From the NCBI GenBank assembly GCA_018711625.1, contig DVID01000016.1, positions 1-39,556 on the forward strand: 39,556 nt of DNA, read 5' to 3'. The stretch comes from Candidatus Limicola stercorigallinarum (GTDB lineage: Bacteria; Actinomycetota; Coriobacteriia; Coriobacteriales; Coriobacteriaceae). This document shows positions 1-39,556 of this stretch, in pieces. The notes beneath the pieces were generated by a model. That model ran no database searches, was not told the origin of the DNA, and saw nothing but the letters and a program-made list of their open reading frames with translations. The position numbers and the translations under genes are program-made. The stretch's first letter is position 1. Every line of letters begins with the position of its first letter.

Positions 1-1
1 C

Positions 2-343
2 TCGGGTGGCCAGAAGCAGCGCATCGCCATTGCGCGCGTGTTTTTGAAAGACCCGAAGATCCTCATTTTGGACGAGGCAACAAGCGCCCTCGATAACGAG
101 AGCGAGGAAGCGGTGCAGGAGTCGCTCGAGCGCTTGGCCGCCGACCGCACCACGATCATCATTGCGCATCGTCTCTCTACCATCAAAGGCGCCGACGAGA
201 TCGCCACGGTGGAACATGGTCAGGTCGTGGAGCGTGGCACCCATGAGGAGCTTCTCGCCCGCGGCGGAACCTACGCCCGTTACTATCGAATGCAGTTTGA
301 AGGCGCCCGGGCGCGCGAGCTTCGCGAGCCGGCGCAGGCATAG
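2..343 (+). CDS. ABC exporter ATPase, C-terminal fragment
   Basis: This is the last 113 residues of an ABC transporter nucleotide-binding domain; the gene begins upstream of the window. The reading frame is open from base 2 and starts inside the ABC signature SGGQKQR. It continues through Walker B ([12 protein letters not shown]), the D-loop and the switch histidine (IIAHRLSTI). The sequence is closest in style to fused membrane-plus-ATPase exporters of the MsbA/LmrA/MdlB type, where this domain is C-terminal, and the short tail after the H-loop region fits that. The substrate cannot be inferred. The next gene follows after 29 bases and may be cotranscribed. Confidence 0.9.
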
Positions 344-372
344 CGTACGTTGAGTGGCGTAGGTGGTGCGGC

Positions 373-1347
373 ATGGCAAAAAAGCGGAATCTAGAGCCCG
401 TTGAGGTAGTTGAGCTTTTTTCTGAGCTCGACAACTCGGGCGTGCTCGATCCCGCCCGCGCGCGCAATCGCAAAAAGCGCCTCTCGTTTTTGAATCGCGC
501 CAAGGAGCGCGGCGATCGCGACGCGCTGCGCCGGCGTGCCGCGGCCGATTCGCGTGCTCTTGAGGCAGCTCCCATCGACCCGCTCTCGGCGGAAGATCCT
601 TCGGGTTCCAAGGCGAGCAACGCCATCACGCGCGCCTCGGTGCTCTTTGTGGTGGTAGTCCTGGTGTTTTCGGTTGGTATGCAGGTGTGGTACGGCGTGA
701 ACCGTCGCCTCAACACGGCAAATCTTTCCGAGACGGTGGACGTGGCCTCGGTTTCCACGGCGCTCCAGGGTGGCCTGGAATGGGGCAACGGCTTTACGCA
801 GTTCCCCGAGGACTTTTACGTTGAGCGCGCGAGCGAGCGCGAGGGCGAGCTCGAGGTGAGTGTGGTGGAGACCGATGCCGCCAACGAGCTTGAGCTGCTT
901 TCCAACAGCCAGATTCAGGCTGCCGCGCTTGCCACCAACGCCCTGCTCAACAATAGGATCGACACGGTGATCTACAACGTGTACGCCTATGTGGACGAAG
1001 ATGGCAACATCCAAAGCGACCATCTCTTTGGTCTGCTACCGGCCCGCGGCGAGCGCACTGCGATTCTTACCTTTGTGTGGACTAAGCCCGAGAGCGGCTC
1101 CACCACGACCATCGACTGGGAGCTGCGCATCATTGGCATGGATGATCGCGTGACGAGCCGCATTCAGGAGCAGGTAAACTCCGTCTCGTCGCTCATCGAG
1201 CCGCCAGGTGTTACCCAGAATGAGTACGAGGACGAGAAGTTTGAGCGCATGCTCGAGAAGAGTCTCCACGGTGCCGAGATATTCCGCGGCGGCGCGGCGG
1301 AGAAGTCACCGGAGGATTTGCTAGAGCGCATGGAAGCGTACCGATGA
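373..1347 (+). CDS. Membrane-anchored protein of unknown function
   Basis: The product is a 324-residue protein I do not recognise. Residues 1-80 are charged and rich in Arg, Lys and Glu, with no signal peptide. One hydrophobic helix lies at about residues 87-107, and the remaining ~215 residues would be outside the cell if positively charged residues stay inside. The outer part has no motif I can name; it is acidic and ends with a Glu/Lys-rich stretch. The ATG start is preceded by AGGTGG at a spacing of 6. The gene lies 29 bases after the ABC exporter gene, so the two are probably one transcript ending at the hairpin at 1351-1372. A role with the exporter is only a guess from position. Confidence 0.8.
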   Translation: MAKKRNLEPVEVVELFSELDNSGVLDPARARNRKKRLSFLNRAKERGDRDALRRRAAADSRALEAAPIDPLSAEDPSGSKASNAITRASVLFVVVVLVFSVGMQVWYGVNRRLNTANLSETVDVASVSTALQGGLEWGNGFTQFPEDFYVERASEREGELEVSVVETDAANELELLSNSQIQAAALATNALLNNRIDTVIYNVYAYVDEDGNIQSDHLFGLLPARGERTAILTFVWTKPESGSTTTIDWELRIIGMDDRVTSRIQEQVNSVSSLIEPPGVTQNEYEDEKFERMLEKSLHGAEIFRGGAAEKSPEDLLERMEAYR

Positions 1348-1350
1348 GAA

Positions 1351-1372
1351 ACGGGCCCCGTATGGGGCCCGT
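1351..1372 (+). terminator. Hairpin terminator after the membrane protein gene
   Basis: A perfect 9-bp stem (ACGGGCCCC paired with GGGGCCCGT) closes a GTAT loop three bases after the stop codon. The T-run after it is poor, so it may be an inefficient terminator. It lies between convergent genes and could act in both directions. Confidence 0.6.
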
Positions 1373-1452
1373 TCTGGTACGTGGCGTATGTGGCTGTGTG
1401 GCGGGCGCGGTGGGTTCTCGGCCCACCTCGCGCACCGGCTTTTATCTGACCC

Positions 1453-2346
1453 TTACCCCAGCAGAGCCGTAACCTTGCCCAGCAGCGGCTCAAAGCTCAC
1501 GCCGCGGTCGCGGAATTGGGGCTGTTTGGACGAGACGATCATCGCGTCGTGCACAAAGTCGCCGGCAAAACGCACGGCCTCGTCGAGCGTACGCCCGGCC
1601 ATAACCGCAGCAAGCACGCACGAGCAGTACAGGTCGCCGGTGCCATGGAGCATATAGGGCAAGAACTCGTTACTCACTTCAAAGAACACGCCATCCTGCG
1701 ACCCCACAAAGTTGCGGATGAGGCCGTCGCCGCGCTGGATGCCCTTAAGCACCACCGTCTTGGTACCCTTGGCAAGCAGGGCTTCTACCAGGCGCTGCGC
1801 CTCGGCGTCGTCGATGTTCTCGCCCGCCCAGGCATCTCCGATGGGCTCGCCCAAGATAATGGCCGCCTCGGTAAGGTTGGGCGTGAGGATATCGGCGCCT
1901 TCGGCGAGTTCTGCCATAGCAGCGCAGAGCTCGGGGGTGTAGGTGGCGTAGACGACGCCGTGGTCGGCCATGACGGGGTCAACCACGCGGAGCGCCTGCG
2001 GATACATGGCGTAGAGGTCGCGAATGCGTGCGACCTGCTCGGGCGCGCCCAAAAAGCCGGAGTACACCGCGTCAATCTCAACGCCGATGTTCTTCCAGGC
2101 AGCAAGGTAGTCGGTCAGGATATTGGTGGTGTCGTGCATGTACCAGCCTGGAAAGGCGGTATGGCTTGAGAAGAGGCCGGTGGGCACGGGGCACACGTCG
2201 CACCCGGCGGCCGAGAGCACGGGCATGGCAACGCCCAGCGAGCATTTGCCGTAGCCGCACAAATCGTGAACAGCGGCAACGCGTGGGATGTAGTCGCCTG
2301 TTCTGGTGTACAGGCGTGGCAGGGTGCTGGTGGTTTCTTGAGACAT
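1453..2346 (-). CDS. pdxY: Pyridoxamine/pyridoxal kinase (PfkB-ThiD-type fold)
   Basis: This 297-residue enzyme phosphorylates pyridoxal or pyridoxamine in the vitamin B6 salvage route. Family signs are the N-terminal strand with HDLCGYGKCSLG (about residues 27-38), the VVDPVMADHG segment, LTPNLTEA, and the anion-hole/catalytic motif GTGD at residues 235-238 in HGTGDLYCS. Length fits pyridoxal kinases (about 280-300). The start ATG at 2346 is chosen because AGAAAGAAGG precedes it; the frame stays open 70 codons further upstream, but that part lacks the family fold and a ribosome site. The gene stands alone on the minus strand, convergent with the upstream pair. The choice between PdxY and PdxK is uncertain, so the symbol is tentative. 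Confidence 0.88.
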   Translation of the reverse strand: MSQETTSTLPRLYTRTGDYIPRVAAVHDLCGYGKCSLGVAMPVLSAAGCDVCPVPTGLFSSHTAFPGWYMHDTTNILTDYLAAWKNIGVEIDAVYSGFLGAPEQVARIRDLYAMYPQALRVVDPVMADHGVVYATYTPELCAAMAELAEGADILTPNLTEAAIILGEPIGDAWAGENIDDAEAQRLVEALLAKGTKTVVLKGIQRGDGLIRNFVGSQDGVFFEVSNEFLPYMLHGTGDLYCSCVLAAVMAGRTLDEAVRFAGDFVHDAMIVSSKQPQFRDRGVSFEPLLGKVTALLG

Positions 2347-2674
2347 GATTCCTTCTTTCTCCGCGGACTTATGGACCAGCGTATGCGTGCTCAGCATAGT
2401 GCGAGTGTGGTGGAGGCGCTTTAGCGCGGCGAAGAAGCCAGCTAAGAAACAGATACCGAACACATACGACGTTGGTCTCAGCGGAAGGGACGCCAACGCT
2501 TGCCACACTGTGTACATCCGTTGATGATGCAAGCTGGCGATGCATAAAAGGTGCAAAAGATTTCTCAGAGATGAATATTGCAGCTACATAACGTGCAATC
2601 TGCTCGATACACGATACAATGATCTACGGCTTTGAGCCTTTAAGCCGGTACCGAGAGACCGAAAAGGAGTGAAC
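2347..2674. other. Divergent intergenic region, pdxY / carA
   Basis: This 328-base gap separates two divergent genes. It holds the likely carA promoter and leader near 2615-2675. On the minus strand there is a weak TATGCT-like box near 2390 for the kinase gene. No small gene with a ribosome site was seen. Confidence 0.5.
2615..2620 (+). promoter_or_regulatory. Probable -10 box of carA
   Basis: TACAAT lies about 55 bases before the carA start. There is no good -35 box at 17 bases. The leader after it contains a 6-bp hairpin (CGGCTT at 2627-2632 with AAGCCG at 2642-2647). No pyrimidine-attenuation (PyrR) site could be recognised. Confidence 0.4.
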
Positions 2675-4249
2675 ATGCCATATTCCCCCCACGATACCCA
2701 TCCATCTAGTTCGTGCGCCACGCCCGATTCGCAGGCGGCCACGACCAGCCTCGCAGCCCACGCCGGTGGTGCTTCTGCTGACGCAGCGCATGACGCTGGC
2801 GCCATCGTGCGCCCTACGCATGCCGTGCGCACAGCAACCCTAAGCCCGCTTGCACAGCGCATGCTTGCCGCCACGAGCAAAGGAACGCCCCGGCCCGCCA
2901 TCCTCATGCTTGCCGACGGCACGGTGTTTTACGGCCGTGCTTGCGGCGCTGCGGGCACGGTGACCGGCGAGGTATGCTTCAACACCTCGCTCGAAGGCTA
3001 CTTTGAGGTGCTTACCGACCCCTCCTATGCAGGCCAGATTGTTACCATGACCTATCCGCAGATTGGCAACTACGGCATCGACCCTGCCGACACGCAGGGT
3101 GCCTTGGGGCCTGTCGCAGACGGTGGGGCGGCCCCGCGTCCTGCGCTGCGCGGCATGATTGTGCACGACCTGTGCCGCACTCCCTCTAACTGGCGTAACC
3201 GCATCTCGGTAGGTGACTACCTGGCTCAGCAGGGCATTGTTGCTCTGGAGGGCATTGATACGCGCGCCCTCGTGCGCCATCTGCGCGATCACGGCTCGCA
3301 GGAGGGCATCCTCTCCACCGAGGAATTCAACCTGGACGAGCTTGCCAGCCGTTTGGACCAGGCGCCCAAACTGGTGGGCACCAACCTGGTGCAAACGGTG
3401 AGCACGCACGAGCGTCGCAGCTACACGGCGGCCGACCTGCCCCGTGAGCATGCTTTTGCCTATGCTCCCGCCGAGAAGGCCCATCGCCACGTGGTGGTGT
3501 ACGACTGCGGCATCAAGCGCGGCATTCTTGAGGGGCTGGTGCGCACCGGTTGCGACCTTACCGTGGTGCCGTGGGATACGCCGGCGTCGGAGGTTCTCGC
3601 TATGGGGCCTGATGGCGGCGCGCCTGATGGCGTCTTCTTGTCCAATGGTCCCGGTGATCCGGATGCCGTAACGGCAACGTATGAACAGGTACAACAGCTT
3701 ATTGGCAAGGTGCCCGTGTTTGGCATTTGCCTGGGGCACCAAATGATCAGCCTTGCAGCCGGCGCGCGCATGGAGAAACTCCGCTACGGTCACCGCGGCG
3801 GCAACCAGCCGGTGATGAACCTCATTTCGCGTCGCGTTGAAATCACGGCGCAAAATCACGGCTTTGGCCTGATTTTCCCCAGCCTGGGCGCACTCGTGCC
3901 CGAGCTTTCGGGCGGCGTTACCGAGCACCCCTTGGGTCCTGATGGTACCCCCGACACCGCTGACCTCCGCTTCTGGGTTGAGCGCGGTGTTGCTCCTGTG
4001 GTGATGAACGAGCGCTTTGGCCGTATTCGCCTGACGCACGTCAACCTCAACGACGGTACTGCTGAGGGCATTCAGCTTCTGGACGTGCCGGCGTTCTCTG
4101 TGCAGTACCACCCTGAGGCTTCGCCGGGCCCCACGGATTCTCATTACCTGTTCCGCGCGTTCGCCCGCCTCATGGACGGCGATGACGATTACCTCAACAT
4201 CGACATCGCCGCCGACCGCCTGGCCGGGTGGGTGTTTGCGACTGCGTAG
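2675..4249 (+). CDS. carA: Carbamoyl-phosphate synthase small (glutaminase) subunit
   Basis: CarA releases ammonia from glutamine and channels it to CarB for carbamoyl phosphate, feeding pyrimidine and arginine synthesis. The class I amidotransferase core is clear: nucleophile Cys at about residue 352 in FGICLGHQM, and the His/Glu pair in QYHPEASPGPTDS. The N-terminal CPSase domain begins at about residue 73 (AILMLADGTVFYG). At 524 residues it is much longer than the usual ~360-390. About 72 Ala/Ser/Thr/His-rich residues precede the core, and an insertion of roughly 45 residues sits between NHGF and the THVNLND segment. The ATG at 2675 has AAGGAG at a spacing of 6; a GTG two codons earlier overlaps that site and is less likely. 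carB follows after a 310-base gap that contains an inserted element. Confidence 0.95.
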   Translation: MPYSPHDTHPSSSCATPDSQAATTSLAAHAGGASADAAHDAGAIVRPTHAVRTATLSPLAQRMLAATSKGTPRPAILMLADGTVFYGRACGAAGTVTGEVCFNTSLEGYFEVLTDPSYAGQIVTMTYPQIGNYGIDPADTQGALGPVADGGAAPRPALRGMIVHDLCRTPSNWRNRISVGDYLAQQGIVALEGIDTRALVRHLRDHGSQEGILSTEEFNLDELASRLDQAPKLVGTNLVQTVSTHERRSYTAADLPREHAFAYAPAEKAHRHVVVYDCGIKRGILEGLVRTGCDLTVVPWDTPASEVLAMGPDGGAPDGVFLSNGPGDPDAVTATYEQVQQLIGKVPVFGICLGHQMISLAAGARMEKLRYGHRGGNQPVMNLISRRVEITAQNHGFGLIFPSLGALVPELSGGVTEHPLGPDGTPDTADLRFWVERGVAPVVMNERFGRIRLTHVNLNDGTAEGIQLLDVPAFSVQYHPEASPGPTDSHYLFRAFARLMDGDDDYLNIDIAADRLAGWVFATA

Positions 4250-4321
4250 CGTCGCTGGGCGCGTCGGTTTATCGGCCGCGCGCCCAAAACGAGGAGGTTT
4301 TTTCTGACGGAACCGTTTTTT

Positions 4322-4348
4322 TAGACAGTTAGTTCAGATATGAACGAT
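4322..4348 (+). repeat. Left terminal inverted repeat of the carA-carB element
   Basis: It is identical over 27 bases to the reverse complement of 4499-4525. Outside it, a T-run continues on the left, and three further bases match on both sides after one mismatch. Confidence 0.85.
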
Positions 4349-4498
4349 GGCTGTGCGGGGATAGAGGGCCTGGTGAGCTCGAAGAGCGCCTCTTGAGGTC
4401 AAATATTCCAGATTGCGCTCTAGTATGCGCCATAAAGATTGCATGATGCGTCCTAGTTGGCTTCCGCTGAGCGTCCTGGCGCACGAGCTTTCGTTCGA

Positions 4499-4525
4499 AT
4501 CGTTCATATCTGAACTAACTGTCTA
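4499..4525 (-). repeat. Right terminal inverted repeat of the carA-carB element
   Basis: Perfect partner of 4322-4348. It ends 34 bases before the carB start codon, so the insertion sits close to, but outside, the carB ribosome-binding site. Confidence 0.85.
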
Positions 4526-4559
4526 GAAATCGAGACCGGTAAGCATAAAAGGAGCACGT

Positions 4560-7500
4560 ATGCCCAAACGCACCGACATTAACCGCATCCTTGTTATTGG
4601 TTCTGGCCCGATTGTGATTGGTCAGGCCTGCGAATTTGACTATTCCGGCGCTCAGGCCTGCAAGGTGCTGAAAGAAGACGGCTACGAGGTGGTGCTGGTT
4701 AACTCCAACCCCGCTACCATCATGACCGATCCGGGTCTGGCCGACCGCACCTATGTAGAGCCGGTGACCCCCGAGTTCATTGCCAAGGTGATCGAGCGCG
4801 AGCGTCCGGATGCGCTGCTGCCCACGCTGGGCGGTCAGACCGGCCTCAACGCCGCCGTTGAGCTTGCGCGCGACGGCACGCTCGAGCGCTTTGGCGTTGA
4901 GATGATTGGCTGCGACCTTGCAGCCATCGAGCGAGGCGAAGACCGCAAGCTCTTCAACGAGGCTATGGCCGAGATCGGTCTGGAGGTGGCGCGCTCAGGC
5001 TATGCCTACAGCGTGGATGAGGCTGTTGAGATTGCCGAGCGCGTGGGGTACCCCTGCGTGCTGCGTCCGAGCTTCACCCTGGGCGGTGCCGGTGGCGGCA
5101 TCGCCCACACCGAGGACGAGCTGCGCCAGATCGTGCGCCAAGGCCTTGAGTTGTCTCCTGCGGGCGAAGTGCTCGTAGAGGAGTCCATCGAGGGCTGGAA
5201 AGAATACGAGATGGAGGTCATGCGCGATCATGCTGGCAACGGCATCATTGTCTGTTCCATCGAGAACCTCGACCCCATGGGTGTCCACACGGGCGATTCC
5301 ATTACGGTGGCGCCGGCGCAGACCCTCTCTGACCTCGAGTACCAGCGCATGCGCGTGGCTTCGCTTGCCATCCTCGAGAAGGTGGGCGTCGAGACGGGCG
5401 GCTCCAACGTGCAGTTTGCCGTGAACCCCAAGAACGGCCGCCTCATCGTAATCGAGATGAATCCCCGCGTGAGCCGTTCCTCGGCCCTGGCCTCCAAAGC
5501 CACGGGCTTCCCCATTGCCAAGGCCGCCGCGCGTCTGGCTGTGGGCTACACCCTCGACGAGATTGTGAACGACATCACCAAGGTGACGCCTGCCTGCTTT
5601 GAGCCGTCTATCGACTACTGCGTGGTCAAGGTACCGCGCTTTGCCTTTGAGAAATTTAAGGGCACTGACACCACCCTCACCACGCGCATGAAGGCCGTGG
5701 GAGAGATTATGGCCATTGGACGCACCTTTGAAGAGGCCTTTGGCAAGGCGGTGCGCTCGCTGGAAGACGGCCACAAGGGCCTTTTTGCCGGGGGCAGCGC
5801 GGGCGAGCTTGACGACGAGGAGCTCGAGCGCGAGGTAGCTGCTCCTACCGAGCACCGCATCTTCTGCGTGGCGGAGGCTCTGCGTCGCGGTTGGAGCGTG
5901 GAGCGCGTGTGCGAGCTCACGCGCATCGATCCGTGGTTTGTGTCGCGTATCGCCGACATGGTGGCTGTGCAGGAAAGCATCCGCGGCTTGCGCGTGGAGG
6001 ATATTGATGCCGACGCCATGCGCCTGCTCAAGCAATACGGTACGAGTGACGCCGAGATTGCCGAGCTTACCTCTTCGGACGAGCGCTTTGTGCGCGCCTA
6101 CCGCAAGGGCCTGGGCGTGCTGCCCAGCATGAAGACGGTCGACACCTGTGCGGCCGAGTTCCAAAGCGCTACCGAGTATCACTACAAAACCTACGAAACC
6201 CTGCTGCGCCGCGAGCCCGATGCCTCGAAGGCGCCAGCACCCGACGAGGTGACTCCTTCGCACAAGCCTAAGGCCATGATCTTGGGTGCTGGCCCCAACC
6301 GCATTGGCCAGGGCATCGAGTTTGATTACTGCTGCGTGCACGCCTGCTATGCGCTGGCAGCCCAGGGCTACGAGACCATCATGGTCAACTGCAACCCCGA
6401 GACGGTTTCCACCGACTACGACACCTCCGACCGCCTCTACTTTGAGCCGCTCACCTACGAGGACGTCATGGACATCATCGATGTGGAGCGCCCTGACGGT
6501 GTGGTGGTGACGCTGGGTGGTCAGACCCCGCTCAAGCTGGCCGAGCCGCTGGCAGCCTCGGGCGTGCACATCATGGGTACGCAGCCGGCCGCCATCGACC
6601 TTGCTGAGGATCGTGAACGCTTCTCGGCGGTGCTTGACCGTCTAGACATTATGTACCCGCCGGCGGGCGAGGCGCGCAGCTTTGAAGAGGCCGAGCTTGT
6701 GGCGGCGCGCATTGGCTACCCGCTGCTGGTGCGCCCTTCCTACGTGCTGGGTGGCCGCGGCATGATGATTGCCTACGATGCGGCGCACCTGCGGGAGTAC
6801 ATGGTGGAGGCCGTACGGGTCTCGCCCGATCACCCCGTTTACCTCGACCGCTTCTTGGAGGGCGCTATCGAGTGCGACGTCGATGCACTCTGCGATGGCG
6901 AAGAGGTGTACATCGGCGGCATCCTTGAGCACATTGAGGAGGCGGGCATCCATTCCGGCGACTCCGCCACCTGCATCCCGCCGTTCTCGTTCTCGCAAAG
7001 CATCATCGAGCGCCTGCGCGAAACCACGCGCCGCATCGCGCTCGCCCTGGGTGTGCGAGGCCTGGTGAACGTGCAGTACGCCATCCGCGGCGAAACCGTC
7101 TACGTGATTGAGGCCAACCCGCGCGCCAGCCGTACGGTGCCCTTCATTTCCAAGGCTACAGGCGTGCCGCTCGCTAAGTGCGCGGCTCGCATCATGGCAG
7201 GCGAGCGTATCGCCGACCTGCATCTTCCTGCCGACGATCGCAAGCTCGAGTGGTTCTGCATGAAAGAGGCCGTGATGCCCTGGGGCCGCTTCCCCGGTGC
7301 CGATGTGGTGCTGGGCCCCGAGATGAAGTCCACCGGCGAGGTCATGGGCATCGCGAAGAGTTACCCCGAGGCATATGCCAAGACGCAGCTCGCCATTAGC
7401 TACGCCCTGCCCACACCGGAGAGCGGTAAGGTGTTTATCTCGGTGAACGACCGTGACAAGCGTCATATCCTTTCGCTCGCGCGCATCCTGCGCTACCTGG

Positions 7501-7889
7501 GCTTCCAGATTTGCTCCACGGCGGGCACCGCACAGGTGCTGGCCGGCGGCAACGTGCCGTGCGAAGTGGTGGAGAAGATCTCGGGCCCGCACCCCAACGT
7601 GGGCGACATGATTGCGTCGGGCGAGATTGCCTTCATCATCAACACGCCCTACGGCCCGGGCTCGCGCGGCGATGGCTACAAGGTGCGTACCGAGGCCGTA
7701 CGTCGTGGCGTGACTTGCCTCACGGCGCTTTCGGCCGCGAATGCCTTCGTGGCGGCCGTGGAGGCAGTTATGGACGCGGCGGCTGCGGCAAACGCTACCA
7801 CTGGCGACGGCGCAAGCGGCGCCGAGGTGCTTGCTGGTGCCGGTATGGACGTGATAGCCTTGCAAGACCTTCCCCAGTGCGAGGTGTAG
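4560..7889 (+). CDS. carB: Carbamoyl-phosphate synthase large subunit
   Basis: CarB makes carbamoyl phosphate from bicarbonate, ammonia (from CarA) and two ATP. The 1109-residue protein has the full two-half architecture. The first ATP-grasp half starts with [20 protein letters not shown], followed by the oligomerisation region at about 400-550. The second half begins at about residue 570 ([20 protein letters not shown]), and the C-terminal MGS-like allosteric domain runs from about residue 940. Length is slightly above the 1073 of the E. coli enzyme; the extra residues are mostly an Ala-rich C-terminal tail. The ATG start has AAAAGGAG seven bases upstream. It is separated from carA by the inverted-repeat element, so transcription depends on read-through or on a promoter I cannot identify. 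The 14-bp hairpin at 7927 probably ends the transcript. Confidence 0.97.
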
Positions 7890-7926
7890 CAGGGAAGTGA
7901 CGACGCCCTAAGGCATGGTGAAGCGG

Positions 7927-7964
7927 CCCGCGCCGCAGCTTACAATCAGCTGCGGCGCGGGTTT
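7927..7964 (+). terminator. Strong terminator after carB
   Basis: A perfect 14-bp GC-rich stem (7927-7940 with 7948-7961) with a 7-base loop, followed by TTTC. It starts 37 bases after the carB stop codon. Confidence 0.85.
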
Positions 7965-8097
7965 CATGTAGGCTCGGCCGCGGAGAAGCTGGGCTGCAAC
8001 AGGAGCACCCCGTCGCTCCAACCATGTGAGCCTGCCTCCACGCGCCGCGCTGGCGACATACCATAGAGTTAACCCCCTTCAAGAAAGGAGACGGCCC

Positions 8098-9294
8098 ATG
8101 AGCACCATCATCGATGAGGCGCGCTCGCTGCAAGATCAGATTGTGGCCGACCGCCGTTGGCTGCACGCCCATCCCGAGCTGGGATTTGAGCTTCCCGAGA
8201 CACAGGCCTACGTGCGCCAGCGCCTGGAAGCTATGGGTTACACAGTGACGGAGCCCTGCGAGGGCGCCCTGCTCACCACGGTTGGTGACCCCGAGGCGGG
8301 TCCCTGCATGATGCTCCGCGCCGACTACGATGCCCTGCCTGTTGAGGAGGCAACGGGCCTTCCCTTCGCGTCGACCAACGGCAACATGCACGCCTGCGGG
8401 CACGACACCCACGCTGCCATGCTGCTAGGCGCGGCTCAGATCCTCAAGAACCACGAGCAAGAGCTCGCAGGTTGCGTGAAGCTCCTCTTCCAGCCCGACG
8501 AGGAGGGCGTAGCTCCGGTGGAGTTCTGCGGTGGCGACGCCGTGCTTTCGGCCGGTGTGCTCGAGAATCCCAAGGTAGACGCGCTGTGCGCCCTCCATGT
8601 GCAGGCGCTCGATTTTGAGGCGGGGGCCATCTACACGCGTCCCGGCACCATCTTCTCCTCAATCGACGACATCGATGTTCGCATCAAGGGGTGCGGTGCC
8701 CATGGCTCCACGCCGCAGGAGGGCATCGATCCTATCAATATTGCCTGCCATATTTTCATGGGCTTCCAAAACGGCATTGCCCGCGAGGTTGATCCCACCC
8801 AAACCTGCGTAGCCACCTTTGGCAAGATCGAAGCCGGTCGTGCGGCTAACGTGATTCCCGATTCGGCGAGCATGCTGGGTACCCTGCGCACGCAGGATGC
8901 TGGCGTGCGCGTGCGCTTTAAGGAGATGGCGGAGCGCATGGTGCCGGGCATCGCTGAGGCATTTGGCGGTTCGGCCGAGGTGGCGTTCTTGCGCGGCGTG
9001 CCCAACACCTACAACAACCCGGAGCTCACACGCGAGCTTGTGGGCTACGCAAACGAGCTCTTTGACGATGAGGTCCATGAGCTTGAGAAGCCGTTCTCGG
9101 GCACCGATGACCTCGCCATCCTGGCCGAGCATGTGCCCACCACGTATTTCATCCTGGGTACGGGCACGCTGCCTGGGCACGAGGGTGCGGGCATGCATCA
9201 CCCCAACGTGGACTTTGATGAGTCGGTCTTTTGGAAGGGCACGGCGCTTTTGGCTCAGAGCGCCCTCGCGTACCTGGCGCATCGCGCGGCATAA
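8098..9294 (+). CDS. M20-family amidohydrolase (peptidase M20D)
   Basis: This 398-residue metal-dependent amidohydrolase would remove an acyl or aminoacyl group from an amide, as in hippurate, N-acyl-amino-acid or aminobenzoyl-glutamate hydrolases. Visible motifs are HAHPELGFELPET near the N-terminus, MMLRADYDALPV, the metal-binding ACGHDTH with Cys100 and His102, QPDEEG with the catalytic Glu, LHVQ, and the C-terminal HHPNVDFDE with the last metal-binding His. A lid/dimerisation domain lies at about 185-295. The start is the ATG at 8098 with AAAGGAG at a spacing of 7; an upstream GTG in frame at 8026 has no ribosome site. A YfcC carrier gene follows after 48 bases, suggesting import and hydrolysis of the same acylated substrate. 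The substrate cannot be named. Confidence 0.93.
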   Translation: MSTIIDEARSLQDQIVADRRWLHAHPELGFELPETQAYVRQRLEAMGYTVTEPCEGALLTTVGDPEAGPCMMLRADYDALPVEEATGLPFASTNGNMHACGHDTHAAMLLGAAQILKNHEQELAGCVKLLFQPDEEGVAPVEFCGGDAVLSAGVLENPKVDALCALHVQALDFEAGAIYTRPGTIFSSIDDIDVRIKGCGAHGSTPQEGIDPINIACHIFMGFQNGIAREVDPTQTCVATFGKIEAGRAANVIPDSASMLGTLRTQDAGVRVRFKEMAERMVPGIAEAFGGSAEVAFLRGVPNTYNNPELTRELVGYANELFDDEVHELEKPFSGTDDLAILAEHVPTTYFILGTGTLPGHEGAGMHHPNVDFDESVFWKGTALLAQSALAYLAHRAA

Positions 9295-9342
9295 CCCTTT
9301 TCCGCACGCTCTTCCGTTTATCTTCAACAAGAAAGGTGCTTT

Positions 9343-10818
9343 ATGGCAGAAATGCAGAAAACCAAAAAGAAGCGGGGCATGCCCACGTCGTTCACCATCC
9401 TCTTTGGTTGCTTGGTGGCGGTTGCCATCTGCACGTGGATTGTGAGCGCCTTCACCCCTGACGTCACCGGCGCCACGCTTGCGCAGGTGCTGACCGCTCC
9501 CTTCGAGGGCTTCAAGAACGCTATCGATGTGTGCCTCTTCGTGATTGTGCTCGGCGGCTTTTTGGCCATCGTCAACAAAACGGGCGCGCTCGATGCCGGC
9601 ATCGCCACGCTCGTGCGCAAGCTTGGCAACCGCGACACGCTGCTCATTCCGGTGCTCATGATTCTCTTTGGCATCTGCGGCTCCACCTACGGCATGATGG
9701 AGGAGACCATCCCCTTCTACATCCTGCTGGCGAGTGTGACCTTTGCCATGGGCTTTGACTCCATGGTGGGTGCGCTTGTGGTGCTTTTGGGCGCGGGCCT
9801 GGGCACGCTTGGCTCCACGGTGAACCCGTTCTCGGTGGCCATTGCCTCGGCCGCGCTCACCGATATGGGCATCGCCGTCAACCAGGGCATCAACATCGCC
9901 GTGGGCTTTTTGCTCTTTGTGATCTCTGAGGGCATGGGCATCGTGTTTGTTATGCACTACGCCAAGCGCGTGAAGGCAAGCCGTGCCGCTTCTGCCATGA
10001 CGAGCGAGGAGCTGGCCCGCATGGACGCGGCGTATGCGGGGGAGGCCAGCGACGCCAACGGGGCGGCCGACCTTGCCAACGCGCGGCTCACCGGCAAGCA
10101 AAAGCTCGTGCTGGTGCTTTTTGCCCTCGCCTTTGTGGTGATGATTGTGTCGTTCATTCCGTGGGAGAGCTTTGGCATCAACTTCTTCGCGCTGGGCGGC
10201 ACCGCCGACAATCCGGGTACCGCTTGGAGCGCGGTGCTCACGGGCCTGCCGCTGGGCCAGTGGTACTTCACCGAGTGCGGCGTGTGGTTCTTCGTGATCT
10301 CAATCGCGATTGGTCTTGTGGGCGGGCTTTCCGAGAAAGAGCTGGTCAACACCTTTGTTGACGGTTGCTCCACCATGATTTCGACCGCGCTCGTGATTGC
10401 CGTGGCGCGTGCCATCTCGGTGCTCATGACGCAGACGGGGCTCGACGTGTTTGTGCTTGAGGCGGCGGCGAGCGCACTTAGCGGCGTCTCGGCCATAATC
10501 TTTGCGCCGGCGAGCTACGCGCTCTACTTTGTGCTCTCGTTCTTGATCCCGTCGAGCTCTGGCATGGCCACCGTTTCCATGCCCATCATGGGGCCGCTTG
10601 CTGATAGCCTTAGCTTCTCGCCCGAGATTATGATCATGATCTACGTGGCGGCACATGGCGTGGTGGCTATGGTTACGCCCACCAACGGCGTGATTGTCTC
10701 TGGTCTGGAGCTCGCGCATACGAGCTACACAAGCTTCCTCAAGCTCACGCTCAAGTTCTTTGTGGCGCTGACGGTCGTTACGGCCGTGGTGCTCACGGCG
10801 CTTATGCTGGTGCTGTAG
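9343..10818 (+). CDS. YfcC-family integral membrane carrier
   Basis: The product is a 491-residue transporter with about twelve hydrophobic helices. It belongs to the YfcC/DcuC-like anaerobic carrier family (C4-dicarboxylate anaerobic carrier-like), whose members include putative basic amino acid carriers. Family-typical stretches include GFLAIVNKTGALDAGI, the GICGSTYGMMEE segment and the C-terminal SSSGMATVSMPIM followed by TPTNGVIVSGLELA. A hydrophilic cytoplasmic loop lies at about residues 205-245. GAAAGG precedes the ATG at a spacing of 6. It is the second gene of a two-gene unit with the M20 amidohydrolase. The substrate may be a peptide-like or acyl-amino-acid compound; this is inferred from the partner gene only. 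Confidence 0.88.
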   Translation: MAEMQKTKKKRGMPTSFTILFGCLVAVAICTWIVSAFTPDVTGATLAQVLTAPFEGFKNAIDVCLFVIVLGGFLAIVNKTGALDAGIATLVRKLGNRDTLLIPVLMILFGICGSTYGMMEETIPFYILLASVTFAMGFDSMVGALVVLLGAGLGTLGSTVNPFSVAIASAALTDMGIAVNQGINIAVGFLLFVISEGMGIVFVMHYAKRVKASRAASAMTSEELARMDAAYAGEASDANGAADLANARLTGKQKLVLVLFALAFVVMIVSFIPWESFGINFFALGGTADNPGTAWSAVLTGLPLGQWYFTECGVWFFVISIAIGLVGGLSEKELVNTFVDGCSTMISTALVIAVARAISVLMTQTGLDVFVLEAAASALSGVSAIIFAPASYALYFVLSFLIPSSSGMATVSMPIMGPLADSLSFSPEIMIMIYVAAHGVVAMVTPTNGVIVSGLELAHTSYTSFLKLTLKFFVALTVVTAVVLTALMLVL

Positions 10819-10906
10819 CGGCGGGGCGTATCCGCACCTGCTGGCCTGCCATTGGGCGGGTACGTTTGGCAGACCTGAGGACAACGCTATCCTGTACAGA
10901 ACATGC

Positions 10907-10950
10907 GGCCAGGCGATGGAGTGAAACCCGTTGCCTGGCCATTTTGTTTT
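10907..10950 (+). terminator. Rho-independent terminator upstream of purE
   Basis: GGCCAGGC (10907-10914) pairs with GCCTGGCC (10933-10940) across an 18-base loop that can extend the stem. ATTTTGTTTT follows. It most likely ends the amidohydrolase-carrier transcript. Because it lies ~110 bases before purE and follows a short unexplained stretch, a leader role for purE cannot be excluded. Confidence 0.75.
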
Positions 10951-10989
10951 GCGCGGCTGCCGCGCTCTCCACGTGGCTGGTCACCCGGC

Positions 10990-10995
10990 TATACT
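10990..10995 (+). promoter_or_regulatory. Possible -10 box of purE
   Basis: TATACT lies 65 bases before the purE start and after the terminator. No clear -35 box is seen. Confidence 0.35.
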
Positions 10996-11059
10996 AAATG
11001 CGACTGACCAATGGAGGGTGCCTCATCGGGGTTCCCTCGCTTAGACCAAGGAGTGAGCA

Positions 11060-11533
11060 GTGGCTGGTTCTGAGGAGAAGACCCCGCTTGTGGGCATCAT
11101 CATGGGTTCTAAGTCCGACCTTCCCACCATGGAGGGCTGCACGGCTGAGCTTGAGGCGCTGGGCGTGCCGTACGAGCTGGTGATTGCAAGTGCGCACCGC
11201 AACCCGGAAAAGGTGCACGAGTGGGCCGGTTCCGCTGCCGATCGCGGCCTCAAGGTGATTATCGCTGCCGCTGGCAAGGCCGCTCACCTGGGTGGTGTTG
11301 TGGCGGCCTTCACGCCGCTCCCCGTTATCGGCGTGCCTATGAAGACGAGCGACCTCGGCGGTTTGGACTCGCTGCTCTCGATGGTGCAGATGCCCTCCGG
11401 CGTGCCCGTGGCCTGCGTGGCCATCAATGGCGCCAAAAACGCGGCCATCTATGCCACGCAGATTTTGGGCGCTACGATGCCGGAGTATCGCGACGCCATC
11501 GCGAAGATGAAGCAGGAGATGGCCGAGGCGTAG
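11060..11533 (+). CDS. purE: N5-carboxyaminoimidazole ribonucleotide mutase
   Basis: PurE converts N5-CAIR to CAIR in purine synthesis (class I), or carboxylates AIR directly (class II). The 157-residue protein shows [10 protein letters not shown] near residue 15, the SAHRNPEKV motif, and the conserved C-terminal block [20 protein letters not shown]. The usual glycine loop GAGGAAHLPG is replaced by [11 protein letters not shown], which makes the class assignment less secure. The start is GTG with AAGGAG at a spacing of 6. No purK is in the window. The other purine genes here lie 10 kb away. A sortase gene follows after 23 bases and may be cotranscribed. Confidence 0.93.
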
Positions 11534-11556
11534 AGCCGGGCCAATAAGGGGGAACC

Positions 11557-12594
11557 GTGGGGGAGTACCGCGGAAAACGATTCAAGCGCACGCCTGATGC
11601 GTCACCCGCGCATCGAGGTGGGGATGTGCATGGGTCGTTTGCGGCTCCCCACGCCTCGGGTGGAGGCGCGCGGAGCAGTGCCCACGCGCCGACGCACGTT
11701 CGGCCGCCGGCGCACTTTGCAGCTAAAGGCACAGAGACTGAGCGGTCGCGTATGCGGAGCGCCCGCTCCTCGCAGACTCCCCGAGCGCCCCGTGCTTCCC
11801 GTACGCGCATAATCGTATCGCGGGTGCTCATTGTGGTGGGCGTGCTTTTGCTCGTGGCCGCTGGAGGCATTTTTATATGGTCGCAGCTGGGGTACCGCGA
11901 GGCCGAAGACGCGTACGCGGATCTCGCGCAGTATGCCGCCGTTGACGACACGGATGGCTCGGGCATACCGAGTGTCAATTTTGATGAGCTGGCCGCCATC
12001 AATCCCGATGTGGTGGGGTGGATCTACATCCCCGGTACCTCGGTCAACTATCCCGTTGTGCAGGGTGAAGACAACAGCACCTATCTCTACCGGCTCTTCG
12101 ACGGGCGCTCCAATGCGTCCGGCACGGTGTTTCTTGATTGCGACGATGAGGCACCCGGCCTGCGTGATGAGCAAACAAGCATATACGGGCACCATATGTT
12201 GAGCGGTGGCATGTTTGAGCCTATCGATCGCACGCAAGACCAGGCCGCATTCGACGCCATTGACGAGGTGTACTACATCACCCGCGAGGCGGTTTATCGT
12301 TTCCGTCCGCTTGCGACCGCGGTGGTGCCTGCCGATTATGTGGTTGCCCGCACGCCAAACTTCGAGGATGCGGCGGTCTTTGAGGAATATCTGCGCGACA
12401 TCCTGAGCCGGGCGAGCGCGCAGGCCTCCGATGCCGAAGAGCGCGTGGAGAGCACGGAGCAGGTGCTCTCGCTCATCACGTGCAGCGACAACATAGTGCC
12501 CTCGCCGCGTCGTTCCGTTATGGTGTGCACGCTGGAAGAGACCTTACCGCGCGTGGACGCGGGGGAGAGCATCTCGACCGTCTCGGGGAATTAG
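11557..12594 (+). CDS. srtB: Class B sortase
   Basis: This is a 345-residue membrane-anchored transpeptidase of the SrtB family, expected to join secreted proteins to peptidoglycan or build pili. A long basic, Ser/Pro/Ala-rich cytoplasmic segment (about 1-85) precedes a single helix (about 86-108). The sortase fold follows from DVVGWIYIPGTSVNYPVVQ. The catalytic set is visible: His212 in YGHHM, Cys309 in LITCSD and Arg318/319 in SPRRSVMVC. The ~85-residue N-terminal extension is unusual for SrtB. The start is GTG with AAGGGGGAA upstream. No sorting-signal protein is encoded in the window, so the substrate is unknown. The subfamily suffix is tentative. Confidence 0.9.
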   Translation: MGEYRGKRFKRTPDASPAHRGGDVHGSFAAPHASGGGARSSAHAPTHVRPPAHFAAKGTETERSRMRSARSSQTPRAPRASRTRIIVSRVLIVVGVLLLVAAGGIFIWSQLGYREAEDAYADLAQYAAVDDTDGSGIPSVNFDELAAINPDVVGWIYIPGTSVNYPVVQGEDNSTYLYRLFDGRSNASGTVFLDCDDEAPGLRDEQTSIYGHHMLSGGMFEPIDRTQDQAAFDAIDEVYYITREAVYRFRPLATAVVPADYVVARTPNFEDAAVFEEYLRDILSRASAQASDAEERVESTEQVLSLITCSDNIVPSPRRSVMVCTLEETLPRVDAGESISTVSGN

Positions 12595-12812
12595 GGAAGC
12601 TGCTTATCGGGCACCTCCGACGCCGCCCACCGGCGCGACGCCCGCGTTGCGTGCACCCCGCACCGCGTTACGGCTCTTATTGTCCATTTCCACCCCCATT
12701 TTCGCCTTATTCTGGATACATCGGGCCACAACTCTCACGAGGCGCACGCAACCTAGGGCGAGGTGCACACAACAGCGGCGGAAGCGCTCCGACCAGGGGA
12801 AACGCTGCACCC

Positions 12813-13634
12813 CTAGTCGGGCTGCACGGCGTCTGAGACAATGGACTGACCGGGCTTTAACCAGGTGGTACTCCATTCAATAGGACGATTGTCGGCCAGA
12901 CGAATAATTTGTTCCAGCAAAAGCACGGCAGCCGCCTCGTCGCAGCCGAGGAGTTCGGCGTGGTCCACGCCCGCCACGCGCGCGCTATAGGTCATGCGTG
13001 AGAACTTAATCTTGCGTCCAGAGCATTGCTCCACGAGGTCAAAGAGTGATTCTTGCTCAAAGTTGGCATCGGCAAGGCCGGGGCATTCGTTGAGGTTGAG
13101 CCAACTTTCCTGGCACATAATCGGTTCGCCGTCTACTGAACGCACGCGGCGGAGAAACATCACGTCGGCATCGTCGGGTATCTCGAGAGCGCGGGCCACG
13201 TCGGGTGGTGCCGGGGTCACCCAGCTATCGGCCACGCGCGTGGTGAACTGTTTCCCCTGTTCATGCAGGTTTTCAGCAAACGAAAAGGGCCTGCTGCCTG
13301 CTGCGTGCGATATGCCTGGTTCTGCCACAAAGGTGCCTTTGCCATGGCGGCGTACGAGCAGCCCCTCCTGCACAAGCAGGGCAAGCGCCCTGCGCACGGT
13401 GCCTCGTGCCAGGTTATAGCGCGCCATGAGTTCGTGTTCGGAGGGAATTTTTGACCCTACGCCCCAGTCGCGTCCGTATACCTTCTCACGAATGATGTCT
13501 GCAAGCTGTACGTGCAGGGGTGCCGGAACTTTGGTGTCAGGCGCCGTCTTGGTATCGTTCGCATGGCCGAGGGCAAGCCAAGGTTCGGTGGGGTCGAGCT
13601 GGCTCTCACCAGGTTTGAGTATTCGTGCGGTCAC
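12813..13634 (-). CDS. GntR-family regulator with UTRA ligand domain (HutC type)
   Basis: The product is a 273-residue transcription factor. A winged helix-turn-helix of GntR type spans about 38-105 (LHVQLADIIRE, then KIPSEHELMARYNLARGTVRR and a GLLVRRHGKGTFV wing). A UTRA domain, which binds small effectors such as sugar phosphates, covers about 115-265. About 35 extra residues precede the DNA-binding domain. The start GTG at 13634 is chosen because AAGGGAGG stands four bases before it; an in-frame GTG at 13652 has no such site. A palindrome-rich region at 13673-13693 upstream shares TATACAAGT with the promoter of the PTS operon at 16478. Inference: autoregulation plus control of that operon, with a sugar phosphate as effector. 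Confidence 0.92.
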   Translation of the reverse strand: MTARILKPGESQLDPTEPWLALGHANDTKTAPDTKVPAPLHVQLADIIREKVYGRDWGVGSKIPSEHELMARYNLARGTVRRALALLVQEGLLVRRHGKGTFVAEPGISHAAGSRPFSFAENLHEQGKQFTTRVADSWVTPAPPDVARALEIPDDADVMFLRRVRSVDGEPIMCQESWLNLNECPGLADANFEQESLFDLVEQCSGRKIKFSRMTYSARVAGVDHAELLGCDEAAAVLLLEQIIRLADNRPIEWSTTWLKPGQSIVSDAVQPD

Positions 13635-14003
13635 AATTCCTCCCTTAGACACGTCTCAAGCCTAGCGCAAAAATGTACATGATGTATACAAGTTCTCGTC
13701 GAGACGTGAGAATTGCCGGTGAAGGGCGAGGGCACGGGAAGGAGAACGGTCAAAACCTGGAAGTTTGTGCTTCGGCGTTGTGCGGGTGGGTATGATACAG
13801 CCAAGGGAGCTAAGAGCGCGTTCTGTGTGCCTGCTAGCGGGCATAGTATTCGTTGCAAGGCTGCGCTGGCGAGGCATATCTTTGGGCTGTGCCCACCACG
13901 TTTTGTGCCACGGCTGATTCGATGGGTCGCATTGTTGCGTCGCCTGCTCTCCTAGATCTGTCGCCGTCTTACATTCTGCCCCTCCACATCCAAAGGAGAG
14001 TCC
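13635..14003. other. Divergent intergenic region, gntR / cmpB-like gene
   Basis: This 369-base gap holds the proposed GntR operator at 13673-13693. On the plus strand it holds a TATGAT box at 13791-13796 that may serve the downstream membrane protein gene, with no strong -35 box. The remainder, 13800-14003, shows no convincing small gene. Confidence 0.5.
13673..13693. promoter_or_regulatory. Proposed GntR operator upstream of gntR
   Basis: ATGTACAT (13673-13680) and TGTATACA (13683-13690) are adjacent palindromes. The second runs into AGT to give TATACAAGT (13685-13693), which is repeated exactly at 16325-16333. Alternating GT/TA/AC content is typical of HutC-subfamily operators. Read on the minus strand, the site lies about 40-60 bases before the gntR start, a suitable place for autorepression. 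Confidence 0.6.
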
Positions 14004-15377
14004 ATGGCCGCCGTATCTTCCGCTAGGCAAGCGCGGGGTGCTAACCCTTCCAACAACAAGCTTGACCCCAAAACGCCGGCATCAACTGAGCGCAAAAAAA
14101 TCTCGCTGGTGGCCAAGATTTACGGTCTTCTGTGCCTGATTGACGGCGTTGTGACCCTGCCCATTGCCGTGTTGCTGGTGGGCCTCATCGCTTACGCCTT
14201 GGTGTTCCAGCCGGGTACCATCCCTACCAATTCCGACCCTACGCTTACCACTATCATCTCGGTGCTGAGTTTCTTAGTATCGGTGGTTGCTTCGGGCATT
14301 CTTATCTTCTTGGGCGCATCGTTGCTGCGCAATCACAGGCGCAATGCTGCGCGCTGGTCGCACGTGCTCCTTGCGCTCAACTTTGCCCAGCTGCTGTTCA
14401 ACGTGATGCTCCAGGGTATTGGGCCGCATCTTATTTCTCCGCTTATTCAGCTTGTGATCTTGCTTGCCCTCTCCGTTACCGTTGACCCCACCCTGCGCCA
14501 AGAGCGCGAACTTCAGCGTGAGCTCCGCGAGCTTGAAGACCGCGAGGCCGCCGAGCGTGGCATGCTCGGCCGCGATCTTGAAGGCAAAGGTTTTATCGAG
14601 CTCAACTTCTTCAATGTGTTCTGGGTGTTTATAGTGTGCAGCGTGCTTGGGCTTGTGCTTGAGGTAATCTGGCACATGGTGGTCGTTGACCCCGGTGTGT
14701 ATCAGGACCGCGCGGGCATGCTCTTTGGTCCGTTCTCGCCCATCTATGGTGTAGGCGCCGTTCTGATGACGGTTGCACTCAACCGTTTCTATAAGGCGAA
14801 CCCCATCATCATCTTTGTGGTGTCGGCGGTAATCGGCGGCTGCTTCGAGGCGTTCGTGAGCTGGTTTATGCAGACAGGTTTTGGTGCGGTGGCCTGGGAT
14901 TATTCAGGTACCACCATCTTTGGCTTTCCCGATCCTGTTGCAGCGTTCTTCCATGGCCGCACGAGCACTCCGTTTATGCTCATGTGGGGCATGCTGGGGT
15001 TTGTGTGGATCAAATTCTGCCTGCCGCGTTTGCTTTCGGTGATCAACCTGATCCCCTGGAAAATGCGCTATTCGCTCACTACTATCTGCGCCATCCTCAT
15101 GGCGGTGAACGCGGTTATGACGCTTCAGTCGCTCGACTGCTGGTACGAGCGTCTTTCGGGCGTGAAGGTGGATTCTCCGGTTGAAGAGTTCTACGCCGAG
15201 CATTTCGACAATGCCTATATGGAGCATCGCTTCCAAAGCATGACGGTAACGCCTGAGGATTCGAGCCGTGTGGATACGCCTGCGAAGCTCACTGACGCAA
15301 ACAGCTCAGCTGATGGAGCTTCGGATGGCACCTCAAGCTCGCGTGATGCGACTACGAGTCAAGGGCCCACACAATAG
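14004..15377 (+). CDS. CmpB-family membrane protein (putative ABC transporter type IV)
   Basis: This 457-residue membrane protein shows two parts. The N-terminal part (about 35-160) has four hydrophobic helices, followed by a charged coiled stretch (RQERELQRELRELEDREAAE, about 168-187). The C-terminal part (about 205-385) resembles the family named putative ABC-transporter type IV or CmpB, with FGPFSPIYGVGAVLM as its best signature. The tail from about 415 is Ser/Thr/Asp-rich and probably disordered. The molecular role of the family is not established and the ABC link is only a database name. The ATG has AAAGGAG at a spacing of 7. The gene stands alone, closed by the hairpin at 15406. Confidence 0.8.
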   Translation: MAAVSSARQARGANPSNNKLDPKTPASTERKKISLVAKIYGLLCLIDGVVTLPIAVLLVGLIAYALVFQPGTIPTNSDPTLTTIISVLSFLVSVVASGILIFLGASLLRNHRRNAARWSHVLLALNFAQLLFNVMLQGIGPHLISPLIQLVILLALSVTVDPTLRQERELQRELRELEDREAAERGMLGRDLEGKGFIELNFFNVFWVFIVCSVLGLVLEVIWHMVVVDPGVYQDRAGMLFGPFSPIYGVGAVLMTVALNRFYKANPIIIFVVSAVIGGCFEAFVSWFMQTGFGAVAWDYSGTTIFGFPDPVAAFFHGRTSTPFMLMWGMLGFVWIKFCLPRLLSVINLIPWKMRYSLTTICAILMAVNAVMTLQSLDCWYERLSGVKVDSPVEEFYAEHFDNAYMEHRFQSMTVTPEDSSRVDTPAKLTDANSSADGASDGTSSSRDATTSQGPTQ

Positions 15378-15405
15378 TTGGTGCATGCAGCAGTGCTATA
15401 AGAGT

Positions 15406-15440
15406 GGCGCCGTCGGATGCTTATCGCGTCCGGCGGCGCC
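15406..15440 (+). terminator. Hairpin between convergent cmpB-like gene and moaE
   Basis: A stem of about 15 bp with two G-T pairs (GGCGCCGTCGGATGC against the 3' arm ending CGGCGGCGCC) lies 28 bases after the stop codon. There is little T-run on either strand. It could serve both convergent genes. Confidence 0.6.
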
Positions 15441-15547
15441 TTGCTTGTAAAAAGATGCTAGTTGACACAAGCACGCAGCAGGGTATGTTGCGCATTTGGG
15501 CGGCGGCGTTGGCTGCGTGCAGTTCTCGTTTCTTGGCGCGCACCTTG

Positions 15548-15955
15548 TTATGCGGGGCGCTCAACCTCGCGGACGCAGGTTGACTTGATGGTGCCCACAA
15601 GCGCCTGAAGAGCGTCTACCACATGGGGGCGAATATCGCCGCCGATCAGGACGAGCATGATGTCGTCGCCCACTTCAAGTTCGCCTTCGTTTAGCCAAAC
15701 GCGCACGTAGGCAATGCCCGGCATGGCGCGGGTTTCCTCGATGGCCGCTTCAACTTTTGCCGCATCGTAGGCGAACTCCATGCTGCCTACTGAACCCGTG
15801 GCATCCACGCCGCCGTGTTCGCCCGTGCGTACCTGCGCCTTGGGCGTTTCGCGCACCACGCCGTTGTGGAAGAGGTACATGCCGCAGCGGCTTGCGGCGG
15901 GGTCGGCCTTCGCCTCTGCAAGCCACGTGTCTAGAGAAGGGGGAAGAGATGCCAT
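15548..15955 (-). CDS. moaE: Molybdopterin synthase catalytic subunit-like protein (MoaE)
   Basis: The 135-residue protein resembles MoaE, which with MoaD adds sulfur to precursor Z to form molybdopterin. It keeps the family core: a GEHGGVDATGSVGSMEF stretch in place of the usual GAxxxFxGxVR region, the acidic helix KVEAAIEETRAMPGIAYVRV, LEVGDDIMLVLIGG, and a C-terminal TIKSTCVREVE with a conserved Lys. It lacks the first conserved strand and is divergent, as is common in Coriobacteriia. The ATG has AAAGGA at a spacing of 6. No other molybdenum cofactor gene is near. A nickel- or tungsten-related role cannot be excluded. The upstream leader contains a GC-rich hairpin at 16083-16118. Confidence 0.75.
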   Translation of the reverse strand: MASLPPSLDTWLAEAKADPAASRCGMYLFHNGVVRETPKAQVRTGEHGGVDATGSVGSMEFAYDAAKVEAAIEETRAMPGIAYVRVWLNEGELEVGDDIMLVLIGGDIRPHVVDALQALVGTIKSTCVREVERPA

Positions 15956-16082
15956 GGTCGATCCTTTCAGGAACTCGGGCGACCCACTCAGGCCCTCACG
16001 CGCCGTGGGCCGCGATATGCTGCATGTAGCCTACCATTTTGGGAGGGCCGCCTCGGAGGCGTCGGACTAAATTATGGAGAAG

Positions 16083-16118
16083 CCTCTCATGAGCGTGAGC
16101 GAATGCTCACAGGGGAGG
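16083..16118. other. Nested hairpin upstream of moaE
   Basis: GTGAGC (16095-16100) pairs with GCTCAC (16105-16110) around a GAAT loop. CCTCTC (16083-16088) can pair with GGGAGG (16113-16118) outside an internal loop. It lies 128 bases before moaE on the minus strand. It might be part of a structured leader, but I could not match it to the Moco riboswitch consensus. Confidence 0.3.
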
Positions 16119-16307
16119 CGGTGCCCTTGCTGTGCATCATCGGGTCTTCACACAGACGGGACACACCATCTCCCCGTTTCATCCACAGTCGAAGCGTGAA
16201 CGCGCGATATTCGGTCCCGTGAGTCACCATTCCCCGAATGACATCTACCGCTTGCGGAAAAGAAGGACAAATTGGGCACGTGCATGCAGCATGAGCCTAT
16301 ATAACAA

Positions 16308-16341
16308 ACTTGTACATTGCTTAATATACAAGTATGTACAC
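16308..16341 (+). promoter_or_regulatory. Proposed GntR operator and promoter of the PTS operon
   Basis: ACTTGTA (16308-16314) and TACAAGT (16327-16333) form a perfect 7-bp inverted repeat with a 12-base spacer, followed by ATGTACAC. TATACAAGT is identical to the site upstream of gntR. Candidate promoter hexamers TTGTAC (16310-16315) and TATGTA (16333-16338) are exactly 17 bases apart and lie inside the operator. A bound repressor would block RNA polymerase. Confidence 0.6.
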
Positions 16342-16477
16342 AATTCTGTCCTCCGTCCCCCTCCCTGCACGGCCTCCACACCCTACACGGCGCTGTGCGT
16401 CGGGAGCAGAAGTGCGGGGGTGGTACGGGCGGAGGCCTGACTGGTCGCACGCGCGGCCCCGAGGAAAGGAGCAGGTG

Positions 16478-17188
16478 ATGCCTATGGAGAAGACCACGTT
16501 GAGGAAGCCGTTCTTTGTCGTCAACCCCAAGTCGTACCTCTATGGCGAGGACGTCTACGCGCTTGCGCGCAAGGCTGACGAACTCGCGGCGCGCTACGAC
16601 ATCGACTGCCTCTTCACCGCGCAGCTCATCGATCTTCCACATATCATCGCCGAGTGCCCGCACCTCATTCCGTGCGCCCAGGCTATGGAGAGCCTGAAGC
16701 CCGGTCGCGGTATGGGCCACATTCTCCCCGAGGCCCTCGCGGCGGCAGGCGTAAAGGCCACGTTCCTCAACCATGCCGAGAACCCGCTCACCATCCATGA
16801 GCTTGCGGCAACCATCGCGCGTGCCAACGAGCTTGGCATCCTCACGGTGGTCTGCGCCGACTCGGTTGAGGAGGGCGCTGCCATCGCCGGGCTCCATCCC
16901 GATGTAATGGTGTGCGAGCTCACGAGCCTCATTGGCACCGGTACCGTTGCCGACGAGGATTACATGCGTGGTTCCACCGAAGCCGTGAAGGCCGTTTCGC
17001 CCGAGACCCTCGTACTCCAGGCTGCTGGCATTTCGAGCGGCGAGAACGTGTACGACGCTATCCGCTACGACGCAGATGGTACCGGCGCCACCTCGGGCAT
17101 TGTTGCGGCGCCCGATCCGGCTCAGCGTCTTGAGGAGATGTTCGCCGCTCTCGACCGCGCGCGTACCGATTTCTGCAAGGAGGCTTAA
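16478..17188 (+). CDS. Archaeal-type triosephosphate-isomerase-like protein
   Basis: The product is a 236-residue TIM-barrel protein, first gene of the sugar operon. It resembles the short archaeal triosephosphate isomerases (about 220-230 residues) more than the ~250-residue bacterial type. Signs are VVNPKSY (N..K substrate loop), GHILPEALAAAGVKATFLNH with the catalytic-region His, ILTVVCADS, CELTSLIGTG (catalytic Glu and loop 6, replacing the usual EPPELIGTG) and the phosphate loops AAGISSGENVYDAI and ATSGIVAAPDP. The altered loop 6 suggests a substrate other than dihydroxyacetone phosphate, perhaps another ketose or tetrulose phosphate. The ATG at 16478 has AAAGGAG at a spacing of 6. The next gene starts 3 bases after the stop. 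Confidence 0.82.
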   Translation: MPMEKTTLRKPFFVVNPKSYLYGEDVYALARKADELAARYDIDCLFTAQLIDLPHIIAECPHLIPCAQAMESLKPGRGMGHILPEALAAAGVKATFLNHAENPLTIHELAATIARANELGILTVVCADSVEEGAAIAGLHPDVMVCELTSLIGTGTVADEDYMRGSTEAVKAVSPETLVLQAAGISSGENVYDAIRYDADGTGATSGIVAAPDPAQRLEEMFAALDRARTDFCKEA

Positions 17189-17191
17189 TAC

Positions 17192-17713
17192 ATGACCGTC
17201 TACAAAGGCAAGCTCCAGATGGACACCCTCGCCGGGAAGCCCACCTATGTGGATATCACCGACGGCGTGCGCGACATCGTGAAGGAGTCGGGCATCAAAG
17301 AGGGCATCGTGGTTGTCATCTCGTGCCACACCACCTGCGCGGTGTTCTCAGAGGAGTATGACCACGACCACACGCCGGATGGTGACACCTTCCTGCAGGC
17401 CGATCTTTCCGACGGTTTGGACAAGATCTTCCCCGAGCAGCACGACTGGAAAACCTACCGTTACCCGGGCATTCAGCACTTTGAGGAGGTCGAAACCTGG
17501 CCCAACCTCGAGGCATGGCTGCCGGGCGGCGACCGCACGCTTCTGTGGAACGGTGATGCTCATCTGCGCTCCACGATCGTGGGCAGCAACCAGACGTTTG
17601 AGGTGGAAAACGGCGAGCTTCAGATGAACGGCCTCGCCAGCATTTACTTTGTTGACTTTGACCGCACGCGTGAGCGCACGCGTAAGGCTAAGGTTGTTGT
17701 CATAGGAGAATAG
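17192..17713 (+). CDS. YjbQ-family protein (UPF0047)
   Basis: The 173-residue product belongs to the YjbQ family, single-domain proteins of unclear function, some of which show weak thiamine-phosphate synthase activity. Typical family blocks are VVVISCHTTCAVFSEE (about 39-54), a DLSDGLDKIFP helix, HLRSTIVGSNQTFEVENGEL (about 125-144) and the C-terminal IYFVDFDRTR. Length is somewhat above the ~140 usual, owing to an insertion around the PEQHDWKTYRYPG segment. AAGGAGG precedes the ATG, inside the end of the isomerase-like gene. Its tight coupling in a PTS sugar operon suggests an accessory role in sugar-phosphate metabolism, but nothing in the sequence shows what it does. Confidence 0.85.
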   Translation: MTVYKGKLQMDTLAGKPTYVDITDGVRDIVKESGIKEGIVVVISCHTTCAVFSEEYDHDHTPDGDTFLQADLSDGLDKIFPEQHDWKTYRYPGIQHFEEVETWPNLEAWLPGGDRTLLWNGDAHLRSTIVGSNQTFEVENGELQMNGLASIYFVDFDRTRERTRKAKVVVIGE

Positions 17714-17773
17714 CGTCGACGTATTGAATGACCCGCTGGTCGCACGCCGGTGCGTTCGCTATGGTAGTCAAGA

Positions 17774-17803
17774 CTCCAAACGCCGTGACGGGAGTGTTTG
17801 GAG
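17774..17803 (+). terminator. Intra-operon hairpin before the PTS IIC gene
   Basis: CTCCAAAC (17774-17781) pairs with GTTTGGAG (17796-17803) over a 14-base loop. There is no T-run, so it may stabilise or divide the mRNA rather than terminate it. It fills the 149-base gap between the YjbQ and IIC genes. Confidence 0.4.
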
Positions 17804-17862
17804 GCTCGGCCCGGTAAGGGGGATGCGGCACAAGCTGCATCCAACACAGGAAAGGGAGAGAA

Positions 17863-19269
17863 ATGGACGCAATTCTAGCTTTCTTCACCTTTATTCAAGG
17901 CCTGGGCGTCTCCGTAATGATGCCCATCATCCTTACCATCATCGGTACCGTTTTGGGTGCCGGCTTTGGTAAGAGCCTTAAGGCCGGCCTCACCGTTGGT
18001 GTAGGCTTCATTGGCCTGAACCTGGTCATCAACAACGTGCTCGGCACCAACCTGGCGCCCGCTGTTGAGGAGATGACCACCCGCTTTGGTCTGGCCCTCA
18101 ACATCATCGATGTTGGTTGGCCGGCGTCTTCGGCAATCGCCATGGGTTCCACCGTTGGCCTCTTCATCATTCCGCTTGGCCTGGTTGTGAACATCATCAT
18201 GCTGCTCACCAACACCACCCAGACGGCCGACGTGGACATCTGGAACTATTGGCACTTTGCCTTCACCGGTTCCATCGTGGCCATCATCACCGACAACATC
18301 ATGCTCGGCTTTGCCGCTGCCGTGATTAACGAGGTTGTGGTGCTTATCCTGGGCGACGTCACCGCTCCGCAGGTTGAGAAGTCGCTCGGTATGCCCGGCG
18401 TTTCCCTGCCTCACGGCTTCACTGCAGCCTTTGCGCCCATCGCCATGTTCGTCAACTGGGTTATCGACAAGATCCCGGGCGTGCGTGACATCAACGTCGA
18501 CGTTGAGTCCATGCAGAAGAAGTTCGGCGTCTTTGGCGAGCCCATCTTTGTTGGCACCATCATTGGTATCATCATCGGCTGCGTTGCCTACTTCGACACC
18601 GCTGACATCGCTGGCTCTGCAACCACCATTCTCACCCTTGGTGTTTCCCTCGGCGCCGTGCTCGTGCTTATCCCGCGTATGGCCGCCCTGCTTATGGAGG
18701 GCCTGCTCCCCATTTCTGATGCCGCTTCCGCCTTCATTCAGAAGCACTTCCAGAACCGCGGCAAGATTTACATCGGCCTCGACTCCGCCGTGGGCGTTGG
18801 CCATCCCGTCACCCTTTCGCTCGCGCTCATCCTGATCCCCGTCATGCTGCTGCTCGCCGTTGTGCTGCAGCCGCTCGGCAACCAGGTCATCCCGTTCGGC
18901 GACCTCTCCACGGCCACCTACATGCTCGTGCTCATCACCCCGATCGTGAACCAGAACGGCTTCCGCGGCCTCATCGTGGGCATCATCGTGCTTGCTGTTG
19001 GCCTGCTCATCTCCACCTACATGGCTCCGTTCCAGACGGCTGCCGCCATGCAGTCCGGCTTTGATATCGCCGCTGCCGCTGGTAGTGCCAACGCTCTGAT
19101 CTCGTCGCTCTGCGATGGCGCCAACCCGCTCACGTTCATCTTCGTGTTCCTGAGCAACCTCAACGGCTATCTGTGCATCGGCATCACCGGCGTTGCTGCT
19201 ATCGTCTTCGCCATTTGGAACCGTGCGCGCATCCTCAAGGAGGCCGCTGAGCTCCACGCGCAGAACTAA
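17863..19269 (+). CDS. PTS galactitol-type permease, EIIC
   Basis: The 468-residue integral membrane protein is an EIIC of the galactitol (Gat) family, which moves a polyol or sugar across the membrane while it is phosphorylated. About ten to twelve hydrophobic helices are visible. GatC-type stretches include MPIILTIIGTVLGAGFGKSL near the N-terminus, NIIDVGWPASSAIAMGS at about 85-100, and GHPVTLSLALILIP near 312. The first residues closely resemble GatC (long FFTFIQGLGVSVMMP start). The ATG follows GGAAAGGGAGAGAA. No EIIB gene is adjacent, although Gat systems normally need IIA, IIB and IIC. Actual substrate unknown; galactitol itself is not implied. Confidence 0.9.
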   Translation: MDAILAFFTFIQGLGVSVMMPIILTIIGTVLGAGFGKSLKAGLTVGVGFIGLNLVINNVLGTNLAPAVEEMTTRFGLALNIIDVGWPASSAIAMGSTVGLFIIPLGLVVNIIMLLTNTTQTADVDIWNYWHFAFTGSIVAIITDNIMLGFAAAVINEVVVLILGDVTAPQVEKSLGMPGVSLPHGFTAAFAPIAMFVNWVIDKIPGVRDINVDVESMQKKFGVFGEPIFVGTIIGIIIGCVAYFDTADIAGSATTILTLGVSLGAVLVLIPRMAALLMEGLLPISDAASAFIQKHFQNRGKIYIGLDSAVGVGHPVTLSLALILIPVMLLLAVVLQPLGNQVIPFGDLSTATYMLVLITPIVNQNGFRGLIVGIIVLAVGLLISTYMAPFQTAAAMQSGFDIAAAAGSANALISSLCDGANPLTFIFVFLSNLNGYLCIGITGVAAIVFAIWNRARILKEAAELHAQN

Positions 19270-19316
19270 GCGCTTCTGAGCCGTCTTCGAGGCGCGCGCC
19301 TTGAAGATGAATGACC

Positions 19317-19358
19317 CGCGGGGCCCGCGCTCGGCAACGGGCGTGGGCCCCGCGCTTT
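19317..19358 (+). terminator. Attenuating hairpin after the PTS IIC gene
   Basis: A 14-bp stem with one G-T pair (19317-19330 with 19341-19354, beginning CGCGGGGCCC) and a 10-base loop, followed by CTTTG. Lying inside the operon, it probably lowers expression of the genes that follow. Confidence 0.6.
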
Positions 19359-19375
19359 GTGAAGGGAGAACAACC

Positions 19376-19954
19376 GTGGAGAACGTCTATACCTATGACG
19401 ACCACCGCTACCGCTTCGACGTCATCGTTCCCGGTGTTGTTGCGGCGATTGCCCTGCCGGTTGCCCTTGGTATGCTGGCGCTCTCGGTGCTCACACCCAT
19501 TGCGCTTGTGGTGCTGGTGGTGGCAGCCTATACGGTGTTTAACACCTTTATCGCCAAGTGTTATCCGCGTCGCGTTTCGGTGAGCGCGACCGAGCTCGTG
19601 CTTGAGTCGTTTGGCAGGCGCGACGCATATCCTCTCGCTCAGATCAAGCGGCTTTCTGTGCGCGAGAACGGTCGGGTGCGCGCAGCCTACATCCGTGTGA
19701 ATGGCGGTGGTGTTGTGCGCGGCCGCTACTTTGTGGGCTGCGGTGACATGTACACCCCCGAGGGCGAGAAGGGTGAGGCGCTGTATCAGTTCTTCCTGAA
19801 TACTGAGGCACGCTTGGACCCCGACAATATTCGCGTGCGGGCACGTCGGGCCGAAACGCGCCGTGTTGAGGCCGCCTCATCTTCGGAGCGTAGTGAAGAT
19901 GAGGAACGCGCCATTCGCTCCGAGCGTCGCTGTCGTCGCCGGCGCAAGCATTAA
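19376..19954 (+). CDS. Small membrane protein with two helices and basic tail
   Basis: This 192-residue protein is not one I can name. Two hydrophobic segments lie at about 15-35 and 40-58, followed by a ~90-residue beta-rich region (RRVSVSATELVLESFGRRDAY then AQIKRLSVRENGRV) that looks like bacterial PH-like (YdbT/DUF304-type) domains. The last ~35 residues are rich in Arg, Glu and Ser and probably disordered. The GTG at 19376 is chosen over the upstream ATG at 19301 because GAAGGGAG precedes it and the longer version would cross the hairpin at 19317. It is located between PTS IIC and the aldolase. An accessory role in the operon is inferred from position only. Confidence 0.7.
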   Translation: MENVYTYDDHRYRFDVIVPGVVAAIALPVALGMLALSVLTPIALVVLVVAAYTVFNTFIAKCYPRRVSVSATELVLESFGRRDAYPLAQIKRLSVRENGRVRAAYIRVNGGGVVRGRYFVGCGDMYTPEGEKGEALYQFFLNTEARLDPDNIRVRARRAETRRVEAASSSERSEDEERAIRSERRCRRRRKH

Positions 19955-20011
19955 TCATCCTGCATTCGTTCGCACGTGTCTGCGTGTACCCCTCTTCTAG
20001 AAAGGATTGTC

Positions 20012-20893
20012 ATGCTAGTAAACCTTCGTGACATCTGCGCCATCGCCGAGCAGAACAACATGGCCATCGGCCAGTTCAATGCTCCCACGCTTGAGGCGGT
20101 GCGCGCGGTTATCGACGCTGCCGAGGCCACCGGCTACCCGGTGATGCTCGGCCATGCCGAGGTCCACGAGAGCGTGGCTCCGCTCGACGTTATGGGCCCG
20201 GTTATGGTGGCTCTGGCCGAGCGCTCCTCCGCTCCCGTGTGCGTGCACCTCGATCACTGCGAGCATCTCTCATACATGCGTCGCGCCCTTGAGATGGGCT
20301 TCAGCGGTGCCATGTACGACGGCTCGATGGAGCCGTATGAGGTCAACGTCGAGAACTCCGCCCGCGCAGCGGCAATGGTGCACGATTTTGACTGTGGCCT
20401 TGAGTGCGAGCTGGGCTCGATGGGTTCGCGCGAGGGCGGTGCCTCCAACGAGGGTGGTACGGCCGAGGAGGCAGGTGCCATCTACACCGACCCCGACCAG
20501 GCGCGTGAGTTTGTGGAGGCCACGGGCCTTGACGTTTTGGCCTGCTCGTTTGGTACGGTGCACGGCCTCTACAAGGGCGAACCGCACCTTTCCTTCGACG
20601 TGCTCACCCAGATTCGCGACCGCGTGAAGGTGCCGCTTGTGATGCATGGCGGCTCGGGCGTGTCCGACGAGGATTACCACAAGGCTATCGACGCTGGCAT
20701 TCGCAAGATCAACTACTTCACCTACGGTGACAAGTTTGCCGCCGAGGCTGCGTGCTCGGTGGTGGATGCCGAGCGTGCTGCCGGCAATGTGGTCTACTGG
20801 ACCAAGCTCACCAGCGCTGCCTACGAGCGCCTGGTGGAGGATTTTGTGCACGTGATTGAGGTCTTCGCCAACGGTGCGGAGCCGGTTGCGTAA
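20012..20893 (+). CDS. Class II ketose-bisphosphate aldolase (GatY/FbaA type)
   Basis: This 293-residue zinc-dependent aldolase cleaves a ketose 1,6-bisphosphate to dihydroxyacetone phosphate and an aldehyde. The family set is present: HLDHCEH with catalytic Asp and zinc His (about 80-86), LECELGSMGSREGG, the zinc-binding FGTVHGLYKG, VMHGGSGV with the third His, and GIRKINYFTYGD for phosphate binding. Length fits GatY/KbaY and fructose-bisphosphate aldolases (285-310). The ATG has AGAAAGGA upstream. Together with the isomerase-like gene it would give lower-glycolysis intermediates from the imported sugar. Tagatose, fructose or another ketose bisphosphate are all possible. Confidence 0.92.
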   Translation: MLVNLRDICAIAEQNNMAIGQFNAPTLEAVRAVIDAAEATGYPVMLGHAEVHESVAPLDVMGPVMVALAERSSAPVCVHLDHCEHLSYMRRALEMGFSGAMYDGSMEPYEVNVENSARAAAMVHDFDCGLECELGSMGSREGGASNEGGTAEEAGAIYTDPDQAREFVEATGLDVLACSFGTVHGLYKGEPHLSFDVLTQIRDRVKVPLVMHGGSGVSDEDYHKAIDAGIRKINYFTYGDKFAAEAACSVVDAERAAGNVVYWTKLTSAAYERLVEDFVHVIEVFANGAEPVA

Positions 20894-20969
20894 CATACAC
20901 CGTCCAAGTGCGTCCCGCTGTGCCCACCGTTGTGCAGGGCCGGGTAGCAATTCATAGATAGGAGCATCC

Positions 20970-21443
20970 ATGTCCACTGTCGATACCGATCTTTTCACGC
21001 CTGAGCTTGTGTTCTTTGACTTCGAGGCCAAAGACCGCTTTGAGTTTTTCAACAAGATGAGCAAGATTCTTGTTGAAAAGGGTTACGTGAAGGACACGTG
21101 GCTCGACGCCATCCTCACCCGCGAGAAGAACTATCCCACGGGCCTGCAGTTTGAGCATATTGCCGTGGCGTTGCCGCATGTTGATCCCGAGAACCTGATT
21201 AAGCCCTACATTGCCGTGATCAAGCCCAAGGAGCCCATTGTGTTTGAGGGCATGGCGGGTATTGGCGGCGACGTTCCCGCCGAGCTCATCGTGAACCTGG
21301 GCCTGCTTGCGCACGCCGAGGGCCAGGTCGCCGTGCTCCAGGCGCTCATGGGTGTGTTTATGGACGAGGCATCGGTTGCCGACATCACCGCCCAGACAAC
21401 GCCTGAGGGCATGGTCGAGACGATGCAGAAGTACTGCGCGTAA
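20970..21443 (+). CDS. PTS EIIA, fructose/galactitol (GatA) type
   Basis: This 157-residue phosphocarrier receives phosphate from HPr and passes it to an EIIB. The EIIA-2 family site is clear: YPTGLQFEHIAVALPH with the active His at residue 70. The rest (VFEGMAGIGGDVPAELIVNL, then LQALMGVF) is typical of GatA-like proteins. GATAGGAG precedes the ATG. It is the last gene of the operon. No EIIB is found in the 16-21 kb region on either strand, so it must use one encoded elsewhere. Confidence 0.9.
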   Translation: MSTVDTDLFTPELVFFDFEAKDRFEFFNKMSKILVEKGYVKDTWLDAILTREKNYPTGLQFEHIAVALPHVDPENLIKPYIAVIKPKEPIVFEGMAGIGGDVPAELIVNLGLLAHAEGQVAVLQALMGVFMDEASVADITAQTTPEGMVETMQKYCA

Positions 21444-21485
21444 GGACGCGTTTGGCCGCTGGCCTTCATTGCGTAAGACGGGTTT

Positions 21486-21523
21486 CGAGGCGCTCCATCT
21501 GCTGTAGCGGGTGGAGCGCCTCG
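21486..21523 (+). terminator. Terminator of the PTS operon
   Basis: A perfect 12-bp stem, CGAGGCGCTCCA (21486-21497) with TGGAGCGCCTCG (21512-21523), and a 14-base loop lies 42 bases after the IIA gene. TTTCG before and CTCGAAA after could lengthen the structure. Confidence 0.75.
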
Positions 21524-21565
21524 CTCGAAAATTCCTGTGATGGCGCTCGCGCTCAGCCTGCAAGC

Positions 21566-21574
21566 TGCCATAAT
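21566..21574 (+). promoter_or_regulatory. Probable extended -10 promoter of purF
   Basis: TGCCATAAT combines a TG extension with a CATAAT box about 60 bases before purF and after the preceding terminator. No purine-responsive operator could be identified. Confidence 0.4.
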
Positions 21575-21632
21575 GGTTGGCTGTAAAACTGAGCGCAGCC
21601 GGCGCGCCGCGCGGTGAGTGACAGGGGAGACT

Positions 21633-23300
21633 ATGCGGGATGCGGGTTTGAGGAACGAATGTACAGGCGAGACTTCGCGCGAGGACGCGCTGCATGAGGA
21701 GTGCGGCGTCTTTGGTATATGGGCGCCCGGTCGCGATGTGGCGCGGCTCACCTACTTTGGTCTGAAAGCCTTGCAGCACCGCGGGCAAGAATCCGCCGGT
21801 ATCGCCGTGGGCGACGGCGACACCGTTATGGTGCGCAAAGACTTGGGGCTCATCGACCAGGTGTTTTCTGATGCAGACCTTTCCTCCCTTACCGGGCAGC
21901 TTGCTGTGGGCCATGTGCGCTACGGCACCGCGGGCGCCAAGAGCTGGGAAGCCGCGCAGCCCCATCTCTCCACCATCAACAGCGTGGTTATCGCCCTTGC
22001 GCATAACGGAACGCTCGTTAACACCGATGAGCTGCGCCGCCAGCTTAATGAGCTGAATGTTCCGTTTGTATCCAACTCCGATTCTGAGGTGGCCTGCAAG
22101 CTTATAGGCTACTTCACGCAGCGCACAAGCCACCTGCGTGAGGGTATTCGCAAAACCATGGAGCTCGTGCGCGGCGGATACGCCATGGCGCTCATCAACG
22201 GGCAAGCGCTCTATGCGTTCCGCGATCCCTTTGGTATTCGCCCACTTGTGTTGGGTCGCTTGGATGATGCGTCGAGCACGGATGGGGCGGTGCCGGGCAG
22301 CGCGGCTGCTTCCGCCGCCGGCTGGGTGGTAGCGTCCGAGACGTGTGCGCTCGACATTGTGGGCGCTACCTACGTGCGTGATATCCGTCCTGGCGAGATT
22401 TTGCGCATCAGTGCCGAGGGCCTCGTGTCCGAGCAAGGTGTTCCCGCGGCCCACGAGCTGGCAGAATGCATCTTTGAACAGGTGTATTTTGCCCGGCCGG
22501 ATTCCATCATGGCAGGTAAATCGGTCTATGCATGCCGCTACGACATGGGCCGGCAGCTTGCGCGCGAGGCGCCCGTGGATGCCGACATGGTTATCGGCGT
22601 GCCCGATTCGGGCTTGCCGCCTGCGGAGGGTTACGCCAGCGAGAGCGGTATCCCCTTTGGTGAGGGTCTCATCAAAAACCGCTACGTGGCACGTACGTTT
22701 ATCCAGCCCACCCAGGAGCTGCGCGCCATGGGCGTGCGCATGAAGCTCAATCCCCTGCGCGACAACATTGCTGGCAAGCGCCTGGTGGTGATTGATGACT
22801 CTATCGTGCGCGGCACCACCATGGTGCAGCTTGTGCGGATGCTTCGCCAGGCGGGTGCGGCCGAGGTGCATGTGCGCATCAACAGCCCCGAGGTGGTGTG
22901 GCCCTGCTTCTATGGCATTGATACCGATGTGCAGGCGCAGCTCATTTCGGCCAATAAATCGGTTGAGCAAATTTGCTCGTATATTGGAGCGGATTCGCTG
23001 GCGTTCCTCTCCGTGGAGGGCTTGCTAGCGTGCATGCCGGCATGCGGGGTGCCCGTGGAGCCGGAGGAGTGCGACGGAGCTGCGGCTGGTGTGAGCGGTT
23101 CCGCGTCGGCATGCCCGGTGCGTGGCTACTGCACGGCGTGCTTTACCGGCGTCTACCCGGTGGCCATTCCCGAGAGTTTTGGCCGCGACAAGTTTATGCC
23201 TGGCTACGACCCGTGCAATCTCACCGAGAACCCGCCGCTTCCGCGCGACGTGGTGGTGGAGAAGGAGCACGACCACAGCTGGGAAGCGCGCAACGCCTAA
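21633..23300 (+). CDS. purF: Amidophosphoribosyltransferase
   Basis: PurF makes phosphoribosylamine from PRPP and glutamine, the first step of purine synthesis. The 555-residue protein has a 23-residue propeptide before the N-terminal nucleophile Cys24 (CGVFGIW), a GHVRYGT segment of the glutaminase domain and the PRPP motif VVIDDSIVRGTT. Cysteines in CMPACG and in YCTACFTG resemble the [4Fe-4S]-binding set of the Bacillus-type enzyme. Two insertions, a Ser/Ala/Gly-rich one at about 213-228 and another at about 475-495, make it longer than the usual ~475-510. The ATG at 21633 follows AGGGGAGA closely; an in-frame GTG at 21618 is less likely. purM follows after 156 bases. Confidence 0.96.
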   Translation: MRDAGLRNECTGETSREDALHEECGVFGIWAPGRDVARLTYFGLKALQHRGQESAGIAVGDGDTVMVRKDLGLIDQVFSDADLSSLTGQLAVGHVRYGTAGAKSWEAAQPHLSTINSVVIALAHNGTLVNTDELRRQLNELNVPFVSNSDSEVACKLIGYFTQRTSHLREGIRKTMELVRGGYAMALINGQALYAFRDPFGIRPLVLGRLDDASSTDGAVPGSAAASAAGWVVASETCALDIVGATYVRDIRPGEILRISAEGLVSEQGVPAAHELAECIFEQVYFARPDSIMAGKSVYACRYDMGRQLAREAPVDADMVIGVPDSGLPPAEGYASESGIPFGEGLIKNRYVARTFIQPTQELRAMGVRMKLNPLRDNIAGKRLVVIDDSIVRGTTMVQLVRMLRQAGAAEVHVRINSPEVVWPCFYGIDTDVQAQLISANKSVEQICSYIGADSLAFLSVEGLLACMPACGVPVEPEECDGAAAGVSGSASACPVRGYCTACFTGVYPVAIPESFGRDKFMPGYDPCNLTENPPLPRDVVVEKEHDHSWEARNA

Positions 23301-23411
23301 GCTGGGCTGCCGCTCCACCCGCGTGCTCACAGGGGCGAGCAGCCTGCTTGCATCAAAGAGATGTGTGTGGTGCGGTGCTTGAACCCGGGCGCGTATGGCT
23401 TGGGCGCACCT

Positions 23412-23419
23412 GCTATGAT
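23412..23419 (+). promoter_or_regulatory. Possible extended -10 promoter of purM
   Basis: The stretch GCTATGAT, with TG just before C in TGCTATGAT, forms an extended -10 box about 40 bases before purM. The 156-base gap after purF leaves room for a separate promoter. No good -35 box is present. Confidence 0.35.
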
Positions 23420-23456
23420 TTGACCATCTGAGAGCTTCTCCCGAAAGGAAGCGCGT

Positions 23457-24575
23457 ATGAGCGACACACCCAAGCACGTTACCTACGAAGACGCCGGCGT
23501 GGACACCGCCGAAGGCGGCCGCGCGGTTGACGCCATCAAGACCATGGTAGCTTCGACCAACCGTCCTGAGGTTATTGGCGGCATCGGCGGTTTTGGCGGC
23601 CTGTTCTCGGCGGCGGCGCTCAAGGACATGGAAGACCCTATTCTCATCTCGGGTACCGACGGCGTGGGCACCAAGCTCGTGCTGGCGCAGCTGCTCGACC
23701 GCCACGAGACGGTGGGTCAAGACCTTGTTGCCATGTGCGTGAACGATATTCTCGCCTCGGGCGCCGAGCCCCTGTTCTTCCTGGATTACATCGCCATCGG
23801 CCACATCGAGGCCGAGCAGATGGCAAAGATCGTGAAGGGCGTGGCAGACGGCTGCAAGTTTGCCGGTTGCGCGCTGGTGGGCGGCGAGATGGCCGAGCAC
23901 CCGGGCGTTATGCGTCCCGATGACTACGACCTTGCGGGCTTTACGGTGGGCGTGGTCGACCGTCCCAAGATGCTCGACCCTGCCAACGTGCGTCCGGGCG
24001 ACGCGATTATCGGCCTGCCGAGCACGGGTATTCATTCCAACGGGTACTCGCTCGTGCGCCGCGTCATTGGTGTGGACGGCTTGGTGCCCGGCACTCCTGA
24101 GGCTGAGGCCAAGCGTGCGGAGTTGGAGCAGCCGCTCGACGAGCTGGGCGGCATTTCGCTGGCAGACGCTCTGCTTGCTCCTACGCGCATCTATGTGAAA
24201 CCCGTGCTCGACCTGCTCCGCCAGGGTGCGCACGTGCATGCCATCGCGCACATCACGGGTGGTGGCATCACCGAGAACCTCAATCGTGCGCTCGCGCCGG
24301 ACGTTGACGCTGTGGTTGATCGCACCTCCTCGCCGCAGGGTTACGCGATGGGCTGGGATATGCCGCCTGTCATTCGCTACATCGCGCACGAGGCTGGCCT
24401 TACGGCCAATGAGGCATGCAAGACGTTCAACATGGGCGTTGGCCTCATGATTATCTGCCCGGCCGAGGAAGAGGCATCTGTTACGGCGGCGCTTGAGGCT
24501 CTGGGCGAGCATCCGTTCCATGTGGGTACGTGCGTTGAGGGCACCGGCAAGGTGGTGTACGCCGATGAGCGTTAA
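23457..24575 (+). CDS. purM: Phosphoribosylformylglycinamidine cyclo-ligase
   Basis: PurM closes FGAM to AIR using ATP in the fifth step of purine synthesis. The 372-residue protein has the family pattern: TYEDAGVDTAEGGRAVDAIK, ISGTDGVGTKLVLAQ with the ATP-binding Asp/Lys region, GQDLVAMCVNDILASGAEPL, ALVGGEMAEHPGVM, AHITGGGITENLNRAL and FNMGVGL. Length is slightly above the usual ~345. The ATG has GAAAGGAAGCGCGT upstream. The stop overlaps the purN start by 11 bases, so the two are translated together. Confidence 0.96.
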   Translation: MSDTPKHVTYEDAGVDTAEGGRAVDAIKTMVASTNRPEVIGGIGGFGGLFSAAALKDMEDPILISGTDGVGTKLVLAQLLDRHETVGQDLVAMCVNDILASGAEPLFFLDYIAIGHIEAEQMAKIVKGVADGCKFAGCALVGGEMAEHPGVMRPDDYDLAGFTVGVVDRPKMLDPANVRPGDAIIGLPSTGIHSNGYSLVRRVIGVDGLVPGTPEAEAKRAELEQPLDELGGISLADALLAPTRIYVKPVLDLLRQGAHVHAIAHITGGGITENLNRALAPDVDAVVDRTSSPQGYAMGWDMPPVIRYIAHEAGLTANEACKTFNMGVGLMIICPAEEEASVTAALEALGEHPFHVGTCVEGTGKVVYADER

Positions 24576-25410
24576 CGAGGAGTACCGCCGCCTGGTTGAA
24601 GAGGCCGGGCTGCCGCCTGAGGCTCTGCCGAGCGAGTCGTTCTTCACCGTGAACGTTGACAGCGAGCTGGCTCGCGCGGCGCGGGAGGCTGCTGGTGCGG
24701 CGGGCGCTGAGGCCAATGACGAGGGCGCTCAGGCCATTCCCACCAACAACGACCTCCAGGCCGCCCGTGCTGCCGCTCGCAAGGCGGGCGACCAGGTGGA
24801 ACCGCTCAAGATTGGCGTGCTCGTTTCGGGTTCCGGCACCAATCTGCAGGCGCTTATCGACTGCATCGCCGCAGGTTCGCTCAACGCGTCCATTGAGCTC
24901 GTGGTGGCAAGCCGCCCCTCGGCTTATGGTCTTAAGCGCGCCGAGGCCGCGGGCATTCAGACGCTCACCCTCTCTAAAGAGGTCTACGCCGACCCCATTG
25001 CTGCCGATGAGGTGATTGCGCACGAGCTTCTGGCTGCTCAGGTGGACTACGTGATCATGGCGGGCTACATGCGCAAGGTGCACGCACCGCTGCTTGCAAC
25101 GTTCCCTAACCGTATCGTCAACCTGCATCCGGCGCTGCTGCCCAGCTTCCAGGGTGCGCACGGCATTGCCGATGCGTACGAGCGCGGTGTAAAGGTAACG
25201 GGCGTGACCGTGCATTTTGCTAATGCTGCCTACGACCAGGGCCCCATCATTGCGCAGGAGCCCGTTCGTGTGGAGGAGGGCATGACGCTCGACGATCTCG
25301 AGGCGGCCATTCATGCGGTGGAGCACAAGCTGTATCCGCAGGTGGTAGAGCTGCTTGCCGAGGGTCGCGTGCAGGTGAGCCCCGATCTTACGGTGGCAAT
25401 CGAATCCTAG
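24565..25410 (+). CDS. purN: Phosphoribosylglycinamide formyltransferase with N-terminal extension
   Basis: PurN transfers a formyl group from 10-formyltetrahydrofolate to GAR. The catalytic domain starts at about residue 82 (KIGVLVSGSGTNLQALID). It contains NLHPALLPSFQGAHG with the catalytic Asn and His, and a YDQGPII segment with the catalytic Asp. The 281-residue length is well above the usual ~190-210 because of an 80-residue Ala/Glu-rich extension with no recognised fold. The ATG at 24565 lies inside purM and is preceded by AAGGTGG ten bases upstream. An internal start closer to the core cannot be excluded, but no good ribosome site was seen there. A hairpin CTGGCTG/CAGCCAG follows at 25430-25458. 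Confidence 0.93.
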   Translation: MSVNEEYRRLVEEAGLPPEALPSESFFTVNVDSELARAAREAAGAAGAEANDEGAQAIPTNNDLQAARAAARKAGDQVEPLKIGVLVSGSGTNLQALIDCIAAGSLNASIELVVASRPSAYGLKRAEAAGIQTLTLSKEVYADPIAADEVIAHELLAAQVDYVIMAGYMRKVHAPLLATFPNRIVNLHPALLPSFQGAHGIADAYERGVKVTGVTVHFANAAYDQGPIIAQEPVRVEEGMTLDDLEAAIHAVEHKLYPQVVELLAEGRVQVSPDLTVAIES

Positions 25411-26301
25411 TGTTTACGGGTGGGCCTTGCTGGCTGTGCGTGGGAACGTAGCAGCCAGTGGCGCTCGCGGCTTAATTGCGTTTTGAAACCTCTGTCTTGT
25501 TGGCTGGTCGTTGCGTGTCCGTGCTCGGCGCGCCTGCGGCCAGGCGGCAAGGCGGAGGCTTTATGTATGTATGGCTTTATTGCTGCGCGCCGCAGCCCTC
25601 GTTGCGGCACGCAGGGCTTCCGTTGCCGCATGCGGGTTCCATGCCGCCGTATGCGTGACCTCTAGTTGCCGCGTCCCGTAGGACCGCGCGAATCGTATGC
25701 ATGATTGCGCGCGAATTGAGCGGGTTTTATACAGCCTACTTTGCTCGCATGCACGCTTCGGGCAGTTCCACTCGCTTCAAATGGACAAAAAATCGAGAAG
25801 TCGGCGACCTTTTCTGAGGTTATGACGGTGCGGTTCCTCCACCGTGGAGCTCGGGGCAACAAAAGGCCTGGATAGCCATTTGCATAAACGCTGTATACAG
25901 GATGTTTTCGCCGACTTCTCGATTTTTTGTCCATTCGGGGGCTTGGCGGGCGCTTTCCGCGCGTTCGGCAACCCGGGTGTTGAGGAGCCGCAATGTTTGA
26001 TGCCCTTGCGGCTCAGAAGTAAAGGGGCTTTGTGAATTTGGGCGGCGCCCGCGGGCGGTATCCGCTCGGCGCATGGCGATCAACAGGGCAGTACGCTGCG
26101 CGTTCATTCGCATTTGGGCCGCTCGGTCAGCTTTTGGGAAGCTTGCGGGGCAGTTCAGCGACCTACCTGCGCTCCAGGCGTTTCTACCATGAATATCAAG
26201 CATGCTGCGCGGGGCGAGGCCTTGGCCATGCCGTGCCCACGATGGCGTGCTTACGGGTGCAGCGTGTGCCCGACGGGTTCATGCAAGCGTGGAGGTGGGG
26301 C
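25411..26301. other. Long intergenic region with inverted-repeat element
   Basis: This 891-base gap lies between purN and the DUF559-type gene. It holds a weak hairpin at 25430-25458, the large inverted repeat at 25780-25935, and a 9-bp hairpin GAGCCGCAA/TTGCGGCTC at 25985-26014. A possible 31-codon frame at 25563 with GGAGG upstream is not convincing. The frame of the next gene is open from 26032, but the first good ribosome site is at 26291. Confidence 0.5.
25780..25935. repeat. 156-bp element with perfect 28-bp inverted repeats
   Basis: Arms 25780-25807 (beginning AATGGACAAAAAATCGAG) and 25908-25935 are perfect reverse complements over 28 bases. The A6/T6 run next to a GC-rich segment means that RNA from either strand would form a stem with a U-rich 3' arm. 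It may therefore act as a two-way terminator after purN. The ~100-base centre has a smaller hairpin ACGGTG/CACCGT (25825-25845). No transposase is encoded. No clear target-site duplication is visible. A MITE-like origin or an invertible segment are both possible. Confidence 0.7.
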
Positions 26302-27453
26302 ATGGCATGGTCGGTTGAGAAGCGCATCATGGATCGTTTGGTCGAGGCTGAACGCGACCAGCGATTTTTGGTGCCAGCAAGCGAGGCTGATCGAGCGGCG
26401 TGCCATCGTCGTGTGGGGTATGGAGTGTCCATGACCGATCGCGGCGTCTTTGCTCGTACGGCGTACTGGAACCGTTTGGGCACACGCAGCCGTGTGTTGC
26501 ATGGGCTGCGAGCGCTCTCGTTGCATCATCCCGATTGGGTCTTTTGTGGCCGCTCGGCCGCGGTGGTGTATGGTTTGGCACTCTCTGCCGAGCGCATTGA
26601 GCACATGTATGCAGGAGGCGGCGCGGTCGCACCACACTTATGGAGCGAGCATCGGCCGCGTACTGTATTTTCCGAGGAAGATGCAAGTGAAGCGCCCCAT
26701 GACGTTGATGGCGTGATCGTAAGCGGCCTGTACCGCACGGCGCTCGACACCATGCTTGGCCTGCCCTTTTCTGAGGCGGTGGCGCTTGTGGATTCTCTTC
26801 TGCGGCTGTACTCGGTCAATCGAGAATCGTTTGCGCGCTACGTTGAGGAGCGCGGCGCGTGCCGGCGGGGAGTGAATCGCGTGCGACAGGCGCTTGCGTA
26901 TGCGGACCCTCTGAGCCGAAGTGGGGATGAGTCCCGCTTGCGCGCGACTATTATCGAGCTGGGCTTTGAGGCGCCCGAGCTCCAGGCCCCTGTGTACGAC
27001 CCTATCGATCCTCGCCGCAGAATTCAGGCAGATTACCTCTGGCAGCTGCCTGATGGCACGGCCATCATTGCCGTGTTGGATGGTTTTGGGGCAGGCTGTA
27101 CGGGCGACGCGTGGGCGGTCACGGCGAATGCGATGCGCGAACCTCGTCAGGCGGGGGCTGGTGCTGAGCTGTATGTTCCGTCAGCAGCCGCCCATGCGGA
27201 TGGTTTGGGTTCAGGCTGCCAGCTGCGCCGGGCGGACATGACGCCCATGCAGGGGCAGCCGCGCAATCCGTCGTGGCGCGTGCTTCGCATCGCGCACGAC
27301 CTCATCTACGATCGCGCTGCGCTTGAGATGCTGCTCAACCGCTATGGTGTTCCGAAGCGTCCCGTGCGGGGTGGGAACGTCCAGGCGCTGCCCGCCCTGG
27401 GGGTTCGCCTGCCGCGCCATGCCGCTCACGTTATGCTTGCGCGGCCCGCGTGA
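26302..27453 (+). CDS. AbiEi/DUF559-like protein, nuclease motif degenerate
   Basis: This 383-residue protein has the layout seen in many actinobacterial AbiEi-like/DUF559 proteins. A winged-helix-like start is followed by a middle region with GVFARTAYW and FCGRSAAVVYGL, an LYRTALDTMLGLPFSEAV stretch, and a C-terminal domain of Vsr/DUF559 type. In that domain ESRLRATIIELGF, a QADYLW strand with Asp, and AVLDGFG can be aligned with the motif E...D...(E)xDG, but the usual catalytic Glu before LDG is Val here. An Ala/Gly-rich insertion interrupts the end of the domain. The protein is probably inactive as a nuclease and may only bind DNA or a partner. The start at 26302 has GGAGG at a spacing of 6. 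No partner AbiEii toxin gene is adjacent. Confidence 0.65.
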   Translation: MAWSVEKRIMDRLVEAERDQRFLVPASEADRAACHRRVGYGVSMTDRGVFARTAYWNRLGTRSRVLHGLRALSLHHPDWVFCGRSAAVVYGLALSAERIEHMYAGGGAVAPHLWSEHRPRTVFSEEDASEAPHDVDGVIVSGLYRTALDTMLGLPFSEAVALVDSLLRLYSVNRESFARYVEERGACRRGVNRVRQALAYADPLSRSGDESRLRATIIELGFEAPELQAPVYDPIDPRRRIQADYLWQLPDGTAIIAVLDGFGAGCTGDAWAVTANAMREPRQAGAGAELYVPSAAAHADGLGSGCQLRRADMTPMQGQPRNPSWRVLRIAHDLIYDRAALEMLLNRYGVPKRPVRGGNVQALPALGVRLPRHAAHVMLARPA

Positions 27454-27784
27454 GGCGCGCGGCGGCCTGCCGCTGTTGCTTCGGAGTTGTGCCAGGGGCC
27501 TACGCGTCACCAAGCCGTCCGGACAGGTGCATTCTGTGCGATCCCACGGGATGTGGTCAGAATGGGGGAAAGTGGTGGCGGAGGTGCGCAGACTGGCGAG
27601 TTGCCCCCGTTATGTGCGACAATAGCCCCGTTTGAACCATGTGGACGACTCTGTCCGGTTGCGTTTGAGCCGCGTGCCGCCGCGTGTTTGCTCGCTGCAG
27701 ATGCGCATGTTCGGCTGTGTGGAGCTGCGCGTTCCGGCGGGCCCCTATGCGCCGCGGCGCATCCCAGTATCAAAAGGATCGACT
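27454..27784. other. Intergenic region before prsA-like gene
   Basis: This 331-base gap has a possible extended -10 box (TGCGACAAT at 27615-27623) for the downstream gene, without a good -35 box. The foldase reading frame is open from 27632, but the stretch before 27785 lacks a ribosome site and a sensible signal sequence. Nothing else is recognised. Confidence 0.45.
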
Positions 27785-29002
27785 ATGGCACAGAACAAGA
27801 AGCATCCCAGCGGTAATGAGCGCGGCAAGCATCCCGAGGATGCGCCGAGCAAGGCCGATTTCAAGCGTGAGAGCAAAAAAGCGCTGAGCACCGGCGCCAA
27901 GTACGTGCTGGTTGCCATTGGCGTGGCCGCTATGCTGCTCTCCGTTACCGCGATGGCATGCTCCGGCGTGATCAACGAGTTTGTTAACCCTTCTTCGGAG
28001 GAGTACACGCTTACCGGCGGTGTGGCTGCCACGGTGAATGGCGTGAATATCACCGAGGACACGGTGACGCGCCAGATCATGAGCACGCGTAGCTCCATGG
28101 GCTATGGCAGCGACCAGAGCTGGGCGGACTACCTGGCAAGCAGCGGCTCGACCCCCGAGAGCTATCGCGAGAACATCATCAACCAGTACGCGCGCCAGTA
28201 CCTCGTCACCGAGGCCATCAACGAGTACGGCATCACCGTCACCGACGAGGACCTTGACGAGGCGTGGGACGACTTTGTAGCAAGCTACGGCTCGGAGGAG
28301 GATGCCCTCCAGACACTTAAGAACGTAGGCTACACCAGGGATACCTACTTGGAGAGCATGGAGTCGAGCCTGGCTCAGCAGAAGCTGCGCGACAAGGTGG
28401 CGCCCGAGAAGGAACCCACCGATGAAGAGATTGTTGAGTATATGAACGACAACCTCGACACCTACAATGACGCTCGTCGTTCCTCCCACATCCTCATCAA
28501 GGTAGATTCCGACGCCGATGATGCCGCCAAGCAGGAGGCGCAGGCCAAGGCACAGGAGGTGCTCGACAAGATCAACTCCGGCGAGATGTCGTTTGAGGAT
28601 GCCGCTAAGGAGTACTCCGAGGATTCCTCGGCCGAGGACGGCGGCGATGTGGGCTGGGACAAGCTCACGCAGTTTGTCACCGAGTACCAGGATGCCCTCT
28701 CGGCGCTCTCTAAAGATCAGGTGAGCGGCATTGTGGAGAGCTCGTACGGTTACCACATCATCAAGTGCACCGATTACTTCCATGTGGACGGCGAGGTGAC
28801 CTCCGTCGATCAGATCCCCGAGGACCTGCGCGATCAGATTGTGGAGACCATCAAGAGCAACCAGGTGCAGACCGATTACAACAACTGGCTCAACGAGTAC
28901 GTTGAGAACGCCGATATCGTCATCAACCCCATGCCCGAGAACGTCCCGTACAACGTGGATGTTCCGTCGAGTGACGAGGGCGACGATAGCGCAAGCGAGT
29001 AG
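27785..29002 (+). CDS. PrsA/SurA-like peptidyl-prolyl isomerase, membrane-anchored
   Basis: This 405-residue extracytoplasmic foldase helps secreted proteins fold. A charged N-terminus (1-38) is followed by one hydrophobic helix (about 39-58) ending in MACSG, which is not a good lipobox, so it may be a plain anchor. Residues 80-200 look like a SurA N-terminal chaperone domain (VNGVNITEDTVTRQIM). A parvulin domain spans about 230-325 (SSHILIKV, SFEDAAKEYSED, then GYHIIKC). The tail is acidic. The ATG at 27785 has AAAAGGA at a spacing of 7. A nested hairpin follows before the YqeY gene. Confidence 0.88.
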   Translation: MAQNKKHPSGNERGKHPEDAPSKADFKRESKKALSTGAKYVLVAIGVAAMLLSVTAMACSGVINEFVNPSSEEYTLTGGVAATVNGVNITEDTVTRQIMSTRSSMGYGSDQSWADYLASSGSTPESYRENIINQYARQYLVTEAINEYGITVTDEDLDEAWDDFVASYGSEEDALQTLKNVGYTRDTYLESMESSLAQQKLRDKVAPEKEPTDEEIVEYMNDNLDTYNDARRSSHILIKVDSDADDAAKQEAQAKAQEVLDKINSGEMSFEDAAKEYSEDSSAEDGGDVGWDKLTQFVTEYQDALSALSKDQVSGIVESSYGYHIIKCTDYFHVDGEVTSVDQIPEDLRDQIVETIKSNQVQTDYNNWLNEYVENADIVINPMPENVPYNVDVPSSDEGDDSASE

Positions 29003-29030
29003 CGACGAGCATCGCACAAAGCAGGAGACG

Positions 29031-29100
29031 GCCCTGCGGCGAGCGCAGCCGTTCTGCCCGGGAATCCGGTGCAGAGGGTGCGCAGCGCCGCAGGGCTTTG
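29031..29100 (+). terminator. Nested long hairpin between prsA-like gene and yqeY
   Basis: Three stacked stems are visible. The outer is GCCCTGCGGCG (29031-29041) with CGCCGCAGGGC (29086-29096). The middle is GCGCA (29043-29047) with TGCGC (29079-29083). The inner is CTGCCCGG (29054-29061) with CCGGTGCAG (29066-29074), with one bulged base. TTTG follows the outer stem. It could be a terminator or attenuator, or a structured RNA element 20 bases before the yqeY start. Confidence 0.55.
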
Positions 29101-29119
29101 TGGATACAAGGAGGAAGCC

Positions 29120-29563
29120 ATGACAAACGAAGAGCTGCATGAGCAGATGGTTGCTGCCATGAAGGCAAAGGACAAGGTGCGCCTTTCGATTGTGCGTCAG
29201 GTGATGGGCGAGGTTAAGAACCTTGAGGTCAACGAGCGCCGCGACGCCACCGAAGAGGATGTGAACACAATGATCAAGCGTCTTATCAAGCAGACGAACG
29301 AGACGCTCGAGATGTCCATCAAGGCTGCCAACAACCAGGAGCGTACCGATACGCTCACCGAGCAGGTTTCGATTTTGGAGAGCCTCCTGCCGGCGCAGCT
29401 TTCGGGCGATGCGCTCGTGGCGCTCATCGAGCAGACCATCGCGGAGCTGGGTGCCACCACGAAAAAAGACATGGGGCGTGTGATGGGTGCTCTTACCAAG
29501 GCTACGGGCGGCAACTTTGATAAGCCGGCAGCGGCCAAGGAGGTTGGCGCGCGCCTTGCATAG
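29120..29563 (+). CDS. GatB/YqeY domain-containing protein
   Basis: The 147-residue protein is a stand-alone YqeY domain, related to the C-terminal tRNA-binding region of GatB in the tRNA-dependent amidotransferase. Helical family blocks are visible: MVAAMKAKDKVRLSIVRQVM, a charged DVNTMIKRLIKQTNETLEM stretch, LESLLPAQLS and TTKKDMGRVMGAL. Length matches the usual ~148. Its exact role is not established. AAGGAGG precedes the ATG at a spacing of 5. It lies after the PrsA-like gene and a structured intergenic hairpin. Confidence 0.93.
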   Translation: MTNEELHEQMVAAMKAKDKVRLSIVRQVMGEVKNLEVNERRDATEEDVNTMIKRLIKQTNETLEMSIKAANNQERTDTLTEQVSILESLLPAQLSGDALVALIEQTIAELGATTKKDMGRVMGALTKATGGNFDKPAAAKEVGARLA

Positions 29564-29927
29564 GCGTACTGCAGCCATGCGCGTTTCGCAGCGAGCCGCG
29601 CATGGCCGCGCTTCCGTTGTGGAGCTTTAGTAGAGTAAAGTGTGAGCTGCAGTGTGTATGCAGGCTGCTCTTTTGGGTATACTGCAAGGCACTGACCTGC
29701 GGATTTATGCGCAATATGCACGACGTGCCGTTGCCCTCGGCGCCTAGCCGCTCCGTTTCGGGCGCGTTGCAGGTTGGTATACAGGTGTTTGCCGGGGCTT
29801 GTCCACCGTACAATAAGCACCGAACCGCATCAACGAGGGTGCAGAGCGTCGCGCTTCGCGTCGCCCTGTCTCTGCTGCAGCGTTTCTTGCCGGTGATCCG
29901 GCGGTTACGAAGGAAGGAATCGCGCCT
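29564..29927. other. Intergenic region before the amino acid ABC operon
   Basis: This 364-base gap contains two possible -10 boxes, TATACT at 29678-29683 and TACAAT at 29809-29814. The second is about 115 bases before the ATPase gene and better placed. No -35 box is convincing for either, and no small gene was found. Confidence 0.4.
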
Positions 29928-30659
29928 ATGGCCGAAATGATCGAAATCAAGGGGCTTAACAAGTACTTCGGCGATCTTCACGTGCTGAAGGACATCAACC
30001 TCACCGTTAAAGCGGGCGAGAAGGTTGTTGTTATTGGCCCATCTGGCTCCGGCAAGTCGACGCTCATCCGCTGCGTGGACTTCCTCGAAGAGCCCACCTC
30101 CGGCGAGGTGATCATCGACGGCATCCCGCTCACTAAGAAAAACCATCTGGAGATGGCTCGTAAATACTCCTCCATGGTGTTCCAGCAGTTCAACCTGTAT
30201 CCCAACATGACGGTGCTCGGCAACCTCACGCTCGCGCCCATCAAGCTGCAGAAGAAGAGCAAAGAGGAGGCCACCAAGACCGCCATGGCCGCGCTTGAGC
30301 GCGTGGGCCTGGCGCAGAAGGCGGGGGAGTACCCGCAGAACCTCTCGGGCGGCCAGCAGCAGCGTGTGGCTATCGCGCGCGCTATGTGCACCAAGCAGCC
30401 CATCATCCTCTTCGACGAGCCCACCTCGGCGCTCGACCCCGAGATGATCCAGGAAGTGCTCGACGTTATGATCGAGCTCGCGCAGGACAACATCACCATG
30501 ATCTGCGTGACGCATGAGATGAACTTTGCACGCCAGGTGGCCGACCGCGTTCTATTTATGGACGATGGCCAGATCCTCGAAGAGGGCACGCCTGAGCATT
30601 TCTTCACCAATCCGCAACATCCGCGCTGCAAGGACTTCTTGAACAAGATTTTGCACTAG
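29928..30659 (+). CDS. Polar amino acid ABC transporter ATPase
   Basis: This 243-residue ATPase drives uptake through the two permeases encoded downstream. It has all the motifs: Walker [10 protein letters not shown] (about 39-47), Q-loop VFQQFNLYP, signature LSGGQQQR, Walker [16 protein letters not shown] and switch His in VTHEM. The short GlnQ/HisP-like form and the order with a family 3 receptor and two His/Gln-type permeases identify the polar amino acid (PAAT) family. AAGGAAGG precedes the ATG. It is the first gene of a four-gene operon. Confidence 0.95.
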
Positions 30660-30786
30660 CGCGGTGGGCGTTGGCGCGGGGGCCTGCCTCTTGTGCCGGA
30701 TGATGTGCCTTGCGGCCATCAACGCCATCTACCTGCTGCCAGGGTGTTTCGCCCGGGCGGCCCGTACCAAGGAAGGGGTACTCATC

Positions 30787-31659
30787 ATGCAGAACATTTC
30801 TCGTCGCAACTTCCTCAAGACCTGCGGCCTTGGCGTTGCCGCCGTCGCGGGCATGAGCGCGCTTGCCGGCTGCAACTCCGATCCGGCAGCTTCGGGCTCC
30901 AACGGGGGCTCCGATGGGTCGAAGGTCCAGGCCATCAAGAACCGCGGCAAGCTCAACTGCGGTGTTAAGGCCGACGTCATTGGCTACGGTTATCTCAGCA
31001 CCGAGACCGGAGAGTATGAGGGCCTCGAGATTGATTTGTGCTACCAGCTCGCCGCGGCGGTGCTGGGCACCACCTATGAGGAGGCCAAGGAGCAGGGTCT
31101 GTGCGAGTTCACTACGGTGACGCCCAAGACCCGTGGTCCGCTTATCGACAACGATACGCTCGACGTGGTCGTTGCTACCTACACCATCACCCCCGAGCGC
31201 GAGGAAGACTGGGACTTCTCTGAGCCCTATCGCACCGATTCGGTGGGCATCATGGTCATGAAGTCTTCGGGCATCACCGAGATGGCCGACCTCGACGGCA
31301 AGATCATCGGTGTTTCGCAGGGCTCCACCACCAAGGACGCCATCCTGCAGATGCTTGAGGATGAGGGGATCAGCGCCACGCCGACCTTCAACGAGTATCC
31401 GGACTATCCGTCGATCAATTCCGCCCTTGAGAGCGGCAACATCGACGCCTTCGCCATGGACCGCTCTACGCTCAACACCTACATGAACGATCAGAAGGAG
31501 TACGTCGAGCCCGACATCAAGTTTGGTACGCAGGAGTACGGCGTTGCCACCAAGAAGGGTTCCGACTTGTCTGAGGTTGTGGACGATACGGTGACCGAGC
31601 TGCTCGGCAACGGCTGGATGGACGAGGAGATCACCACCTGGCTTGGCGAGAGCGCGTAA
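30787..31659 (+). CDS. Amino acid ABC transporter receptor, Tat-type lipoprotein
   Basis: This 290-residue extracellular solute-binding protein of family 3 captures an amino acid for the importer. The N-terminus combines a twin-arginine motif (SRRNFLK, residues 5-11) with a lipobox LAGC placing the lipid anchor at Cys29, which suggests export folded by Tat and lipidation. Family 3 signs are GKLNCGVKADVIGYGY, GLEIDLCYQLA, TPEREEDWDFSEPY, GKIIGVSQGSTTKDA and NIDAFAMDRS. The segment after Cys29 is a Ser/Gly linker. The ATG at 30787 has GGAAGGGG upstream; the frame stays open back to 30664 but that part is not signal-like. Ligand not predictable, possibly glutamate, glutamine or aspartate. Confidence 0.93.
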   Translation: MQNISRRNFLKTCGLGVAAVAGMSALAGCNSDPAASGSNGGSDGSKVQAIKNRGKLNCGVKADVIGYGYLSTETGEYEGLEIDLCYQLAAAVLGTTYEEAKEQGLCEFTTVTPKTRGPLIDNDTLDVVVATYTITPEREEDWDFSEPYRTDSVGIMVMKSSGITEMADLDGKIIGVSQGSTTKDAILQMLEDEGISATPTFNEYPDYPSINSALESGNIDAFAMDRSTLNTYMNDQKEYVEPDIKFGTQEYGVATKKGSDLSEVVDDTVTELLGNGWMDEEITTWLGESA

Positions 31660-31683
31660 ACCAGGGAGTTTTTGACGCGTGCG

Positions 31684-31728
31684 GAACGGGTGCTGCGCCA
31701 GTGATAGCGCCGCACCCGCTCCTTGTTT
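31684..31728 (+). terminator. Hairpin after the receptor gene
   Basis: CGGGTGCTGCGC with GCGCCGCACCCG forms a stem with a short mismatch and an 8-base loop (31684-31721), followed by CTTGTTTG. Placed between the receptor and the permeases, it probably reduces permease expression relative to receptor, a common pattern in ABC importers. Confidence 0.65.
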
Positions 31729-31828
31729 GACCACGCCTGGAGCATCGTGGTTGGACGCTGTGGCAGGTATGCGTCGATGATGCCCAAGGCGGCGCCTCGC
31801 CTTGGTGGCACTTTGGAAAGGAAGGGCT

Positions 31829-32575
31829 ATGCTCGACGGTCTCTTCGACCCTAGACGATGGCAGATTACGCTAGCCTCTATGGATGGCTTTTGGCAGGGA
31901 TTTGCCTTTACGCTGCAAGTGGCAATTGCCGGCTTGGTGATTTCGCTGGCGCTCGGGTGCGTCCTGGGCGTTTTCTCAACTACGCGGTCGCGGATCCTCC
32001 GCGCCATTAGCCGCGTGTACGTTGAGTTTTTCCAGAACACGCCCCTGCCTGTGCAGGTGTTCTTCTACTACATGGCCGGCCCGCGTGTGCTGCAGGCGAT
32101 CCTTGGTGCACCGAGCCCGGTGCGTCTGTCGTCGTTTGCTATCGGTGCACTCGGCGTAGGACTGTACCATGCGGCGTATATCTCCGAGGTTATCCGCACG
32201 GGTATCGAAAGCGTGCCGCGCGGTCAGATGGAGTCTGCGCAGAGCCAGGGTTTCACCCGTCCGCAAGCCTATATGCTCATCATCCTGCCGCAGACCTTCA
32301 AGGTTATTCTGCCGCCATTGTGCAATCAGGCCCTCAACCTGGTGAAGAACACCTCGGTGCTCGCGCTTATTGCCGGTGGCGACCTTATGTACAACGCCGA
32401 TAACTTTGTCTCGACGTACGGTTATCTGCAGGGTTACATCATGGCCTGCGTGCTGTACTTCATCATCTGCTTCCCGCTGGCGCTGCTGGTGCAATGGCTC
32501 GAGCGCCGCTCTAAAGTGCGGCCGCGCGCCAAAAAGATCCCCGGCGTCACCCCCGAGCCCGCGAAGGAGGCGTAA
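31829..32575 (+). CDS. Polar amino acid ABC transporter permease 1
   Basis: The product is a 248-residue inner membrane protein of the His/Glu/Gln/Arg permease family with about five helices. The EAA loop that docks to the ATPase is clear: EVIRTGIESVPRGQMESAQS, then an ILPQTFKVILPPLCNQ segment. The N-terminal FTLQVAIAGLVISLALGCVLG helix starts the transport domain. The C-terminus is charged. AAAGGAAGG precedes the ATG. The second permease starts 3 bases after the stop; the two should form a heterodimer. Confidence 0.93.
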   Translation: MLDGLFDPRRWQITLASMDGFWQGFAFTLQVAIAGLVISLALGCVLGVFSTTRSRILRAISRVYVEFFQNTPLPVQVFFYYMAGPRVLQAILGAPSPVRLSSFAIGALGVGLYHAAYISEVIRTGIESVPRGQMESAQSQGFTRPQAYMLIILPQTFKVILPPLCNQALNLVKNTSVLALIAGGDLMYNADNFVSTYGYLQGYIMACVLYFIICFPLALLVQWLERRSKVRPRAKKIPGVTPEPAKEA

Positions 32576-32578
32576 CCC

Positions 32579-33226
32579 ATGGAAATCTTTACCCCGGCAA
32601 ACGTCTCGTTTATTATGGCGGGTTTCGTCAAGACCATCGAGATTTCGGTTCTGGCCATCATTTGCTCGGTTATCTTGGGCACGGTGCTCGCACTCGTGAA
32701 GCAGTTTTGCACCGGCAAGCTCAGCATCTTCAAATGGCTGGTGAGCGCCTACATCGAGCTCTTCCGCTGCACGCCTAACCTTCTGTGGATCCTCTTTATC
32801 TACTTTACGGTCAAGGGCTCGGACGTCTTTATCTCGGTGCTTGCGTTTACGCTGTTCACTTCGGCGGTCATGGCCGAGATTGTGCGCGGCGGCCTCAACG
32901 CGGTTCCCAAGAGTCAGTTTGAGGCAGCGCGGAGCCAGGGCTTTGGCTTTTTCTCTAGCATGCGCTACATCATCCTGCCGCAGACGTTCAAGACCATCAT
33001 CCCGGCGCTCTTTAGCCAGTGCACCACGGTCATTAAAGACTCGTCGTATCTTGCGGGCATCAACGTGATGGAGTTCATGTTCTCCGCGAAGGTGGTCATG
33101 GGTTACACAAGCAACCTCTCGCAGGTGCTTTTGCTGTACGGCTTTGTGTTCGCGCTATACTTCGTTTTGAATTTTGGCATCTCGCTTATTGTGCGCGCGT
33201 ACCAGCGCCGCGTCGTTGCCGCATAG
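32579..33226 (+). CDS. Polar amino acid ABC transporter permease 2
   Basis: This 215-residue membrane protein is the second permease of the heterodimer. The helix pattern and the EAA loop EIVRGGLNAVPKSQFEAARS with ILPQTFKTIIPALFSQ match the family. The ribosome site AAGGAGG lies in the end of permease 1, with eight bases to the ATG. The next gene begins after 42 bases. Confidence 0.93.
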   Translation: MEIFTPANVSFIMAGFVKTIEISVLAIICSVILGTVLALVKQFCTGKLSIFKWLVSAYIELFRCTPNLLWILFIYFTVKGSDVFISVLAFTLFTSAVMAEIVRGGLNAVPKSQFEAARSQGFGFFSSMRYIILPQTFKTIIPALFSQCTTVIKDSSYLAGINVMEFMFSAKVVMGYTSNLSQVLLLYGFVFALYFVLNFGISLIVRAYQRRVVAA

Positions 33227-33268
33227 CTGTTTGCGACCTAGATTGTTGCAAAGCAGGGAGGAGCTCTC

Positions 33269-34021
33269 ATGCGTATCATCACCCAGCCGCGGTTTAAGAA
33301 CCGTCTTGAGACGCGTGCCGCAGGCACTGATGTCGATCGCGCCGGCCAGCCCGTGGTGATCACCATCGCGCGCGATTTTGGCGCCGAGGGACACGAGATT
33401 GGCAAGATGCTCTCCAGCGAGCTGGGGATTCCGCTCTACGATAACGAGCTGCTTGTGCGCTCGGCCTTGCGTGCCGGCGAGAGCGTGGACAAGCTTGCCG
33501 CCTATGACGAGCAGCTTGCGGCGGAGTTTATGGCCTTTTTGCCCGATCGCGTGGATGCGCGTACGCTTTCCGACAAGCTTTGGGAGTCCATGGCGCGCGT
33601 GATTGTAGATTTGGGCGCTACCGAGAGCTGCATCATCGAGGGTCGTCTTTCCGACTATCTGCTGCGTACCAACCCCAACCATATTGCGGTGTTGGTGACG
33701 GCCCCCTTTGAGGAGCGCGTGAAGATTGTTAGCGAGAAGCGCGGCCTCACCTATGCCAAGGGTGCACGCCTGGTGAAGCGCATGCAGAAGGCGCGCGAGA
33801 GTTTCTACAAGCGTTATTCCGCCGGCAAATGGCGTATGGATATGGGCAAGGACGTGGTGGTGAACCGCGCCAAGCTGGGCCGCAAAGGCTGCATGGAGGT
33901 TATTGCGGCCGCCTATCGCGCCAAGCTGCAAGAGCTGGGCATCTGCGAGGAAGAGGCGTCACGCGCCACGTCGGAGGCCGCGGCCTACACCACGCTTCAC
34001 GTGGATGCGAAGGTGGAGTAG
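33269..34021 (+). CDS. Cytidylate kinase-like protein
   Basis: The 250-residue protein belongs to the cytidylate kinase-like family, P-loop-related proteins found in many anaerobes, whose substrate is not established. Typical blocks are VITIARDFGAEGHEIGKMLS, where the loop lacks the usual GxxGxGKS, the segment PLYDNELL, CIIEGRLSDYLL, then RVKIVSEKRG and RESFYKRYSAGKW. The N-terminal ~25 residues and the Ser/Thr/Ala-rich C-terminus are variable. GGGAGGAG precedes the ATG. It may be cotranscribed with the ABC importer. A bidirectional terminator follows. Confidence 0.85.
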   Translation: MRIITQPRFKNRLETRAAGTDVDRAGQPVVITIARDFGAEGHEIGKMLSSELGIPLYDNELLVRSALRAGESVDKLAAYDEQLAAEFMAFLPDRVDARTLSDKLWESMARVIVDLGATESCIIEGRLSDYLLRTNPNHIAVLVTAPFEERVKIVSEKRGLTYAKGARLVKRMQKARESFYKRYSAGKWRMDMGKDVVVNRAKLGRKGCMEVIAAAYRAKLQELGICEEEASRATSEAAAYTTLHVDAKVE

Positions 34022-34096
34022 GGCAGCAGCTGCTTCGGGCACAGGAGCCCAGGCGGGATTCTGATTTGCCGGCTCACCGCAAATACTTTGGCACAA

Positions 34097-34132
34097 AAAC
34101 GCCGCTGCAAGCATCTGCCTGCAGCGGCGTTT
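34097..34132. terminator. Bidirectional terminator between kinase-like gene and nfnB
   Basis: AAACGCCGCTGCA (34097-34109) and TGCAGCGGCGTTT (34120-34132) form a perfect 13-bp stem with A-run and T-run at the two ends and a 10-base loop. It can end transcripts from both convergent genes. Confidence 0.88.
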
Positions 34133-34170
34133 GTCGTTAGCGACGCGAGGCCTCAGTGGCTTTTCGCAGC

Positions 34171-35577
34171 CTACGCCTCGCCAAGCAACGTCTTCTTGAT
34201 TGACGCGGCGGCCGTCTTGCCGGCACCCATCGCTAGGATGACGGTTGCGGCACCGGTTACAATATCTCCGCCTGCCCATACCTTGGGGTTGGAGGTGCGA
34301 CCTTCCTCGTCCGTCTCAATGAGGCCCCAGCGGTTGAGCTCGACATCGGCGCAGAGCTTCGCGAAGGGGTTGGCGCGCGTGCCGATGGCGGTAACAGCCA
34401 CGTCGCAGGGAATGGCAAATTCGGAGCCCTCGATGGGGATGGGACGACGACGGCCGGAGGCGTCGGGCTCGCCCAGCTCCATGCGCTGCAGCTCAATGGT
34501 CGAAACAAAGCCGTCTGGACCAGGCAAGAAGCGCAGCGGGTTCGCAAGCTCAAGGATCTCCACGCCCTCCTCCTTGGCATGGTGAATCTCTGCGCGGCGG
34601 GCGGGCATCTCGGCCTCGGTACGGCGATAGGCAAGCGTTACCTTCTCGGCACCCAGGCGAAGCGCCGTGCGCGCGGCGTCCATGGCCACGTTGCCGCCGC
34701 CAAACACCACGACGTTCTTGCCGTGGCGGATGGGCGTATCGTACTCGGGGAACTCGTAGGCCTTCATAAGGTTCGTGCGCGTGAGATACTCGTTTGCGCA
34801 GTACACGCCCGGGAGGTTTTCGCCCGGCACATGCAAGAAGCGCGGCAGGCCCGCGCCCACTGCCAGGTACAGTGCGTCGAAGCCCTCCTCATTGAAGAGC
34901 TCGTCGGCATCGAACAAGCGTCCAGCGACCGAGTTGTACTCAAAGTGCACGCCCAGCTGCTCCAAGCCATCAATCTCACGCTTAACGATGGCTTTGGGAA
35001 GACGGAACTCGGGGATGCCGTAGGTGAGCACGCCGCCGCCCGTGAAGAACGCCTCGAACACGGTGACATCAAAGCCCTCACGCGCCAGCTCGCCGGCGCA
35101 GGCGATACCAGAGGGGCCAGAACCCACGATGGCGACCTTGTGGCCGTTGGAGGGTTTGCACGCAGGTGCCGTGCCCACCTCGTCGGCCATGTCACCCACC
35201 ATGCGCTCGAGCTGACCGATGGCTACCGGCTCGCCCTTCCTGCCCAGGATGCATTTGCCCTCGCACTGGTTCTCCTGCGGACACACGCGGCCGCAAACAG
35301 AGGGCAGCAGGTTGTCCTGCTTGATGGCTTCAAGCGCGCCCGCCCAGTCTTCGGCGCGAATCTTCTCAATGAACTGGGGAATATGCACGCCTACCGGGCA
35401 GCCCTCCATGCAGAGGGGTTTCTTGCAGTCGAGGCAGCGGTTGGCTTCGGCGATGGCATCGGCCTTGGTATAGCCGGTGTCAACAGGACGAAAATCGCGG
35501 GCGCGCTCGGCGGCCGGCTCTTCGTTTGCCGGCGTGCGGGGCACGCCGACCTTGGGGCGATATGTTACTTCTGGCAT
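34171..35577 (-). CDS. nfnB: NfnB/GltD-like NADPH-dependent flavoprotein subunit
   Basis: This 468-residue subunit binds FAD, NADP(H) and iron-sulfur clusters. The N-terminal region has the ferredoxin-type pattern CLDCKKPLCMEGCPV and a second set CGRVCPQENQCEGKC (residues about 47-110). The FAD-binding motif VAIVGSGPSGIACAGE begins at about 150, the NADP motif VVVFGGGNVAMDAA at about 290, and the FAD-closing WAGGDIVTGAATV is near the C-terminus. Together with the upstream gene it corresponds to electron-bifurcating ferredoxin:NADP+ oxidoreductase (NfnAB) or to glutamate synthase small-subunit-like enzymes. The pairing favours Nfn. The ATG overlaps the nfnA stop by 13 bases, so translation is coupled. 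Confidence 0.88.
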   Translation of the reverse strand: MPEVTYRPKVGVPRTPANEEPAAERARDFRPVDTGYTKADAIAEANRCLDCKKPLCMEGCPVGVHIPQFIEKIRAEDWAGALEAIKQDNLLPSVCGRVCPQENQCEGKCILGRKGEPVAIGQLERMVGDMADEVGTAPACKPSNGHKVAIVGSGPSGIACAGELAREGFDVTVFEAFFTGGGVLTYGIPEFRLPKAIVKREIDGLEQLGVHFEYNSVAGRLFDADELFNEEGFDALYLAVGAGLPRFLHVPGENLPGVYCANEYLTRTNLMKAYEFPEYDTPIRHGKNVVVFGGGNVAMDAARTALRLGAEKVTLAYRRTEAEMPARRAEIHHAKEEGVEILELANPLRFLPGPDGFVSTIELQRMELGEPDASGRRRPIPIEGSEFAIPCDVAVTAIGTRANPFAKLCADVELNRWGLIETDEEGRTSNPKVWAGGDIVTGAATVILAMGAGKTAAASIKKTLLGEA

Positions 35578-36401
35578 GCGCAGGCCTCCTCGTGATGCTT
35601 GATGGATGCGGCCTCTTCGGCCTTGTAGCTGGCCTGACGATGTGCCAGGTCGTCCCAGTCAACCAGGTCGGCGTTAAAGTCGGGACCGTCGACGCAGGCA
35701 AAGAGCGTCTCGCCGCCCACCTCCACGCGGCAGCAACCGCACATGCCCGTGCCGTCGACCATGATGGGGTTCAGGCTGGCGATGATGGGAACCTTGTGCT
35801 CGCGGCAGGTGCGTGCCGAGAACTTCATCATGGGCACGGGGCCCACAGCAAAGGCAGAGTCGATGGCTTCCGTTTCGCACAGGCGTGCGAGGGGTAGCGT
35901 GACTACGCCCTTTTCGCCCATAGAGCCATCGTCAGTGGTGATGTAGAGTCCTTCAAGGGGCAGCGCCTCAAACTGCTCAACGAGAATGAGCAGGTCTTTG
36001 TTACGTGCGCCCATGATCACAGAGACCTTCTTGCCCTGGTCGCACAGCATGCGCGCCACGGGGTAGGCAATGGCTAGGCCAACGCCGCCGCCGATGACGG
36101 CCACGCGGTCGCCCTCAATCTCGGTGGGCTTGCCAAGCGGGCCGGTGATATCGCGAATGTAGTCACCCTCGTTGAGCTGGGAGAGGCACATGGTGGTTTT
36201 GCCCACCACCATGAAAATGAACTCAATCCAGCCCTCTTCAGGATTCCAGTTAGCAAAGGTGAATGGAACGCGTTCGCCGGTTTCGTCGGCGCGAACCATG
36301 AGGAACTGGCCGGCGTGCGCCTTTTTGGCCATCCTTGGTGCTTCGACGCGCAGCTCGAAGACCTTCTCCGAGAACTGCGTCTTCTTCAGGATCTTGAACA
36401 T
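35565..36401 (-). CDS. nfnA: NfnA-like FAD/[2Fe-2S] oxidoreductase subunit
   Basis: The 278-residue protein belongs to the sulfide/dihydroorotate dehydrogenase-like FAD/NAD-binding family. The ferredoxin-reductase fold shows VPFTFANWN (flavin-binding) and VIGGGVGLAIAYPVARML (NAD-binding, about 100-117). The C-terminal cysteine cluster GMCGCCRV with a later Cys in LFACVDGPDFNA coordinates the [2Fe-2S] cluster. With NfnB it would couple NADH and ferredoxin oxidation to NADP+ reduction in an anaerobe. The ATG at 36401 has GAGAGGGG upstream; an open frame further upstream has no ribosome site. The C-terminal tail is Cys/Ala/His-rich. Confidence 0.88.
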   Translation of the reverse strand: MFKILKKTQFSEKVFELRVEAPRMAKKAHAGQFLMVRADETGERVPFTFANWNPEEGWIEFIFMVVGKTTMCLSQLNEGDYIRDITGPLGKPTEIEGDRVAVIGGGVGLAIAYPVARMLCDQGKKVSVIMGARNKDLLILVEQFEALPLEGLYITTDDGSMGEKGVVTLPLARLCETEAIDSAFAVGPVPMMKFSARTCREHKVPIIASLNPIMVDGTGMCGCCRVEVGGETLFACVDGPDFNADLVDWDDLAHRQASYKAEEAASIKHHEEACACQK

Positions 36402-36766
36402 AGAACCCCTCTCTTGTAGGGGGCCACGAGGCGCGCGGGCGCGCATCCCGAGCCCTGTATTGGCGGCTGCGCATGGAGGGCGCTCTTGGGTGCCCGTTAC
36501 GCGCCGGTTGCAAGGTTCTTGCGTGCCTGGCGCGCGGCCCCGTTCGTTGTGCGGATGGGGCCGATGCTTGGCACCTGTCGCTCCGTGGAACAGCTGCGCA
36601 TACCATCACGAGTATACCCGCATGGTTGTCCGGCTGTCTGCGGCTCTTAGCATGATTGCGAGATGGTCAAATTGTGCGTGCGGCGGGACGGGCATGCGGG
36701 TGCGTTGTTGCAGTTGTCATGCCGTTCTCGTCACGTTCTTGGCACGCTTGTTATTGGTGCGTGGTC
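36402..36766. other. Intergenic region between pth and nfnA
   Basis: This 365-base gap carries a possible minus-strand promoter for nfnAB: TATACT (36611-36616 on the plus-strand coordinates) with CAGACA about 18 bases upstream as a weak -35 box. GC-rich repeats follow towards nfnA, but no gene or clear hairpin with a T-run was found. Confidence 0.45.
36611..36616 (-). promoter_or_regulatory. Possible -10 box of nfnAB
   Basis: TATACT on the minus strand, about 210 bases before the nfnA start. The -35 candidate CAGACA is only partly like TTGACA. Confidence 0.35.
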
Positions 36767-37396
36767 TTACCGTTTGCCGCCCTGCCCGCGGGTTCCGCCC
36801 ACACGCTTGAGGGCCTGCTCGGCTCCCTGGGCAAGGGCGATCTCGCACGCATCTGCCGCGCGCATCACGGCATCTTGGAACTCCTCAAGGTCGCGTCCTT
36901 TAAGGCGACGGAGCACATAGTCAGCGCCCGGCATGCGTCCAGGCGGCTTGCCAATGCCTACGCGCACGCGCACAAAGTCGCGGTTGCCCAGCTTATCGAT
37001 GATGGAGCGCAGGCCATTGTGCCCGGCGTGTCCGCCGCCAATTTTAATTTGCACGGTTCCGGGGTTGAGCTCGAGCTCATCGTGGATTACCAGGAGCTCT
37101 TCAGGCTTAATGCGGTTGGCAGCGCACAGCTTGGATATGGGCCCACCGCTCGTGTTCATGTATGACTGCGGCTTTACCAGCAGTACCTCGCGCGTACCAG
37201 AAGGTTCGTCAGGGTCGTTGACCTTTACTGTGGCAACCTCGGCGCCCGACTGGTTCTTCCAATAGGTCACGTGCCCGCGGCGCGCAAGCTCGTCAATGGT
37301 GGCAAAGCCGGCGTTGTGCCGGGTCTCGGCGTACTCCGGGTCGGGGTTGCCCAAGCCGGCGACCATACGGATTTTCTGCTGTCGGTTTCCTGCCAT
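36767..37396 (-). CDS. pth: Peptidyl-tRNA hydrolase
   Basis: Pth cleaves the ester bond of peptidyl-tRNA released from stalled ribosomes. The 209-residue protein has the family pattern: GLGNPDPEYAETRHNAGF with the catalytic His, LLVKPQSYMNTSGGP, IHDELELNPG with the catalytic Asp, and GGGHAGHNGLRSI. Length is slightly above the usual ~190, through a C-terminal Arg/Gly-rich tail. The ATG at 37396 has GAAAGGGA six bases upstream; the open frame further upstream is GC-rich and not family-like. Confidence 0.95.
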   Translation of the reverse strand: MAGNRQQKIRMVAGLGNPDPEYAETRHNAGFATIDELARRGHVTYWKNQSGAEVATVKVNDPDEPSGTREVLLVKPQSYMNTSGGPISKLCAANRIKPEELLVIHDELELNPGTVQIKIGGGHAGHNGLRSIIDKLGNRDFVRVRVGIGKPPGRMPGADYVLRRLKGRDLEEFQDAVMRAADACEIALAQGAEQALKRVGGTRGQGGKR

Positions 37397-37734
37397 GGCA
37401 TCCCTTTCGTTGTACGCGCAGGCGCGCGGCATGCGCGAGCCTGCCTGTGCCGGGGCCGTGGACACGCGCTCGCGTGCTCGTCGCGCTTCCATGGTGACGG
37501 CCCGCGCCCGCCCTGTCAACGCAGTCGCTCTCGTTTATGTGCCCCCGTGCCGGAACAGTTCTCCCGATCCGAACGACCTTCCCAATTACTGTCGCAAATC
37601 TTCCCAATATCTTACGCAAAAAAGTCCAAAAACGGCCCACAACCTGCATAAACAAGATTCTCAATCCATGTTGCCGGAGACCGTGGTACGCTTCGGCAAC
37701 CCTCCTTGCAACATGCCGATAGATAGGGGCGGCC
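37397..37734. other. Divergent intergenic region, pth / DUF559-type gene
   Basis: This 338-base gap is locally AT-rich at about 37575-37670. Two copies of CTTCCCAAT (37578-37586 and 37600-37608) lie 22 bases apart, about two helical turns, and may bind a regulator. No clear promoter hexamer pair was found for either gene. Confidence 0.4.
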
Positions 37735-38808
37735 ATGCATGGTTCTTTTGTGCTTTCACATTGCTCGGCGCTGCGCGCCATCCGCCACGCACGGAGCGTA
37801 TACAACAGGGTGACATGGACGCGTGTGGGTAAGACTGAGCAACGTCAGGTGCTCAACGCGTGCGCGCCTCGGGCAAAAGAGGTCGACGCTGCATGGCTTG
37901 AACGATGGTTGCCCAACGATCCGATGCAGGGCGAGGAGCTTCACGTTCTGGTGGGCGATCAAGCGTTGCGACGATCGCGCCCGCACCTCGAGTGCCACGT
38001 GCAGTCCGCTCCGTTGCCCGCGGGCTCCCTTATGCGGCTCGCGCCCGGGCTGTACTGCTGCTCGCCGGCGTACGTGGCGCTGCAGTGCACGGCGGGAAAG
38101 ACGTTCGGCGAAAGCATCGCATTGCTCATGGAGCTGCTGGGGACCTATTCCCTCCCCGCTGAGGCCACCTATTCCATCGCATGGGGCGGCACGTGGTCCG
38201 ATGCCAACGAGCGCAATGCCGTTGAGCAGGCGCACTATCGCTGCGAGCCCGCGGTGACTCCAGGGGAGCTGCGCGCCATGGCCAGATGGGCGCGTGGCAG
38301 CACGCGCGCGGTGTTTCGCGAGGCGGTTCGCTTGGCGGCGGCGGGCGCGGCGTCTCCGGCGGAGTCGACTATGTACGGCATGCTGGGGCTGCCCATGAGA
38401 CATGGGGGTTTCGGCCTGTCAACGCTGCAGCCTGGCGGCATGCAGCTCAACAAGCGCGTGGATTTCACTGAGCAGGCGGTTCGGATGGCATCGGGGATGC
38501 CATATGCTGTTCTGGATGCGTATCTGCCTGCGGCGAAAACCGACATAGAGTACAACGGCATCGGGCACGAGTGGGAGAACGCCCGTATGCACGATGGGCA
38601 GCGCAACAATGGACTTCGAGGCATGGGCATCAAGGTGCTCGTGATTAATCGCGACCAGATGCGTGACATCCCGGCGCTCGAAGCGATAGCCAAGTCGGTA
38701 TACCACGATGCGGGCGTGCGGTTCAGGTACTACATCAAGGGATATCGGGTTCGTCAGCAGGAGCTGCTTAACAGTCTGCGTAAGGGCGTGGGGTTGCCAC
38801 CGGTATAG
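37735..38808 (+). CDS. DUF559/AbiEi-like protein with intact nuclease motif
   Basis: The 357-residue protein is of the same broad type as the gene at 26302. The N-terminal region (FVLSHCSALRAIRHAR, later LAPGLYCCSPAYVALQC) resembles AbiEi-like actinobacterial proteins. A Vsr/DUF559-type nuclease domain fills the C-terminal third: Glu in SPAESTMYGML, Asp in VLDAYLP, IEYNGIGHEWENARMHDGQR, then the strand IKVLVINRDQMRD. Unlike the gene at 26302, the D...ExxG core is kept, so it may cut or bind DNA. AGGGGC precedes the ATG. No toxin or methylase partner is adjacent. Function is unknown. Confidence 0.75.
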   Translation: MHGSFVLSHCSALRAIRHARSVYNRVTWTRVGKTEQRQVLNACAPRAKEVDAAWLERWLPNDPMQGEELHVLVGDQALRRSRPHLECHVQSAPLPAGSLMRLAPGLYCCSPAYVALQCTAGKTFGESIALLMELLGTYSLPAEATYSIAWGGTWSDANERNAVEQAHYRCEPAVTPGELRAMARWARGSTRAVFREAVRLAAAGAASPAESTMYGMLGLPMRHGGFGLSTLQPGGMQLNKRVDFTEQAVRMASGMPYAVLDAYLPAAKTDIEYNGIGHEWENARMHDGQRNNGLRGMGIKVLVINRDQMRDIPALEAIAKSVYHDAGVRFRYYIKGYRVRQQELLNSLRKGVGLPPV

Positions 38809-38853
38809 GGCGTTCGGATGCTCGTGCGGGTATTCTGCACACAGCCCGATATA

Positions 38854-38891
38854 GCATGAGGTGCGGCGCGCGGTCGCGCTGCACCTCATGC
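38854..38891 (+). terminator. Long hairpin after the DUF559-type gene
   Basis: GCATGAGGTGC (38854-38864) pairs with GCACCTCATGC (38881-38891), and an inner GCGCG/CGCGC stem closes a CGGT loop. There is no T-run after it. It is 45 bases after the stop codon. Confidence 0.6.
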
Positions 38892-39195
38892 ACGAACGCT
38901 CGTCGAGCCTTGTCGCGTCCCACCGTGCTTGCTCGCTTTAGAATTGTGCCACCACGTGTGGAGGTGCGTTGCCGGCTTTCCTGCAGGCATGGAGCCAGCC
39001 CTAACCGCGGCCTCTCACAGGCGCCTTGCTGCCGTCCTTTGGGCGGCGTTTGCCGCGGCGCCGTCGCCGCGGCGCCATCCGCTTTGCTGTTCCCTGCGGC
39101 GCCCCCATATTGATTCCGCGGGGCACCCCGTATTGGGCGCAAACAAGGGGATCAAGGCCAGCTGTGATGTTATTGATGGGCACGAAGGTAAAAAG

Positions 39196-39388
39196 TGGTG
39201 GTGCAGTTCAGATATGTACGATTGGCCGCCGTTAAAACGAGAGTCGGGAATAATTCAGGTTTGAAAACGCGCCAATCGGATACCAAATCAATCATAAAGA
39301 TATTTTATATGAAGTAAAAATGATATATCTTCGCCAGGGAGCGTTGTGAGCCGAAATGCGCATCGTACATAACTGAACTGAGCCACCA
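39196..39388. mobile_element. AT-rich inverted-repeat element, ends related to the carA-carB element
   Basis: The ends 39196-39222 and 39362-39388 are inverted repeats matching at 24 of 27 positions. Their inner halves, CAGTTCAGATATGTACGAT on the left, resemble the ends of the 4322-4525 element (GTTCAGATATGAACGAT) apart from one base. The 193-base length is also similar. The centre is AT-rich, with an inner stem AAGATAT/ATATCTT (39297-39331), and unlike the rest of the window. No transposase frame is present. Confidence 0.55.
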
Positions 39389-39556
39389 GAATAAGCGCGC
39401 GTAGTTGGCAAAACGATCTGACCGCATGTTGAGGGACGGAGGCCGGCCTAGAAACGTGCATAAAATATAGTCATGCGTGAATAGTCGAGCATCGCTGAGG
39501 CATTCGGGGCTTGGGAGGGCGGTGCAATCCCAGTTGGCGTTGACGATCAGCGGATG

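Follow-up and report, generated by a model that had tools for sequence, protein, structure and literature searches.

A triosephosphate isomerase-like protein, YjbQ and a class II aldolase form a conserved operon core with varying transporters

What sugar chemistry would bring a triosephosphate isomerase (TPI) of archaeal type, a YjbQ protein, a class II aldolase and PTS components together in one bacterial operon? The question is raised by a contig of Candidatus Limicola stercorigallinarum (DVID01000016.1, positions 1 to 39,556; "the window" denotes this whole 39,556-nucleotide stretch), in which six genes occupy positions 16478-21443 of the + strand.

A six-gene PTS operon and its control region

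All six open reading frames are intact and, as the first-pass annotation had described, co-directional, and the families it named proved right in kind. In order, they encode an archaeal-type TPI paralogue (16478-17188, 236 aa; NF003302), a long-form YjbQ (UPF0047) protein (17192-17713, 173 aa; PF01894, 90 bits), a PTS enzyme IIC of the Gat family (17863-19269, 468 aa; PF03611, 270 bits), a small membrane protein (19376-19954), a class II aldolase (20012-20893, 293 aa; PF01116, 258 bits), and a type 2 PTS enzyme IIA of the fructose/mannitol/Gat class (20970-21443; PF00359, 92.8 bits). The membrane protein belongs to no Pfam family; an alignment of 24 sequences delineates two N-terminal helices (27 and 20 residues), a beta-rich domain and C-terminal helices, and its AlphaFold model (mean pLDDT 96.9) had no significant fold match in the PDB, the weak top hits being mostly PH-like/FERM domains.

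This gene set is not a chance assembly, since dozens of genomes share it and an operator-like palindrome of 24 bp, CTTGTACA-N8-TATACAAG, lies just upstream (16309-16332). The palindrome is the sole perfect match genome-wide, with 0.07 matches expected in the window at up to three mismatches; in most loci of the Coriobacteriia the isomerase gene is preceded by the same arms at a spacing of 12 bp, with 7 of 76 perfect, versus 0.02 in shuffles. The putative operator may be bound by a GntR/UTRA regulator encoded on the - strand at 12813-13652 (PF07702, 116 bits; PF00392), a homologue of which adjoins the isomerase gene directly upstream in relatives; GntR proteins, forming neighbourhood family 7, accompany 34 loci. 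Promoter and terminator scans gave signals no higher than shuffles, and an Rfam search returned no match.

As a transporter, the encoded Gat-type PTS comprises IIA and IIC and lacks IIB: no IIB reading frame is present in the window, and the 150-bp gap between yjbQ and the IIC gene (17714-17862, + strand) takes the place of an interval that, in the close relatives Collinsella sp. An2 (L010) and Enorma phocaeensis An718 (L011), measures about 455 bp and includes one. The operon is therefore not the complete route proposed in the first-pass annotation. The IIB function in this strain must come from elsewhere, most plausibly from a stand-alone IIB gene of the same genome (C46:38729-39010), which shares 71% identity with a relative's operon IIB. 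We rejected the possibility that this is the relocated operon gene: same-genus genomes carry both a stand-alone C46-type IIB (86%) and an operon IIB (70%), which identifies the C46 copy as an older stand-alone paralogue. No operator site was found near it.

Gat-class IIC and IIA components together with a GatY-like aldolase, all shared with the E. coli gat operon (gatYZABCD), could also describe an ordinary galactitol/tagatose operon with odd paralogues, a pathway that we rejected as highly improbable on model scores and missing genes. In profile searches, IIC, aldolase and IIA each fall under the cut-offs of the galactitol/tagatose models, with IIC reaching 411 bits against TIGR00827 (cut-off 542) and IIA 65.7 bits against the GatA model (cut-off 139), and with IIC and the aldolase far below. 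The GatD dehydrogenase, GatZ and a kinase are absent, as is IIB, whereas the TPI-like and YjbQ proteins are additions relative to gat, and a second, better-matching Gat IIC, with its own IIB, lies at C16 of the same genome. The original description of this locus as an uncharacterised PTS sugar operon is supported.

A divergent clade of TPI-like isomerases

The isomerase exceeds the cut-off of the archaeal-type TPI model NF003302 (167.2 bits, cut-off 132), and its closest match by both sequence and fold is the Pyrococcus woesei TPI structure 1hg3 (TM 0.89, rmsd 1.4, 35% identity; the AlphaFold model was built from an alignment without rows from plasmid records). It shares with that enzyme its fold, its length, the catalytic K/H/E and the IGTG loop. 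Throughout the clade, K18, H99 and E147 are invariant in all members with sequence at these columns, and the phosphate loops are kept alongside them. The surroundings of the pocket, in contrast, have changed clade-wide, as seen in conserved columns: P17, G78, A100, G203 and T205 are invariant in the operon isomerases at columns occupied in archaeal enzymes by F/Y, H, S, L and A, respectively, such that NPK and LNHA stand against NFK/NYK and LNHS, and GRGMG and GxTSG loops against SHTG-type and LLASG-type loops. The altered loop 6 reported in the first-pass annotation is real in the window (CELTSLIGTG, versus EPPELIGTG in archaeal TPI) and does not hold as a trait of the clade, since most of its distant members carry CEPTELIGTG; the change is thus lineage-specific.

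Evolutionarily, the operon isomerases do not group with archaeal TPI: in a tree rooted at its midpoint only, a branch with 100/99 support separates 28 of them from five archaeal sequences. Unlike archaeal TPI, they are bacterial and operon-borne, and in the tested genomes never the sole TPI. The first-pass annotation would have been refuted by an isomerase that worked only as a normal TPI and was the genome's sole copy; instead, a canonical TPI is encoded elsewhere in the same genome (C44:47421-48155, 313 bits) and in 25 of 25 tested genomes carrying the operon. This canonical copy, the separate clade and the changed pocket residues make a housekeeping TPI role unlikely for the operon isomerase, which may act on a substrate other than triose. 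An alternative is that the protein acts as an accessory TPI after the aldolase, where it would handle three-carbon products, whether as another ordinary TPI or by isomerising L-glyceraldehyde 3-phosphate. The preserved catalytic and phosphate-binding residues are compatible with ordinary TPI activity; however, every tested genome already has a canonical TPI and the pocket residues are altered clade-wide, and we regard this alternative, on which the gene content of related loci also bears (below), as unlikely, though not negligible.

The aldolase and the long-form YjbQ

The aldolase has the metal-binding histidines and catalytic aspartate of class II ketose-bisphosphate aldolases, with H82, H184 and H212 as metal ligands in 72 of 72 sequences and D81 within the DH motif. 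Missing are the residues assigned to their C6-phosphate site, namely the Ser and an Arg/Lys/Gln that follows the NxxT motif. A49 and H52 are conserved in 71 of 71 sequences, and position 240 is V, T, A, L, I, D or S across the 72 and never R, K or Q; A49 and position 240 are the residues that we take to be the C6-phosphate contacts of class II aldolases. An A-[EQ]-x-H motif replaces the FbaA Ser in both of the deeply diverged clades (100/100 support each) into which the operon-associated aldolases fall. The tree leaves room for a single origin, and the two clades may represent one old lineage; their common motif would then be inherited and not independently converged upon.

Functionally, the replacement of the C6-phosphate Ser by A-[EQ]-x-H and the absence of the matching Arg/Lys/Gln suggest that the operon aldolase acts on a ketose 1-phosphate rather than a bisphosphate. 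Two PF01116 enzymes whose substrates lack a C6 phosphate allow a comparison. E. coli YdjI, whose annotation gives octuluronate 1-phosphate, a ketose 1-phosphate, as the substrate cleaved, has neither the Ser nor Arg/Lys/Gln at 240, whereas SqiA, a class II aldolase with a ketose 1-phosphate substrate (PMC9594981), retains Arg at 240, which counts against the position-240 argument. Both differ from the operon aldolase in their operons and in the absence of A-[EQ]-x-H and N-x-[FY]-T.

YjbQ is a widespread protein family. It is known mainly through the rescue of vitamin mutants by overexpression (PMC7954711). The operon version matches the broad PF01894 family and falls slightly short of TIGR00149 (64.3 bits, cut-off 67.75). 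Compared with the YjbQ/UPF0047 structure 1xbf, it conserves H46, T47, T48, E55, D71, H96, N120 and H124, but is longer by an insert carrying the clade-specific Y89, Y91, P92 and G93 (conserved columns), and it has C49, H58, D59 and D122 as further clade-specific residues.

A conserved core, its variants and a candidate pathway

The co-occurrence check suggested by the first-pass annotation came out positive. Across 57 loci with enough flank, YjbQ lies beside the isomerase in 56 (the automatic table listed 52, and the BLAST table brought the count to 56) and a class II aldolase is nearby in 53, leaving four without one, while the transporter varies: Gat in 39, Gut in seven, Man in six, and none recognised in five. 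ABC-transporter versions occur in Murdochiella and on Shinella plasmids, and L. paracasei and E. faecium plasmids carry a minimal operon of the form PRD-IIA-IIC-IIB-aldolase-TPI-YjbQ. The TPI-like isomerase, YjbQ and the aldolase are a conserved three-protein core, accompanied by varying transporters. Wider sampling of Gammaproteobacteria recovered the operon in one of 321 genomes, namely the starting one. Only 10 of 79 loci, belonging to the Gut-PTS group, have a DRL_cat oxidoreductase (PF21135) close to the isomerase, which places this enzyme outside the shared core; we rejected the methylerythritol/branched-polyol route that it suggested, for which no paper was found either.

No dehydrogenase or kinase is encoded in the window operon or in the minimal operons on plasmids, and the polyol substrate entertained in the first-pass annotation is therefore unsupported for the window version. 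Since the operon has no such enzymes of its own, the substrate that its PTS would import and phosphorylate is probably a sugar already at the aldehyde or ketone level. The TPI paralogue would then apply normal TPI chemistry (K18, H99, E147) to a sugar phosphate longer than a triose, bringing the carbonyl to the position beside the phosphorylated carbon; the aldolase would cleave the resulting ketose 1-phosphate to DHAP and a short aldehyde, and DHAP would enter glycolysis via the genome's separate canonical TPI. We infer the longer substrate, the ketose 1-phosphate cleavage and the isomerase-then-aldolase order, and hold this reading of a sugar-specific PTS operon tentatively, at slightly less than even confidence.

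Gene content in the variants bears on the alternatives. For the accessory TPI, the ABC versions of Murdochiella and Shinella come with DhaK/DhaL kinase genes, and a DhaKL-type kinase would there phosphorylate glyceraldehyde first; the Man-PTS and ABC versions also have 3-epimerase-like genes, which fit ketohexose chemistry. The PTS versions, however, have no glyceraldehyde kinase. Murdochiella also encodes an L-ribulose-5-phosphate 3-epimerase, which passes the subfamily cut-off at 217.7 bits, together with a ribulokinase-like kinase, and an AraD-like gene is found in 14 loci, which would suit a core that converts a pentulose phosphate to DHAP and glycolaldehyde. In a 2-keto pentulose 5-phosphate, though, the carbonyl must shift twice before cleavage of the DHAP type, and with a single recognisable isomerase the second shift would have to fall to YjbQ; we consider this variant improbable.

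Only a shade less probable is a tetrulose phosphate route, in which a PTS or kinase would import a C4 sugar or polyol and the isomerase would be a functional analogue of Brucella EryH (TpiA2), a TPI-family paralogue likewise recruited to a sugar catabolic operon, related by role, and annotated as D-3-tetrulose 4-phosphate isomerase (PMC5992420). The Shinella cluster, with an FGGY kinase, a TIM-barrel epimerase-like protein, TPI and a sugar-binding regulator, resembles the ery genes in make-up. The ery genes as given in PMC10190533 include neither a PTS nor YjbQ nor a class II aldolase. Against this route, an RpiB/EryI partner was not seen in the inspected loci, aldolase cleavage of tetrulose 1-phosphate would yield formaldehyde, and the Murdochiella FGGY kinase and 3-epimerase look pentulose-type.

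That the core travels together across many unrelated bacteria points to an undescribed sugar breakdown route, with horizontal mobility of the catabolic core as the best reading; we found no description of the YjbQ, TPI and PTS gene set in the open-licence literature. Whether the core is an undescribed mobile pathway of sugar-phosphate degradation that can be served by exchangeable uptake systems, with the TPI clade as a new sugar-phosphate isomerase and a specific catabolic role for YjbQ, is to us evenly balanced. If so, a sugar-catabolic route would extend across gut and oral Actinomycetota, Bacillota and a few Pseudomonadota, as well as conjugative plasmids of lactic acid bacteria; TPI, among the best-studied enzyme folds, would gain a new substrate, and YjbQ would be tied to a defined operon.

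Gene content of the operon and the absent IIB

All six ORFs (16478-21443, + strand) are intact and lie where the first-pass annotation had placed them. Profile searches (Pfam and NCBIfam) matched the isomerase gene product to archaeal-type TPI (NF003302, 167 bits) and its partners to UPF0047/YjbQ, EIIC-GAT, class II aldolase and type-2 EIIA; no family in these sets matched the small membrane protein, and neither the IIC, the aldolase nor the IIA reached the galactitol/tagatose model cut-offs. The operon interrupts a purine-gene region, with a purE-like gene (AIR carboxylase) at 11060-11533 and purF-, purM- and purN-like genes from 21618. Also upstream, 14004-15377 encodes a membrane protein with an ABC_trans_CmpB domain (PF06541), and a short minus-strand gene directly before the operon (15548-15955) encodes a MoaE-like domain (31.8 bits); in both nearest relatives, Collinsella sp. 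An2 (L010) and Enorma phocaeensis (L011), ORFs occupy the same places, the former beside a GntR gene and the latter likewise on the minus strand.

The earlier observation thus stands except for completeness: unlike these relatives, where IIB lies between yjbQ and IIC, the window operon has no IIB gene, and its yjbQ-IIC gap of only 150 bp holds none. Elsewhere in the same genome, contig C16 carries another Gat IIC, accompanied by a IIB of its own, and contig C46 carries a stand-alone IIB that is 71% identical to the L011 operon IIB. Since other genomes of the genus have an operon IIB as well as an orthologue of the stand-alone gene (86%), the absence is most simply explained by loss from the window operon, with the stand-alone IIB the likeliest substitute; alternatively, it may reflect an assembly error. 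The stand-alone Gat-type gene (C46, 38729-39010; L088/L090) apparently has no linked IIA or IIC; across the family it is conserved in most genomes, at 52-86% identity.

Isomerase, aldolase and YjbQ

Structurally, the AlphaFold model of the isomerase best matches Pyrococcus TPI (TM 0.89). Evolutionarily, 28 operon isomerases split from five archaeal TPIs (support 100/99); in the alignment K18, H99 and E147 are invariant within the clade, whereas clade-wide differences from archaeal TPI include P17, G78, A100, G203 and T205. From the alignment and the structure of ordinary TPI, in which a leucine packs against the catalytic Glu, we take G203 to stand in place of this leucine, and glycine there might enlarge the pocket. 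A canonical TPI is encoded elsewhere in the window's genome and in 25/25 other genomes checked, so the operon protein is not the sole TPI.

The operon aldolases resolve into two clades, each with 100/100 support and with long branches between them, while the isomerases across these groups are up to ~72% identical, which suggests that the aldolase was exchanged and the partner isomerase retained. Alternatively, the two clades may be a single old lineage. The metal-binding His is kept in both, and they have in common two motifs absent from FbaA, SqiA and YdjI: A-[EQ]-x-H, in 71/71 sequences, and N-x-[FY]-T, in 72/72. Ala replaces the serine that presumably contacts the C6-phosphate in bisphosphate aldolases, and Arg, Lys or Gln is never seen after the NxxT motif. 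YdjI, whose annotation gives a ketose 1-phosphate as substrate, likewise lacks both features; SqiA, which also acts on a ketose 1-phosphate (PMC9594981), has no such serine but does retain an Arg. Judged from sequence, the aldolase substrate would be a ketose 1-phosphate rather than a bisphosphate.

Compared with 1xbf, the operon YjbQ is longer by an insert and retains the conserved His/Asp/Glu/Asn set. YjbQ overexpression relieves a pdxB defect in E. coli by an unexplained route (PMC7954711).

Distribution and regulation

A protein search returned 78 loci; counting the window, 57 loci are well flanked, by more than 4 kb on the upstream side and 5 kb on the downstream side. The co-occurrence that the first-pass annotation had proposed checking is borne out: YjbQ is present in 56/57 and the aldolase in 53/57, the YjbQ count including four of five loci missed by the automatic table and recovered in the direct BLAST table. 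Transporters in the 57 loci are Gat-type PTS (39), Gut-type (7), mannose-type (6) or none recognised (5). ABC transporters occur instead in Murdochiella (L066) and on Shinella plasmids (L114, L115), where they are accompanied by epimerase-like proteins and by kinases of the DhaK/DhaL and FGGY types. A minimal form on L. paracasei and E. faecium plasmids comprises a PRD regulator, PTS, aldolase, TPI-like protein and YjbQ, with transposase genes nearby.

No locus has a richer gene set, or says more about the likely substrate class, than that of Murdochiella (L066, 56-11217), where the aldolase and TPI-like genes are surrounded by those for an ABC transporter, DhaK, DhaL, a ribulokinase-like kinase and an L-ribulose-5-phosphate 3-epimerase and by two YjbQ genes. 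Gut-type PTS loci of Selenomonas, Centipeda and Halolactibacillus (L069-L086) add to the isomerase-YjbQ-aldolase core a DXR-like oxidoreductase of the DRL_cat family (PF21135) and, in several cases, GutM; they might represent a version of the pathway for polyols, branched or otherwise. In Erysipelotrichaceae (L045, L049, L053) the cluster contains a tandem pair of yjbQ genes together with an AraD-like gene and genes for a small VOC protein and a Gfo/Idh/MocA oxidoreductase.

An operator-like site, CTTGTAYA-N8-TRTACAAG, lies at 16309-16332, the sole perfect match in the genome, and in most Coriobacteriia loci it is found again ahead of the isomerase gene, its arms at the same 12-bp spacing. GntR/UTRA genes of one family accompany 34 loci, and we infer that their product binds this putative operator. 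A second site with two mismatches (contig C35, 52114-52137; L145), near a mannose-type IIA-like ORF, may be due to chance, because a reversed-pattern control yields about as many two-mismatch sites as the real pattern.

A proposed route

Mechanistically, the PTS would probably phosphorylate the sugar at a terminal carbon, the TPI-like enzyme would shift the carbonyl (R-CO-CHOH-CH2OP to R-CHOH-CO-CH2OP), and the aldolase would release DHAP and an aldehyde. That minimal operons lack a dehydrogenase or kinase speaks against a polyol, and in favour of a sugar, as substrate of the Gat version. In the chief rival reading, the isomerase acts after the aldolase, on three-carbon products. The gene set was not found described in the open-licence literature searched. 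An uncharacterised sugar route with the isomerase acting on a non-triose phosphate, as first interpreted, is plausible and partly strengthened; the patchy spread of the isomerase, found in 30/298 genomes of the window genome's class, fits an accessory, transferred module.
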